Assembly (NCBI GenBank): GCA_943788005.1
Contig: CALSOP010000002.1
Coordinates: 526,573 to 590,572, forward strand
Length of the DNA: 64,000 nt
Source: an uncultured Gammaproteobacteria bacterium
GTDB taxonomy: Bacteria > Pseudomonadota > Gammaproteobacteria > Eutrophobiales > Eutrophobiaceae
Reading direction: 5' to 3'
The notes under the pieces are model-generated. The model made no database searches. It had not been told where the DNA came from and saw only the letters and a program-made list of their open reading frames with translations. Below, piece by piece: positions 1-64,000 of this stretch (positions are counted from its first letter, which is position 1; each line of letters opens with the position of its first letter). The translations under genes and the position numbers were made by a program.

Positions 1-478
1 AACAATCGACTAAAGAATATTCTTCTGACATGAAATAAGGCATTTGTGCAAACGCAGGTGCAATTGAAGTCAGATTGTCGCGTAAGACTTTCTTGGCATT
101 GGCTGCTGCTATTTCATTGTCGCTATCCAACTCCGCAACTACTGAATACAGATCGCGCATCACGCGATAACGTAATTGGCGGTTGCTTGCACGATTGACA
201 GGGTCAACCGGCATCAGTGGTGGATGTGGAAAACGTTCGTCCAGGTATTCCATGATGATATGCGCGTCATAAAGCACCAGATCGCGATCTATCAGGGTCA
301 GTATTGAGTTATACGGGTTTAGCTCGTTCAACTCTTCCGGTCTATTGTCATCATCAATAAAATTAATCTCTACATTGACATCTTTTTCTGCCAATACGAT
401 ACGCACAGCGTGCCCAATAGGACTAATACTGTCTGAATATAAAACCATTAATGAACGACGATTGGCGACACTTGCCAT
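1..478 (-). CDS. sspA: Stringent starvation protein A, SspA (3' end outside window)
   Basis: The start ATG is at 476-478 and the frame runs off the left edge, so only about 159 N-terminal residues are visible. The protein begins MASVANRRSLMVLYSD and continues with a GST-like thioredoxin fold (PIGHAVRIVLAEKDV, then the NPYNSILTLIDRDLVLYDAHIIMEYLDERFPHPPLMP stretch, split here by description only). SspA is an RNA-polymerase-associated GST-fold protein without GST activity. It lies downstream of petABC on the same strand, the usual gammaproteobacterial order, and sspB would be expected beyond the edge. Confidence 0.93.
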   Translation of the reverse strand, partial: MASVANRRSLMVLYSDSISPIGHAVRIVLAEKDVNVEINFIDDDNRPEELNELNPYNSILTLIDRDLVLYDAHIIMEYLDERFPHPPLMPVDPVNRASNRQLRYRVMRDLYSVVAELDSDNEIAAANAKKVLRDNLTSIAPAFAQMPYFMSEEYSLVDC

Positions 479-605
479 ACTATTTACACTCCAGCCTTGT
501 TCGAAAGCGCGGGATTATACACCAGATTCGAAAAATAATGGGACTCTGGAGCAGGTTTAAGCAGATATTTTGCGGTTTATCGATGTCGGAGTCGATTTTG
601 TGAAG

Positions 606-633
606 TTGCCGGGTGTATTTTCGCACCCGGCAA
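606..633 (-). terminator. Hairpin at the end of petABC
   Basis: TTGCCGGGTG (606-615) pairs perfectly with CACCCGGCAA (624-633) around an 8-base loop, 33 bases past the petC stop. There is no strong T-run on the minus strand, so it may be a weak terminator or an mRNA 3'-end stabiliser between petC and sspA. Confidence 0.6.
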
Positions 634-665
634 ACAATTTGCTACTTTAGTTGAGTCAGTTGATT

Positions 666-1415
666 CTAATGAACGTCGCGCCAATATTCCTTCTTCAACA
701 TGTATGCAACTATCAGAAAAACAAAGAGATACATCAGTACCCAGACACCTATCTTGCCACGTTTCAGCTTGATTGGTTCGCCTAGATAGACCATAAAATT
801 GACCAAATCTTGTATGGTTTGATCGTATTCTGCTTCGCTCTGTTTCCCCGGCGTGATGATTTCCAGATCGGCATAAGTTGGAGTGTGATGTTCGCCACCC
901 TCTGACTCCATATGTGCCAGACGCTGTGCGCCTTGTAACTCCCATAGTACATGTGGCATACCAACGTCCTTAAACGTCAGGTTATTAACTCCAAATGGAC
1001 GAGATTTATCCACATAGAATGTTTTAAAGTAGCTATAGAGCCAATCCGCCCCACGAGCACGAGCTATAACCGATAAATCGGGCGGTGAAACACCAAAAAA
1101 CCGCAGCGAATCAGCATTAGTCATGGCAATGGTCATGGTATCGCCTACTTTATCTGTGCCGAACATAAAGTTGGCCTTCAGTACATCTTCACTGATACCC
1201 AGATCCTGACCCATGCGGTTATAGCGCATATAGGCCGCGGCATGACAGCTTAGGCAATAATTGACGAAAGTCTTTGCGCCACGTTGCAGCGACTCTTGAT
1301 TGGAGAGATCGACCTCCATATGCATCAATTTTGCTCCACCTGCAGCAGAAGCACTGACTGATATCGACATTAAGAGGATGAACGTTAACTTATAGAGTTG
1401 TTTATAGCTTGGCAT
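666..1415 (-). CDS. petC: Cytochrome c1 of the bc1 complex
   Basis: 249 residues. A Sec signal peptide (about 1-24, ending SASAAGG) is followed by one haem c site, CLSCH (residues 54-58), and a C-terminal membrane anchor (GVWVLMYLFVFLIVAYML). The RYNRMGQDLG stretch after the haem site is typical of cytochrome c1. It passes electrons from the Rieske protein to soluble cytochrome c. I chose the ATG at 1413-1415, which overlaps the petB stop by one base (TAATG), over an upstream in-frame start inside petB because only this one gives a clean signal peptide. Confidence 0.96.
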   Translation of the reverse strand: MPSYKQLYKLTFILLMSISVSASAAGGAKLMHMEVDLSNQESLQRGAKTFVNYCLSCHAAAYMRYNRMGQDLGISEDVLKANFMFGTDKVGDTMTIAMTNADSLRFFGVSPPDLSVIARARGADWLYSYFKTFYVDKSRPFGVNNLTFKDVGMPHVLWELQGAQRLAHMESEGGEHHTPTYADLEIITPGKQSEAEYDQTIQDLVNFMVYLGEPIKLKRGKIGVWVLMYLFVFLIVAYMLKKEYWRDVH

Positions 1416-2659
1416 TAGTCTTTCACCCTGTCTGGTACCGACTTGTCGTTGTCGATAGCAGTGTAAAATGGCATTAATAAAAAGAATGCAAAATAAACGA
1501 GTGAAAAGAAACGCGCCATCCAAGTAAACAATGGTGTTACTGGTTGCATGCCTAACCAACCTAGCACTAGAAAACTAATGACGAATAGGGTTAGCGCGCA
1601 ACGAAAGTTCCAGCCGCGATATCGCGTCGATTTCACCGGACTTCTATCTAACCAAGGCAACAAGAGAAATATATTCGTTGCCAAGCCCATCGCTATTACA
1701 CCGCCAAGTTGATCCGGTACCGCGCGTAAAATCGCATAAAACGGTGTGAAGTACCACACTGGCGCTATATGCTCAGGCGTTTTGAGTGGATCCGCAGGAA
1801 CAAAGTTGGCGTGTTCCAGAAAATAACCGTTCATCTCTGGCATAAAGAAGACGACACCAAAAAAGAAGATAAGAAATACTGTAGCACCAAAGATATCTTT
1901 CACTGTGTAGTAGGGATGAAAAGGAATGCCATCCACTGGTATGCCTTCAGCATTTTTATTCTTTTTAATCTCTACGCCATCAGGATTATTGGAACCAACC
2001 TCATGCAAGGCAAGAATATGGGCACCTATTAGTCCAAAGATAAGTAGTGGGAAGGCAATGACATGTAATGAAAAGAATCGATTCAAGGTGACATCAGAAA
2101 CCACGAAGTCGCCGCGTATCCATAGGGAAAGGTCATCACCGATTATAGGCAAAGCTCCAAACAAGGAAATAATCACCTGTGCACCCCAATATGACATCTG
2201 CCCCCAAGGTAGCAAATAGCCAAAAAAGGCCTCGCCCATGAGCACTAGATAGAGACCCATGCCTGACAGCCACAACAGTTCGCGTGGTTTTTTGTAGGAT
2301 CCGTACAATAAGGCACGGAACATATGCAAATAGATGACGATGAAAAATGCTGAGGCACCCGTCGAATGCATATAACGTATGAACCAGCCCCAACTAACGT
2401 CACGCATGATGTATTCAACAGAAGCAAACGCATCAGCAGCTGACGGTTTATAATTCATCGTCAACCAAATTCCGGTCAAGATCTGAATGGCAAAAACAAG
2501 CAGAGCGAAACTACCAAAGTAATACCAGAAATTAAAATTCTTTGGTGCATAATATTTAGCAAGATGCTCATTCCAATTCTGCATCAATGGGAAACGATCA
2601 TCGACCCAATCACGCAAGCCAGTTAATCCATCAATGATATTTTTTTCAATATTGGCCAT
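1415..2659 (-). CDS. petB: Cytochrome b of the bc1 complex
   Basis: 414 residues with eight or more hydrophobic segments. It is the membrane subunit carrying haems bL and bH and the quinol/quinone sites. Visible family signatures include GWFIRYMHSTGAS and LLPWGQMSYWGA near the N-terminal haem helices, and the PEHIAPVWYFTPFYAILR stretch (Qo-site PEWY-like region, here PVWY). Translation is coupled on both sides: its start overlaps the petA stop and its stop overlaps the petC start, each as TAATG. Confidence 0.97.
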   Translation of the reverse strand: MANIEKNIIDGLTGLRDWVDDRFPLMQNWNEHLAKYYAPKNFNFWYYFGSFALLVFAIQILTGIWLTMNYKPSAADAFASVEYIMRDVSWGWFIRYMHSTGASAFFIVIYLHMFRALLYGSYKKPRELLWLSGMGLYLVLMGEAFFGYLLPWGQMSYWGAQVIISLFGALPIIGDDLSLWIRGDFVVSDVTLNRFFSLHVIAFPLLIFGLIGAHILALHEVGSNNPDGVEIKKNKNAEGIPVDGIPFHPYYTVKDIFGATVFLIFFFGVVFFMPEMNGYFLEHANFVPADPLKTPEHIAPVWYFTPFYAILRAVPDQLGGVIAMGLATNIFLLLPWLDRSPVKSTRYRGWNFRCALTLFVISFLVLGWLGMQPVTPLFTWMARFFSLVYFAFFLLMPFYTAIDNDKSVPDRVKD

Positions 2660-3252
2660 TATGCAGCCTCACTGTCATCACCGATAAGCAATTGGCTCGG
2701 TGAAATAAATTTATAGGGTGGAATAACCAAATTGGTTGGTGCTGGAACACCTTTAAAGACACGACCAGCCAAATCAAAGCGAGAACCATGGCAAGGGCAG
2801 AAAAATCCCCCTTTCCAGTCGACAACGGGACTATTATCGCCGTCTTTTAGTACGAAAGTGGGTGAACAACCCAAATGCGTACAAATACCTATGACAACAA
2901 GGTATTCATCCTCACGTGCACGGTATTCATTCCGGGCATATTCGGGCTGTGAACTTGTTTCCGATGCCGGGTCACTAACGGCCTCATCTTGTGAAGCAAT
3001 ATCATCAAGCATCTCTTGTGTACGCCGTAGGATCCAGACTGGCTTACCCTGCCATTTCTGAATCATACGTTCACCCGGCTTTAATTTACTGATATCAACC
3101 TCAACCGGCGCACCAATTGCCTTGGTTTTCTCGCTTGGCGTCATGGTTGCAATGAATGGGACAGCACCAGCGGCTGCACCTGCCCCACCAACCACAGTAG
3201 CGGCGGCAGTCAAAAATCGTCGTCGACCCTTGTCGACATTACTATTGTCCAT
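2659..3252 (-). CDS. petA: Rieske iron-sulfur subunit of the bc1 complex
   Basis: 197 residues. The N-terminus has a twin-arginine-like signal ([10 protein letters not shown]) followed by a hydrophobic Ala/Gly-rich anchor. The [2Fe-2S] ligands are visible as CTHLGC (C124, H126, C129) and CPCH (C152, C154, H155). It is the first gene of petABC. Between the two halves there is an acidic/Ser-rich insert (about residues 88-106). The promoter should lie in the AT-rich 3253-3392 gap shared with the divergent protease gene. Confidence 0.96.
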
Positions 3253-3392
3253 TATTTCCCCTTACATATCTGACAGATGAATATCAGTATAATTAATCGC
3301 TAATGTTATATGATAAATTAAACTGATTATTGGATAAACAGATCATTGTCCATATTATCAATAATAACTAAATAAAATTCATTCTAATCACC

Positions 3393-4517
3393 ATGAAAAT
3401 CAACAAGACATTAATGTTCATGCTGCAATATTCCGCATATGGACTTGCTGCTGCATTCGTGTTTTTAATCATATTATCGGATGATTTACGGTCAAACATT
3501 CCGTTTTTATCACCTGAAACAAGCCAATACTCTTTTAACGATGCCGTAACTTCTACCGCTCCAGCTGTTGTTAATGTCTATGCCAGCAAATTATATCAGG
3601 AAAGAGTTCATCCCCTGTTTCAAGATCCCTTGTTCCGACGTTTCTTTGGAAATGCCCCCAGCAAACCAAAACAACGTCGAGATAGCTCCATCGGATCGGG
3701 CGTCATAATGAATACTTCCGGTTATATTTTGACCAATGCCCATGTTATACAAGATGCCAATGACATTCGCATCACCTTGAATGATGGCCGCCAGAGTCAG
3801 GCACAACTTATTGGGCTTGATACAGATACCGATTTAGCTGTAATTAATATCTCATTACAAAACCTACCAATGATTCCCATAGGTGACTCATCCAGCTTAC
3901 AAGTCGGAGATATCGTCCTCGCCATCGGCAATCCATATAACTTCGGCCAAACAGTGACTCAGGGCATTGTCAGCGCCATTAGTAGAAAACGGCGGGGAAT
4001 TTCATTCTTTGACGACTTTATCCAAACCGATGCTGATATCAATCTGGGAAATTCGGGCGGCGCTTTAGTTACCGCCAAAGGTCAATTAGTAGGAATTAAT
4101 ACTGCTATCATTTCTAGTAGTGGAGGTTCTGAAGGTATTGGCCTTGCCACACCAATCAATCAAGCGCTGGATGTAATGAATCAGCTTATTAAAAATGGAA
4201 AAGTAGTTCGTGGTTGGCTCGGTATCGAAGCACAAACATTAAGTGCTGATGTTATTGAATCAGCTAACCTAGAAACAGGCGGCGTTTTGGTGACAGCCAT
4301 TATTCGTGACGGGCCAGCTGAAAGTTCAGGCATGGTTCCTGGCGACATTATAATTAGTATAGATGCTGTGAATGTGAATTCTCCTGATCAGGCAATTGAA
4401 ATGATCACCGGCCTCATACCAGGCAATGAAGTGAAAATTAATATTCTCCGCGGTTGGGAGCGACAAGAATTGATTGCCAAAATCGCACAAAGACCGGCAG
4501 CAAAAATGCCTAAATAA
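3393..4517 (+). CDS. DegS/AlgW-type periplasmic serine protease
   Basis: 374 residues. One N-terminal membrane anchor (about 11-29) is followed by a trypsin-like domain with catalytic triad H117 (TNAHVI), D147 (DTDLAV) and S221 (GNSGGAL), then a single PDZ domain (about 275-365). One PDZ domain and an uncleaved anchor point to the DegS/AlgW class, which starts regulated proteolysis of the anti-sigma factor for the envelope stress response, rather than two-PDZ DegP. The position between hisC and petABC matches the algW neighbourhood of other gammaproteobacteria. Confidence 0.9.
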   Translation: MKINKTLMFMLQYSAYGLAAAFVFLIILSDDLRSNIPFLSPETSQYSFNDAVTSTAPAVVNVYASKLYQERVHPLFQDPLFRRFFGNAPSKPKQRRDSSIGSGVIMNTSGYILTNAHVIQDANDIRITLNDGRQSQAQLIGLDTDTDLAVINISLQNLPMIPIGDSSSLQVGDIVLAIGNPYNFGQTVTQGIVSAISRKRRGISFFDDFIQTDADINLGNSGGALVTAKGQLVGINTAIISSSGGSEGIGLATPINQALDVMNQLIKNGKVVRGWLGIEAQTLSADVIESANLETGGVLVTAIIRDGPAESSGMVPGDIIISIDAVNVNSPDQAIEMITGLIPGNEVKINILRGWERQELIAKIAQRPAAKMPK

Positions 4518-4521
4518 TTTG

Positions 4522-5604
4522 TTAAGCAATTACTATCGTGCTTAGCTTTGATAAAAATAGTTCATTTTCTTCAGGTGAGCCAACTGTTACGCGCAAACAA
4601 TTTTCAAGCAGTGGGTGCCCACCATGCAGATTTTTAATAAGAATATTTTGTTTAATTAACTCTTTGTGCACCTTGTCTGCTCCGGGATTAGAAACACGAA
4701 ACAGAATAAAATTAGCTTCACTCTTCCATGCTTCAACACCAGCTATTTTTGACAGCCTGTCAAACAAACCTTCCCTATCATCGCGAATACATTTTGCTTG
4801 CTGTTCAAGCAAACTTATATTTTGAATTATAAAATTTGCACTTAGCTGATTTAACGTGCCGATATTGTATGGCAATCTCAATTTGTCTAATTCGGTGATC
4901 CATTCTCTGGCGCCAAACAACATACCTAAACGTAAACCAGCCAATCCCAGTTTGGACAAGGTTCGCATTAATAAAACATTAGGGTATTTGTGCAAGCAAG
5001 ACATCATGCTTTTCTGTGCAAAGGCATGGTAGGCCTCATCAATTACAACAAGCCCCGGCGCGGCTTTTATAATCTCTTCTAACGAATCTTTTTCAAAGGC
5101 ATTTCCTGTTGGATTATTTGGCCAGGCAATAAAAATTACAGCAGGCTTTGTCTTTGTTATTGACTCCAACATTGCAGGAAGATTAAGAGTAAAGTCTTTG
5201 TTTAATGGCACCCCAACAAAATCGAGTTCCATCATCGAACTTAACAAACGGTACATAACAAAGCTAGGTTCGGGAGCCATGACGACATTCGATGTTTTAT
5301 TAAGTGCCATCAATATGATCTGAATGAGCTCATCAGATCCATTGCCAAACATCATCGCAGTCTCATCGGGTAAGTTTAAAGTCTGGGTAAGTTTGTTTCT
5401 TAGTTCACTTACACTTGCATCCGGATAACGATTAAGTTCGGCTTGTTGTAGTTGCTTAGACCATTCGGCCTTGATCTCTTCAGGCCAGCTATACGGGTTT
5501 TCCATCGCATCCAGTTTAATAAGCCCACCGGAATCTGGGACATGATAGGCCTTTGCTGCAAGGATAGCGGGTTTAATGATCTTGCTTACGCGATCGTCAA
5601 TCAT
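4522..5604 (-). CDS. hisC: Histidinol-phosphate aminotransferase
   Basis: 360 residues, class I/II PLP-dependent fold. It makes histidinol phosphate from imidazole-acetol phosphate. Visible motifs are FGNGSDELI, the WPNNPTGN motif (about 161-168), the VVIDEAYHAFA aspartate/tyrosine stretch, and the PLP lysine K218 in TLSKLGLAGLRLG. It is the last gene of hisG-hisD-hisC and converges with the protease gene, their stops only 4 bases apart. Confidence 0.95.
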   Translation of the reverse strand: MIDDRVSKIIKPAILAAKAYHVPDSGGLIKLDAMENPYSWPEEIKAEWSKQLQQAELNRYPDASVSELRNKLTQTLNLPDETAMMFGNGSDELIQIILMALNKTSNVVMAPEPSFVMYRLLSSMMELDFVGVPLNKDFTLNLPAMLESITKTKPAVIFIAWPNNPTGNAFEKDSLEEIIKAAPGLVVIDEAYHAFAQKSMMSCLHKYPNVLLMRTLSKLGLAGLRLGMLFGAREWITELDKLRLPYNIGTLNQLSANFIIQNISLLEQQAKCIRDDREGLFDRLSKIAGVEAWKSEANFILFRVSNPGADKVHKELIKQNILIKNLHGGHPLLENCLRVTVGSPEENELFLSKLSTIVIA

Positions 5605-5617
5605 ACTGGCAATCTAA

Positions 5618-6913
5618 TTATTTTGAATTAAGTCGGAACTCTGCTGATCGCGCATGTGCCGTAAGACCTTCTCCACGCGCCAAAGCAGATGCTGTTTCAG
5701 CAATCTCTTTAACTGAAGCACTATTGCACTTGATGATGGATGATTGTTTTTGAAAATCATAGACACCAAGCGGTGAAGAAAATCGAGCGGTGCGAGCCGT
5801 AGGTAGAACATGGTTTGGTCCTGCACAATAATCCCCAAGTGATTCTGCAGAATAATGCCCCATAAAGATTGCGCCGGCATGCCGAATATCGCCCAAAAGT
5901 GCATCGGGATCAGAAACCGCTAATTCAAGATGTTCTGGTGCGATGATATTAACAATCTCTATTGCTTGTTTTAGATCGTCTACTTTAATCATCGCCCCGT
6001 TATTTGATAATGATGCCTTTATAATCTCGGCACGTTCCATTTCGGGCAAGAGTCTTTCGATACTTTTCTCAACTGCTTCAATAAAGTCTTCATCTGGCGT
6101 AATCAGTATTGAGCTGGCTTCTTCATCGTGCTCTGCTTGGGCAAAAAGATCCATGGCCACCCAGTCTGGGTTAGCACTGCTATCACTAACAATCACAACT
6201 TCTGACGGGCCGGCTATCATGTCGATACCAACAACACCAAACACTTGTCGTTTAGCTGTAGCAACATAAATGTTGCCAGGGCCAACTATCTTATCCACCT
6301 TTGGGACAAGTTTAGTACCGTAGGCCAGTGCGGCGACGGCTTGTGCACCACCAATTGAAAACACCTTATGTACTCCGGCAATAGCAGCGGCTGCCAAAAC
6401 CAAATCATTACGTTCGTCATCAGGGGTTGGCACAACCATAATTATTTCTTCGACGCCAGCAACATGCGCCGGTATGACATTCATTAATACAGATGAGGGA
6501 TAAGCGGCCTTACCACCGGGAACATAAACACCAACGCGATCCAGCGGCGTAACCTTTTGACCCAACACATTGCCGGCATCGTCTTCGTAGGTCCAAGTCG
6601 TTTGCCGTTGCTTGTCGTGAAATTCACGAACACGCTTGGCTGCATGCTCAAGATTTTTACGCAGTGTTTCTGGAATACGTTCTAATGCGGATTCTAAATC
6701 TTGTTGCGAGATTTCAAGCGATTCGATACAGGCAGAACGTCTGTCAAAACGATTAGTATATTCGAGCAAAGCTTCGTCGCCTCGCGCACGCACATCGGCA
6801 ATAATTTGAGAGACTGTATCTAGGACAGATTTATCCGGCTCATCACTGGAAGATAATAATGACTTTAGTGACGAATCAAATCCTTCTGAATTTATATCGA
6901 GGTGTTTGATCAT
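5618..6913 (-). CDS. hisD: Histidinol dehydrogenase
   Basis: 431 residues, full length for the family. It oxidises L-histidinol to L-histidine in two NAD-dependent steps using a catalytic zinc. Recognisable blocks are [36 protein letters not shown] and the zinc/catalytic region AEHDE, then APEHLEL and [13 protein letters not shown]. It overlaps the hisG stop by 4 bases (ATGA), so the two are translationally coupled. Confidence 0.97.
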
Positions 6914-7551
6914 GACCCATTATTTTCAACAATGTCTGACAGTTGAGTGATGATGGGCTTTATAAGAGCATTCTTCATCTTCATTGCTGCCTTATTGACG
7001 ATCAACCTTGAGCTTATATCAGCAATATGATCTAAGGTGACTAGGCCATTTGCTTTTAAAGTATTCCCGGTATCGACCAAATCGACGATCCAATCTGACA
7101 AACCTAAAACTGGCCCCAGCTCCATCGATCCATACAGCTTGATTATTTCCACTTGTTGTCCACGATCTGCAAAATAATTGCGTGTGATATTGGTATATTT
7201 TGTAACAACTCGTGGGCGATCAGTTACCGGTTTGGCATCTTTCAAACCGGCTAACATCATTCGGCACTTGGCTATCCCCAAATCAACCGGCTCATAAAGA
7301 CTATCACCAGAGTATTCCATTAATACATCTTTGCCTGCAATGCCCAATTCTGCAGCACCACGTTCGACATAGGTTGGCACATCGGTAGCTCGTATAATTA
7401 GAATTTTAATATTGGCCTGATTAGTATCAAGAATCAATTTGCGTGATTTATTAGGATCATCTATCAGGACAATACCGAGCTTGGCGAGTAGAGGAACCGC
7501 TTCATCGTATATTCGGCCTTTGGAAACGGCGATAGTGATCTTGTCCGACAT
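6910..7551 (-). CDS. hisG: ATP phosphoribosyltransferase, short form
   Basis: 213 residues; first step of histidine synthesis, joining ATP and PRPP. The protein has [14 protein letters not shown] at the start and the PRPP-binding stretch [18 protein letters not shown] near residue 150. It lacks the C-terminal regulatory domain of the long (about 300 aa) form. Short HisG enzymes normally need HisZ as a partner; no hisZ is in this window. First gene of hisGDC, 137 bases after murA, which may share its transcript. Confidence 0.95.
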
Positions 7552-7688
7552 AATTATATTTCTAGCTTAGTTAATTGTTTGGCTTCGTAAAAATAAAGCA
7601 GAATACAATAGAAACAAGTTAACTGAAAAAGTTTCCTCGCATATTCTAAATTTAAATAACTTACTTAGGGCACCTTAGATAGTGCACA

Positions 7689-8960
<1,272 letters not shown>

Positions 8961-8993
8961 TTACCTTAATAATATAAGCTTGGGCACCCAAGA

Positions 8994-9233
8994 CTATTTC
9001 TGTTGTTCCCATTCATCCGGGCTGTATGTCTGCATGGATAAAGCATGGATATCGGTACCCATTTTATCGCCCAGTGTCTTATAAACCATCTGATGTTGCT
9101 GAACCATGTTTTTCCCAGAGAATGATTCACTGATTATACGCGCCTGAAAATGCGTACCATCATCACCTTCTACAATGATGTCAGCATCTGGCAATCCGGC
9201 TTCGATAAGTTGTTTGATAATTTGAGGATTCAT
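8994..9233 (-). CDS. ibaG: BolA-family protein IbaG
   Basis: 79 residues, one BolA domain: an N-terminal helix (IIKQLIEAGLPDADIIVEGDD), then FQARIISESFSGKNMVQQHQMVY with the conserved His, and the C-terminal GTDIHALSMQTYSP. BolA proteins pair with monothiol glutaredoxins to handle [2Fe-2S] clusters. Placement directly upstream of murA and the short length favour IbaG (YrbA) over BolA itself. Confidence 0.9.
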   Translation of the reverse strand: MNPQIIKQLIEAGLPDADIIVEGDDGTHFQARIISESFSGKNMVQQHQMVYKTLGDKMGTDIHALSMQTYSPDEWEQQK

Positions 9234-9281
9234 AAAGTTTTCGATTGTTATTTATTGATGAAAATTGGATTCTATAAAGCA

Positions 9282-9306
9282 AGCAACCGGGCATTGCCCG
9301 GTTGCT
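9282..9306 (-). terminator. Rho-independent terminator after mlaC-like gene
   Basis: AGCAACCGGGC (9282-9292) and GCCCGGTTGCT (9296-9306) form a perfect 11-bp GC-rich stem with a 3-base loop. On the minus strand it is followed by TTTATAG. It lies 25 bases after the MlaC-like stop and before ibaG. Confidence 0.85.
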
Positions 9307-9330
9307 CGAAAATCAAGTATACATTGCTGG

Positions 9331-9954
9331 TTATTTTGTAAGGCTACTAGCTAACCGTTCGTTTTTGATAGTGAGTTCATTGATAAGTGAATCAAATCCG
9401 TGTTTTTTAATTTGCGTAGAAAATGACCCTCGGTAAGTAGAGACTAAACTGACACCATCGACAGAGACATCAACCACTTTCCATGCATCATCCGTTTGAT
9501 GCATGCGGTAGGCCACCGGGAAAGGCTGTGCGCCATCACTTGTCATCTCAGTTTTAACTAGGGCAAGTTTTGATTTTGCACTCATTTCCACTGGAAAGTA
9601 TTTAATTTCCTGACCAGAGTATTCAAGCAAGGCTCGGGCATAAGTACGTACTAATAATGTTTGAAACTGTGCGATAAAATCACTGCGCTGTGTTTCACTT
9701 GCGCTTTTCCAGTTTTTACCGAGTACCCATTTAGACATACTAGTGAAATCATAATGAGGTATGACAAGTTCATTCACCACATCATAAATTTTTGATGGGT
9801 CAGCATCCAATTCAGAACGCTGAGACTGAATGCGTTCAATAACAGCATCTGCAGTTTGTTTCACGACTGCATCGGGGGTTTCCATCGCTGCCTGAGCAAC
9901 GCCGGCGACCATGCATAGAATCAAAATCAACGAATTTACGACTCTGGATTTCAT
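9331..9954 (-). CDS. MlaC/Ttg2D-family periplasmic phospholipid carrier
   Basis: 207 residues with a signal peptide (SLILILCMVAGVAQAAM) and the Ttg2/MlaC fold: TADAVIERI, YDFTSMSKWVLGKNWKSAS, FQTLLVRTYARALLEYSGQ and KVVDVSVDGVSLVSTYR. These soluble carriers shuttle phospholipids between outer- and inner-membrane complexes. mlaF, mlaE, mlaD and mlaB, usually adjacent, are absent here; the next gene upstream is an RND exporter instead. That makes an HpnM-like role alongside an RND partner a real alternative to canonical MlaC. Confidence 0.88.
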   Translation of the reverse strand: MKSRVVNSLILILCMVAGVAQAAMETPDAVVKQTADAVIERIQSQRSELDADPSKIYDVVNELVIPHYDFTSMSKWVLGKNWKSASETQRSDFIAQFQTLLVRTYARALLEYSGQEIKYFPVEMSAKSKLALVKTEMTSDGAQPFPVAYRMHQTDDAWKVVDVSVDGVSLVSTYRGSFSTQIKKHGFDSLINELTIKNERLASSLTK

Positions 9955-10214
9955 TGTAATACCTCTAAATGTTTATAATTAATCGACCCACCTTAGGGCT
10001 TAATAGTTCAAACAACCTGTTTTTTTATCTGCGATTCAGCAGTAGTTATTATTAGTCTTTGGTCATTCGGAGGCGGTTATTGTAATAACAATATATATCG
10101 ATAGATAGTATTTATTCTTAATGAATATTTTTATAACTGGATAAGCATAAAAAACTTATAAACTCATTATTCAACTTTACAAGAATAGTGTAAGACATTG
10201 TTTATTAATATTTT

Positions 10215-12686
10215 TTAATTAAACGGCTTTAGTATTAAGATTAATTTTGGTAATAGTGTCAAGCATGCAAACAGTGCAATAAACATAGCTAGCGCCGTCA
10301 AAAGCCCAAAATAGATCGTCGGAATAAAGTTTGAAAGCACCAATATCGAGAACCCAATGATAATAGTAATCGCAGTATAAAAAACGGCCTTGCCAATGTT
10401 GGCATGACAGTAATGCATTGTTTTGACGTAATCACCTGTCTTTGGCAGCTCTTCACGGAATCGATAGATGTAATGGATGCTATTATCAACCGCAATACCA
10501 ATCGTGATAGCTGCAATGGTTATTGTCATCATGTCGAGCGGTATCCTGAGCAAACCCATTAAGCCCAGAATAATCGCAGCAGCAAGTATGTTCGGAATAA
10601 TGCCTATTATTGCGAGCGTCACGGAACGAAATAAGATAACCAGCATTAATGCAATTCCAGCCATAACGACGCCTAAGGTTAATATTTGTGACTTAAATAA
10701 ACTCTGCAGCATATTATTATAGAGAACTAGTATGCCTGTGATTTGCACCTTATCTTCAGCTAGCCCGATCTTTTCAATCAAGTCGGTCTTAATCTGTTCC
10801 AACAACTCTTTGCGTCTTAAATCCTTTAACGAATCCAATATGCGGATACTGATCCGTGCTTCATTAGTCGCTTCAGAGACATAAGGCGTAATCATGCTTT
10901 CCTTAATCTCATCTGGCATATTTTTACTAACAATAGCTAGTTCAAATGCGTCAAACTCGCCCCCATTAATTTCTTCTCCTACACGAATGATCGACGCAAG
11001 TGATAAGACCTTACCAATCGCCGGAAAAGTCTCCAGATGATCATGTACCTGCTTGATCGTGTCTATTCGTTCGGGTGTAAACCATATGTCATCCTGGCCC
11101 TCAGTAAAGGCACCAAACAAGGCATCAAAATCTTCAAACTCACCCTCTTCTGAAGAGTCATCTTCTTCCGGTTCATCTTCAAGATTAATAATAATATCCA
11201 TAGGGGTAGTTCCACCCATCTTCTCATCGATTAAACGCAGACCCTTATAGATTTCAGTACTATCGCTGAAATAATTTATAAAACTATTTTCCACTTCAAG
11301 ACGGGTAATACCATAGGTACTAACGGCAGCAAGAATAACGGTGCTTATTAATATTTTATTGCCGTGTATTTCCGTCATGCTTGCAAGCTTGGAAGTAAAT
11401 TGGAACTCATCTTTTGAACCGGGTTTTTCTGTACCCTTGGCTAACATGCCTAATATAGAGGGGAATAAAATAAATGATGTCAGGAAAGTCACACTTAAAC
11501 CTATCGTCATCATCCAGCCAAAATCTATAATTGGTTTAATGCCGCTAACCACTAATGAGCTAAAAGCCATAATGGTAGTCAACGCGGTATACAGACAAGG
11601 CCATACCATCTTGCTCGCCATGGATAATACAAGTTCGTGTTGTGATAACTCAGGATGATCGTTGAGCAATTGTCGATAACGAACGATGAGATGCACGTTC
11701 ATAGACATTGTGATGATCAACATCAAGGAAATGAAATTTGATGAGATAACGGTGACATTCCAACCGACCAGACTAAGTAGACCAATCATTAGCAGTCCAG
11801 CATAAAAACAACTTAGTAAAGGCAGCATGACCCACCTGAGTTTACGAAAGATAATTGACAACATGCCAACAAGAAACAGAAACACACCGACACCAAAGAC
11901 TATCAGATCATTTTTAATATAAGTGATCATGTCATCAGTAATCATGGTGACACCACCCATATGCAATGTGCCATATTGTTGATATTTTGAAATTATTTCT
12001 CTTACATCAACGATATTGTCATGGTTAACTTTATCGATAACATTTTTCTGTGCTGTATATTCAATTAGTATCTCATCCAGTCGTACTTGTTCTGCCTCAT
12101 CAAGACCTTCACTATTAGCTTTTATTAGAAGTTGGTTACGCTCACGTTGTAAGTCACGAAACTCAGGATTGTCTTTCAAATTAACCTGGATTGCAGTTGT
12201 TTGGCCGTCTTCACTAATTATTAATTCTCTATAGATAGGACTACTGAGTAACTCTTGTCTAACCTTGTCTATATCAAGACCACCACCTTCTATAGTACGA
12301 ACGTTATCGGCCACATCGGACAATGTTCCCTCTACCTGCCTAACCAATGGCACATCAACTAAGCTGATTACTGAATCAACCGGCTCTAGAGATCTGAATT
12401 CATCACGAATATTTGTAATCGCATCCAATGAAGATTGAGAAAGAAGATCTTCCTTTGGTGAAAAAGTAACAAACAGAAAGTCTTTAGTGGCATAACGCTC
12501 TAGTGTTTCACGAAATAACTTTAGATCTTTATCATCTTCCAACAACAAGGAGTCTGCCGACGCATCAAGTTTGAAGTCCTTTGTTTGCATGGCAAAAAAA
12601 CCAAGTAATATTGCCATCAATAAACAAACCAGCACGGGTTGTTTTAATATAAAAGATGAATATGCCGATTTAATTAAAGTAATCAT
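10215..12686 (-). CDS. RND superfamily (MMPL-type) exporter
   Basis: 823 residues with about twelve membrane segments in two repeats, each with one helix, a large periplasmic loop, then five helices. N-terminal helix about 16-30; second-half cluster near 640-810 with the motif MTITIAAITIGIAVDNSIHYIYRFREE, the family's D-bearing helix 10-like region. A strongly acidic stretch (EDEPEEDDSSEEGEFEDFD) lies in the second loop. This class exports lipids or hydrophobic molecules; HpnN is a relative. The 260-base gap to the MlaC-like gene (9955-10214) is AT-rich, with no ORF seen, and probably holds that gene's promoter. Confidence 0.85.
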   Translation of the reverse strand: MITLIKSAYSSFILKQPVLVCLLMAILLGFFAMQTKDFKLDASADSLLLEDDKDLKLFRETLERYATKDFLFVTFSPKEDLLSQSSLDAITNIRDEFRSLEPVDSVISLVDVPLVRQVEGTLSDVADNVRTIEGGGLDIDKVRQELLSSPIYRELIISEDGQTTAIQVNLKDNPEFRDLQRERNQLLIKANSEGLDEAEQVRLDEILIEYTAQKNVIDKVNHDNIVDVREIISKYQQYGTLHMGGVTMITDDMITYIKNDLIVFGVGVFLFLVGMLSIIFRKLRWVMLPLLSCFYAGLLMIGLLSLVGWNVTVISSNFISLMLIITMSMNVHLIVRYRQLLNDHPELSQHELVLSMASKMVWPCLYTALTTIMAFSSLVVSGIKPIIDFGWMMTIGLSVTFLTSFILFPSILGMLAKGTEKPGSKDEFQFTSKLASMTEIHGNKILISTVILAAVSTYGITRLEVENSFINYFSDSTEIYKGLRLIDEKMGGTTPMDIIINLEDEPEEDDSSEEGEFEDFDALFGAFTEGQDDIWFTPERIDTIKQVHDHLETFPAIGKVLSLASIIRVGEEINGGEFDAFELAIVSKNMPDEIKESMITPYVSEATNEARISIRILDSLKDLRRKELLEQIKTDLIEKIGLAEDKVQITGILVLYNNMLQSLFKSQILTLGVVMAGIALMLVILFRSVTLAIIGIIPNILAAAIILGLMGLLRIPLDMMTITIAAITIGIAVDNSIHYIYRFREELPKTGDYVKTMHYCHANIGKAVFYTAITIIIGFSILVLSNFIPTIYFGLLTALAMFIALFACLTLLPKLILILKPFN

Positions 12687-12721
12687 GTGGGTAGCGTTTA
12701 TTTTTATTTTAAAGATAGTTG

Positions 12722-12765
12722 AAAGCTGATTAACTTTGGGGCATCCCTTCAGTTTGATCAGCTTT
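12722..12765. terminator. Imperfect long hairpin after gloA
   Basis: AAAGCTGAT (12722-12730) pairs with ATCAGCTTT (12757-12765); the interior can pair further (AACT/AGTT, GGG/CCC). The better T-run is on the plus strand (TTTTTATTTT), yet the neighbouring genes are on the minus strand, so orientation is uncertain. Confidence 0.4.
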
Positions 12766-12776
12766 TTATTTTATTA

Positions 12777-13166
12777 TTAGAAGTCTTCCAGTAGCTCTAT
12801 CTTATAACCATCAGGATCTTCAACAAAAGCAATAACCGTATCACCACCTTGCATAGGTCCCGCTTCTCTAACAACATTACCACCCAATTCTTTAATCTTG
12901 TCGCATGTCTTATAAACATCATCAACACCGATTGCAATATGTCCATATGCATTACCCAGATCATAGGATTCTGTTCCCCAGTTATGGGTGAGTTCCAGTA
13001 CAGTAGTTTCAGATTCATCGCCGTAACCAAGGTAGGCTAATGAGAATTCGTACTCTGGATAATCGTGCTTGCGTATTAGTTTCATTCCAAGTACATCTTG
13101 ATAAAACTGTAAAGACTTTTCAAGATTCCCAATTCTCAACATTGTGTGCAACATACGCATATTCAA
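12777..13166 (-). CDS. gloA: Lactoylglutathione lyase (glyoxalase I)
   Basis: 129 residues, single vicinal-oxygen-chelate fold. It converts the methylglyoxal-glutathione hemithioacetal to S-lactoylglutathione. The four metal ligands align with the bacterial Ni-type enzyme at a constant offset: H7 (MLHTML), E58 (VLELTHN), H76 (YGHIAIG) and E124 (YKIELLE). It is 14 bases downstream of purN on the same strand. Confidence 0.95.
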
Positions 13167-13180
13167 ATCTCCCCTTGTCC

Positions 13181-13783
13181 TTAATCAGAAGGCAATATAA
13201 TACTGCCATCTACTATTTTTTGTATTGTTTCTGCAAATAAAACATGTTCGACCTTTAAAACCTTGGCTGCCAGTGACTCTGATGTCTCATTCGGCGCAAT
13301 AGAAACAGTTTGCTGTGCCAGAATTGCGCCTTGATCGTATTCTCCATCAACCAGATGGATAGTTACACCAGACTCTTTCTCACCAGCGGCAAGCACAGCC
13401 CGATGAACATTAATTCCAAACATCCCCTTTCCACCAAACTTTGGCAACAAAGAAGGATGAATATTAATGATCCTGCCTCTATAACTTGATAGTACTTTAG
13501 GGCCAATTTTTTTCATATATCCGGCTAATAAGACAAGATCAATATGATGTTTGTTTAATGCATCCGTCATTGCCATATCCAATGCATCAGGGTCGGGATA
13601 GTTGCTTGAACCTATATGAGCTGTTTTAATATTTTTTTCTTGTGCTGAAACCAGCGCTAATGAATCCTTATTATTGCTGATTACAAGCTCAACACTGGCT
13701 GATAAGTCACCCTGTTCACAAGCGTCTGCTATAGCTACCATATTGCTGCCACGTCCGGAAACTAAAATGCCAAGCTTCTTCAT
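13181..13783 (-). CDS. purN: Phosphoribosylglycinamide formyltransferase
   Basis: 200 residues. It transfers a formyl group from 10-formyl-THF to GAR in purine synthesis. Motifs visible are [11 protein letters not shown] at the N-terminus, the catalytic [13 protein letters not shown] (Asn and His) and the [14 protein letters not shown] region with the catalytic Asp. It overlaps pdxB by 4 bases (ATGA). The usual partner purM is not adjacent. Confidence 0.96.
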
Positions 13784-14925
13784 GCTGCTCCTGTATTAAA
13801 TCCCAATTCTAACAAGCATTGTTTCATTGCATTATTCAAATTTTTTGTATTAATTTGCTTGTTTGTAAACTCTCGTCTTATTGGATAGTTCTTTCTTAAG
13901 CTATCAAAATAGACACCGCGTTCCCCGCTTGGCATATTTAATAGTTCTTTAAGTGCAATGGCATCACTTCTGATGTCATATGTCTGCATCACGGCTAATT
14001 GAACCGCAGTATCATCATTATACTCAATAGCGTCTGTCACCGCTTCAGGCGTTAAAATTTGAGCCATTGCAGACATGCTTCCGGTCTCTGTCAGCAAAGC
14101 CTCGGCAAGAATTCTAGTCGCCTTAAGTTTGCCATCATAACTATATCCTGCAATATGCGGTGTCCCGATAAAGGTCTGTTGTAATAAGTTGATATTGATT
14201 TCTGGCTCACTACACCATACATCGAGGATCAATGTCGACTCTGGATTTGTTTCTTTAAATACTGATAAAGCAGATTCATCAACCACTTCTCCACGTGATG
14301 TGTTAATCAATACCACATCCGGTTTTAATCTATCTAGAAATGATTTATCTACTAGCCTGCTAGTTGGATATTTGCCAGCTGTTGTTAGCGGCACGTGTAA
14401 TGTAATAATATCCGCTTCCAAAACCCGCTCAAGTGCAACAAATGATTCCGTTGATCCTTGTTCAGCTAATGGAGGGTCGTTTAGAAGGCATTGCACGCCT
14501 AGCGACTCCAAAAAACGTTTCAACCTTGAGCCCACCTGACCACAGCCAATGATGCCCACGGTTTTTTTAGTTAAATCGAAATTATTAAATTCAGCCGTTG
14601 CGAGCAAACTACTCAAGACATATTCGGCAACAGAACGCGCGTTGCTACCTGGGGCGTGGACAAAACTGATATTGGATTTTTTAAGATAGTCGGTATCAAT
14701 ATGGTCAATACCACTTGTGGCAGAGCCGACAAAACCAATTTTGGAATTCTTTAAAAGAGATTCATCAACCGGTGTCACCGATCTTACTAATAATACATCG
14801 GCGTTCTTGACGGCAGCTTCATCGATAGAGCGTCCATCAACTAGTTCGACATCGCCAAATCTAGAGAACGTCTCCTCAGCAAGGAGTATTTGTCGATCAG
14901 CAACAATGGATAGTGGTTGAGACAC
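13780..14925 (-). CDS. pdxB: Erythronate-4-phosphate dehydrogenase
   Basis: 381 residues, D-2-hydroxyacid dehydrogenase family, second step of DXP-dependent pyridoxal phosphate synthesis. Visible are the GFVGSATSGIDHIDTDYL substrate-domain stretch, the Rossmann motif VGIIGCGQVGSRL, the INTSRGEVVDE catalytic-Arg block and the C-terminal dimerisation domain typical of PdxB (…YPIRREFTN…), which general hydroxyacid dehydrogenases lack. Confidence 0.94.
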   Translation of the reverse strand: MSQPLSIVADRQILLAEETFSRFGDVELVDGRSIDEAAVKNADVLLVRSVTPVDESLLKNSKIGFVGSATSGIDHIDTDYLKKSNISFVHAPGSNARSVAEYVLSSLLATAEFNNFDLTKKTVGIIGCGQVGSRLKRFLESLGVQCLLNDPPLAEQGSTESFVALERVLEADIITLHVPLTTAGKYPTSRLVDKSFLDRLKPDVVLINTSRGEVVDESALSVFKETNPESTLILDVWCSEPEININLLQQTFIGTPHIAGYSYDGKLKATRILAEALLTETGSMSAMAQILTPEAVTDAIEYNDDTAVQLAVMQTYDIRSDAIALKELLNMPSGERGVYFDSLRKNYPIRREFTNKQINTKNLNNAMKQCLLELGFNTGAA

Positions 14926-14967
14926 TATTTAGATAAATAGCTTTTCACGGATAGAGATTTTGTTTTC

Positions 14968-15080
14968 ACCGATTTTATGCTCCTGCAAAATCGGTATACC
15001 GTACTTCCTGTACATAAGGCGAGGTTCAGCGCGCACGACTGCATGGATGCAGGAGGTAGAGCGACGCAGGATGCCCAAGC
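14968..15080. repeat. Dispersed structured repeat, copy A
   Basis: ACCGATTTT (14968-14976) pairs with AAAATCGGT (14987-14995) around the loop ATGCTCCTGC. Downstream come a CTGCAT-GG-ATGCAG hairpin (15039-15052), then AGGTAGAGCGACGCAGGATGCC (15053-15075, mentioned in part only as GCGACGCAGGATGC at 15061-15074). The GCAGGA words are complementary to the hairpin loop. The element lies in the pdxB-secF gap. Copies B (21515) and C (47531) share parts of it. Confidence 0.6.
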
Positions 15081-15186
15081 CGAGAATCTGAGTTTATATT
15101 TAATAAATGAAGAGATCCTACCCTGGGGGTATTCGAGCACATTTTTAACGACGCATGAGGGCAAAAGATCATTCCTGAGTAGCTAT

Positions 15187-16122
15187 TTAGGGCATGGTAT
15201 CCAAATCGGCGCCCTCTTTCTGCACCGGCATCAAGTCTTCTTTAGTGATTCCCAGAGCAAGCGTAACCGGGCTAGCAACAAAGATAGACGAGTAGGTACC
15301 AATTAAAACACCAATAATCAGAGCAGTCGCAAAGCTATGAATTATTTCACCACCAAAGATGAACAGCGCTGCTAATACTAATAGTGTCGTTAATGAAGTC
15401 ACTAAGGTTCTGCTCAACGTTTGGTTGAGTGAAACGTTGAATATTTCTATAGGTGTTGCCTCGCGGACTTTATGGAAATTTTCACGAACGCGATCAAAGA
15501 CAACAATAGTATCGTTCAAGGAATAGCCAATTACCGCGAGTATTGCTGCGAGTACAGTTAAATCAAAATCAAAGTGTGTAATTGAAAATATACCCAATGT
15601 AATCAACACATCATGCACAAGTGCTGCGATTGCACCGACAGCAAAACGTCTCTGAAAACGTAGTGCGACATAAATAAAGATACCCATCAACGCATAGATC
15701 ATGGCTAAGCCACCATCGTCTTTAAGTTCCTCACCAACCTGTGGACCAACAAATTCAATTCGACGCATTTCCACGTTTGAACCAGTGTCCTTAAGTAAGC
15801 TCAATATTCTGTTACTGATATCAGCACTGTTTAAACCTTCGCTTGGTGGAATTCTTATTAGAACATCGTTGGCAGAACCAAAATACTGAGTAACGGCGTC
15901 TTTAAATTCTGAATTAATTAACGATGTTCGAATGCTTTCTAAGTCGACAGATTCTGAATAACCAACCTCAATCAATGTACCTCCGGTAAAATCTACGCCA
16001 AAAGTTAAACCTTCCATAGACATTGAAATAATAGACATAATGATTAGTAAGCTAGAGACTACTAAGCCAACCTTCCGTTTACTCATAAAGTCAAAATTAA
16101 ACCGTGTTTTTTGCATTTCCAT
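15187..16122 (-). CDS. secF: Protein translocase subunit SecF
   Basis: 311 residues with six membrane helices and one periplasmic domain, the RND-like accessory of SecYEG. Visible are GVDFTGGTLIEVGY after helix 1, FVGPQVGEEL, the VIGYSLNDTIVVFDRVREN stretch typical of SecF, and TSLTTLLVLAALFIFGG. With SecD and YajC it uses the proton gradient to finish protein export. It follows secD by 49 bases. Confidence 0.97.
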   Translation of the reverse strand: MEMQKTRFNFDFMSKRKVGLVVSSLLIIMSIISMSMEGLTFGVDFTGGTLIEVGYSESVDLESIRTSLINSEFKDAVTQYFGSANDVLIRIPPSEGLNSADISNRILSLLKDTGSNVEMRRIEFVGPQVGEELKDDGGLAMIYALMGIFIYVALRFQRRFAVGAIAALVHDVLITLGIFSITHFDFDLTVLAAILAVIGYSLNDTIVVFDRVRENFHKVREATPIEIFNVSLNQTLSRTLVTSLTTLLVLAALFIFGGEIIHSFATALIIGVLIGTYSSIFVASPVTLALGITKEDLMPVQKEGADLDTMP

Positions 16123-16171
16123 GATAAATTCTCTAAGTGATACGTTCTGATTCTGGTTATAACTATTTATA

Positions 16172-18031
16172 TTATATTTTCAATTTCTCTATGCGACGTC
16201 CGCCATAGATTAAATTGACCAAGCCGCGCGTTACCATGATGGCAGTGAACATTGACGATAAAATTCCCAATGATAATGTGACTGCAAAGCCTTTAATCGG
16301 ACCAGTACCAAAACTGAATAAGACTAATGCCGCAATCAAGGTAGTAATATTAGCATCCGCGATTGTTGAGAATGCTTTTTCATACCCAGAGTGGATACTG
16401 GCTTGAGGAGAATTACCGTTCCGGATCTCTTCACGAATACGTTCAAAGATCAACACGTTTGCATCAACCGCCATACCAACCGTCAAGACAATCCCGGCAA
16501 TGCCTGGTAACGTCAGTGTGGCTTGCAGCAATGATAACAAGGCAACAATCAAGACTAGGTTTAAAGCAAGCGCTACATTGGCAATAAGACCAAAGACCTT
16601 GTAATAAACAACCATAAACACAAGTACCAACGCAAATCCTATTAGCACTGAATTAAAACCTTTATCAATATTATCCTGACCCAAGCTTGGGCCAACGGTA
16701 CGTTCTTCTATAATGTAAATTGGTGCGGCCAATGCGCCGGCACGAAGCAATAATGCAAGTGTCCTTGCTTCTTTTGTAGATTCAAGACCGGTAATTTGAA
16801 AACGCTTGCCAAGTTGCTCGCGAATAACCGCTGCATTAATAACTTCTTCTATTACTTCTTTCTTTTCTACAAGTTCGCCATTTTTTTCAACGACTTCTAT
16901 TTTATTTTCTATGAAAACAACCGCAAGCCGTTTACCTACATTATCGCGCGTTGCCGCGCTCATTCGCTTTGCACCCTTACCATCAAGAGTAATGGTCACA
17001 TTGGGTTGCCCACTCAAACCATCGATGCCTGATGCCGCATCAATAATTGAATCACCCGTGAGCATTACCTGTTTTTCCAAAAGAATAGGCTGTCCACCGC
17101 GTTGATAATAAAGTTTTGAGCCTGCTGGCACACGGCCATCAACAGCATCTTGCGCAGCATGATCTTCATCGACCATTCTGAACTCAAGCGTAGCGGTAGC
17201 ACCCAAAATGTTCTTTGCTTTTGCCGTATCTTGCACACCGGGAAGCTGCACTACGACGCGACTGAGGCCTTGTTGTTGGATAACCGGTTCTGCAACACCT
17301 AACTCATTTACACGTTTCCTGAGTGTTGTAATATTTTGTTGTAATGCCAGCTTTTGCGTTTCAAGTACGACTTGTTCTTTTAGCTTGGCAACCAACTGCG
17401 ATTCATCACTACCTGCTTCCAGAATTGTGACATCAAGTTCCTGAAACTCATCTTCGATTAGCGATTGACCATTATCTCGTTCACTATCATCTTTAAAACG
17501 AACCAATAGGCCACCTGTTTTATTGCGTGTGATCGTTTTGTAGCGAACTTTGTTTTCTCTCAATATGCTGCGCAAATCGGACATATATCGATCTTCCGCC
17601 TTTGAAATAGCCGCTTCCATATCGACTTGCATTAAGAAATGAACACCGCCGCGTAGGTCGAGACCCAGAAACATGGGTTCAGCACCAAATTTGGCTAGCC
17701 AATCAGGCGTTGCAGGAGCTAAATTAAGCGCAACAGAATAGTTTCTGCCTAATGATTTTTCCACGACAGACTTCGCTTTCAGCTGAGTCCCCGTATCATT
17801 AAATCGAATGGTAAGGTTTTCTAGTCCTACCTTCATTGATTTAAACGCTATCCCAGCTTCTTCTAGCGCGGTGCTTACCTGAAATTCAGTTAATTCACTG
17901 ACCTCAGATACGCCAGAGGCAGAAATTTGTAGAGACGGGTCTTTGTCATACAGGTTTGGCAGTGCAAACAAGACTCCCAAACCAATCAACAAAAGAATAA
18001 AGCTGTATTTCCAGGGAGAATAACGATTCAT
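16172..18031 (-). CDS. secD: Protein translocase subunit SecD
   Basis: 619 residues, normal for gammaproteobacteria. It has an N-terminal helix, a large periplasmic region starting with the GLDLRGGVHFLMQVD motif, and a C-terminal block of helices with VGMAVDANVLIFERIREEIRNG (key Asp and Arg), the family signature. It partners SecF and YajC in the same operon. Confidence 0.98.
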   Translation of the reverse strand: MNRYSPWKYSFILLLIGLGVLFALPNLYDKDPSLQISASGVSEVSELTEFQVSTALEEAGIAFKSMKVGLENLTIRFNDTGTQLKAKSVVEKSLGRNYSVALNLAPATPDWLAKFGAEPMFLGLDLRGGVHFLMQVDMEAAISKAEDRYMSDLRSILRENKVRYKTITRNKTGGLLVRFKDDSERDNGQSLIEDEFQELDVTILEAGSDESQLVAKLKEQVVLETQKLALQQNITTLRKRVNELGVAEPVIQQQGLSRVVVQLPGVQDTAKAKNILGATATLEFRMVDEDHAAQDAVDGRVPAGSKLYYQRGGQPILLEKQVMLTGDSIIDAASGIDGLSGQPNVTITLDGKGAKRMSAATRDNVGKRLAVVFIENKIEVVEKNGELVEKKEVIEEVINAAVIREQLGKRFQITGLESTKEARTLALLLRAGALAAPIYIIEERTVGPSLGQDNIDKGFNSVLIGFALVLVFMVVYYKVFGLIANVALALNLVLIVALLSLLQATLTLPGIAGIVLTVGMAVDANVLIFERIREEIRNGNSPQASIHSGYEKAFSTIADANITTLIAALVLFSFGTGPIKGFAVTLSLGILSSMFTAIMVTRGLVNLIYGGRRIEKLKI

Positions 18032-18074
18032 GACAATAGCCTAATTAAAAGTAATGTATTTTTAATAATTTAAC

Positions 18075-18401
18075 TTAAAGGGTTTTGAGGGTGCCTTTTG
18101 GCAGAACAACAGAGACCGACTGTTTTTGTACCTTAACATCTGTGCCTTCTGCAATCTCGACCAAAAGGAAATTATCACCAACCTCTTTTATTTTTCCGAG
18201 TATGCCGCCATTTGTGGCGATCTCATCACCCTTGGCTAAGGCTGAAACTAGCGCCTTGTGCTGTTTTGCCTGTTTTAGCTGGGGGCGTATAAGAAAAAAG
18301 TAAAAAACAGCAAATAATATAATTAGCGGCAGAAAGCTGGCCAAACCAGGTTCCTGTGAAGCGGGCGCTGCCCATGCATTACTGACGAAGAAATCCAACA
18401 T
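18075..18401 (-). CDS. yajC: Sec translocon accessory protein YajC
   Basis: 108 residues with one membrane helix (PLIILFAVFYFFLIRPQ) followed by the conserved KQHKALVSALAKGDEIATNGG stretch and a basic, soluble tail. It belongs to the SecDF-YajC complex. The 113-base gap between it and the upstream unknown gene is unusual only in that tgt would normally sit here. Confidence 0.96.
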   Translation of the reverse strand: MLDFFVSNAWAAPASQEPGLASFLPLIILFAVFYFFLIRPQLKQAKQHKALVSALAKGDEIATNGGILGKIKEVGDNFLLVEIAEGTDVKVQKQSVSVVLPKGTLKTL

Positions 18402-18514
18402 TAAAAGTTCTCGGAGTTTAAAAAGCGCGCATTATGCCACAAATCCGCTGAGATTCAGTAAAGATAACGCGTTAATTGATTTATGGGGGTTTTTATTTGA
18501 ATTTCAAGGAAGTG

Positions 18515-19432
18515 CTATACCTGCTCCAACATGTCGCTTTCCAGTAATTGCTGAAATGTCGCTTTTATACTCTGTAGCATTTCATCCTGAGCACCGATTT
18601 GTTTGAGCTGTTCTAATATATAGTCGACACTGACTGTGCCATTAACGTGCTGGAATAGAGAGGCAAAGCCTTCGCTAAGCTCGGCTGTTTTCTGGTCAAT
18701 CGTCGGTTCGCATTGCGACATATGACTGACATGAGCACGGGCAATAAATAACCTCGGATCGTCTTTTTCTAATAGTTTCTTTCGAATTGACGCGGCAAGC
18801 GGTTTTTTGTTCAAACTACGCCATAGATCGCATTCTGCATCCGGGCAAAATGATTGTTTTAATTTTTCGTACGATTCAGGAATCATTGCTGCACAGACAT
18901 ACGGTGCGAGTTTGATGTTCTTACTAGACCAACTTTGATCGAGCTGTGTTGATTTATTATGCAGTTGTCCGTTATCCAATACTTCACGCTTTAAGGTTGC
19001 ACTGGTCCAAGCCATACCAAGCTCCGCTTCCAATATGGCAGAGACTTTTGTTTGTTCATCCGCAGATGTAAATGAAAGTGCATTTAAGCTCTCTCCAATG
19101 CGTCTGCCAAATAATGTGGCGCGTTCTATGGACGCTGTCCGCATCGTTAGCACATCAACCAAACTCTTTAATATATCGAGTCCTCCATCAACAGAGGAAA
19201 GGACACTAAAGCTAACGGGAAAGGATCGGCAGAAATGCGACAATAAAAGATCAGCTCGAATCTTTGCATCCAGTTCCAATGCATCTGGTCGAATGGTATT
19301 GAAGTCATTTCGTTCCTCTTCATTTAATTCATATTGATGCAACGCCGCCGTTGTATCTTTACAAAAATTCTCACGCACACTGCTATCGAATAATAAATCG
19401 AATAAGGCACGTTCCTGTTCCTGAAAACTCAT
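18515..19432 (-). CDS. Unrecognised partner of a DUF692/MNIO enzyme
   Basis: 305 residues; I do not recognise the family. The protein appears soluble and mostly helical, with no signal peptide or membrane segment. The N-terminal third has an F..D....L..Y.L...E pattern (ENFCKDTTAALHQYELNEEE) then DALELDAKIRADLLLSHFCRSFP. The C-terminus has TAELSEGFASLFQHVNGTVSVDYILEQL. It starts by a 4-base ATGA overlap with the DUF692 gene. MNIO enzymes commonly work with a peptide-recognition partner encoded next door, so that role is my inference from position only. It does not look like a standard DUF2063 (HvfC/MbnC-type) protein to me. Confidence 0.7.
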   Translation of the reverse strand: MSFQEQERALFDLLFDSSVRENFCKDTTAALHQYELNEEERNDFNTIRPDALELDAKIRADLLLSHFCRSFPVSFSVLSSVDGGLDILKSLVDVLTMRTASIERATLFGRRIGESLNALSFTSADEQTKVSAILEAELGMAWTSATLKREVLDNGQLHNKSTQLDQSWSSKNIKLAPYVCAAMIPESYEKLKQSFCPDAECDLWRSLNKKPLAASIRKKLLEKDDPRLFIARAHVSHMSQCEPTIDQKTAELSEGFASLFQHVNGTVSVDYILEQLKQIGAQDEMLQSIKATFQQLLESDMLEQV

Positions 19433-20334
19433 GCTTCTTTATCCAAACTCATAACGAGTGCTTCACTGCTACTTTTTTCTCGGACGATCTTTCTTATTCT
19501 TTTTAATGTCGCAAGCACGCTATTTTCATTTACACCTTCGCATTCATAACAAACGGCTTTGACATTCGGTAGCCTTGGCAACATGTCTTCTAACATCTGC
19601 CAGGTTTGTTCAACAATTTCACATTCATGCGCATCAACATAAATGGGCCCTGCTTCACCATCCTTATTGCCTTCTTTCAGGCGACCACCGGCAATATGCA
19701 CTTCAATAACACGTTCAACTGGTAATTCATCTATCGCCTCTAGCACACTTCGACCACTTGCCATTTCGTAAGAAACCAAATGCCCCATATCAAGCAAGAT
19801 GGCGCAGTCGGTTTGGTTTGCCAGACTGCCGAAAAAAGAAAATAAGGGCATAGCTCCGATAATAAAGGCAACAGGCGGTGGTTCAATTGCAACCGGTACG
19901 CTAACTTTGGCTTGTACTTCTTTAACACGTTCTACCGCAAGTTCGAGAGAACGTTGATTAAAGATAAGTGGTATGAAATAACCCAATTGCGTCGAATAAC
20001 CTGGACCTTCTTCCCAGAAACAATAGGCGACATCCTGTGCGAACCAGGATGAACCGACTGACTCAATATGTTTGGATGTGGCTTCAAGCCATGCATCGGA
20101 GTTTGAATAAGAACCACAAAAATTAATATAGGAAGGATGAAACAAAACTGGCGCGCCCGCGGCACGAATCTTTTCTACTTCATCAATCACTTCATCAACA
20201 TCGACTAAACCCGAATATTCAACAAAACTCGGACCGCCTTTGGCACGAACTAAGGAAACCGGATCTGGCTTAGAAGACAGACTCAGGCTAGCACCGACAC
20301 CTAATGTGGGAAGTTGTATGAGGTAATTACTCAT
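19429..20334 (-). CDS. DUF692 / MNIO-type multinuclear iron oxidative enzyme, divergent
   Basis: 301 residues with a TIM-barrel-like layout. Landmarks of the family appear in order: GVGASL near residue 12, FHPSYI (H66), the FAQDVAYCFW block (D101 where a His is usual), AIEPPP (E151; usually followed by Asn), LLDMGHLVSYE (D182, H185; usually D.NN), EVHIAGGR (H213), YVDAHE (D234, H236) and CYECEG (E264). Characterised members (MbnB, TglH) bind two or three irons and oxidise peptide cysteines. Here several ligand positions are altered, so the metal site and reaction may differ. No precursor-like short ORF with a Cys-rich tail is visible beside it. Confidence 0.8.
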   Translation of the reverse strand: MSNYLIQLPTLGVGASLSLSSKPDPVSLVRAKGGPSFVEYSGLVDVDEVIDEVEKIRAAGAPVLFHPSYINFCGSYSNSDAWLEATSKHIESVGSSWFAQDVAYCFWEEGPGYSTQLGYFIPLIFNQRSLELAVERVKEVQAKVSVPVAIEPPPVAFIIGAMPLFSFFGSLANQTDCAILLDMGHLVSYEMASGRSVLEAIDELPVERVIEVHIAGGRLKEGNKDGEAGPIYVDAHECEIVEQTWQMLEDMLPRLPNVKAVCYECEGVNENSVLATLKRIRKIVREKSSSEALVMSLDKEA

Positions 20335-20377
20335 GAAGGTATTGTTCTATGCCTATGAAAAAGCATCAAGGCATAAT

Positions 20378-21505
<1,128 letters not shown>

Positions 21506-21514
21506 CTATTACCT

Positions 21515-21602
21515 GACCGCCATGGATGGCGGAAATGCTAGCTCCAACAGTAGGCGCTTTAAGCGATGCAGGACGCCTACACGGACGTAGGCGGTAGACA
21601 AT
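21515..21602. repeat. Dispersed structured repeat, copy B
   Basis: In the queA-tgt gap. TGACCGCCATGGATGGCGG (21515-21533) contains the hairpin CCGCCAT-GG-ATGGCGG. It is followed by GTAGGCG (21551-21557) and CGCCTAC (21575-21581) enclosing GATGCAGGA. The first 12 bases are shared, inverted, with copy C (47569-47580), and the CATGGATG-hairpin/GCAGGA layout with copy A. Confidence 0.55.
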
Positions 21603-21638
21603 GTCTGGAACATATTGTCGAGCAGTTGCAAGTGCATC

Positions 21639-22670
21639 TTAGTCTTTTTGCTTACATGAAATTAGCATGGCGTCGCCATAACTATAAAATCGATATTGTT
21701 CTTTGATCGCATGCTGATAAGCATTTAGCACCTTCTCTTGACCACCAAAGGCACAGACTAACATTAACAAGGTTGATTCTGGCAGGTGAAAGTTGGTAAG
21801 CAAAAGGTCAACGACATTAAACTGATACCCGGGGTAAATAAATATATTGGTATCACCTTCAAAGCTAGTAAGTGTGCCGCTCTTCGCTGCGGTCTCTAAA
21901 CTTCTGACGACCGTTGTCCCTACTGCAAGGATGCGCCCACCCTTCTTTTTAGTCTGATTAATCTTGTCAACCACATCTTGTGGCACACACATGTACTCGC
22001 TATGCATTTCATGATTCGCAATATCATCAACACGCACTGGTTGGAAAGTGCCTGCACCAACATGCAATGTTAGACGTGCATTATCAATACCCTGCTCTTT
22101 TAACGACTCAAGAATATCATTGGTAAAATGCAGTCCTGCGGTCGGCGCAGCAACGGCACCGGGCTTTTCCGAAAAAACAGTTTGATAACGTTCTTGATCA
22201 AGATTCTCATCATCTCTACTTATATAAGGGGGCAAAGGCATATGACCGAGTCGGGCAAGCAAATCGGTGATCTTTTCCTCACCGGTATAATTCAGTAGGA
22301 ACATACTCCCTTCTCTGCCCTTAACTTCGAACCGTGTGTTGTCTTCCAATATTAAACTTGCGCCTGCTTTTGGCGACTTACTTGCACGCAATTGCACTAA
22401 TAATGTTTGCTCATCCAGAATCCGTTCTAACATTATCTCGACGTTACCGCCGGTTTCCTTTTTAGCATACAAACGCGCAGGGATTACCCGAGTATCATTT
22501 AAAACGATTAAATCGCCGCTCTTTAGATATTCCGGCAGCTGTTTAAATGAAGTATCGGAAACCCTGTTCTCAGGACTAAGAAATAAAAGACGACTACCAT
22601 CTCGATCCGTGGTCGGATATTGGGCAATCAGCTCTTCTGGAAGCTCAAATGAGAAATCACTAGTTAACAT
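21639..22670 (-). CDS. queA: S-adenosylmethionine:tRNA ribosyltransferase-isomerase
   Basis: 343 residues, complete. It builds epoxyqueuosine from preQ1-tRNA using the ribosyl part of SAM. The protein starts FSFELPEELIAQYPTTDRDGSRLL, has LNDTRVIPARL, the GAVAAPTAGLHFT signature, VGAGTFQPVR and NFHLPESTLLMLV. First gene of the queA-tgt-(MNIO pair)-yajC-secDF minus-strand cluster. Confidence 0.98.
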   Translation of the reverse strand: MLTSDFSFELPEELIAQYPTTDRDGSRLLFLSPENRVSDTSFKQLPEYLKSGDLIVLNDTRVIPARLYAKKETGGNVEIMLERILDEQTLLVQLRASKSPKAGASLILEDNTRFEVKGREGSMFLLNYTGEEKITDLLARLGHMPLPPYISRDDENLDQERYQTVFSEKPGAVAAPTAGLHFTNDILESLKEQGIDNARLTLHVGAGTFQPVRVDDIANHEMHSEYMCVPQDVVDKINQTKKKGGRILAVGTTVVRSLETAAKSGTLTSFEGDTNIFIYPGYQFNVVDLLLTNFHLPESTLLMLVCAFGGQEKVLNAYQHAIKEQYRFYSYGDAMLISCKQKD

Positions 22671-22758
22671 GGCGCGCGATATTAGCAGAAAAACAGCTTA
22701 AAGTTTGACCCGGCGCAGACTTTCCTTATACTTGCCGCCTGCTTATCTGTACTTCAAA

Positions 22759-22843
22759 GCCGGGGTGGCGGAATTGGTAGACGCGCCGGATTCAAAATCC
22801 GGTTTCTTCGGAAGTGCGGGTTCGATTCCCGCCCTCGGCACCA
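22759..22843 (+). tRNA. tRNA-Leu (CAA)
   Basis: The acceptor GCCGGGG pairs with CCTCGGC (one G-T), followed by A and an encoded CCA (22841-22843). The anticodon arm CCGGA-TTCAAAA-TCCGG reads CAA. The long variable arm (TTTCTTCGGAAG region) and GGTTCGATTCC T-loop are normal for leucine tRNA. Confidence 0.96.
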
Positions 22844-22955
22844 TCTTAATAGTCTTTCTACCAAAGGCTATCATCGAAGCAGGCCTATTCAAGGCTGCCT
22901 ACTGAAACCCAAGAAACAGCCTTCGGGGGGATTTTTGGGGGAATTAAGTCCAAAC

Positions 22956-23020
22956 TGTACCCCGTCAGCACCATGTGGACCAACTAGCCTGATTGTCTAA
23001 GAGATAGTTTTAGTTCATCG
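22956..23020 (+). repeat. Left terminal inverted repeat of the IS3 element
   Basis: It starts TGTACCCCGTCAGCACC and ends with a TTAGTTCATC block (23010-23019). It matches the complement of the right end at most positions across about 60 bases, with small gaps. Confidence 0.8.
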
Positions 23021-23038
23021 TTAACCCAAGAGGAAACG

Positions 23039-23401
23039 ATGATGACAAGTAAAAGAAGTGTAGAACATACTGTGCGCGATATTCGTCGACGCACCCGTAA
23101 AAAATATTCAGCAGAAGAAAAAATTCGTATCGTACTTGAAGGCTTACGTGGCGAAGAAAGCATCGCTGAGCTATGTCGCAAGGAAGGACTAAACCCAAAT
23201 GTTTACTACCGTTGGTCGAAAGACTTTCTGGAGGCAGGTAAGAAACGTTTATCAGGCGATATCGTACGTGAAGCGACCTCAGATGAAGTCAAAGAACTGC
23301 GTGCTGAAACATCTGCGCTGAAAGAAACCTTAGGCGAAGTAGTCATGGAGAATCGGCTGCTTAAAAAAAGCGTGCTCGGGGATGGGGAGGACGATATATG
23401 A
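23039..23401 (+). CDS. IS3-family transposase OrfA
   Basis: 120 residues. A helix-turn-helix DNA-binding domain (KYSAEEKIRIVLEGLRGEES…ELCRKEGL…YYRWSKDFLEAG, residues about 21-67) is followed by a leucine-zipper-like coiled coil (KELRAETSALKETLGEVVMENRLLKKSV). It overlaps orfB by 4 bases (ATGA). An A7 run near its 3' end (in CTTAAAAAAAGC) could also support frameshifting to an OrfAB fusion. Confidence 0.93.
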   Translation: MMTSKRSVEHTVRDIRRRTRKKYSAEEKIRIVLEGLRGEESIAELCRKEGLNPNVYYRWSKDFLEAGKKRLSGDIVREATSDEVKELRAETSALKETLGEVVMENRLLKKSVLGDGEDDI

Positions 23402-24396
23402 GGTACTTAGCATCGGATAAAGTCGAGATTATTCAACTGGTACAGAACTCAGATCTGTCGGTTCGACAAACGCTGACTCGGCTGGACATTCATAAGTCCA
23501 CTTTTTACAACTGGCTCAAACGTTATGAAGAGAATGGCGTTGATGGCTTGGAAGACAAGAAGCCGATTCCCCATGCGGTATGGAATAAAATCACCGAAGA
23601 CCACTGTGAAGCCGTTATTGAGTTAGCCTTAGAGAAGCCTGATTTGTCTCCACGAGAGTTAGCCGTAAATTACACTGACAACAAGGCTTACTTCGTCTCA
23701 GAATCCACGGTGTACAGGCTGCTGAAAGAACAAGACTTAATTACCAGTCCGGCCTATATCCTGATGGAGGCCAGTGATAAGTTTCAACAGCCCACTACGC
23801 GCGTGAATGAGATGTGGCAAACGGATTTTACCTATTTCAAGATTATCGGTTGGGGTTGGTATTACTTATCCACGGTATTAGATGATTACTCACGTTACAT
23901 TATTGCCTGGCGTTTATGTACGGGCATGAGTAGCCGTGATGTCTCTGATACGCTGGATGACGCCTTACGCTTTACGGGACTTGATACAGTAAAGGTAAAT
24001 CATAAACCGCGTTTACTCAGTGACAATGGCCCGTGTTATATCTCCGGTGAATTAGCCGATTACCTTGAAGAAAACGGTATGACGCACACTCGAGGTCGAC
24101 CTTATCATCCACAAACACAAGGCAAGATAGAGCGCTGGCATCGTTCAATGAAGAATCAGATATTACTTCACCACTATTATTTCCCCGGGGAACTGGAGGA
24201 ACAGTTGCAGCGTTTTGTGAGTTATTACAACCATGAGCGTTATCATGAATCACTTGATAACCTGACACCGGCTGATGTCTTTTATGGGCGTGGCGAAGAA
24301 ATACTAAGTCAACGAGAGCTAATCAAACAAAACACGTTAGCGATGAGACGACAAATGCATTACGATAAACAACAAGTGAAGCACATAACCTATTGA
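23398..24396 (+). CDS. IS3-family transposase OrfB (rve integrase core)
   Basis: 332 residues. An N-terminal HTH-like region is followed by the retroviral-integrase-type core with D143 (WQTDFTYF), D209 (LLSDNGPCY) and E245 (QGKIERWH); 35 residues separate the last two, the DD(35)E spacing of the IS3 family. No frameshift or stop interrupts it. The stop codon falls at the inner edge of the right inverted repeat. Confidence 0.95.
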   Translation: MRYLASDKVEIIQLVQNSDLSVRQTLTRLDIHKSTFYNWLKRYEENGVDGLEDKKPIPHAVWNKITEDHCEAVIELALEKPDLSPRELAVNYTDNKAYFVSESTVYRLLKEQDLITSPAYILMEASDKFQQPTTRVNEMWQTDFTYFKIIGWGWYYLSTVLDDYSRYIIAWRLCTGMSSRDVSDTLDDALRFTGLDTVKVNHKPRLLSDNGPCYISGELADYLEENGMTHTRGRPYHPQTQGKIERWHRSMKNQILLHHYYFPGELEEQLQRFVSYYNHERYHESLDNLTPADVFYGRGEEILSQRELIKQNTLAMRRQMHYDKQQVKHITY

Positions 24397-24456
24397 TGAA
24401 CTAATGTGTCTCTTAAATCAAACCGCTACCTGTCCAAAAGGTTTTGACGACGTACA
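24395..24456 (-). repeat. Right terminal inverted repeat of the IS3 element
   Basis: Read on the minus strand it starts TGTACGTCGTCAAAACC and ends TTAGTTCATC, matching the left repeat with a few mismatches and gaps. Its outer edge at 24456 is where similarity to a LysR regulator stops. Confidence 0.8.
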
Positions 24457-24580
24457 CCTCTAACACGGATAATTGGCCACTGATGGTTTGCGGCGTGAGG
24501 TGTAACAGTTCGCTTGCCTTGGCAATACTGCCTTCCCTAGCCACGACGTAAAAATAATGCAGGTGCTTGTAATTAATCAT
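24457..24580 (-). pseudogene. NhaR-like LysR regulator, N-terminal remnant cut by the IS
   Basis: Only about 41 residues remain: MINYKHLHYFYVVAREGSIA… and TPQTISGQLSVLE, the winged-HTH start of NhaR-type LysR regulators. After the Glu codon the frame enters the right IS repeat and ends soon after, so the helix-turn-helix is incomplete and the effector domain is lost. I chose the ATG at 24578-24580 because MINYKHLHYF is the usual NhaR start. The gene diverges from the HPF-like gene. Confidence 0.85.
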
Positions 24581-24690
24581 ATCAATACCTCGAAAAATTC
24601 GATGTGTTATCAAATAATATTCGAATTTAATAAAATATGAAAACGCTCTAGTATTTGCTCTGAAAATGAAATTCAGAACTGGAGCCAATT

Positions 24691-25068
24691 ATGCGAATTG
24701 AAATGCAAACAGAAACTTTTCCACTAGGCCACGAAATCCGCCACCATATCTCACATCGCTTGCTATTCGCTTTAGATAGCCACCATGAAAAAATTGAACA
24801 TATCAAAGTACTAATTTCAGACATTGATAGTTCCCTCCGTGGCACAGATAAACGTTGCCAAATACAAATTGCGCTTAATCAATTGCCCGATGTCGTAATC
24901 GAAAACGAAGGAGATGACATGTTTGATGCCATTGAACTAGCAGTGGATACGGCAAGCCGAACTCTAGATGTAAGCTCAAACCATCAGCGTGATTGGAACC
25001 CCGCAGCTAGTCTCTCAAAGTTTCAATTGCATAACGAACTTGGTGATTCTATCGAAACAGCACATTAA
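24691..25068 (+). CDS. HPF/RaiA-family ribosome-associated protein
   Basis: 125 residues; one sigma-54-modulation/HPF-type domain (MRIEMQTETFPLGHEIRHHI…, with VLISDIDSSLRG…CQIQIALNQLPDVVIENEGDDMFDAIELAVDTASRTLD). Such proteins bind the 30S subunit in resting cells. It lacks the long-HPF C-terminal dimerisation domain. The upstream LysR remnant may once have controlled it. Confidence 0.78.
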   Translation: MRIEMQTETFPLGHEIRHHISHRLLFALDSHHEKIEHIKVLISDIDSSLRGTDKRCQIQIALNQLPDVVIENEGDDMFDAIELAVDTASRTLDVSSNHQRDWNPAASLSKFQLHNELGDSIETAH

Positions 25069-25133
25069 GTAATAATCAGATCATGGGTACACCCATTACC
25101 TGACTCTAAACCCATGCAGTAGTCTCGCACCAA

Positions 25134-25892
25134 CTAATCTGGCGTTATTGTCTCCAGAATAATGCCTTTCGTTTCTTCAACAAGTGTAGTGATTAATGCT
25201 AGCTGTTTTAATAACAGTGTTTTATCAATAGAACGTAACACGATATTTACACCGAGCTTGCCGCGCTTGAAATAGGGGTAACTACCGATACTTACTTCCG
25301 TACATTTGTCCTGAATCTTGCTCATCCCTTCTGCAAGTTTACTCTCCGTCAAATTGGTACTGACACTCGCTGTTAAAATTGGAGGACCGCCGATCAATCT
25401 ATCAGTTAAGCCATCGAGCATCGCTTGCATAATTTCAGGAACGCCCGCCATGATAAAAACATTCTCGATCTGTATCCCTGGTGCGCCACTGACCGGATTA
25501 TCAATAAGCGTTGCGCCTTCTGGAATATCCGCCATCTTTAATCGCGCTTCGGTCAACGTGCCCGGCTCATAGTAGTCTTCCATAGTGGCGACTGCATCTG
25601 GGTGACGTATGAGTTTTACAGAAAATGCCTTCGCAATAGACGCTGTAGTTATATCATCATGTGTCGGGCCTATGCCACCCGTAGTAAAAACGTAATCAAA
25701 ACTATCAGCGTATGACCTTACTCTTTCAATAATTGTTTCTTCGACATCAGGAATAACGATGACTTCTGCTAGAATTATACCTAGGTCTCCAAGTTTTTTG
25801 CCTATATAGGAAACATTCAGATCCTGCGTACGTCCTGATAATATTTCATTGCCGATAATGATAACGCCAGCAGTTTTAATTTGTGTATTCAC
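25134..25892 (-). CDS. CinA N-terminal-type molybdopterin-binding domain protein
   Basis: 252 residues with a MoaB/Mog-like fold: AGVIIIGNEILSGRTQDLN and FTTGGIGPTHDDIT are the hallmark motifs. The C-terminal nicotinamide-nucleotide amidase domain of full CinA is absent, so it matches the stand-alone YfaY-like class, whose function (ADP-ribose pyrophosphatase-type activity in some COG1058 members) is not certain here. Confidence 0.88.
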   Translation of the reverse strand: MNTQIKTAGVIIIGNEILSGRTQDLNVSYIGKKLGDLGIILAEVIVIPDVEETIIERVRSYADSFDYVFTTGGIGPTHDDITTASIAKAFSVKLIRHPDAVATMEDYYEPGTLTEARLKMADIPEGATLIDNPVSGAPGIQIENVFIMAGVPEIMQAMLDGLTDRLIGGPPILTASVSTNLTESKLAEGMSKIQDKCTEVSIGSYPYFKRGKLGVNIVLRSIDKTLLLKQLALITTLVEETKGIILETITPD

Positions 25893-26048
25893 TTATTCGT
25901 TCTACTTAATTATGGAAAATATTCGATTTTTTGATGGAACCATCTTTTTCTTTTCTGTTCATAAGCATTATATTTTGCCATATTTTGTATAACGAAATCG
26001 GGTTATAAAAAATAATATTCTATATTTTAAATGTTTGAGGATTATCTT

Positions 26049-26453
26049 ATGTGGAATTTAGCTAAATCAGGCGTTCTAGTGACAATGGTAGGCCTAATGT
26101 CATTCACTGCTCATGCAGAAAACGAAAAACCCTATCAAGTAATTGATGGAAAAATTAGTGACAATGCTATGGAGGGATGGAAAACCTACAATGGTGGTGG
26201 CTGTGGCGCTTGTCATGGTAAAGGGGGTATCGGTGCTGTTGGTCCTAATCTAGGTCAAAGCGTTACAACGAAGTTAAGCAAAGCAGACTTTGTTGACATC
26301 GTTACCAATGGTAAGTCCGGCACAATGATGAGACCGCATAATACCAATAAACGCGTTATGGATAATCTGGATAATCTTTATGCCTATTTGTTAGCTCGTG
26401 GTGATGACGTACTTGGCCCGGGCAACCTGATTAAGATGCCCTTAGGTAAATAA
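26049..26453 (+). CDS. Monohaem c-type cytochrome, periplasmic
   Basis: 134 residues from the ATG at 26049, preferred over an in-frame ATG 18 bases upstream because a TGAGG ribosome site lies 8-9 bases before it and a clean signal peptide follows (LVTMVGLMSFTAHAE). One haem c site, GGCGACHGKGG, and class I-like architecture with NKRVMDNLDNLYAYLLARGDD at the C-terminus. Specific partner unknown; it stands alone, converging with the TonB receptor gene. Confidence 0.88.
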   Translation: MWNLAKSGVLVTMVGLMSFTAHAENEKPYQVIDGKISDNAMEGWKTYNGGGCGACHGKGGIGAVGPNLGQSVTTKLSKADFVDIVTNGKSGTMMRPHNTNKRVMDNLDNLYAYLLARGDDVLGPGNLIKMPLGK

Positions 26454-26497
26454 AGTAAGGTCAAATAAGCAAGGGTAATTAATTTTTTCTTAAAATT

Positions 26498-26527
26498 CTT
26501 ACAGCCTATTATTTTACAGGCTGTAAG
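26498..26527 (-). terminator. Terminator between the cytochrome c and TonB receptor genes
   Basis: CTTACAGCCT (26498-26507) pairs perfectly with AGGCTGTAAG (26518-26527). Read on the minus strand it is followed by AATTTTAAGAAAAAATT, so it best serves the TonB receptor gene. The stem is also placed to act on the plus-strand cytochrome gene. Confidence 0.65.
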
Positions 26528-26585
26528 AAGATCGTTTAATGATAGTGTTTGAAAAGCTCTTTAATCTAAATATTGATTAACTTTC

Positions 26586-28721
26586 TTACCACTTATAAAC
26601 CAGGTTGATATAACCATTGATCCCTGGCCCAGGTACACGCACACCAACAGGCACATCTACACTTCGGACACGATTAACACCACCAAGATGCGGCGCATAG
26701 TTCTTATCAAATAAGTTATCGATACCGGCGACAAGCGTGAAGCCTGAATCAGGGATGATGTAATTACCGTAGATGTTTAGCAATGCATAGCCCGCTGTTT
26801 CAAGTTCATTGGTCACACCAGACACATCATCTTTTTCCAGATATGCACTTGTCTCTAATGTGGCAGACCAATTTTTTCTTTGGTGGGTTAAACCAAGACG
26901 AGCATTGGCAGGAGCAATACGATAGAGGTTGCCACCGTTATCTCGGCGTTCTCCTTTAACATAGCTAACCGCACCATCTACATGCCAGAAATCATTAAGG
27001 TGATAACCAAAGTCGGCATCGATACCATACAAGCGAGCATCAACATTTGCGAACTGTAAAAGTTTCGCACTGCTACCCGTCACACCTGTTGCCATTGTAT
27101 GAAAGGCAATTGCACTTGTATTTGTGGCATTAATACCTTCAATATAATCATCCACATGATGATAGAAAGCACGTGGCGCAAAGTAGGCCGTTTTGTTACG
27201 CCAATCCAACCCCAGTTCAAACTGATATGAAACTTCCGGATCAAGGTTGATATCACCGATATAGTTATTGCCATCAGCTAAACCACCGGTTGATTGCAAC
27301 GGCAACCAGAGATAACGTTGCTGATAAGTTGGTGAACGCATCTTACGGGCAAAACCAACTTCAACGTTGGTATCCTGTCGCAGAGCGTGGTTCAATTTTA
27401 GTACCACGTCGATATTGTCATCTTCCTGAGAAAGATCCGCGTTATTAAAGGTCGTTGCGAGCGCATTGGAATTAATTGCCATCATACCCGCCATTCCTGC
27501 TGCCGACACAGATCCGGCATCCATATTGACGCGTGTGTATCGCAGACCTAGTTCCAAGTCCCATGCAGCAGCAAGCCCACGTTGCCACTCACCAAAAACA
27601 CCAAAGACATCACGTTTAATGTCATTGAAATTTTCGATTCGAAAGACAGCACTCATTGGATTAAATACATCAGCATCATGCTTGGCAAGATGACCATCTG
27701 TACCAAACTTTAATTTGCCTCCTGCAAAAGCCATACTGGCTTCAATGCCATAACCAACATCTTCACTATCTGTAAGTGAAAAACGTTGCATAGTCCCCGG
27801 ACCCGCGCCGCCACCTGTTAGCGGTGGCAAACGTAATTCGAAGTTAGACATCTTATGATCGATTTGAGACCAGTAAATTTTGCTCTCTATATCAACCTGA
27901 TTCCAACGGCTTTTATAAGTCCCTCGAACAATATCTGCATCAATATAAACAATATCCATCGGCAATGCAGGGGTGCCGCTTCCATTAGTATCATTGAGCA
28001 CGTATTTAAGTCCAAACTCATGATTTTCTCTCTTGTAACCATAACCAATCTCATAGCTGTTACGCTCATGTTCACTCGGAGTGACATCTCCATTAGCGAA
28101 TTCATAATCATCGCTATCTTGACGACTCCCGGCGATATGCATTCGATGGTTCTGATTCGCAATCGACATCAATAATGAAGTGTCATAACCGGAATTTACG
28201 CTATGCCCTCCGGCGGATATTTCACCATGCATACTAAGCTGCTCTTCTTCTGTGAATGCACTGCGTGTTGATGTCGCGCGTATTGTGCCGCCTATGGTTT
28301 CGTTACCTGAACTGACGGGTGCAATACCGCGAATGACTTCTAGGCTTTCTAATTGCGCACGTGGGATATACGAGATGGGTGTATCCATGGCGTTCGGTCC
28401 GCCAGAGCTGATCTTGATACCGTCTATGAGTATATTAATGCGGTCGCCATACATGCCGCGATATTGTGCGATACCCGTCACTGTGCCGTTGCTATTTACG
28501 TTGGCACCCGGAACTTTCTTAAGTAACTGTGCGCTATCAGCTGCGGACACATTGACCAAATCGGGATTCAGTACATAGGTATCAAAACCAGAGTACTCAC
28601 CTGAGACTACAAGCTCAGATAAGGATACGGGATGCTCAGCATTTACTGCGCTTGCTATACCTGATAAGAAAAACAGAATTAAATACTTAGTGACATGCCT
28701 AAATTTTTCGTTGTTATACAA
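26586..28721 (-). CDS. TonB-dependent outer-membrane receptor
   Basis: 711 residues. Signal peptide (LILFFLSGIASAVNAE), TonB-box-like LSELVVSGE, plug domain with ADSAQLLKKVPGANVNSNG…YRGMYGDRINILIDG and LESLEVIRGIAPVSSG, then a 22-strand barrel ending in the C-terminal NGYINLVYKW with terminal aromatic. The plug resembles OprC/NosA-type copper receptors more than siderophore receptors, which is a tentative reading. It diverges from regB across a 155-base promoter region. Confidence 0.9.
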   Translation of the reverse strand: MYNNEKFRHVTKYLILFFLSGIASAVNAEHPVSLSELVVSGEYSGFDTYVLNPDLVNVSAADSAQLLKKVPGANVNSNGTVTGIAQYRGMYGDRINILIDGIKISSGGPNAMDTPISYIPRAQLESLEVIRGIAPVSSGNETIGGTIRATSTRSAFTEEEQLSMHGEISAGGHSVNSGYDTSLLMSIANQNHRMHIAGSRQDSDDYEFANGDVTPSEHERNSYEIGYGYKRENHEFGLKYVLNDTNGSGTPALPMDIVYIDADIVRGTYKSRWNQVDIESKIYWSQIDHKMSNFELRLPPLTGGGAGPGTMQRFSLTDSEDVGYGIEASMAFAGGKLKFGTDGHLAKHDADVFNPMSAVFRIENFNDIKRDVFGVFGEWQRGLAAAWDLELGLRYTRVNMDAGSVSAAGMAGMMAINSNALATTFNNADLSQEDDNIDVVLKLNHALRQDTNVEVGFARKMRSPTYQQRYLWLPLQSTGGLADGNNYIGDINLDPEVSYQFELGLDWRNKTAYFAPRAFYHHVDDYIEGINATNTSAIAFHTMATGVTGSSAKLLQFANVDARLYGIDADFGYHLNDFWHVDGAVSYVKGERRDNGGNLYRIAPANARLGLTHQRKNWSATLETSAYLEKDDVSGVTNELETAGYALLNIYGNYIIPDSGFTLVAGIDNLFDKNYAPHLGGVNRVRSVDVPVGVRVPGPGINGYINLVYKW

Positions 28722-28796
28722 ATTGGTTTGTCCTTAATTACTTATTATTAATTATTTGTGGGGCAGGAACTTAGCAAAAACAACAGGTATTTAGAA

Positions 28797-28813
28797 TGTG
28801 ACATATTGTCACA
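28797..28813. promoter_or_regulatory. Perfect palindrome, possible RegA operator
   Basis: TGTGACA-TAT-TGTCACA is a perfect 7-bp inverted repeat with a 3-base centre, in the gap between the TonB receptor and regB. It resembles the GNG(G/A)C(A/G)TTNNGNCGC-type RegA/PrrA consensus as I recall it, with two mismatches. Its position upstream of a TATAAT box for regB fits an activator or autoregulatory site. Confidence 0.5.
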
Positions 28814-28835
28814 GTGGTTTTATTTCATAAGCAGG

Positions 28836-28841
28836 TATAAT
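28836..28841 (+). promoter_or_regulatory. Likely -10 box of regBA
   Basis: A consensus TATAAT lies 35 bases before the regB ATG. No good -35 box sits at 16-18 bases; the palindrome at 28797-28813 covers the area just upstream instead, consistent with an activator-dependent promoter. Confidence 0.45.
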
Positions 28842-28876
28842 TACAGACAAGATTTAATATAGATAGAATTCTAACC

Positions 28877-30118
28877 ATGCATCTCAATCTTGGATATCTG
28901 CTGTTAATCCGCCTGTATTCTATTAGCGGTCAGGTTCTAGCGTTGAGCTATATGTATTTTTCTATCGGAATATATCTCCCCGTTGAACCCATTATTTTAA
29001 TCATAACCTTGTTAAGCTTATTTACTGCTTATTCCTGGCTACGCTACCGAGACCCTAAAGAGATTACCGACCGCATCTTCGTGACACAATTGATGGTAGA
29101 TATATGCGCGTTATCGTTATTGATCTATTACACGGGTGGCTCAATCAATCCATTTATTTCATTCTTCATACTACCCATCATTTTTGCTGCAGCTAGCCTG
29201 AGGCCTGCATATACTTTTGTCATTACCTTAGTTGCCATAGGTAGCTATTCGGCATTGATGTTTGTATATGTGCCATTAGACGGCGTGCATATTCATCAAA
29301 GTGGCACTCAAATACACCTCTGGGGAATGTGGTTTGGTTTTATTTTGACTGCAAGTCTGGTCGCGTATTTTGTTGCTCGCATATCCAGTACGGTGCGAAA
29401 ACAAGACCGGGCGTTGGCTGAAGCAAGGGAAGAGGCATTGCGTGCAGATCGTATCCTTGCATTAGGTACTCTCGCTGCCGGCACAGCACACGAACTTGGT
29501 ACACCATTATCAACAATGGCTGTTATTACTGGTGAATTGTTAAAAGATTATGAGGACGATAAAGAACTGATCGGTGAACTGGAATTGCTAAAAGATCAGA
29601 TCCACCGCTGCAAAACCATTTTGGGACGTATGTCTTCAGATGCAGGCCAATCACAAGCAGATACCGGGAGCAAGATCAGGATAGATTCCTATATTCAGGA
29701 AATTATCAGCCACTGGCAACAAACCCGATCAGATATCGATTTTGATATTGAGTTAAAACCCTCTGCAGAAACACCAGAAATAATTGTCGATCAAACTTTA
29801 ACATCAGCGATTATTAATATCCTAAACAATGCGGCTGATGCTTCATCAAAAAAAATACATATCGTATGTGCCTGGAATAACACCAGTATGAATATTGAGG
29901 TTATCGATGATGGACATGGCATTAAAGAACAACACCAACCCCTATTGGGTAAAACGATTTTTTCCACAAAACCTTATGATCAAGGCCTTGGTATTGGTTT
30001 ATTTTTGGCAGAAACAACATTGACCCGAATGGGTGGCAAAATTTCCTTAAATAACCACAAAGATGGGGGAGCGCACGCTGAAATTAGCATACCCCTCTCA
30101 CCATTGCTCGCACGTTAA
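28877..30118 (+). CDS. regB: RegB/PrrB-family redox sensor histidine kinase
   Basis: 413 residues. Six N-terminal membrane helices with the quinone-sensing motif GGSINPF (87-93), then the H-box AAGTAHELGTPLSTMAV with phospho-acceptor H205, the redox-active cysteine C245 (QIHRCKTIL), and the ATPase domain (NILNNAADAS, DDGHGI, GLGIGLFLA). RegB senses the ubiquinone pool and respiratory state and phosphorylates RegA. It is 16 bases upstream of regA. Confidence 0.95.
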   Translation: MHLNLGYLLLIRLYSISGQVLALSYMYFSIGIYLPVEPIILIITLLSLFTAYSWLRYRDPKEITDRIFVTQLMVDICALSLLIYYTGGSINPFISFFILPIIFAAASLRPAYTFVITLVAIGSYSALMFVYVPLDGVHIHQSGTQIHLWGMWFGFILTASLVAYFVARISSTVRKQDRALAEAREEALRADRILALGTLAAGTAHELGTPLSTMAVITGELLKDYEDDKELIGELELLKDQIHRCKTILGRMSSDAGQSQADTGSKIRIDSYIQEIISHWQQTRSDIDFDIELKPSAETPEIIVDQTLTSAIINILNNAADASSKKIHIVCAWNNTSMNIEVIDDGHGIKEQHQPLLGKTIFSTKPYDQGLGIGLFLAETTLTRMGGKISLNNHKDGGAHAEISIPLSPLLAR

Positions 30119-30134
30119 AGTAATATAAACATCA

Positions 30135-30665
30135 ATGAAACCTTTAATCTTAGTTGACGACGATCCAATATTCAGCGAAGTATTAAGCAAGGCCTTAACT
30201 AAAAGAGACTTCGAGGTAAGGTCTGCAGCAAACGTCGAAGATGCCAAGCAACTACTGCAAGAATTCCAGCCTGATTATGCTGTTGTTGATCTTAGAATGC
30301 CGGGATTATCGGGTCTGCAACTGATTCCATCATTATGCGAATCAAACAATGGAATCAAAATTGTGATACTGACGGGTTATGCCAGTATATCCACTGCAGT
30401 TGAAGCAGTGAAACTGGGAGCGACACACTACTTGACCAAACCCGCTGACGCAGACGAAATTGTTGCTGCCTTCGAGCGTAGCAGTGGCGAAAGTCAGACA
30501 GATATTTCACCGACACCAATCTCACTTGATCGCCTCGAATGGGAACATATTCAAAAGGTTCTCGCAGACTGTAACGGAAATATCTCTGAGGCAGCTCGTT
30601 GTCTTGGTTTGCATAGACGGACACTACAAAGAAAACTGCAAAAGCGACCTGTCAGGTCGCTTTAA
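30135..30665 (+). CDS. regA: RegA/PrrA/ActR-family response regulator
   Basis: 176 residues. Receiver domain with acidic pocket DDD (8-10), phospho-acceptor D52 (VVDLRMPG), T and K of the switch (LTGYAS, LTKPAD), then a Fis-type helix-turn-helix (GNISEAARCLGLHRRTLQRKL), identical in layout to RegA. It globally controls respiration genes and commonly its own operon. Its last codons form one arm of the terminator stem. Confidence 0.95.
   Translation: MKPLILVDDDPIFSEVLSKALTKRDFEVRSAANVEDAKQLLQEFQPDYAVVDLRMPGLSGLQLIPSLCESNNGIKIVILTGYASISTAVEAVKLGATHYLTKPADADEIVAAFERSSGESQTDISPTPISLDRLEWEHIQKVLADCNGNISEAARCLGLHRRTLQRKLQKRPVRSL
30641..30663. terminator. Bidirectional terminator overlapping the 3' end of regA
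   Basis: AAAGCGACCT (30641-30650) pairs with AGGTCGCTTT (30654-30663) around GTC. The stem lies inside the regA coding end (…KRPVRSL) and its T of the second arm starts the stop codon. A-tract before and T-tract after let it serve regA and the convergent panD. Confidence 0.75.
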
Positions 30666-30684
30666 GCTACTAAGCTTGAATGAA

Positions 30685-31065
30685 TTAAGCAGCTTGTACT
30701 GGGATATGGTCTTTTATGCGGGATATATTATTTTCTTCGTCTAAGTAAACAAGTGTTGGTTTAAATTTACTCATCTCATTTTCATTGATCCTGCCGTAAG
30801 CACAAATAATGACACGATCACCCGGATTGGCTTTATGCGCTGCCGCACCGTTTACGGAAATTATGCGCGAATTTTCTTCGGCGCGAATGGCGTACGTAGT
30901 GAAACGTTCACCATTAGTAATGTTATAGATATCGATCTGCTCGTATTCATGAATTCCTGCCTTATCCAGCAGGGCACCATCTATGGCACAAGATCCATCA
31001 TACTCGAGCTCTGCATGTGTAACACAGGCTTGATGTAATTTTGCTTTTAAAACCGTTATTTCCAT
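30685..31065 (-). CDS. panD: Aspartate 1-decarboxylase precursor
   Basis: 126 residues. It makes beta-alanine for pantothenate. The self-cleavage site is G24-S25 in YDGSCAID, which yields the pyruvoyl group on Ser25. K9 and the NGAAAH stretch are conserved. Part of the panB-panC-panD set. Confidence 0.97.
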
Positions 31066-31120
31066 AATATTTGTAAGCTTACCAATTTAAATGTGGATAT
31101 TACCCAAGATTTAATGGGGG

Positions 31121-31969
31121 TCAATCATAGGATTGCACTGCAACATTGTCAATTAATCGAGCTTTTCCTAGCCATGCCGCTGCTAAGACCACAAGCTTTT
31201 GATTTATAGGTAGTTTTAGTGTTTTTAAGTCGCATATACTAAAGTATTCGGGTTTAAAACCAGCTTCTTTTAAAGATGAAATTGCATTTTTTTCAAGATT
31301 TTCATAATCAGATTCGCCTCTTTTTATAGATTCAGCTACCTCCATTATAGTTTTAAAGAGTAATGGTGCTTTCTGGCGTTCGACCTCATTCAGATACATA
31401 TTACGGGAACTCATTGCTAATCCGTCCGTTTCACGCAGTGTAGCCGCACCATAAATATCTATTGGCAAGTTAAGGTTTTTTACCAGACTACGTATCACTA
31501 ATAATTGTTGATAATCCTTTTCACCAAAGACAGCAATATCCGGCTGAACCATATTAAATAGTTTACATACCACCGTTGCGACACCTTTGAAATGTCCGGG
31601 TCGATATTCCCCACAATAGATTGAATCAAGCTCAGGTACGATCACCTCTGTTGTGATCTGAACGTCATCAGGATAAACCTCTTCCATGTCGGGTATAAAA
31701 ACAAGGTCGACATCTAATTGTCTCAAATATTCAAGATCTGCATCTAGCGTACGCGGGTAGTTATCAAAATCTTCACCCTCTACAAATTGCGTTGGATTTA
31801 CAAAGATACTAACGACAACATAGTCAGCTAATGATTGTGCTTTTTTGACTAGAGAGAGATGTCCTTCGTGTAAATTACCCATCGTAGGGACCAAGGCAAT
31901 TTTATTATCGGCTTTACGGACTGAGCCTAACTTCTCTCGAAGCGCGTTAATTTTTTCTATTCGTTCCAT
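31121..31969 (-). CDS. panC: Pantothenate synthetase
   Basis: 282 residues. It joins pantoate and beta-alanine using ATP. PTMGNLHEGHLSLV (HxGH nucleotidyl-transferase motif), FVNPTQF, FGEKDYQQL and the SSRNMYL KMSKS-like loop are visible. Its ATG overlaps the panB stop by one base. Confidence 0.97.
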   Translation of the reverse strand: MERIEKINALREKLGSVRKADNKIALVPTMGNLHEGHLSLVKKAQSLADYVVVSIFVNPTQFVEGEDFDNYPRTLDADLEYLRQLDVDLVFIPDMEEVYPDDVQITTEVIVPELDSIYCGEYRPGHFKGVATVVCKLFNMVQPDIAVFGEKDYQQLLVIRSLVKNLNLPIDIYGAATLRETDGLAMSSRNMYLNEVERQKAPLLFKTIMEVAESIKRGESDYENLEKNAISSLKEAGFKPEYFSICDLKTLKLPINQKLVVLAAAWLGKARLIDNVAVQSYD

Positions 31970-32766
31970 TATTCGTATGAATGCGAGGCGCTCGGAAAAG
32001 AGTTATTTTTAACTGCTGCAACATAGTCCTTTAATGCATCGGCTATGGATCCTTTATCAATAAGAAAGTTCTTTGAAAATTTAAATTCCTTCTCACTTAG
32101 ACCAAGCATGTCATAGACTACCAACACTTGCCCATCACAATCTACACCTGCACCAATGCCAATGACCGGGATATCTAATAAATCTCTGACTTCCGCAGCA
32201 ACTTTTGCAGGCACGCACTCCAAAACTAAACTGTCTGCACCAGATGCCTGTAATGAAATGGCATCCTGTTTAAGTTTTTCCGCTTCAGCTTCTGTCTTTG
32301 CTTGTACCCGATAGCCACCTAACTCCTGAATAGACTGCGGCATCAGTCCAAGATGACCACAAACAGGAATACCATCTTGTGTAATTAATGAAACAGCTTC
32401 GCTTATTTCTACCCCACCTTCCATTTTAACCATGTCGGCATTAGCTTCGCTGACCAAACGTCTTGCATTCTCCAATGCCTGTGTTGCTGAAGTATAACTT
32501 TTGTATGGCATATCACTGATCACTAAGGCGCGTTGACACACTTTGCTTACCAATCGAGTGTGATAAATCATCTCTTCCATGGTTACGTTTAAGGTCGTTT
32601 CATCTCCATGCAAGACCATGCCAAGAGAATCGCCGACAAGTAAAACATCCACGCCTGTTTCGTCTTGTAATTTTGCAAAACTGGCATCATATGAAGTCAA
32701 ACATGCGATCTTCTCGCCTGTTGATTTCATTTGTTTTAGCGTTGCTATGGTAACTTTCTGCATCAT
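31969..32766 (-). CDS. panB: 3-methyl-2-oxobutanoate hydroxymethyltransferase
   Basis: 265 residues, TIM barrel. First step of pantothenate synthesis, adding a hydroxymethyl group from methylene-THF to ketoisovalerate. CLTSYDASFAKL, VGDSLGMVLHG (metal Asp), KMEGG, GHLGLMPQS and IGIGAG are the family motifs. It overlaps the kinase gene by 4 bases. Confidence 0.97.
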   Translation of the reverse strand: MMQKVTIATLKQMKSTGEKIACLTSYDASFAKLQDETGVDVLLVGDSLGMVLHGDETTLNVTMEEMIYHTRLVSKVCQRALVISDMPYKSYTSATQALENARRLVSEANADMVKMEGGVEISEAVSLITQDGIPVCGHLGLMPQSIQELGGYRVQAKTEAEAEKLKQDAISLQASGADSLVLECVPAKVAAEVRDLLDIPVIGIGAGVDCDGQVLVVYDMLGLSEKEFKFSKNFLIDKGSIADALKDYVAAVKNNSFPSASHSYE

Positions 32767-33407
32767 AATTCAATCGGGTTGAAATAGTGCCTGCCCGGCG
32801 GGAGGTGTTTGATGTGTTCTAGTAAAAGATTATAGTCTCTGTCATTTCCAGACAGGTCAAAATCATTTGTGTTTACAATAAGCAATGGCGCTGTTGTGTA
32901 ATGATAAAAAAACTCGACATAAGTGTCTGATATCTTTTTAAGATAATTTCGGTTCATTGGTCGTTCATAGTCATGACCGCGTTCTATTATGCGTTGCATT
33001 AATATATCTATTGGGGCTTGTAGATAAATAACAAGATCGGGAACAGGTGAATCCAAAGTTAGTCTGTCATAGACCTGATGATATAGTGCTAGCTCATCAT
33101 CATCCAACGTAACCGAGGCAAACAACTTATCTTTTTCAATCAAGAAATCGGACACCTGTACCGATTTAAACATATCCGTTTGACGCAAAGCTTCCAATTG
33201 TTTGGCGCGCTGAAATAAAAAGAAAAGTTGCGTTGGTAAAGCGACTGATTTTGGATCGGAATAAAAGCGCGGTAAAAATGGGTTTTCTGCTGCAAGTTCC
33301 AACATCAATTCAGTATCAAATGTTTTTGCCAAACGTTTAGCTAGTGTTGTCTTGCCTACTCCAATAGGCCCCTCAACAACAATATAATCCGGATGTCCCT
33401 GCTTCAT
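32763..33407 (-). CDS. Deoxynucleoside kinase family protein
   Basis: 214 residues. P-loop GPIGVGKTTLA (about 14-24), FLIEKDKLFA and the lid RGHDYERPM place it in the deoxyadenosine/deoxyguanosine/deoxycytidine kinase family. It sits between folK and panB as in many gammaproteobacteria, with 4-base overlaps on both sides. The true substrate cannot be told from sequence. Confidence 0.9.
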   Translation of the reverse strand: MKQGHPDYIVVEGPIGVGKTTLAKRLAKTFDTELMLELAAENPFLPRFYSDPKSVALPTQLFFLFQRAKQLEALRQTDMFKSVQVSDFLIEKDKLFASVTLDDDELALYHQVYDRLTLDSPVPDLVIYLQAPIDILMQRIIERGHDYERPMNRNYLKKISDTYVEFFYHYTTAPLLIVNTNDFDLSGNDRDYNLLLEHIKHLPPGRHYFNPIEL

Positions 33408-33895
33408 GGCAACACCTTCAAACCGGCTTTATCTAATTTCGAAATTAAATCAGTGACTAAACCCTTTTCTGGAATAACACAGTCAGGCTCAATTTCGGCT
33501 AGCGGCACTAAAACAAACGGACGATTACCTATCTCTGAATGAGGAATCGTTAATCTTTCGTTATGAATAACTTGATCACTAAACAATAATATATCCAGAT
33601 CCAGTGTTCGTGGGCCCCAGTGCTGTTTACGTTCCCGACCATGAGCATTTTCAATCGCTTGCAAATTATCCAGCAGCTCTATCGCATCAAGATTCGTTTC
33701 CAGCTTCACAACCGCATTGATATAATTACCCTGATCTTGCGGGCCAACTGGTTTACTTTCATAAAGAGAGGATACGCTAATCATTTGTGTAGATTGTATC
33801 CCTCCAAGCGCATCTATGGCAGAGACAATATTTTGTTTAGGTGATGCATGATCTCCTCCTAGGTTACTACCCAGGCCGATATAAACAATTATCAT
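33404..33895 (-). CDS. folK: 2-amino-4-hydroxy-6-hydroxymethyldihydropteridine pyrophosphokinase
   Basis: 163 residues. It pyrophosphorylates the pterin precursor of folate. YIGLGSNLG at the start, SSLYESKPVG, and the signature RKQHWGPRTLDLDILLF (catalytic basic residues and Asp pair) are present. It overlaps pcnB by 4 bases, the usual folK-pcnB pairing. Confidence 0.97.
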   Translation of the reverse strand: MIIVYIGLGSNLGGDHASPKQNIVSAIDALGGIQSTQMISVSSLYESKPVGPQDQGNYINAVVKLETNLDAIELLDNLQAIENAHGRERKQHWGPRTLDLDILLFSDQVIHNERLTIPHSEIGNRPFVLVPLAEIEPDCVIPEKGLVTDLISKLDKAGLKVLP

Positions 33896-35211
33896 GAATC
33901 AGTGGAGTTATTATTTCGGCTTTTACGCGGACGGCGGCGCGATCGAGGTTTATGGATTTTCTCTTTACCGGCCAGAGGCTCTTCCAATTGTTCTTTTGTC
34001 CAATAATCGACAAATTCACCCAGCGGCTCTCCCGCCTGAGCACGTAACAATAGAAAATCATAAGCCGCTCGAAATTTTGGATGCATCAATACGCGTATTG
34101 CGCGTTTTTTAGTCCTTTTTAACCTGACTTGTAAGGTCCAAATATCGCGCGCCATATGTGTAAATCGACGCGGCATTGCTGTACTTAATATTTGTCTTGA
34201 AATAACAGTATCACCAGCCAGCTGCACTGCTTCTATTTCTGACAGGCCATTAGCGATATGTTCATCAGCGATAACCCGCATTGGCTCCCATAATAACGCT
34301 GCTAATAAAAAACCAGGCGCAACTGAATTACCTTCATTGATCCTTTGGTCTGTATTTTTCAATGCCTGCATAATAAAGGTATGCGGATAGTCACGTTCCT
34401 GCGTATCCAATAGTTTATCTGTCTGTGGAAACAGGTACTGAAATAAATTGTAATGCCGCAACGATTCGAAAGTTTGCAAGGCACTACCACCCATAAATAA
34501 CTTAAGCATTTCCTCAAATAAACGCGCCGCCGGAATATCTTTTAATAACGCGGCGTACTCACCAATAGGTTTTTCTGCTTCCGGATGGATATTCAAACCC
34601 AGCTTAGATGAAAACCGAATGGCACGAAGCATTCTTACAGGGTCTTCTATATAACGTTGCGCCGGGTCGCCAATCAACCTTAATTGACCTGCTTCAAGAT
34701 CTTTAACGCCACCAACATAATCGACAATTGAAAAGTCTTTAATATTGTAGAACAAGGCATTGATAGTGAAATCACGTCGCCAAACATCATCATCAATATC
34801 ACCATACACATTGTCACGAATTATCCTGCCATCTTCTGTTTGGCCAGCGCCTTGATCAGAGACATGATGTGCCGCTCGAAAGGTTGATACCTCGATCAAT
34901 TCATCACCAAAGCGGACATGCGCCAGACGAAAGCGACGACCAATTAATCGACAATTACGAAATAACTCCCTTATCTGTTCAGGTTTTGCATCGGTAACAA
35001 CATCAAAATCCTTGGGCTCTCTGCCTAACAAAATATCGCGGACACCACCACCGACCAAATAAGCTTTATACTCGGCATTCTTAAGGCGATACAACACCTT
35101 CAGGGCATTTTCGCTGATTGCTGCACGAGATATCGTATGTTGATCACGCGTGATAATCGTCGGCTTTATTTTAAGCTTGGCGACCTTTTTGGAACTATCA
35201 AGGGTTGTCAT
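33892..35211 (-). CDS. pcnB: Poly(A) polymerase I
   Basis: 439 residues. Class II nucleotidyltransferase: GGGVRDILLGREPKDFDVVTDA carries the catalytic Asp pair, then RRDFTINALFYN and DPVRMLRAIRFSSKLG. The lysine/arginine-rich tail (PRSRRRPRKSRNN) is typical of PAP I rather than CCA-adding enzymes, and no HD domain is seen. It adds 3' A tails that promote RNA decay. Confidence 0.95.
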   Translation of the reverse strand: MTTLDSSKKVAKLKIKPTIITRDQHTISRAAISENALKVLYRLKNAEYKAYLVGGGVRDILLGREPKDFDVVTDAKPEQIRELFRNCRLIGRRFRLAHVRFGDELIEVSTFRAAHHVSDQGAGQTEDGRIIRDNVYGDIDDDVWRRDFTINALFYNIKDFSIVDYVGGVKDLEAGQLRLIGDPAQRYIEDPVRMLRAIRFSSKLGLNIHPEAEKPIGEYAALLKDIPAARLFEEMLKLFMGGSALQTFESLRHYNLFQYLFPQTDKLLDTQERDYPHTFIMQALKNTDQRINEGNSVAPGFLLAALLWEPMRVIADEHIANGLSEIEAVQLAGDTVISRQILSTAMPRRFTHMARDIWTLQVRLKRTKKRAIRVLMHPKFRAAYDFLLLRAQAGEPLGEFVDYWTKEQLEEPLAGKEKIHKPRSRRRPRKSRNNNSTDS

Positions 35212-35274
35212 GTAAAATTTTTCTGTATGAGGGCATCTTATTGTTGCCTATAATAACGCACTTCAATATCCATT

Positions 35275-35350
35275 GCTCCCTTCGTCTAGTGGCCCAGGAC
35301 GTCGCCCTCTCACGGCGAAAACACGAGTTCGAGTCTCGTAGGGAGCACCA
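35275..35350 (+). tRNA. tRNA-Glu (CTC)
   Basis: The acceptor GCTCCCT pairs with AGGGAGC, followed by ACCA-type end with encoded CCA (35348-35350). The anticodon arm TCGCC-CTCTCAC-GGCGA reads CTC. The T-arm GAGTTCGAGTCTC is normal. The CTC anticodon is the less common glutamate isoacceptor, reading GAG only; a TTC tRNA must exist elsewhere. Confidence 0.93.
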
Positions 35351-35363
35351 TAACAATTAGCAC

Positions 35364-36029
35364 TCATTTCCCGATTAAATACCTTTTATCTCGAAAGCTA
35401 TAAACCCATTGAGGGCGGTAAACAACCATTAATGTAATCAGTCCACAACTTAAAAAACCTTCTGCAAAACTCATTAGATAGTAAAAAGGCAGATACTCTT
35501 CAATTAGCACCGACCAGGGATAGGCATCAAAATAGCCCAGTATTAATACACTAATACTACCTGTCGCAATAAAACTGATTGATGAACATAAAAATGAAGT
35601 TACGAAAATATAAATAAAAAAGTTTCTAGGCAGCAAACTTTCAACGAGTAAAAAACATATATAGCAAAATGTAACAGCAAACCATGCATTGATTATTACA
35701 CTTAAGCCGAGATTTTCTGGCAAACTATTGCCCCAGACGCAGACCAGGAAACAGATCAGGCTCATTCCTAAAACACCCAGACGCCAACCGAACATAAGTG
35801 TAAAAAGCATTGCCCCAAAAAGATGTATATTCAATCCGGATGGCAAACCGGCACGGATCATCCAGACTACACCGAGCATAAAAATTGCCATTAACCAGAC
35901 GTTTAAATAGCCTTTTTTTAAACCAGTCAGCCACTGTAGACGATAGAACAAATAGCAAGTAACTATGACGACGACAATATTACTAGCCCAAAGCAGATTG
36001 CCGGGCAAAAACGATTCAACAAAATCCAT
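35364..36029 (-). CDS. CbiM/COG3235-like integral membrane protein
   Basis: 221 residues, six to seven hydrophobic helices. The stretch SGLNIHLFGAMLFTLMFGWRLG with a conserved His resembles the metal-binding N-terminal region of ECF-type nickel/cobalt permeases (CbiM family), but no ATPase or partner gene is adjacent. Function unknown; metal-uptake relatedness is an inference. It converges with the tRNA-Glu gene. Confidence 0.65.
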   Translation of the reverse strand: MDFVESFLPGNLLWASNIVVVIVTCYLFYRLQWLTGLKKGYLNVWLMAIFMLGVVWMIRAGLPSGLNIHLFGAMLFTLMFGWRLGVLGMSLICFLVCVWGNSLPENLGLSVIINAWFAVTFCYICFLLVESLLPRNFFIYIFVTSFLCSSISFIATGSISVLILGYFDAYPWSVLIEEYLPFYYLMSFAEGFLSCGLITLMVVYRPQWVYSFRDKRYLIGK

Positions 36030-36091
36030 TGGCCAACGATTTATTTGATCTTAGGTGGGTTTAAAGTGTTTAATTTTATTAGAATATCTTA

Positions 36092-36520
36092 ATGACAATT
36101 CAAAAACCATCTAACCCTTGTCCATTTCTGCGTCGTCTGGCGTCGATTTTCTATGACAGCCTCCTGCTCACTGCCGTTCTGTTTGTTGCCACAGCCATCT
36201 TGATGCCATTAAGTGGTGGTAATGCGATTGAGAGCGGCAATCTTATCTACAACGTCTTTCTATTATTAATTAGCTACCTGTATTTCGCTTGGCATTGGGT
36301 AAAAGGTGGGCAAACATTAGGCATGCGTAGCTGGCATATTTTTGTCATTAACGAATCTATACAAAAACCAAGTTGGAAACAGGCAACGTTAAGATTCTTT
36401 TCTGCACTGCTGTCTTTATTATTGCTCGGACTTGGTTTTGTCTGGTCTCTATTTGATAAAAACAAACTTGCTTTGCATGATAAATTGTCTAAAACAAGAT
36501 TAATTGTAAAAAAGCCTTAA
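36092..36520 (+). CDS. RDD-family membrane protein
   Basis: 142 residues with three or four membrane helices. The RDD signature is degenerate: LRRLASIFYDSLLL has R…D in helix 1, followed by WHWVKGGQTLGMRSWHI and a final helix before LHDKLSKTRLIV. These proteins have no settled function; some act in ion transport. It converges with lptG. Confidence 0.88.
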   Translation: MTIQKPSNPCPFLRRLASIFYDSLLLTAVLFVATAILMPLSGGNAIESGNLIYNVFLLLISYLYFAWHWVKGGQTLGMRSWHIFVINESIQKPSWKQATLRFFSALLSLLLLGLGFVWSLFDKNKLALHDKLSKTRLIVKKP

Positions 36521-36530
36521 CTGAGACCGT

Positions 36531-37592
36531 TTAAAAACTATTGCTTAACCTGTAATAGATATATGAAAAAATCACTACTGTCGGCAAACAAACACTAAGA
36601 AATGCAGGCATACCATAAACAATACCAAGATGCCCGCTTACCTGATTTATTAAATGAAAAGTAATCCCAATTAATGCACCTATAAAAACACGCTGACCTA
36701 AACCCATTGGTCGTGCCTCACACCTGACAACACAGATAGACAATAATATCATCGCAATAATTGAAAATGGGCTAATCAATTTTGACCAGAACGCTTGTAC
36801 ATATTGTTTGCTACTTTGATTGTTAGCCTTGAGATAATCGATATAACTGATCAAACCTAAAATGGACAAATAACGTGGCTTGATGGTAACCATATTGATA
36901 ACCTCTGGGTTTAATAAGGCTTCCCACTCAGCGGTCTCGTAATGATTATTTGTTACTTGTTCTTCAGTAATCTCAGTTTTTAAAATATCATGCAACACCC
37001 ATTTATCTTGATTGTATTCTGCGTGTTTTGCATAGATGCTCGACCGCAATTGATGTTCTTTATCAAACTCATAAATGTAGATTTCCTCAACACGATCTCC
37101 AGGTAATATCTTTCTTATATTGATGTAATTATCACCATCACGCGACCAAAACCCGTGTTTTGTTTTCATTGAAATTTGCTTGGTCAATGCTATCGAACGT
37201 TTTTGTTGCGCAGCCTGTTCCGTTACTGGCGCAATGACTTCTCCGATTAGTATGCTGATAACAACAAAAACCAAGCCAGTCTTTATTAATGAATAGGCCA
37301 GCTGCGACTGTGATACTCCTGAAGTACGTATAACAGCCAACTCAGATGTGTTTGCTAACATGCCAAGTGCGGCCATACTGCCGATGACTATCGCTATAGG
37401 AAAAAGCTCATAGCTCAGACGCGGAATAGTTAACAGCACATATTGAATAGCATCTGCCACACCGTAATTACCTCGACCAGTATCATCAAGTTGGTCTACT
37501 AAAGAGAAAAAGGCAAATACTGCAACCAGTGCAAACAAAGCTAATATGCTAGTAACGACTATGCTTCGGCCAATGTATCGATCAAGTATCAT
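36531..37592 (-). CDS. lptG: LPS export permease LptG
   Basis: 353 residues, YjgP/YjgQ family: three membrane helices, a periplasmic beta-jellyroll (about 120-260), three more helices. It begins MILDRYIGRSIVVTSILAL, the usual LptG start. With LptF and LptB2 it extracts lipopolysaccharide from the inner membrane. 5 bases after lptF. Confidence 0.93.
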   Translation of the reverse strand: MILDRYIGRSIVVTSILALFALVAVFAFFSLVDQLDDTGRGNYGVADAIQYVLLTIPRLSYELFPIAIVIGSMAALGMLANTSELAVIRTSGVSQSQLAYSLIKTGLVFVVISILIGEVIAPVTEQAAQQKRSIALTKQISMKTKHGFWSRDGDNYINIRKILPGDRVEEIYIYEFDKEHQLRSSIYAKHAEYNQDKWVLHDILKTEITEEQVTNNHYETAEWEALLNPEVINMVTIKPRYLSILGLISYIDYLKANNQSSKQYVQAFWSKLISPFSIIAMILLSICVVRCEARPMGLGQRVFIGALIGITFHLINQVSGHLGIVYGMPAFLSVCLPTVVIFSYIYYRLSNSF

Positions 37593-37597
37593 TTATT

Positions 37598-38707
37598 TCA
37601 AGGACCATCTGCTGGAATAAATTGATGTTCATCTTCGTCTTTTTTCATGTATTTATATTTTGGCAAATAATAAAATGTCAGTAATACCGCAATTAATATT
37701 ATGTGTACCCACCACAAGCCAATAAACCCAGGCAAAACATCTCGGCTAAGTAAGGTTTTTGCGATACCGAGCAAGTTGCTATAGATGAGGTAGATTGAGA
37801 TACCGATTACAAATGGCATATATCTTCGTTCACTGGTGTGAGATTGGATCAACAAAATTGCAAGTAGTGACAACAACAAACAGGACAAGATGAGTGAAAT
37901 ACGCCATTGAAACTCGGCTTGATGAATCTTATTGTCGGATCCCATTATTTCAGTCGTTAATAATGCTCCTGTCTTCCCGCCAGTGGCATTTGCCTCAGCA
38001 CTCTCGGTTAGAATTGCGTATTTTTCATATTCAGTTATCTGGTAATCAAGTAAACCTGGTTCGGCTACATAGCGTCGCCCGTCACTGAAGACGATATATT
38101 TATTTCCAGATTTTTTATCCACTTTAAAACGAGCACTATCCGATGTTAGCACTCCAAGGTTTTCATCTTGCCTTACTTGTAAGAAGACCTCCTCCATTGA
38201 AAGGTTATCTAGTGATGGTTTCTGGACGTAAACGACACGGTCGCCTTTACTAAACTCCTTAAACTGCCCGGCTTTAATCCCTGAAATATCAGATTCCTGT
38301 TTGGCTCTCTCTTTCAGATTATGTACACCCTGTTCTGCCCAAGGTGCAAAATACAGCGTGATTACGGAAACAAACAAACAAAACACCATAGCAAACCGAA
38401 ACACTACGCCAATTTGAAAAAGCTTACTGACACCAGACGCGGCCAGTATCACCAGTTCTCTATCACTAGACATCCGCGAGAAGGCGAGCAGCATGCCGAC
38501 AAGTACCGAAATCGGTAAAATCTTTGGTAATGTCGCTAACATCTTGTAAGCCAGCATTAAGAACACCATATCTGCCGGCAAACTGCCTTCAGCCGCATCT
38601 GCAAGAAAACCAACGAATCGATTACTCGCGATAACAAGGACTAGTAAACTGAGTATCCACAATAATTTTTGCGATAACTCTCTGTAGATGTAGTGCTGGA
38701 TAATCAC
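37598..38707 (-). CDS. lptF: LPS export permease LptF
   Basis: 369 residues with the same layout as LptG; begins MIIQHYIYRELSQKLLWILS, with PKILPISVLVGMLLAFSRMSSDRELVILAASGVS (coupling-helix region for LptB). It is divergent from pepA, the conserved gammaproteobacterial arrangement; the 195-base gap (38708-38902) should hold both promoters. Confidence 0.94.
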   Translation of the reverse strand: MIIQHYIYRELSQKLLWILSLLVLVIASNRFVGFLADAAEGSLPADMVFLMLAYKMLATLPKILPISVLVGMLLAFSRMSSDRELVILAASGVSKLFQIGVVFRFAMVFCLFVSVITLYFAPWAEQGVHNLKERAKQESDISGIKAGQFKEFSKGDRVVYVQKPSLDNLSMEEVFLQVRQDENLGVLTSDSARFKVDKKSGNKYIVFSDGRRYVAEPGLLDYQITEYEKYAILTESAEANATGGKTGALLTTEIMGSDNKIHQAEFQWRISLILSCLLLSLLAILLIQSHTSERRYMPFVIGISIYLIYSNLLGIAKTLLSRDVLPGFIGLWWVHIILIAVLLTFYYLPKYKYMKKDEDEHQFIPADGP

Positions 38708-38902
38708 AATTCTGGCCTCACACTATAACTCGGCTTTGCTTAGTTGAAGATAAATGAATAAACTTGACTAAAATTACGGTTTTGACCATTTTTCACTGTT
38801 TTTAACAAAAAACGAAACGATTATGACACGCTTGATGTCAAAGTGCAGAATAAATTAACCAATCAATAATCTTCACAAAGGTGTTAATAACCCGGAGTTG
38901 GT

Positions 38903-40393
38903 ATGGATTTCAATATAAAAAGCGGCAACCCTGAGAAACAACGAACAGCTTGCGTAATTGTTGGCATTTTTGAATCACGTCGACTATCAACAGCAGCCAA
39001 GGCTATTGATGCTATAAGTAAAAAATATCTGTCTAACCTGATTCGACGTGGCGATATGGATGGCAACAAAGGACAATACTTATTACTACACAACGTCCCC
39101 GGCATGATTGCCGACCGTGTATTATTAATTGGCTGTGGTAAAGAAAGAGAGATCGATGAACGAAACTACCGCACAATCATAGCGAATAGTATACAAGCAT
39201 TGAATAACACGGGCTCTCTGGATGGCGTTAATTATCTTAGCGAATTGTCGATAAAAGGACGCGATCATCACTGGAAAATCAGACAAGCAGTTCAGATTGC
39301 AGAACACAGTTTGTATCAATTCGATGAATTAAAAACAAAAAAGAAAGCGAACAGACGCCCATTACGAAAAATTACATTTACCGTACCTACACGTCGTGAA
39401 TTACCACAAGGCGAAATAGCCATGCAAGAAGGCCGAGCTATTGCTAATGGTATTAAGTTTACCCGTGATCTTGCTAACAGACCTTCTAATGTATGCACAC
39501 CAACCTATCTTGCACAACAAGCAACTGCACTAGGCAAAAAGCATCGTTCACTTACGATAGATACATTAGAAGAAGCCGATATGAAAAAACTGGGCATGGG
39601 TTCCTTGCTCTCAGTATCCCAAGGCTCTGCCAGACCCGCAAAATTAATTACCATGGAATATAAAGGCTCTAAAAAAGCACAAAAACCGATCGTACTGGTT
39701 GGTAAAGCCGTCACCTTTGATACCGGCGGCATATCACTTAAGCCCGGTGCAGCAATGGATGAAATGAAATACGATATGTGTGGCGGCGCGAGTGTTTTTG
39801 GCACAATTTCCGCTGTAGCAGAACTTGGCTTGCCGATAAATGTTGTCGGTGTGATTCCTGCTGTTGAAAACATGCCAAGCAGTACAGCAACCAATCCGGG
39901 TGATATCTTTACCAGTATGTCCGGGCAAACCATTGAAGTACTCAATACTGATGCTGAAGGTCGATTAATATTGTGCGATGCCATTACCTACAGTGAACGT
40001 TTTAATCCTGAAGTCGTTATCGATATTGCCACCCTAACGGGCGCGGTTGTAATCGCCCTTGGGAAACACGCAACAGGCTTATTAAGTAATCACAACCCAT
40101 TAGCGAGAGAGTTACTCAATGCCGGTGATGAATCTGGTGATCGTGCCTGGCAACTACCGTTATGGGATGATTATCAACAACAATTGAATAGTCCCTTCGC
40201 GGATATGGCTAATATCGGTGGACGCGATGCAGGTACTATCACAGCAGCCTGTTTCTTATCGCGCTTTGCAGAAAAATATCATTGGGCTCACTTGGATATT
40301 GCCGGCACGGCCTGGATTTCTGGAAATAATAAAGGCGCAACTGGACGGCCAGTTTCATTATTAATGCAATACATCCTTAATCAAGCAAAGTAA
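38903..40393 (+). CDS. pepA: Leucyl (cytosol) aminopeptidase
   Basis: 496 residues, M17 family with two zinc or manganese ions. Metal and catalytic residues lie in [17 protein letters not shown] (Lys, Asp), YDMCGGASV and the signature NTDAEGRL. It releases N-terminal amino acids; homologues also bind DNA in plasmid resolution and pyrimidine control. Followed by holC after 19 bases. Confidence 0.97.
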
Positions 40394-40412
40394 TCTCGGG
40401 ATTGATTGTCTA

Positions 40413-40853
40413 ATGTCGCGTGTTGATTTTTACATCTTGCCAGAGGGTAACAGTGTAGACAGGTTCGCCTGCGCCATTACAAGCAAAGCCTGGACAAGTG
40501 GAAACCGAGTGCATATCCATACGCAATCTGAAGAAAATGCGACCAAGTTTGATGATTTACTTTGGGTACATAAAGATATCAGTTTCATACCTCACGAAGT
40601 ATTTAATGGGAATATCAATGATGAAACTCCTGTTACGATTGGTCATGGCAACGATTACCCACGTCCTTCACAAGTCATGATTAATCTTAGTTCTGACATT
40701 CCTGATTTTGCACCCAGTTTCGATAGGGTAATTGAGATTGTCGGTGGTAATGAGTCTAATAAACATCTAGCGCGTCAACGTTATCGCCAATATAAAGAAG
40801 CTGATTACGAAATACATGATCACAAGATTGAAGACTTGACTGAAAATGATTGA
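40413..40853 (+). CDS. holC: DNA polymerase III chi subunit
   Basis: 146 residues. RVDFYILPEGNSVDRFACAITSKAWTSGNRVHIH is the conserved N-terminus and LLWVHKDISFIPHE the core. Chi links the clamp loader to single-stranded DNA-binding protein. Placed between pepA and valS as usual; overlaps the next gene by 8 bases. Confidence 0.93.
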   Translation: MSRVDFYILPEGNSVDRFACAITSKAWTSGNRVHIHTQSEENATKFDDLLWVHKDISFIPHEVFNGNINDETPVTIGHGNDYPRPSQVMINLSSDIPDFAPSFDRVIEIVGGNESNKHLARQRYRQYKEADYEIHDHKIEDLTEND

Positions 40854-41244
40854 TTCTTCGCATACCCCACCTAAGCCATTATCTGATTCAGACCGAAATA
40901 ATCTGGTTAATCGGATTGATGAGCTAGAACAACTACTAGCTAAAAAAAAGACAGAATCAAAACAAGCAAAACTACCGCGTTTAAAAGTAGGTACAGATGG
41001 TATCCCTGTCTTAGTAGATCTCTTCAGCCAGGATGACCTGAACCAGGACCTGGAACAAACTTTTGAGCAAATTGATAAAGACGACCAGCTTATTAATGAC
41101 ATCATTGATAAAGTCGATAAGGAAATATCTGGGGATCTGGATGAATTAATTCTAATGCTCAAGGACAGCATCATTGATGAAGTCAAAACGCGATTACTCG
41201 AAGAATTTCATATCAAAAAAGACAACGCCGACAAAAAGGAATAA
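40846..41244 (+). CDS. Small acidic protein of unknown function (holC-valS gap)
   Basis: 132 residues; soluble, strongly charged, with a predicted coiled coil near residues 15-45 (NRIDELEQLLAKKKTESKQ), a short motif LPRLKVGTDGIPVLVDLF, and a long acidic helical tail (DDQLINDIIDKVDKEISGDLDELILMLKD). Similar small proteins occur between holC and valS in other gammaproteobacteria. I do not know its role. Confidence 0.75.
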   Translation: MIDSSHTPPKPLSDSDRNNLVNRIDELEQLLAKKKTESKQAKLPRLKVGTDGIPVLVDLFSQDDLNQDLEQTFEQIDKDDQLINDIIDKVDKEISGDLDELILMLKDSIIDEVKTRLLEEFHIKKDNADKKE

Positions 41245-41352
41245 CAGGAAAATCCCTAATAAAGATTGCTCTAAACGGTCTTCATGTGGACAATACGCCT
41301 CCCAATAATAGGGCTTCTTATCATTTAGCCTAAAATAGAATTTGTTATAAAG

Positions 41353-44130
41353 ATGGATAAAACCTATAAGCCCGAAACAATAGAAGCCAATTGCTACGAG
41401 AATTGGGAAAAGAAAAATTACTTCGCGCCCGGAAACGATAGCGAGGAATCCTATTGCATCATGCTGCCTCCTCCTAATGTGACGGGAAGCTTGCACATGG
41501 GTCATGCCTTTCAACAAACCTTAATGGACGTTTTGACGCGTTATCACCGTATGAATGGCAATGACACTTTATGGCAATGTGGCACAGACCACGCTGGTAT
41601 CGCCACCCAGATGGTTGTTGAACGTCAACTCCAGGAAAAAGATATCTCACGACATGATCTTGGACGAGAAAAATTTATTGAAGCGGTTTGGGACTGGAAA
41701 GAACACTCGGGCAATACCATTACTCGCCAATCACGCCGACTAGGAACATCAATGGACTGGTCACGCGAGCGATTCACCATGGATGATGGTCTATCAGAAG
41801 CGGTCAAAGAAACCTTTGTACGCTTACATGATGAAGGCTTGATCTATCGTGGCAAACGTCTGGTCAACTGGGACCCTGTTTTACATACGGCGATATCCGA
41901 TCTTGAGGTTATCTCTGAAGAAGAGAATGGTCATCTGTGGCACATGCGTTATCCGTTGAAAACACCTGTTGATGGACTCGAATATATTGTTGTTGCTACA
42001 ACTCGTCCGGAAACTATGCTCGGCGATGCTGCGGTTGCAGTACACCCTGATGATGAACGCTATAAAGACTTGGTCGGCAAAGAAGTATTGCTCCCTTTAA
42101 CTGATCGTACATTACCTGTAATAGCTGATGATTATGTTGACCCGGAATTCGGAACTGGCTGCGTAAAGATTACCCCCGCACATGATTTCAATGACTATGA
42201 AATGGGTGAACGGCATAACTTAGAAAAAATAAATATTTTTACTGTTGATGCTGCACTAAATGATGAGGCGCCAGAGAAGTATCGTGGCATGGATCGTTAT
42301 GAAGCAAGAAAACAAATCGTCGCCGATCTTGAGCAACAAGGATTACTCGATAAGATAGATGAACATAAGTTAATGGTGCCGCGTGGTGATCGCTCACATG
42401 CAGTTGTTGAACCTTATCTAACCGATCAATGGTATGTAAAGATCCAGCCGCTCGCTGATCCTGCCATCAAGGCGGTAAAAGATGGTGACATAAAATTCGT
42501 ACCTGCAAACTGGGACAAGACCTATTTTGAGTGGATGAACAATATTCAAGATTGGTGTATCAGCCGCCAGCTCTGGTGGGGTCACCGTATCCCGGCCTGG
42601 TATGACGATGAAGGCAATATTTATGTTGGTCACGATGAGGCTGCTGTCAGAGAGAAAAACAATCTGGGTGATATCAATCTCAAACAGGATGAAGATGTGC
42701 TCGATACATGGTTCTCTTCTGCCTTATGGCCCTTCTCTACTTTGGGCTGGCCTGATAAAACACCAGAGCTAGATAAATTCTACCCGACGAATGTTTTAGT
42801 CACCGGCTTTGACATCATCTTCTTTTGGGTCGCGCGCATGATTATGTTCGGGCTTAAGTTTATGGACGATGTTCCATTCAAGGAAGTATATATTCATGGT
42901 TTGGTTCGCGACGGTGAAGGGCAGAAGATGTCCAAGTCTAAAGGCAATGTGCTTGACCCGATCGACTTGATAGATGGCATTGAGCTTGAAGAACTAATTA
43001 GTAAACGTACAAGTGGCATGATGCAGCCACAAATGGCCGCAAAAATTGAAAAAGCAACGCGTAAACACTTTCCTGACGGGATTGAATCTTATGGAACGGA
43101 CTCTTTACGATTTACCTTTGCGTCATTAGCAACACAAGGTCGATTTATTAATTTTGAAACTGGTCGAATTCAAGGTTATAGAAACTTTTGTAATAAGCTA
43201 TGGAATGCTGCGCGCTACGTCATAAGCAATGTAGAGGCACAATCGATTAAACTCAATGAGGGCGATATGAAGTTTGGGTTGGCTGAAAGATGGATTACCA
43301 GCAAATTGTCTGCTGCAGTCGCAGCAACACATGAAGGCATGAAAACCTATCGCTTTGATCTTGCCTCGCAAGCCCTCTATGAATTCACCTGGGATGAATA
43401 CTGTGACTGGTATATTGAGTTATCCAAAACAACTTTAAATAGTACTGAGGCAAGCGAAGCAGAAAAGCGCGGCACACTCTATACATTATTAAATGTACTC
43501 GAGACCTTACAACGTGCGCTGCATCCTTTTATCCCTTTTATCACCGAAGAACTTTGGCATCGAGTAGCAGCCTTGCTTGATAAAAAAGGAGAGAGCGTCA
43601 TGCTTGAACCTTTTCCAAAACCAGATGAATTCGAGACAGATAATAAGTCAGTAGAGCAAATTGAATGGATTAAACTGTATATTATGGGTGTGCGCCGTAT
43701 ACGCGCAGAACGAGACATCTCACCGGGGAAATCATTAAACGTATTTGTACGTAACGGCTCAAGTAATGAGTGCCAATGGTTAGATGAACATCAGAACTAT
43801 ATAAAAACGCTGGGCAGGATCGATTCGATACAGACCACTGAAGATGACATGGATGATGCCGTTATGGCATTAGCTGGTGAAATGACGCTTCTCGTTCCTC
43901 TAGCTGATATCATCGATCCAGAGGCTGAGAGAAAACGTATAGAGAGTACAATTGAAAAACTACAAAAAGAAAAATCAGGCATGGAAGGTAAATTGAACAA
44001 TAAAAGCTTTGTTGAACGCGCCCCGGACGATGTGGTCGAGGGTGTAAAACAAAAACTTACTGATAAACTCAATGAGATTGAAACTTACGAAACGCAGCTT
44101 AAATCAATATTAAAACTATTAGAAAAATAA
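41353..44130 (+). CDS. valS: Valyl-tRNA synthetase
   Basis: 925 residues, class [16 protein letters not shown] holds the HIGH-type motif, [12 protein letters not shown] the KMSKS loop, the editing domain lies around 190-340 ([17 protein letters not shown]), and the C-terminal arm is a coiled coil ([25 protein letters not shown]). The stop shares one base with the cysE start. Confidence 0.98.
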
Positions 44131-44810
44131 TGTTAAGCACCATCAAAGAAGAAATAGACGTAGTCTTTGAGCGTGACCCCGCCGCACGTTCTGTATTGGA
44201 AACGATCTTTACCTGCCCCGGATTTCAGGCCATTGTCCTGCACCGTCTTAATCATTGGCTTTGGCATAAAAATCTGTATTTCATCGCTCGTTTGATGGCC
44301 CACTTTACGCGTTTCATTACAGGCATAGAAATTCATCCCGGTGCAAAAATTGGACGACGATTTTTTATTGACCATGGCATGGGGATAGTCATCGGTGAAA
44401 CCTCGGAAATTGGTGATGACGTTTCCATCTATCATGGCGTCACACTTGGCGGCACAACCTGGAATAAAGGCAAACGCCATCCGACATTAGGAAATAATGT
44501 CGTCATTGGTGCTGGCGCAAAAGTATTAGGCCCTATTACTCTTGGCGCAGGAACACGCGTAGGCTGTAATGCTGTTGTTGTTAAAGATACGCCTGAATGT
44601 GCAACCGTGGTTGGTGTGCCTGGCCAGATCATCATAAAGCGTAAAGATGAAGATAAAGATGCACAACGTGAGGCGATGGCAAAGAAGATCGGCTTTACGG
44701 CTTATGCCGAAAGTAAAGACATGCCTGATCCGGTTCAAAATGGCCTAGAATCAGTTTTAGATCATCTGCATAAGCTGGAAAAAGAGTTAGACGAACTTAA
44801 AAAGAAGTGA
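44130..44810 (+). CDS. cysE: Serine O-acetyltransferase
   Basis: 226 residues. N-terminal helical domain, then left-handed beta-helix of hexapeptide repeats ([25 protein letters not shown]…, [25 protein letters not shown]). It makes O-acetylserine for cysteine synthesis. Its place just before the Fe-S operon is suggestive, since cysteine is the sulfur donor. Starts by TAATG overlap with valS. Confidence 0.94.
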
Positions 44811-44825
44811 TGTTGGATAAAACAA

Positions 44826-45041
44826 ATGACTAGCGAAAAAGATCCGAATATATTTCAAATTGCATTTAGTCTATTAGCCTCATTCTTCGGCGTTCAGTCC
44901 CAGAAAAATATGGATCGTGATGAAGCCTACATAGAAAAAAATGGTATTAAAGTCTATGTCATCATGGGTTTCTTTTTGGTGTTTTGCCTGCTTATTACTC
45001 TCTTTGGAATTGTTCAAGTAATCTTACATTTCGTTCAATAA
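44826..45041 (+). CDS. DUF2970 small membrane protein
   Basis: 71 residues. A cytoplasmic stretch with FQIAFSLLASFFGVQSQKNMDRD, followed by one helix (YVIMGFFLVFCLLITLFGIVQVILH). The pattern fits DUF2970; function unknown. 15 bases after cysE, probably in the valS-cysE transcript. Confidence 0.75.
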   Translation: MTSEKDPNIFQIAFSLLASFFGVQSQKNMDRDEAYIEKNGIKVYVIMGFFLVFCLLITLFGIVQVILHFVQ

Positions 45042-45084
45042 ACGTCTCTACTTTTCAACCAACCCGCTTTCCCTTAATTTATAA

Positions 45085-45101
45085 CCAATTGAATCAATTG
45101 G
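45085..45101 (+). terminator. Weak rho-independent terminator before iscR
   Basis: CCAATTG-AAT-CAATTGG is a perfect 7-bp stem followed by AAATTTTT. The stem is AT-rich, so efficiency is uncertain. It lies 43 bases after the DUF2970 stop. Confidence 0.5.
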
Positions 45102-45119
45102 AAATTTTTACATCGAACC

Positions 45120-45144
45120 TTATCTGACTATTTTTGCCTGATAT
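45120..45144 (+). promoter_or_regulatory. IscR type-1-like site A
   Basis: TTATCTGACTATTTTTGCC plus TGATAT fits the 25-bp type-1 IscR consensus (ATASYYGACTRWWWYAGTCRRSTAT) at most positions, including the GACT core and the final TAT. It abuts site B with no gap. Confidence 0.65.
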
Positions 45145-45169
45145 ATACTTGACTAAAACACTAGGTTAT
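45145..45169 (+). promoter_or_regulatory. IscR type-1-like site B
   Basis: ATACTTGACTAAAACACTA followed by GGTTAT matches the same consensus; ATA, YYGACT, the W-rich centre and RR-TAT positions are kept. TTGACT could double as a -35 box. Location 45 bases before iscR suggests [2Fe-2S]-IscR autorepression of the whole operon. Confidence 0.7.
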
Positions 45170-45214
45170 GTGAACCTTGCCAACCCAATTAGGGCAATGC
45201 CAGAGAAATATACG

Positions 45215-45670
45215 ATGAAAATGACAACCAAAGGCCGCTATGCCGTAACCGCAATCCTTGATGTGGCGTTACATGATAGTAACGGGCCGGTTAATCTGTC
45301 AGATATTTCTCGACGTCAGGATATATCGCTGACCTACCTTGAGCAGCTATTCAGCAAATTAAAAAAGAATGGGCTCGTTGAAAGCGCGCGTGGTCCAGGT
45401 GGCGGTTATCGTTTGGCGCAAAATCCTGACCAAATTACCGTTGCCAAAGTTATATATTCTGTTGATGAACCGATTGATGTTACGCGGTGCAAAGGTAAGC
45501 AAAACTGCCAGGGCGACTTGCGTTGCCTAACGCATGATTTATGGATGGAATTAAATATGCACATTTCAGGTTTTTTGAATGGGCTTACTTTGGCCGATTT
45601 AATCAACCGCAATAACGTTAAACAAGTATCTGAACGACAAGACGTCGTCATGATGCAATTACAAAGCTGA
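45215..45670 (+). CDS. iscR: Fe-S cluster-sensing Rrf2 regulator IscR
   Basis: 151 residues from ATG 45215; an upstream in-frame ATG (45134) lies within the IscR-like sites, so it is rejected. [19 protein letters not shown] is the standard IscR start, followed by a winged helix ([29 protein letters not shown]). The cluster cysteines are C-x5-C-x5-C ([20 protein letters not shown]), spacing identical to E. coli IscR. It heads a suf operon rather than isc. Confidence 0.95.
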
Positions 45671-45678
45671 TAAATACT

Positions 45679-46032
45679 ATGACTATAGAAACTGCAATTA
45701 GCCTTACCGACAGTGCTAAACAACATATAGAAACTGTCCTTGCCAAAGATACGGATGGTATTGGTTTACGCGTTGGCGTGAAAACCACCGGCTGCTCCGG
45801 CTATCAATATGTTATAGAAACAGCCAAGGCAATAAACGAAGAAGATAAGACAATTGAATCAAATGGTATCAAGATCATTATTGATGACCAAAGCCTACGC
45901 TATCTCGCGGGAACTGAACTCGACTTTGTACGCGAAGGTTTGAATGCCGGATTTAAATTCAACAACCCTAATGTAGAAGATGCCTGTGGTTGTGGTGAAA
46001 GTTTTAGCCTTAAAGAAGGCATGGAGAACTAA
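45679..46032 (+). CDS. sufA: A-type Fe-S carrier protein SufA
   Basis: 117 residues, HesB/IscA fold. Three cluster cysteines: C in [11 protein letters not shown] and the C-terminal CGCGESF pair. It carries assembled clusters from SufBCD to targets. Named SufA from its position between iscR and sufB; IscA or ErpA cannot be excluded by sequence alone. Confidence 0.9.
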
Positions 46033-46034
46033 AG

Positions 46035-47483
46035 ATGTCTACTAATACTGAAAACATGGAAGACCTTGTTGGTAAAGACTACGAACATGGCTTTGTCACC
46101 GACATTGATGCAGACACAGTAGCGCCGGGTCTTAACGAAGAGACCATAGCATTTATCTCAAAAAAGAAAGAAGAACCTGAGTGGCTGCTTGAATGGCGTC
46201 TAAAAGCCTATCGGCATTGGTTAACCATGGAAGACCCAACCTGGGCGCATCTTGATATCGAGCACATTGATTATCAGGCTATCTCATATTATTCCGCGCC
46301 TAAATCGAAAGATGATGGCCCAAAAAGTCTAGACGAAGTCGATCCAAAATTATTAGAGACCTATGAAAAACTGGGTATCCCATTACAAGAACAAAAATTC
46401 CTCGCAGGTGTTGCCGTTGATGCAGTTTTCGACAGTGTCTCTGTTGCAACGACCTTTAAAGGCAAACTTGCCGATGCCGGAGTTATTTTTTGTTCCTTTT
46501 CTGAAGCCGTAAAAGAACATCCTGAACTTGTTAAAAAATATCTGGGCACAGTTGTCCCTGCTGCAGATAATTTTTTCGGCGCATTAAATTCAGCGGTATT
46601 CACCGATGGTTCGTTTGTATATATCCCAAAAGGTGTGCGTTGCCCTATGGAGTTATCGACTTACTTTAGAATCAATGCTTCGAATACCGGACAGTTTGAA
46701 CGCACGTTAATCATTGCTGATGAAAAAAGTCATGTCAGTTATCTCGAAGGCTGTACTGCACCGATGCGAGATGAAAACCAATTACATGCTGCTGTTGTCG
46801 AGTTAGTTGCCTTGGAAGATGCCGAGATCAAATACTCAACTGTACAGAACTGGTATCCCGGTGATGAAAATGGTGTCGGTGGCATTTATAACTTTGTCAC
46901 CAAACGCGCTGATTGCCGCGGGAATAACTCTAAAGTTTCCTGGACACAAGTCGAAACCGGCTCGGCAATTACCTGGAAATATCCTAGCTGTATTTTAAAG
47001 GGCGATAATTCAGTCGGTGAATTTTATTCCGTTGCGGTAACGAATAACCATCAACAAGCTGATACCGGCACGAAGATGATACACATTGGCAAGAACACCA
47101 GTAGCACCATTATTTCCAAAGGGATCTCTGCACGACATGCTCAGCAATCGTATCGTGGTCTAGTCAAGATAAGTAAAAGCGCGGAAAACGCACGAAACTA
47201 TACACAATGTGATTCCTTATTAATGGGCGACAAATGTGGTGCGCATACCTTCCCTTATATCGAAGCTAAAAACTCAAGCGCTACTGTTGAGCATGAAGCT
47301 ACTACATCAAAGATTGGCGATGACCAATTATTTTATTGTATGCAGCGTGGCATCAAGGAAGAAGATGCGGTCAACATGATCGTTAATGGCTTTTGTAAAG
47401 AAGTCTTCAAGGAATTACCCATGGAATTTGCGGTAGAAGCACAGAAGCTACTAGGTATTACACTCGAGGGTGCTGTCGGTTAA
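46035..47483 (+). CDS. sufB: Fe-S scaffold subunit SufB
   Basis: 482 residues. Right-handed beta-helix core: [34 protein letters not shown], and [25 protein letters not shown]. The conserved Cys in the FCKEV and [10 protein letters not shown] regions are present. It forms SufBC2D, which assembles clusters from SufS-derived sulfur. Confidence 0.97.
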
Positions 47484-47530
47484 TAGACATCAATTAAAGA
47501 ATTTAAATATTTCAGGTATAGATAATGTTC

Positions 47531-47580
47531 ACTTGCAATTGCTCCTGCATTGCAAGTATTTCTGCCTTCCATGGCGGTCA
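47531..47580. repeat. Dispersed structured repeat, copy C, inside the suf operon
   Basis: ACTTGCAAT (47531-47539) pairs perfectly with ATTGCAAGT (47549-47557) around the loop TGCTCCTGC, the same loop as copy A with an entirely different stem. CCATGGCGGTCA (47569-47580) is the inverse of the first part of copy B. It lies in the 121-base sufB-sufC gap, where no gap is normally needed. Confidence 0.6.
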
Positions 47581-47604
47581 AATAAAATGTGAGAAAAAAA
47601 AATT

Positions 47605-48354
47605 ATGTTAAAGATAGAAAACTTACATGCAAAAATAGGCAACAAAGAAATACTCAAGGGTTTAAACCTGAGTGTAAATGCCGGTGAAGTACATGCCATC
47701 ATGGGCCCGAATGGTTCTGGTAAAAGCACATTAGCCAATGTCCTTGCGGGCAGAAACGGTTATGACGTCACCAAAGGCACAGTTGAATATGAAGGTAAAA
47801 ACTTGCTTGAACTTGCGCCAGAAGAACGTGCCTGGGCAGGCGTGTTTCTTGCCTTTCAATATCCCGTAGAAATACCGGGTGTTAATAATGTTTATTTATT
47901 AAAAGCAGCGGTTAACGCGGTACGTAAATATCGTGGCGAACCTGAATTAGATGCTGTCGAATTCCTAGGGCTGATAAAAGAAAAGATGAAGATCGTCAAG
48001 ATGAAAGAAGACTTGCTCAATCGATCTGTTAATGAAGGTTTTTCAGGTGGTGAAAAGAAAAGAAACGAGATATTTCAAATGTCTGTGCTTGAACCAAAGC
48101 TTGCCATTCTTGATGAAACAGATTCCGGACTTGATATCGATGCATTAAAAATTGTCTCTGAAGGCGTGAATAGTTTACGTAATGAAGAACGGTCTATCAT
48201 TTTAGTCACACATTACCAACGCTTGTTAGATTATATTAAACCTGATCATGTACATGTGCTTAGCAATGGCAAGATTATTAAATCTGGCGGACCTGATCTA
48301 GCATTAGAACTTGAAGAAAAAGGTTATGACTGGATCAAGGAAGAAGCGGCCTAA
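47605..48354 (+). CDS. sufC: Fe-S assembly ATPase SufC
   Basis: 249 residues, ABC-type ATPase without membrane domain. Walker [11 protein letters not shown]-loop [12 protein letters not shown], signature [11 protein letters not shown], Walker [14 protein letters not shown]-loop LVTHYQR. The fused [11 protein letters not shown] signature is typical for SufC. It powers SufB-SufD rearrangement. Confidence 0.98.
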
Positions 48355-48365
48355 ATCAAAACAAC

Positions 48366-49703
48366 ATGAGCCAAAATAATATGTCCCAGGATATCCAAAA
48401 TTATATTAGCGATTTTGATCAGTTAAAAAACGATGACTGGTTTGCTAAAAATCGCCAATCAGCTTTAAATCTTTTTAAAGACACGGGATTTCCAAGCTCA
48501 AGACTTGAGAATTGGAAATACACCGACGTACGCCCGATTAAGAAAAAATCATTTTCTAATGTAACTGAAGCAGATGTTTCAGTCATCGCTGATGAAATTA
48601 ATGCAATACGGTTTGACGGTCTTGATTGCATAGAAGTGGTTTTCATCAATGGTGTATTTTCAAAAGAACATTCCAGCCTTGAGGAATTAGACAACGGTTT
48701 GGTCGTTGAAAATATGCTGGATGCTTTGGCAAATGACAAAGACCTGTTGGCAAAGCATTTAACAAAATACGCCGATGACAAGATCAGTCCTTTCACTGCA
48801 TTAAATACCGCATTTATACAAAATGGTACGTTTATTAATGTATCGGCTAATACTGTCATTGAAAAACCGATCAATATTTTATATCTATCAAAAGAGAGCA
48901 ACAGTGCGCTTGCTACTCACCCTAGAAACCTTATCGTTATGGGTGAAAATTCCGAAGCAACGGTAATTGAAAGTTATATTGGTCTTGATGATGCAAATTA
49001 TTTTACCAATGCAGTAACAGAGGTTTCCTTATCTACCAATGCAATCCTTAAACACTATAAGATTCAACAAGAGAGTCTGAATGCCTATCATATTGGCAAT
49101 CTGAATGTCATGCAGGGCAAAGACAGTAAACTTGAGTCGCATTCAATCTCGCTGGGCGGCGCATTGGTCCGCAATGATATACATGGTCAGCTTGCTGCTG
49201 AAGGCGCTGAAATAATCATGAATGGCCTATACATGACCGGTGACAAACAACATGTGGATAATCACACTCGTGTTGATCACTTAAAACCACGAACACTTAG
49301 TACAGAAAACTATCGCGGTGTGCTCAATGGAAAAAGTCGCGCTGTATTTAATGGTAAAGTTATTGTTCACAAGGATGCGCAAAAAATAGAAGCGCATCAA
49401 AACAATGCTAACTTACTTTTATCTGATGATGCAGAGATTGACACTAAACCTGAGCTAGAGATCTATGCCGATGATGTTAAATGCACCCATGGTGCGACCG
49501 TCGGTCAACTAGATCAAAACATGTTGTTCTATTTACGTTCACGTGCGATTGATGAAGAAACAGCACGCAGTCTATTGACTTATGCATTTGCTGACGAACT
49601 TATCAGCAATATAAGCTTTGCGCCGATTAGAAACCGTCTGGAACGTCTGGTCATCGGCCAACTACCCGATGCCGCCTTGATTCGTGAGTTTACTAATGAA
49701 TAA
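48366..49703 (+). CDS. sufD: Fe-S scaffold subunit SufD
   Basis: 445 residues, beta-helix protein related to SufB. N-terminal GFPSSRLENWKYTDVRPI is typical; the core has HQNNANLLLSDDAEIDTKPELEIYADDVKCTHGATVGQLD with a conserved His and Cys involved in cluster formation. Its end overlaps sufS (ATGAATAA). Confidence 0.97.
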   Translation: MSQNNMSQDIQNYISDFDQLKNDDWFAKNRQSALNLFKDTGFPSSRLENWKYTDVRPIKKKSFSNVTEADVSVIADEINAIRFDGLDCIEVVFINGVFSKEHSSLEELDNGLVVENMLDALANDKDLLAKHLTKYADDKISPFTALNTAFIQNGTFINVSANTVIEKPINILYLSKESNSALATHPRNLIVMGENSEATVIESYIGLDDANYFTNAVTEVSLSTNAILKHYKIQQESLNAYHIGNLNVMQGKDSKLESHSISLGGALVRNDIHGQLAAEGAEIIMNGLYMTGDKQHVDNHTRVDHLKPRTLSTENYRGVLNGKSRAVFNGKVIVHKDAQKIEAHQNNANLLLSDDAEIDTKPELEIYADDVKCTHGATVGQLDQNMLFYLRSRAIDEETARSLLTYAFADELISNISFAPIRNRLERLVIGQLPDAALIREFTNE

Positions 49704-50958
49704 TCCTAATACAGCAAAGACCATAATAAAAACACCTGCTCCGTTTGATGTAGAGAGCATCCGTAAAGATTTTCCTATATTGAATGAACAGGTGCACGGA
49801 AAACCACTTGTGTATCTTGATAACGCTGCAACTTCACAAAAACCAAAACAGGTTATTGAAAGCTTAGATACATACTACCGCGAGACGAATTCTAATATTC
49901 ATCGTGGCGTACATACACTTAGCGAAAAAGCGACAGCGATTTACGAAAAAGCACGTGGCAAGGTTAAAGACTTTATTAATGCCGACTCAACAAAAGAAAT
50001 CGTGTTTGTCCGTGGTGCAACGGAAGCAATCAACCTTGTGGCGCAGAGTTTTGGTCGTAACACTCTAAAGCCCGGTGATGAGATTATTATCACCGAACTC
50101 GAACACCATTCGAACATCGTCCCTTGGCAAATTCTTAGTGAACAAACTGGTGCAACGCTAAGGTATATTCCGATTAATGATGCGGGCGAGTTAATTCTTG
50201 AAGAGTATGAAAAATTACTCGGTGATAAAACACGCATTGTTGCCGTAGGTCATATCTCTAACGCATTAGGCACGATTAACCCAATCAAAACCATTATCGA
50301 TAAAGCCCATGCCGTTGGTGCAAAAGTAATAGTTGATGGTGCACAAGCAGTACCCCATACACGAGTTGATGTTAAAGAACTCGATTGTGATTTCTATGTT
50401 TTCTCCGGCCATAAGCTTTTCGGACCAACGGGCATTGGTGTCCTCTACGGCAAAGAAGCCATATTAGAATCGATGCCGCCTTATCAAGGTGGTGGCGATA
50501 TGATTCAAATGGTAACGATGGAAAAAAGTACCTATAACACTTTGCCTTATAAGTTCGAAGCAGGGACACCTCATATCGCAGGAGTCATCGGTCTAGGCGC
50601 AGCGATTGACTATGTTAGTGAGCTTGGACTTGAAGTCGCTGCTCAATATGAAATAGAACTACTCGATTATGCCAATGAACAAGCTTCTCAAGTTACTGGC
50701 TTGAATTTTGTAGGTACTGCGAAAAACAAAACGAGTATTCTTTCATTCACCATAGATGGAATCCATCCACACGATATTGGCACCATACTAGATGGTGAAG
50801 GTGTCGCGATTCGTGCCGGACATCATTGTGCTATGCCAGTCATGGAACGATTTAACATCCCGGCAACGGCCAGGGCTTCATTTGCTTTCTACAATACTCG
50901 ACAAGAAGTAGATGCCTTAATACAAGCCATCGATAAATGCCAGAAGGTATTCAACTAA
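49696..50958 (+). CDS. sufS: Cysteine desulfurase SufS
   Basis: 420 residues from ATG 49696; a GTG 12 bases earlier in frame is less likely. Class V aminotransferase: PLVYLDNAATSQKP, ELEHHSNIVPW, the PLP lysine in VFSGHKLFGPTG, and active-site Cys in RAGHHCAMPVM, in the short-loop type II context of SufS. It supplies persulfide sulfur from cysteine. Confidence 0.96.
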   Translation: MNNPNTAKTIIKTPAPFDVESIRKDFPILNEQVHGKPLVYLDNAATSQKPKQVIESLDTYYRETNSNIHRGVHTLSEKATAIYEKARGKVKDFINADSTKEIVFVRGATEAINLVAQSFGRNTLKPGDEIIITELEHHSNIVPWQILSEQTGATLRYIPINDAGELILEEYEKLLGDKTRIVAVGHISNALGTINPIKTIIDKAHAVGAKVIVDGAQAVPHTRVDVKELDCDFYVFSGHKLFGPTGIGVLYGKEAILESMPPYQGGGDMIQMVTMEKSTYNTLPYKFEAGTPHIAGVIGLGAAIDYVSELGLEVAAQYEIELLDYANEQASQVTGLNFVGTAKNKTSILSFTIDGIHPHDIGTILDGEGVAIRAGHHCAMPVMERFNIPATARASFAFYNTRQEVDALIQAIDKCQKVFN

Positions 50959-51404
50959 TGTTTGATATAAAAGATCTTTATCAAGAAGTGATCGTTGATC
51001 ACAATCGCAGCCCGCGTAACTTTGGAAAACTTGAGGATGCCGATACTACACTCGAAGGTTTTAATCCTCTTTGCGGTGACAAGCTAACGCTCTATCTTAA
51101 AACAGATGGTGAAAAAATTAACGACATTGCATTTGATGGATCAGGCTGTGCTATCTCAGTCGCATCAGCATCATTAATGACCGACGCAATGAAAGGCAAG
51201 TCATTGGACGAAGCAGAAATACTATTTAATGAATTCCATAATTTAGTTACCACCGATGATGACTATGATGCAGAAAGTTTAGGGAAACTAGCTGCATTAG
51301 CTGGCGTTAAAGATTATCCTGCCAGAGTTAAATGTGCTTCACTTTGTTGGCACACACTTCATTCAGCACTGCAGGGCGATAACACTCCCGTTAAAACAGA
51401 ATAA
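50958..51404 (+). CDS. sufU: SufU-type sulfur-transfer / scaffold protein
   Basis: 148 residues from the ATG in the TAATG overlap with sufS (50958). IscU-like fold with cysteines in NPLCGDKLTL, GSGCAISVASASLM and ARVKCASLCWHTL. The HNRSPRNFG start and the insert between second and third cysteine region are typical of SufU, which relays sulfur from SufS via zinc. Enteric suf operons use SufE instead. Confidence 0.92.
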   Translation: MFDIKDLYQEVIVDHNRSPRNFGKLEDADTTLEGFNPLCGDKLTLYLKTDGEKINDIAFDGSGCAISVASASLMTDAMKGKSLDEAEILFNEFHNLVTTDDDYDAESLGKLAALAGVKDYPARVKCASLCWHTLHSALQGDNTPVKTE

Positions 51405-51418
51405 TCAAATAAATTGTC

Positions 51419-51976
51419 ATGCAAGAAAATAAACCTATAACGTTAGAACGCGACTGCGAAGCAGTCTTAATTCCAGTCGGCACACCATTGGAATTACCCG
51501 AGGGAACCGTTGTATTAGTAACCCAGGCACTTGGCGGCAGTTACACCGTCAATGTTAATGGGAATCTTGCCCGTATTGCGGCAAAAGATGCAGATGCTCT
51601 TGGTTTTGAAATTGAAGACAGCGTTGATGAAACAATCGAAAAAGAAGTGACTGGTGATGGCAGTGTTGATGAAGATTTAGTTTGGGATCAAATGCGAACC
51701 TGTTATGACCCGGAGATACCAATAAATATTGTTGAGCTTGGGCTTATCTATGAATGTGATATCACGCCTCTCGGTGCTGATGGCAATCAGATAGACATCG
51801 TCATGACACTTACGGCTGCGGGTTGTGGTATGGGTGACTTTTTAGCCGATGATGTCCGCACGAAAGTATTAACTATTCCTAATGTCACTCGTGTAAATGT
51901 TGAAGTTACATTCGAACCACCCTGGAGTCAGGAAATGATGTCGGAGGCAGCACGACTAGAGACGGGGATGTATTGA
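51419..51976 (+). CDS. sufT: Fe-S maturation protein SufT
   Basis: 185 residues. An N-terminal beta domain (LIPVGTPLELPEGTVVLVTQALGGSYTV…) is fused to a DUF59/MIP18 domain (YDPEIPINIVELGLIYECDI, TAAGCGMGDFLADDV with the conserved Cys). This two-domain layout defines the SufT family, an auxiliary in loading Fe-S proteins. Confidence 0.92.
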   Translation: MQENKPITLERDCEAVLIPVGTPLELPEGTVVLVTQALGGSYTVNVNGNLARIAAKDADALGFEIEDSVDETIEKEVTGDGSVDEDLVWDQMRTCYDPEIPINIVELGLIYECDITPLGADGNQIDIVMTLTAAGCGMGDFLADDVRTKVLTIPNVTRVNVEVTFEPPWSQEMMSEAARLETGMY

Positions 51977-51977
51977 T

Positions 51978-52316
51978 ATGGCAGGTTGGTTTAACGTCGT
52001 GCCTGAAACAGAACTATTACCCGGGCAAGCAAAACTGGTCGATGTAGATAATGTCATGATCGCCGTCTTTAATGTGGGCGGTGAATATCATGCAATAGAA
52101 GATGTGTGCACTCACGATGGTTCTCCCATGCTTGGCTGCGGTCTGGAGCCAGAACGAGTCATCGACGGCGCAGAAATCATTTGTCCTCGCCACGGTGCAC
52201 GTTTTTGTGTCAAAACCGGAGATGCCTTAACCCCTCCTGCCTATGAGCCAACCACAACATTTCCAGTCCGAGTAGAAAATGGAATGATTCAGGTAACCGA
52301 CGACCGTTGGGACTAA
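51978..52316 (+). CDS. Rieske-type [2Fe-2S] ferredoxin
   Basis: 112 residues. Cluster ligands C-x-H (DVCTHDGSPM) and C-x2-H (IICPRHGARF). Resembles ferredoxin components of non-haem iron oxygenases. No oxygenase gene is nearby; its place at the end of the suf operon, 1 base after sufT, suggests service as an electron donor or a cluster-related role. Confidence 0.9.
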   Translation: MAGWFNVVPETELLPGQAKLVDVDNVMIAVFNVGGEYHAIEDVCTHDGSPMLGCGLEPERVIDGAEIICPRHGARFCVKTGDALTPPAYEPTTTFPVRVENGMIQVTDDRWD

Positions 52317-52510
52317 AGCAATGTTCAAAAAAGTCGTATTTTCTAAAATAAGCTCGTAAATCACATAATTTCCAGCTTTTGATTAACAATTTAAGCTAGA
52401 TTACTGCTTTATATACAAAATTAATGTCATTGGTAGTTTCATCAACGACGCTGTAACACGTATAATCTCGCGATTTGATAATAAGTAATGATCTAGGGAG
52501 ATTTGGTTAA

Positions 52511-52957
52511 ATGGCACTTGAAAAAACACTCACGATAATTAAGCCTGACGCTGTTGCCGCAAACAACATCGGCAATATAGTAGCGTTGATAGAAGCAGCA
52601 GGCCTTCGTGTTATAGCAGCAAAAATGCTGCATATGTCAAATAAACACACAGAAGTACTCTATGAAGAACATAAGGAACGCCCCTTTTATGCTTCCTTAG
52701 CCGGCTATATGACATCTGGCCCGGTATTGATAATGGTGCTCGAAGGTGAGAATGCCGTCTCCACCCTGAGAAATATCATGGGTGCAACAATCCCCAAAGA
52801 TGCAGAAATCGGCAGTATTCGTAACCTTTATGCCGAACACGAACAAAAAGATGGCGCCCTTGAAAATGCGATACATGGTTCAGACAGTAGCGCTAGCGCT
52901 CAAAGAGAAATTGATTTTTTCTTTAAAGCTGATGAAATTTGCCCAAGAACACGCTAA
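52511..52957 (+). CDS. ndk: Nucleoside diphosphate kinase
   Basis: 148 residues. TLTIIKPDAVAANNIG at the start, ERPFYASLAGYMTSGPV, and the active-site block ENAIHGSDSSASAQREI with phospho-His. A short insert (EHEQKDGA) precedes it. First of the ndk-rlmN-…-der cluster; intact, in contrast with the genes that follow. Confidence 0.96.
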   Translation: MALEKTLTIIKPDAVAANNIGNIVALIEAAGLRVIAAKMLHMSNKHTEVLYEEHKERPFYASLAGYMTSGPVLIMVLEGENAVSTLRNIMGATIPKDAEIGSIRNLYAEHEQKDGALENAIHGSDSSASAQREIDFFFKADEICPRTR

Positions 52958-52965
52958 AAAAATAA

Positions 52966-54058
52966 ATGACTGATATAACCAATCTTCTCGATTACGATAG
53001 AAAATCTCTAGAAAATTATTTTGATGAGATTGGTGATAAGTCTTTTCGCGCGCAACAAGTTATTAAATGGATATTTCATCATGGTGTAGTTGATTATCCA
53101 TCGATGACCAACTTGAGTAAGAACTTACGCAGTAAACTTGAAGAAAATACCGTCATTAAACTACCGGAAATTGTTACTGAACAAAAATCTGAGGATGGCA
53201 CACGCAAATGGCTTGTTCAGTTAGATAACAAAAACTCTGTCGAGACAGTATTCATCCCCGAGAATGACAGAGGTACGCTTTGTATTTCATCACAAGTCGG
53301 CTGCCCGCTGGACTGCAAGTTCTGTTCAACCGCACAGCAAGGCTTTAACCGTAACCTTACTACCAGTGAGATAATCGGTCAGGTCTGGATTGCTAACAAA
53401 GCACTAGGTTGTTTTGAAAGCGGCAAACGTATGATTACAAATATCGTATTCATGGGCATGGGCGAACCCTTGCTCAATTATACCAATGTTCTAAAAGCCA
53501 TTAATCTATTAACAGATGATCTGGCATTCGGCCTTGCGCGTCGTCGCGTCACTGTCAGCACTTCGGGGATCATCCCAGAAATAGATAGATTGAAAGATGA
53601 TACAAATGTCAGCCTCGCGATTTCTTTACATGCCAGTAATAATGATCTGCGAAATAGTATTGTTCCAATAAACCGCTCATATCCACTGATCGATCTTACT
53701 GGCTGCATGTAAACGCTTTTCTGAAGGCCGGGATGATGATGCTGTTACAATTGAATACGTCATGCTCAATGGCGTCAATGATAGTGCTCAGGATGCACGT
53801 GACCTTGTGAAATGTCTTCAGGGTTTACCTTCAAAAGTAAACTTGATCCCGTTTAACAAATTCCCGGGAACGAATTATACTTGTTCAGATATGAATACGA
53901 TAAATGCATTTAGAGACATATTGATGAAGGCTGGTATATTCACCATTACACGCAAGACACGTGGCGATGACATAGATGCCGCCTGTGGTCAGCTTGCTGG
54001 CAAGGTAGCAGCTCAAAAGCGGCCCGACATCAAAAGCGCCAAGCAGAGACTGATTTAA
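52966..54058 (+). CDS. rlmN: 23S rRNA/tRNA adenine-C2 methyltransferase RlmN (frame broken once)
   Basis: Radical-SAM enzyme methylating A2503 of 23S rRNA and A37 of some tRNAs. The first 248 codons contain the CxxxCxxC cluster motif ([14 protein letters not shown]), [10 protein letters not shown] and [11 protein letters not shown]. An extra A near 53698 (GATCTTACTGG where GATCTTCTGG is expected) causes an early stop at 53712; the correct frame resumes (LLAACKRF…[10 protein letters not shown]) and runs to 54058. Read through, the protein is full length. Confidence 0.93.
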
Positions 54059-54870
54059 TGCCAATATCCTTATTGAAACTAAAGTTTATTCTTCATCCTG
54101 GCAGTGCTTTTTACAGCGCTCTCTGCCTGTAATCAGGTAGCGCCCATCTAATCAGAACATCCGCGCGTCACAGACCACCAATGAAGTTGCTGCCGCTAAT
54201 CTTGATCTTGGCATTGAGTACATGAAACAGGGTGCCTATGAAAATGCATTAAAGAACCTGGAAAAAGCACGTGAGGCCGATCCAGGTTACGCGCCAACCT
54301 ACAATGTCACTCGGCTTACTCTATCTACGACTTGGCGATAGCAAAAAGGCTGAAGATAATTTTAAACGCGCACTTGAGCTTAAACAATAACGATTCTTCC
54401 ACGCTCAATAACTATGGCAGTTATCCTGTGTCAGCAAAACAGGCTCGATGAAGCCGAAAATACTTTCTTAAAGGCCGCAGCAAACCCGTTATATGAATCA
54501 CCTGAGATCGCTATAACTAATGCAGGATCTCTGTCTCTGCAGTTACGATACAGACAAAGAGGCTGAGGCAGAAAATTATTTCCGGCAGGCACTGGACAGT
54601 TAAATCCACGCGTGTCCCTCAGGCACTGATAAAAATGTGCGAAATTTCATTCAAGCTAATCCAAATCACCTGTCAGCCAGGGCCTACTTACAACGCTACC
54701 AGCAAATGTCGCTCGTCACACCGCAAAAAGTCTCTGGCTGGGAATACAGATTGAACAGGCAGCTCGGTGATCAAGATGCCGTTTCCAGCTACGTGTTATT
54801 ACTGCTGAAAAATACTTTTCCCGACTCTCACAGAAGCGATGCACTATTACATGAATCAAGGATTCAATAA
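54058..54870 (+). CDS. pilW: PilW/PilF-type TPR lipoprotein (several frameshifts)
   Basis: Reading fragments in three frames gives a lipoprotein signal with lipobox LSAC, then tetratricopeptide repeats: LDLGIEYMKQGAYENALKNLEKAREADPGY, LRLGDSKKAEDNFKRALEL, NNYGS, DEAENTFLKAAANPLYESPEIA and the closing SSYVLLLLKNTFPDS. PilF/PilW is the pilotin for the type IV pilus secretin. At least four single-base indels break it. Starts in TAATG overlap with rlmN. Confidence 0.8.
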
Positions 54871-55865
54871 TGTCTGAGCACTTCAAACTGATAATAACGC
54901 AGTGCTCATTCGACACGCCGGGGCTGATACTACGCACACTGCGTGAGAAACAAGGGCTATCGTCTCAGGAAATACGCAAACCGTACTCCACCTGGATATA
55001 AAGGTGATCGAGTCGATAGAACAGGACAGCGATGAAGGCATGCCTGCTGCAACCTATGTAAGAGGCTATCTTCGGAGCTATGCCAAAATAGTCGGTGCTC
55101 GATGCTGATCATGTCTGTCGAACTATACAACTCGGATTCGCCCCAGTCACCGCCCGAAATATTGCCCGAGGTAAAACCACCAACACAGGTCAGCAGTACA
55201 TCGATAAGCCGGTTAAGGCATTTACCTATCTAATCACCCTTGGTCTGGTCTTGTTATTACTCATCTGGTATCAGAGTAACTTATGTTATCGACGTCAACA
55301 TCAGTAAACGAACCGGAAAACTATAATACAGAAACCAGAATTAATGGCGTTGATATTACATACGATATAGTCCCACCAATCTTCTTCATGGCAATCACCC
55401 AAAAGCACACCTCGAAAAAAAACCGGTCGCCTGAAACTTCAGTCGAAGCAGCCAATCAACCCGACAGTCTTGAACTTCAATCTGACAATGGGGAACAAAC
55501 ACTTGGCATAATTACCATAGATGGTATTGAGACAACAAAGTCGTCTACATCAGGAACAGGACCGGACACAGATCGAATTAACATTATCACGGGATTCATG
55601 GATTGAAATTTATGATGCCAATGATGTAAAACTGTTTAATGATCTCGCGCCAGGTGGTGAGCAATATTCCATAAACGGAACAGCCCCATTTCAAGTATTG
55701 TTCGGTTTTTCGCCGGGAGTAACCATTAAATACAATGGTGAACTGTTCGATCACTCGCGCTATTCCAGCAAGAGTATTGCCAAATTTAAATTGCCTGAAT
55801 CAATAATTTGCTGTTATCCGGAAAACGATGGCAATTCTATTCTGTTAAACTGCATATTTTTCTGA
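54870..55865 (+). CDS. rodZ: Cytoskeletal membrane protein RodZ (several frameshifts)
   Basis: An N-terminal Cro-type HTH (PGLILRTLREKQGLSSQEI … HLDIKVIESIEQDSDEGMPAATYVRGYLRSYAKIVG), one transmembrane helix (FTYLITLGLVLLLLIWYQ), and a DUF4115 periplasmic domain (SRDSWIEIYDANDVKLFNDLAPGG … PFQVLFGFSPGVTIKYNGE). RodZ anchors MreB. The pieces lie in different frames separated by single-base indels; the true C-terminal end near 55865 is uncertain. ispG, often next, is absent. Confidence 0.8.
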
Positions 55866-55887
55866 AAGCAATGCTGGAGACTTTTTG

Positions 55888-57175
55888 ATGGCTAAGATAC
55901 AAGCGATTCGTGGTATGCATGACATTCTCATGCATGACACTCCGCACTGGCAGTTCCTCGAAGCAGTCTATCAAAACACTTCTGAAACAGTATGCCTATC
56001 AGGAAATCCGTCTGCCTATAGTTGAAAAAACGGAATTATTTAAACGTTCCATCGGCGACAATACCGACATTGTTTCAAAGGAAATGTATAGTTTCGATGA
56101 TCGAAATGAAACCAGTCTGACCCTGAGACCCGAAGGCACTGCCGGATGTGTACGTGCAGGCATTGAACATGGTTTGTTTCATAATCAAACCCAAAGGCTC
56201 TGGTATATCGGTCCCATGTTTCGACATGAGCGACCACAAAAAGGACGGCAACGACAATTCCATCAAATAGGTGTAGAAGCATTTGGCTTCAACGGCCCCG
56301 ATATAGACGCCGAACAAATTTTGATGTGTGCACGTCTATGGAAAACGCTAAACCTGACAGATATTCGACTCGAGATAAATTCACTCGGAACAAGTGAGTC
56401 ACGTGCGAACTATAGAAAGGTACTGGTTGATTATTTCTCATCACATAAAGACCAACTTGATGATGATAGTCTGGTGCGCCTGGAACAAAACCCATTAAGA
56501 ATTCTGGATAGTAAAAATCCGGCGATGCAAACTTTAATCAGTGCATCACCAACATTGGATGAGTATCTCGATACTGAATCTGCCGAACACTTTGCTGGTC
56601 TGAAACAAATACTGAATGGCGCTGGCATCGAATATAAGATAAATCCTCGTCTTGTCAGAGGACTGGATTATTATGGCAAGACCGTATTCGAATGGATCAC
56701 TGATCAACTCGGTGCACAAGGTACCGTTTGCGCCGGCGGGCGATATGATGGTTTGGTAGAACATCACGGCGCAACAGCTACGCCAGCTGTTGGTTTTGCA
56801 ATGGGTCTTGAGCGCTTGCTGGAGTTGACTGATTTTAGTCAAATGCCCGATACACAATCACCTCATGCCTATTTATTGTTGTCCGGCGATTTGGCAATGG
56901 CGCGAGGCATGTTACTAGCGGAACAATTACGCGATCAGTTGCCTGGACTCAGAATCCTGAGTCATTGTGGTGGTGGCAGTTTAAAAAGCCAATTTAAAAA
57001 GGCCGATAAGTCCGGAGCCCAACTTGCGCTGGTTCTGGGCGAAGATGAATTGGCGCAAAATGAGATGACCATTAAGTTTTTACGCTCAGATGTACCGCAA
57101 ACGGTCGTTAAATGGTCAGAAATAGCGGATTTTCTTGGCTCAACCCTCTCTATAAAGGCAAATTCCAATAAATAA
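55888..57175 (+). CDS. hisS: Histidyl-tRNA synthetase (one frameshift near the start)
   Basis: ATG at 55888 gives [14 protein letters not shown], the standard HisRS start. Around 55975 one extra A (CAAAACACTTCTG for CAAACACTTCTG) shifts the frame; from there 400 codons are open, with class II motif 2 ([24 protein letters not shown]), HisA motif [15 protein letters not shown] and motif 3 ([14 protein letters not shown]), and the anticodon-binding domain. Confidence 0.95.
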
Positions 57176-57280
57176 GTGTCCCTTAACACTAAACAAACGC
57201 AAAACCCACGTTATAATGTGCGCCCTCTACGGGGTAATCCCATCACCGAGCAATTCAAGTACTCCCAGGAGATTTGAGAA

Positions 57281-57888
57281 GTGGATGTCTACAAAACAGA
57301 AGAAGAACAAGTTGAGGCCATAAAAAAATGGTGGCAGGAAAACGGCAAATCAATTATTGCCGGTGTTGTTATAGGCATTACCGCAATCTTTGGCTGGCGT
57401 GCCTATGATAACCATACTGCAGTCCAAGCTGAAGCAGCTTCAACACTATACGAACAAATGATAGGTGCTGCCCGCGTAAATGATACGAGAAAATATCCTC
57501 GTTTATGCTAACCGTATCGTTGATGATTACAAGTCCAGCACCTATGCTGTATTTGCAACGCTGATGCTGGCCAAAGTTGCACGCTGAAGCGGGCAATCTC
57601 GAACAAGCCGAAACACATTTACGTTGGGTATTAAAAAATACTCACAGGCTGAAGTTGAACATATCGCCCGATTACGTCTGGCTCGAGTATTGATTGCCGG
57701 CAAAGCTGGACATGCAACTGAAACGCTAAATATCAGCATAGCCGGTGATTTGTTGCCCGCTATGAAGAATTGCGCGGCGATATCTATGCTAAGCAAGGTA
57801 AAGCTGAGGAAGCAAGAAAAGCCTATGAAAAATCGCTTGTAAACACCCAGGCGATCTGGCAGAGGCACAAGTCGGTTTTAGCAAATGA
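57281..57888 (+). CDS. yfgM: YfgM-like ancillary protein, TPR_21 (several frameshifts)
   Basis: GTG start at 57281 after an AGGAGA site. VYKTEEEQVEAIKKWWQENGKSIIAGVVIGITAIFGWRAYDNH is a cytoplasmic tail plus one helix; the periplasmic TPR part is in shifted frames (LEQAETHLRWVLKN, VEHIARLRLARVLIAGKAG, YAKQGKAEEARKAYEKSL). YfgM associates with SecYEG/PpiD. The end overlaps bamB by ATGA. Confidence 0.82.
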
Positions 57889-59129
57889 AACTCGATAATT
57901 TAGGTAGAAGTTAATTTGTTTACTCCTTGCGTGCCTCTAGCTTACTCTTCATTTTATCCACTTGCGTTGGCTGTGGTGCTCGAGAAGGTGTTAAGGATAT
58001 TTTCGGGCAACGATACGATAATGCTGAACCACCATCCCCCCTGGTCTGATATCATTGCGACCGCTGATCTAAAGAAAGTCTGGTCTGCAGAATATCGGTA
58101 AAGGTACTGATGAATTATTCATCAAACTTGCCCCGGTGTATTTAGGTGAACACGTCTTTATCGCCGATACCCGTGGAGAGATCGTGGCCCTTTTCGCCGA
58201 AACAGGGAAAAGCATCTGGCGAATATGACAGCGATCTTCCCATCACGGGAGGCCCTGGCGCTGATGAAAACCTTGTCTTAGTCGGTTCCAGCGAAGGTGA
58301 TGTCCTGGCTTGGCTAATCAGTGAATCCGGCGACGAAGCCTGGCGCTCAAAAGTCTCTAGCGAAATTCTATCCCCGCCACGAGAATCAGATGGTGTTGTC
58401 GTTGTTAGAACCATCGATGGCAAAGTCTTCGCACTCGATGCAACCACCGGTGACCGTCTCTGGATCTATGACCGCACTGTACCTACTCTAACGCTTACGG
58501 GGTACCAGCACACCGGTCATTGCCAATGGTCTGGTTATCGCTCGGATTTGATGGCGGCCGCGTTACGGCGCTTGAATTAAAAACAGGAAAATTAATCTGG
58601 GAAACCAAAGGTTGCTATTCCAAGTGGCAGAAGTCGAACTTGAAAGAATGGTCGATATCGATTCTCAACCGTTGATCATTGGCGACACTATCTATGTCAC
58701 TACATTTCAGGCCAATGTCTCGGCGTTATCATTAGACAGTGGACAAGTTCTTATGGCAACGTGACATATCCTCTCACTCTGAATTAGGTGCGGATGACGA
58801 AAACCTTTATGTCACCGATCATCAGGAGGAACGTCTGGGCCATGGATCGTTTTTCAGGTACTCTGTCTGGAAACAGGAAAAACTCGCACACAGGAAAGTG
58901 ACCGGTCCTGCCATTCTCGGTGATAAGAGTTATTGTTGGTGACTTCGAGGGTTACTTACATTGGTTAGATAAAGCAACAGGAGACTTTGCAGCGCGTGTT
59001 GAAGTCGAAGAAGATCCCATACTGACTAAACCCATAGTTGCAAATGGCATACTCTTCGCCTATTCCAGCGGCGGCAAACTGGCAGCCTATACTTATGTGA
59101 ATAATGATAGTAACCGGCAGACCAAATAA
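57885..59129 (+). CDS. bamB: Outer-membrane assembly lipoprotein BamB (several frameshifts)
   Basis: The ATG at 57885 overlaps the yfgM stop. A lipoprotein signal (LLFILSTCVGCG) is followed by a beta-propeller of PQQ-like repeats: VFIADTRGEIVALFAETGK, GSSEGDVLAWLISESGDEAWR, VVVRTIDGKVFALDATTGDRLW, GRVTALELKTGKLIWET, LSLDSGQVLWQRD, GFEGYLHWLD-type repeat at 58935-58976. At least five indels, nearly all one-base insertions. The real C-terminus may extend to 59258. Confidence 0.85.
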
Positions 59130-59258
59130 ACCTGTCATAGAGAAGAACCTGAAATCAAGAAACACTAAGTCAGATGAACCCTGAAGAAGATAAAAGAAGA
59201 AAGCTCTTTCTTTGGAGGATTCCTGGACATATTTTCTGGTGATGACGAAGAAGAATAA
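59130..59258 (+). other. Acidic tail-like coding remnant between bamB and der
   Basis: After the apparent bamB stop, another frame reads PNKPVIEKNLKSRNTKSDEP, then with frame changes SSFFGGFLDIFSGDDEEE and TAA at 59256-59258. It may be a C-terminal extension of BamB cut off by a frameshift, or a small separate gene. Which one cannot be settled with this sequence quality. Confidence 0.4.
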
Positions 59259-59310
59259 AACTTCGTGCATTACTTGATGAATCATCCAACCACACAACTC
59301 TAGTACAACT

Positions 59311-60710
59311 ATGAAACCAGTTATCGCTATCGTTGGTCGACCCAACGTTGGCAAGTCTACGTTTTTCAATCGCCTGACATCAAGCCGTGATGCCTTGGTC
59401 GCTGATCGTCCCGGGGTAACTCGTGATCGTCAATATGGCGTATGCATCATACATGACCGATCATTTCTGATCATTGATACAGGTGGTATTGGTGAAGAAG
59501 ATCATGACAGTCAGGATGTTGCTGATCTTGATGACAGAACAATCCATGCTGGCAGCAAGTGAAGCTTCAGTATTGATCTGGATCGTCGATGGCCGAGATG
59601 GACTAACACACTGTTGATGAATACTATCTGCAGAATTTCGAAAGTTGGACAAACCGATATTTCTTGCCGTTAATAAAATTGAAGGTTATGAAGCCGAACT
59701 ACCATCAGCTGATTTCTACCGTCTTGGTATAGATTCTATTTGGCCCATCTCATCCAAACGTGGTGACGGCGTACCTAGCACTTACTCGATGCCTTATTAA
59801 AAATATTCCGTGCAACAGAACGATGAAGTTGAAGAATTGGAAGGTCTCGCAATTTCTGTTTTAGGTCGGCCCAATGTGGGTAAATCAACTTGATAAATCG
59901 CATGTTGGGTGAAGAACGCGTACTTACTTTTGATCATCCCGGTACAACCCGCGACAGTATAAAGATACCCTTTCGAAAAAAATGGTAAAGATTACATCCT
60001 GATTGATACCGCCGGCGTGCGCAGAAAAAGCAAAGTGCATGACATGGTTGAGAAATTCAGCATCCTGAAATCATTTGATGCAATTAATGCTGCTAAATAA
60101 TTATTCTTGTACTCGATGCCAGTGAAGGCGTTACTGATCAAGACACTACTCTATTAGGCATGATCGAAGACAGCGGCAAGTCTCTCATTATCGCTAGTGA
60201 ATAAATGGGATGGCATGGAAACCTCGGACAAGGAGCGTGTAAAGGACTTATTGTCACGCAAATTCAGCTTTATCGATTATGCACAATACCATTTCATCAT
60301 CGGCACTGCATGGCACTGGCGTCGGCAATTTATTCAAAACCATAAACAAAATAGAAAAGTCGCTCGATATCAATGTCTCCACTTCGGACATGACCGACAT
60401 ACTAGAAGATGCCGTCGCGAAACACCCACCGCACATGGTACAAGGCCGAAGAATCAAACTACGCTACGCCCACCTAGGTGGAACCGATCCCATCCGCGTC
60501 ATCATCCATGGCAATCAAACCGACAAAGTACCCGATGCCTACAAACGCTATCTAGCCAGCGTATTTCGTAAACGATTAAAATTGGTAGGAACAAATGTAC
60601 TGGTCGACTTCAAACACGGCGACAATCCATTCAAAGGCAAAAAGAATGTCTTAACTCCAAGACAAGTTACTAAACGTAAACGTTTAATGAAGTTTGTTAA
60701 AAAACGTTAA
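59311..60710 (+). CDS. der: GTPase Der (EngA), several frameshifts
   Basis: Tandem GTPase required for 50S maturation. First G domain: [41 protein letters not shown]. Second: [11 protein letters not shown](T)[43 protein letters not shown]-terminal KH-like domain ([24 protein letters not shown] … KGKKN) is open from 60279 on. At least six single-base indels lie before that, insertions mostly, one deletion in the second P-loop codons. Confidence 0.9.
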
Positions 60711-60786
60711 CTCAAAATTTACTTCAATTAATATCCCTTAGCAAGAGAAGTATCAATCGATACTGATCATATATATTCTTTTTTAT

Positions 60787-61659
60787 TTAATATTTTTTCG
60801 GCACAAATGTTTGCTGATGCATCGCCGTGCGTTTATAACCTTTTTCTTCCTTTAGTGGTGGAATTTTCGGAACTTTAGGTTTTAAATCCTTATACGGAAT
60901 CATATCCAATAAGTGTGATATACAATTCAGGCGGGCTCGTTTCTTATCATCTGAAGGAACAACATACCAAGGTGCTTGTGGAATATCAGTATTGAAGAAC
61001 ATTTCATCTTTGCACTTCGAGTAATCCATCCATCTCGATCTGGATTCCATATCCATGGGACTTAGTTTCCATAATTTGTGCCGCTCCAAAGCACGTCCCT
61101 GAAAGCGCCTTTCCTGCTCTACATTACTAACCGAGAACCAGTACTTAATGAGGATAATTCCTGATCGCACCAAAGAGCATTCGAATTCAGGGCAAAAACG
61201 TAAAAACTCTTGATACTCTTCCTCTGTACAAAAACCCATTACCCTTTCTACTCCGGCACGGTTATACCAACTCCTGTCAAACAGTACGATCTCACCTGCA
61301 GCCGGAAGATGTGAAATATAACGTTGAAAATACCACTGCGTTTTTTCCCGTTCCGTGGGCGCAGGTAACGCAACTATATTACAGATGCGGGGGCTCATAT
61401 GTTCAATAATGCGTTTGATAACACCACCTTTACCAGCGGCATCACGACCCTCAAATATGACCGCCACTTTAAGCCCCTTCTTCGTTACCCATTCCTGTAA
61501 TTTGACCAGTTCTACCTGAAGCCGAAACATCTCTGCTTCATAATACTTGCGCGGCAATTTCTCTTCTTTTTCCCCTCTCAGCCTTGGATCACTTTCATGA
61601 TACGCATCCACTATCGCAGTTGCCTTCTTCTTATGCTGTGTATTTTTTTTCTTAGTCAT
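60787..61659 (-). CDS. ppk2: Polyphosphate kinase 2 (PPK2)
   Basis: 290 residues, single-domain P-loop enzyme that phosphorylates nucleoside diphosphates with polyphosphate (or the reverse). Walker A GRDAAGKGG (71-79), Walker B VLFDRSWYNRAGVE and the lid helix region EQERRFQGR. The family reads class I. Lysine-rich N-terminus (TKKKNTQHKKKA). A possible Fnr-type site lies upstream. Confidence 0.95.
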   Translation of the reverse strand: MTKKKNTQHKKKATAIVDAYHESDPRLRGEKEEKLPRKYYEAEMFRLQVELVKLQEWVTKKGLKVAVIFEGRDAAGKGGVIKRIIEHMSPRICNIVALPAPTEREKTQWYFQRYISHLPAAGEIVLFDRSWYNRAGVERVMGFCTEEEYQEFLRFCPEFECSLVRSGIILIKYWFSVSNVEQERRFQGRALERHKLWKLSPMDMESRSRWMDYSKCKDEMFFNTDIPQAPWYVVPSDDKKRARLNCISHLLDMIPYKDLKPKVPKIPPLKEEKGYKRTAMHQQTFVPKKY

Positions 61660-62021
61660 AACTTTTTACCCTATAATTGTGGCTTAGTTTCCAACTGCAC
61701 TACTAATAATATTACTACGACAATTATTGTTGCCATTATGTTGCATTGTCCCATCAATGCCACCCTACTGTGCATTTGACCTATTAGTTTAAGCATAGAC
61801 CGTCATTTCATTATGTTTTTGATCTAGATCAGATCAACTGAGAAGAAAATCAAAGAAAAATTTAAAGGGAGACTATATTTCGTAATACAGATTATAAGTC
61901 TGTCGCAACAAAAGTACTGGTAGCTCAAGCACAGTGACAATATTTTCAAAGATAAAAATAATATATTAACTACAAGTCAATTCGTAAAATGTAACCGTTT
62001 GATGAAGCATGTTACGAAATG
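61660..62021. other. Gene-free stretch between ppk2 and the antiporter
   Basis: 362 AT-rich bases without a credible ORF. It should contain the ppk2 promoter on the minus strand. The only signal I can point to is the Fnr-like TTGATCTAGATCAG at 61819-61832; no RNA gene or strong hairpin is evident. Confidence 0.6.
61819..61832. promoter_or_regulatory. Fnr/Anr-like box
   Basis: TTGAT-CTAG-ATCAG matches the Fnr/Anr consensus TTGAT-N4-ATCAA in nine of ten half-site bases. It lies 160 bases before the ppk2 start, far for a simple activator site, so the assignment is tentative. Confidence 0.4.
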
Positions 62022-63188
62022 TTAATTACTAGCCAATTTTCTTAAGATCATATTTGTTATAACAGGTCCTATCAATTCAAAAAAAATAGTTGTACTGATA
62101 ACAATAGACAACAACAACTGACGATATTCCGGGTAGTGATCGGCTGCCACCAATGCCATACCCATAGCGACACCTGCTTGCGGTAACAAGGTTAGACCCA
62201 TCCAGTTTTTGACAGAATTATCTGCCTTACAAATCTCCCCACCAATTTTCACGCCGATAAACTTACCAGCAATCCGAGCAATAACATAAACGGCCCCAAG
62301 CACACCAATCCCAGCTAATGAATCCAATTCAAGCGAGGCCCCTGCTAACACAAAAAACGCAATAATAAATGGTGACTCACTATTTTCTATCGCGTGAAAC
62401 GGATATTTATGGTGTTTAGCCAGATTTACGATTGTCATTCCCATAACAATAGCAGCAATCAAGAATGACACTTCCAACCAGATAGCAACGCCAGCACATA
62501 GAAATACAATGCCCAAGGCTTCGATCAACATCGGTTTTCCCTGTTCAACCCTGCCAGTTAAAATTGCTGCAGGGACGCCGATTATCAGGCCAATCAGTAT
62601 GGCGCCAAAGACCTCTTTGAATGCCATAAATAAAGGTGAGACCCATCCATTTAGCCCAGACAATAATTCAACCGTAGCCAGACCTATACTAAACACAATT
62701 AATCCCCAGGCATCATCCAACGCAACAATTGCGGTTAACAAATTAACAAATGATCCTTTTGATTTTGTTTCTTCAACCACATCCATCGTTGCCGCAGGAT
62801 CAGTTGCTGCTGCGATACAACCTAATAGGATAGCTAAGGCGATTGGGACGCCTATTAAAACCAATACGAGGCTGACGATGACGACCGTCCCGATTACCGC
62901 ACCGAATGAAACCCAGAGTAATTCTTTACCTAAGTTTTTAAATAACTTCCGTGATAATTTGCCACCGACTAAAAAACCAACCATGGTTAAAGCGATCTCT
63001 GTGATCAGTTTGAAATTTGAAATAAAAATATCAGGAAGGAGATTAAACATACCTGGCCCGATTAGAATGCCAAATATTAAGAGCAGGGTAACTCGAGGCA
63101 AAAAAGTACGTCTTCCAAGTAAATCCGTTACCAAGCCGAGTAACATTACGCTACCGATTGATAATAGAATTTCAGCTGTTTCGTGCAT
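62022..63188 (-). CDS. CPA2-family cation/proton antiporter
   Basis: 388 residues, about 12 helices, Kef/NapA-type membrane domain only. Motifs: LLGCIAAATDPAATMDVV with conserved acidic residue (TDP rather than ND), LTAIVALDDAWGLIVFSIGL and the GASLELDSLAGIG stretch. No TrkA-N or UspA regulatory domain. The DPAAT…DDAWG pair marks ion-binding helices. It probably exchanges Na+ or K+ for protons. Confidence 0.9.
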   Translation of the reverse strand: MHETAEILLSIGSVMLLGLVTDLLGRRTFLPRVTLLLIFGILIGPGMFNLLPDIFISNFKLITEIALTMVGFLVGGKLSRKLFKNLGKELLWVSFGAVIGTVVIVSLVLVLIGVPIALAILLGCIAAATDPAATMDVVEETKSKGSFVNLLTAIVALDDAWGLIVFSIGLATVELLSGLNGWVSPLFMAFKEVFGAILIGLIIGVPAAILTGRVEQGKPMLIEALGIVFLCAGVAIWLEVSFLIAAIVMGMTIVNLAKHHKYPFHAIENSESPFIIAFFVLAGASLELDSLAGIGVLGAVYVIARIAGKFIGVKIGGEICKADNSVKNWMGLTLLPQAGVAMGMALVAADHYPEYRQLLLSIVISTTIFFELIGPVITNMILRKLASN

Positions 63189-63437
63189 AATAAAATTATG
63201 CGCCTACTTATTTATTTTTTATATAAAAATATAATCTGTCTCAGATTAAGTGAATAATTCGCATATTTGAAGCATAAGCAATGCGAAACCTCTGATTCAT
63301 CACTAGCTGATTATATGTAGATATCATCGGTAAAGCTGATTATACTGAAACTGTTTTTTGAATATGCATAAGGGCTAATTGTGTTAAGACAATGACTCCC
63401 TACCGAAATATCAATCTAACCTGGTATAAGGATATTT

Positions 63438-63995
63438 ATGGAAAACGAACATTTAAATCGCAGAAAATTTCTCTGCAACAGCGGTAAAACACTTGCTGGT
63501 GTAATCGTCGCATCATCTGGCGCCGTCTCCCTTGTCTTCCCTGCTACTGGCTGGTCTGCTCAACTTACTGTTCTTAATGAACATGAAAGTGAGACACTGC
63601 TTAATATGACGCGACAACTATATCCGCATGACAAAATTGCAGATAAGTTTTATGCCGTCGTTGTTAAAGCGCTCGACGATGATGCGAGTGCTAATACTGA
63701 TACTGCAAAACAACTCAAGGCTGGCGTTGCTGAATTAGACAAACTCGCGCAAGGGAACTGGAGTGAACTTTCTGCTGATAAACGCGAGACTATCCTGAAA
63801 AAAATCGACTCGACGGCATTTTTTCAACAGGTCAGATCCAAATGCGTTACCGGAATATATAACAACAAAGATCTATGGGATCACTTCGGCTACGAAGGTT
63901 CTTCTGTAGAACACGGTGGTTATATAAATCGCGGCTTTGATGATCTTGACTGGTTACCTAATCCACCCGAATCCGATAGTCCAAAAGCGCATTAA
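63438..63995 (+). CDS. Gluconate 2-dehydrogenase subunit 3-family protein, TAT-exported
   Basis: 185 residues. Twin-arginine signal NRRKFLCNSGKTLAGVIVASSGAVSLV, then a mature domain with NEHESETLLNMTRQLYPHDKI, the pattern of the small subunit of membrane-bound FAD (GMC) dehydrogenases. The GMC catalytic and cytochrome subunits would be expected just beyond the right edge. The substrate cannot be told from this subunit. Confidence 0.85.
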   Translation: MENEHLNRRKFLCNSGKTLAGVIVASSGAVSLVFPATGWSAQLTVLNEHESETLLNMTRQLYPHDKIADKFYAVVVKALDDDASANTDTAKQLKAGVAELDKLAQGNWSELSADKRETILKKIDSTAFFQQVRSKCVTGIYNNKDLWDHFGYEGSSVEHGGYINRGFDDLDWLPNPPESDSPKAH

Positions 63996-64000
63996 TACTT

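Follow-up and report, generated by a model that had tools for sequence, protein, structure and literature searches.

The window analysed here is a stretch of 64,000 nucleotides from an uncultured gammaproteobacterium (contig CALSOP010000002.1). An earlier note on this DNA described two overlapping co-directional genes inserted between tgt and yajC, and our ORF analysis confirmed both genes together with the ATGA overlap that joins them (Table 1). We refer to them as A and B. The pair lies on the same strand as its flanks, 43 bp from tgt and 113 bp from yajC, with queA upstream of tgt and with secD, then secF, beyond yajC. A tRNA-Leu(caa) gene (22759-22843) is located between queA and an IS3-like transposase of two ORFs (23039-24396) that lies just upstream of queA.

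The ATGA overlap is consistent with translational coupling of A and B. Comparison with four relatives gave dN/dS values of 0.05-0.09, indicating purifying selection on both genes. Promoter and terminator scans returned counts at chance level, and PADLOC gave no profile match to a defence system.

Table 1. Positions of the gene pair, its flanking genes and a second MNIO locus of the same genome (window coordinates unless a contig is given)
Feature	Position	Strand	Size or content	Basis
Gene A, MNIO (MbnB_TglH_ChrH family) catalytic subunit	19429-20334	-	301 aa	ORF, PF05114
Gene B, predicted MNIO partner protein (PME-type 2)	18515-19432	-	305 aa	ORF, AlphaFold2 model
A/B stop/start overlap	19429-19432	-	ATGA, 4 bases	sequence
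tgt, upstream neighbour (host operon, outside module)	20378-21499	-		ORF
yajC, downstream neighbour (host operon, outside module)	18075-18401	-		ORF
Oxazolin/bufferin-type cluster	contig C1 (G000:C1), L098:1881-5975	-	ECF sigma, anti-sigma, HvfB, DUF2063 partner, DoxX-like protein	several named from sequence

Identity of the two proteins

The earlier note had placed the product of gene A in the DUF692 multinuclear iron oxidase (MNIO) family, and the profile check was positive: A matched PF05114 with 92.4 bits (E 3.6e-26, curated cut-off 25). Its best NCBIfam match was ApyH, with 79 bits at an equivalog cut-off of 400. Since A falls far under every NCBIfam equivalog cut-off, it is a member of the superfamily that belongs to no named subfamily; among 274 genomes, no ApyH orthologue scored above the cut-off. 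We then compared the AlphaFold2 model of A (pLDDT 88.4) with the PDB using Foldseek. The results showed that TglH, 3bww (HS_1138) and MbnB made up the top five matches (TM 0.67-0.79), ahead of other TIM barrels, with an E-value of 1.6e-14 for TglH (8hi7_B). Profile alignments likewise placed A with 3bww, TglH and MbnB. Gene A is therefore an MNIO with the TIM-barrel fold of the family. No phage matches to gene A were found.

The AlphaFold2 model of B (pLDDT 91.8) comprises a helical domain (residues ~1-155) and an RRE-like winged-helix domain (~160-305). VIA-align, whose scores the helical part can inflate, gave Z 13.0 against TglI (8hi7_A; full length, 253 residues aligned, 4.7 A), 12.0 against NGO1945 (3dee), 7.0 against the PbtF RRE (8t19), 6.0 against MbnC and 5.5 for residues 1-63 against Os1348. 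The top three rows of this ranking were all MNIO partners covered in both domains, and the next row was far lower, at 7.1. Foldseek alone ranked 3dee first (E 2.7e-3). Gene B had no Pfam match above cut-off, including the DUF2063 signature, no sequence similarity to the local HvfC and no plasmid matches. Its sequence profile found no relevant match among PDB chains, so the partner identity rests on folds.

A survey of MNIOs describes PME-type 2 partners as proteins encoded right after the MNIO, without the Pfam DUF2063 signature and with an NGO1945/TglI-like structure that includes an RRE-type domain (PMC12452194). B shows all of these features, and judging from its modelled fold it is an MNIO partner of PME-type 2. 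The second gene, which the earlier note had left as an unknown kind, thus encodes a predicted partner of the TglI, NGO1945 and MbnC type with a C-terminal RRE-like domain, rather than a known enzyme with an unrelated pathway of its own. The suggestion that the second protein could recognise a substrate is supported as well.

The N-terminus of B is also homologous to a short protein encoded beside another MNIO (hhalign E 2.1e-6, 106 columns). At that locus (L058:1201-3049), a different MNIO is followed by this 176-aa partner, and the gene before it encodes a membrane protein whose tail is rich in Cys and Gly and looks TIGR04222-like by eye. In one Moraxellaceae MAG (L045:10912-11660), B is split into two ORFs, reflecting a frameshift, a pseudogene or an assembly error.

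Linkage, genomic position and precursor search

We scanned 84,980 genomes with gene A and obtained 31 loci, in nearly all of which B lay directly downstream wherever the contig reached that far. Among 96 relatives, B was present in 21; 20 of these carried an A-type (weak-scoring) MNIO, and the remaining one ended at a contig edge. No A-type MNIO was found in any of the 96 relatives without B. Evolutionary distances of A and B were correlated (r 0.92), and in a broader sample B was rare, with four clear matches in 369 genomes of the class. These results demonstrate that A and B travel as an obligate unit. This strict linkage and the 4-base overlap, which recurs in 18 of 23 pairs of relatives, uphold the coupling proposed in the earlier note. 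The gene following the MNIO of a Planctomycetota locus (L054) has an Os1348-like N-terminus and resembles B over the first 34 residues only (hhalign probability 4%), so that its equivalence to B is unproven.

The order tgt-A-B-yajC was found in the window and at 8 further related loci, and three more loci showed A-B-yajC at contig edges. At two loci (L035 and L037), nothing interrupts queA-tgt-yajC, and A-B is found upstream of queA. The location of the pair thus varies within Gammaproteobacteria, and its neighbours in Moraxellaceae, Methylococcaceae and others are unrelated genes, read from sequence as an amidase, an alcohol dehydrogenase with a TfoX-like gene, UvrC, an ABC transporter and an acyl-CoA synthetase. 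No third gene was conserved beside the pair in ~30 loci. The best explanation is that the slot between tgt and yajC is where the pair happens to have landed in one lineage, and that this slot in itself serves no function.

As the position is lineage-specific, it supports no link to export or tRNA modification, and the link that had been suggested is not supported. It is very unlikely that the pair acts on operon products of queuosine tRNA modification or YajC/SecDF export, or that its target is a translation factor, for example EF-P. Such a role would fit the co-directional placement that some relatives show between tgt and yajC, and also the EF-P and EarP-like genes (named from sequence) divergently upstream of the pair at L044 and L045; against it stand the unrelated neighbours elsewhere, the uninterrupted operon at L035 and L037, and the absence of EarP in 53 of 53 family members searched.

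At L044 (11930-14636), from an Agitococcus MAG, the genes just downstream of the pair encode a predicted lipoprotein of 96 aa, rich in Cys, Met and His, and a P-ATPase of the copper type. We considered these genes as a functional link, found them absent beside other pairs and judged their proximity to be chance. The culturable Agitococcus lubricus DSM 5822 (L049) is a further carrier of the pair.

The search for a precursor gene was also negative. Neither in the window nor at the loci of relatives did we find a conserved or fitting small ORF beside the pair, and the window gaps contain no ORF of at least 15 codons. The pair at L042 shares a 4-base overlap with each of its two neighbours, and the gaps around the pair measure 82 and -8 bases at L029 and 44 and 9 bases at L046. 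With no space for a precursor at these three loci and with ORF-free gaps in the window, a neighbouring precursor is excluded as a general feature; the lack of one near the pair, first remarked in the window, is thus borne out across relatives. Genes for RiPP tailoring, proteolysis or export were not consistently linked to the pair in ~30 loci. Because the pair travels without a substrate gene, its substrate is most likely encoded elsewhere in the genome.

The predicted Asp/His iron site

To map the metal ligands, A was aligned with 3bww, TglH, MbnB and ~30 other MNIOs. The predicted ligands are H66, D101 and E151 at site 1, D182, H213 and E264 at site 2, and H185, D234 and H236 at site 3. All nine positions are filled by metal-competent residues and are unchanged in the aligned A-type proteins. 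This conservation and the dedicated partner of A argue against a non-catalytic MNIO-like protein that would compete for or regulate a partner; such a role has a precedent in the pseudo-MNIO regulator PesX (PMC13060819), and for A we regard it as hardly plausible.

Compared with cysteine-oxidising MNIOs, A shows two coordinated swaps: the second histidine of site 1 is replaced by Asp101, and the asparagine of site 3 by His185. Wherever both positions could be read in another distinct MNIO, the residues were His and Asn, in 26 of 26 proteins (21 and 5 in two alignments, one locus being listed twice in the first). Asp at the second site-1 His position together with LDxxH at site 3 was found in all A-type proteins and at L054, L094 and L095. 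In the tree, the Asp/His proteins fall on one side of a branch with 100/99 support; a caution is that the rows of L094, L095 and L054 are long-branched. The L054 protein is 31% identical to A.

The L094 protein, encoded on a plasmid of Piscinibacter gummiphilus (5317-14913), belongs to a std-like cluster with a carbamoyltransferase-YcaO fusion, TfuA, GNAT and a 57-aa ORF ending in GLSNKARQKPW. The L095 protein, from a plasmid of Streptomyces europaeiscabiei (7480-12131), carries a C-terminal extension and is encoded with YcaO, an acyl-protein synthase, an acyl-CoA reductase and a 53-aa ORF containing four FPFR repeats; this is likely an uncharacterised RiPP cluster.

Published MNIOs allow a comparison of ligands and chemistry. 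PbsC is a Phe ortho-hydroxylase, and its ligands in an AlphaFold3 model are H97-D133-E178, D213-H247-E290 and H216-D260-H262 (PMC12257519); this list shows the same Asp/His pattern and the same LDxxH spacing as A. In the std pathway, StdE catalyses the bis-hydroxylation of homocitrulline (PMC13174530). MNIOs that oxidise cysteine bind the thiolate of their substrate at site 1, which contains two histidines (PMC13419390). We infer that loss of the second site-1 histidine may go with non-thiolate substrates and hydroxylation. ApyH, PesH and PflD oxidise non-Cys residues as well, and the latter two are missing the Fe3 HxD motif (PMC13060819), which A keeps, so the Asp/His pair does not extend to every MNIO with a non-Cys target. 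It appears to mark one hydroxylase group.

The ligand set also bears on a possible role of A-B as a second maturase in the bufferin/oxazolin-type pathway of this genome, with a Cys-rich secreted precursor as substrate. The same genome does encode a complete classical cluster of this type on contig C1, whose precursor (108 aa) has a Sec signal and EGKCG repeats. However, A carries the Asp/His ligands and not the His/Asn of Cys oxidisers, the pair never adjoins such a cluster, and a canonical MNIO is missing from three genomes that carry the pair (G014, G018 and the 100% complete G041). Because A is the only MNIO that G041 encodes, the pair does not depend on bufferin as its substrate, and we consider this role highly improbable.

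Proposed function and comparison with known systems

Our preferred explanation, held with moderate confidence, is that A-B works as a heterodimeric MNIO in trans, on a peptide or protein encoded at an unlinked locus, and that it probably hydroxylates a C-H position of a non-cysteine residue. A and B would form the holoenzyme. The RRE domain of B would dock a recognition stretch of the substrate, and B may assist in building up the active iron cofactor, a role reported for HvfC (PMC13419390). A, as a TIM barrel with a presumed multi-iron site, would then oxidise a substrate residue using O2. Asp101 and His185 group A with hydroxylase-type MNIO clusters, away from the His/Asn cysteine oxidisers, which makes C-H hydroxylation of a non-cysteine residue the likeliest chemistry; this draws on PbsC and, more weakly, on the std-like context.

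The substrate encoded in trans could be a short precursor or a full-size protein, and on precedent we rank the unlinked short precursor higher. A special case of the preferred explanation is a split RiPP pathway, in which a dedicated short precursor lies at an unlinked locus and A-B is a maturase displaced from its cluster. Characterised MNIOs all act on RiPP precursors (PMC12452194), B has an RRE-like domain, and the Asp/His relatives L094 and L095 occur in clusters with short putative precursors. In the ~30 loci, however, no other RiPP enzyme and no precursor accompanies the pair, and this genome encodes no YcaO; we regard the split pathway as possible, at somewhat below even odds. It seems unlikely that A-B has left RiPP biosynthesis altogether and hydroxylates a full-size cellular protein in trans, recognising a segment of that protein via the RRE.

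Among characterised systems, the best fold match for both subunits of A-B is TglHI, the thiaglutamate/pearlin maturase (PDB 8hi7, 8hci), which likewise combines an MNIO with a helical/RRE partner of the TglI type. Unlike A, TglH has His and Asn at the positions of Asp101 and His185, and TglHI operates together with a precursor, its target being a C-terminal Cys. PbsCD, of a biphenomycin-like pathway, shares the nine-ligand Asp/His pattern (by comparison of ligand lists, that of PbsC from the published AlphaFold3 model) and an RRE-containing partner, but it is encoded in a cluster with precursors, an arginase and a B12-radical SAM enzyme, none of which accompanies A-B. StdDE is tentatively linked to A-B through the Asp/His MNIO of the L094 cluster, which groups with A and whose setting is only std-like; StdDE differs in its cluster with YcaO, TfuA, carbamoyltransferase and precursor. 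ApyHI (aminopyruvatide) includes the best NCBIfam match of A, acts on Asp and has an RRE partner, whereas A scores far under the ApyH cut-off and ApyHI is cluster-bound. HvfBC/BufBC with DUF2063 partners (bufferins, oxazolins) belong to the same superfamily and share the partner architecture, and differ from A-B in their His/Asn ligands, Cys substrates and PME-type 1 partner.

Both the MNIO family and the partner type have been described before, and MNIO neighbourhoods that lack a precursor have received brief mention (clusters II and III; PMC12452194). Our search, which covered part of the literature and is weak evidence in this respect, found no description of an obligate, mobile, precursor-free MNIO-partner pair or of the paired Asp/His swap as the mark of a clade. 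MNIOs have mostly been found through precursor genes, and a conserved mobile pair without one indicates that precursor-anchored mining misses a class. The pair is a good candidate for an MNIO that acts on an unlinked peptide or protein, and the Asp/His swap is a simple sequence mark that may help to tell, ahead of any biochemistry, MNIOs that oxidise cysteine from those that hydroxylate a different residue.
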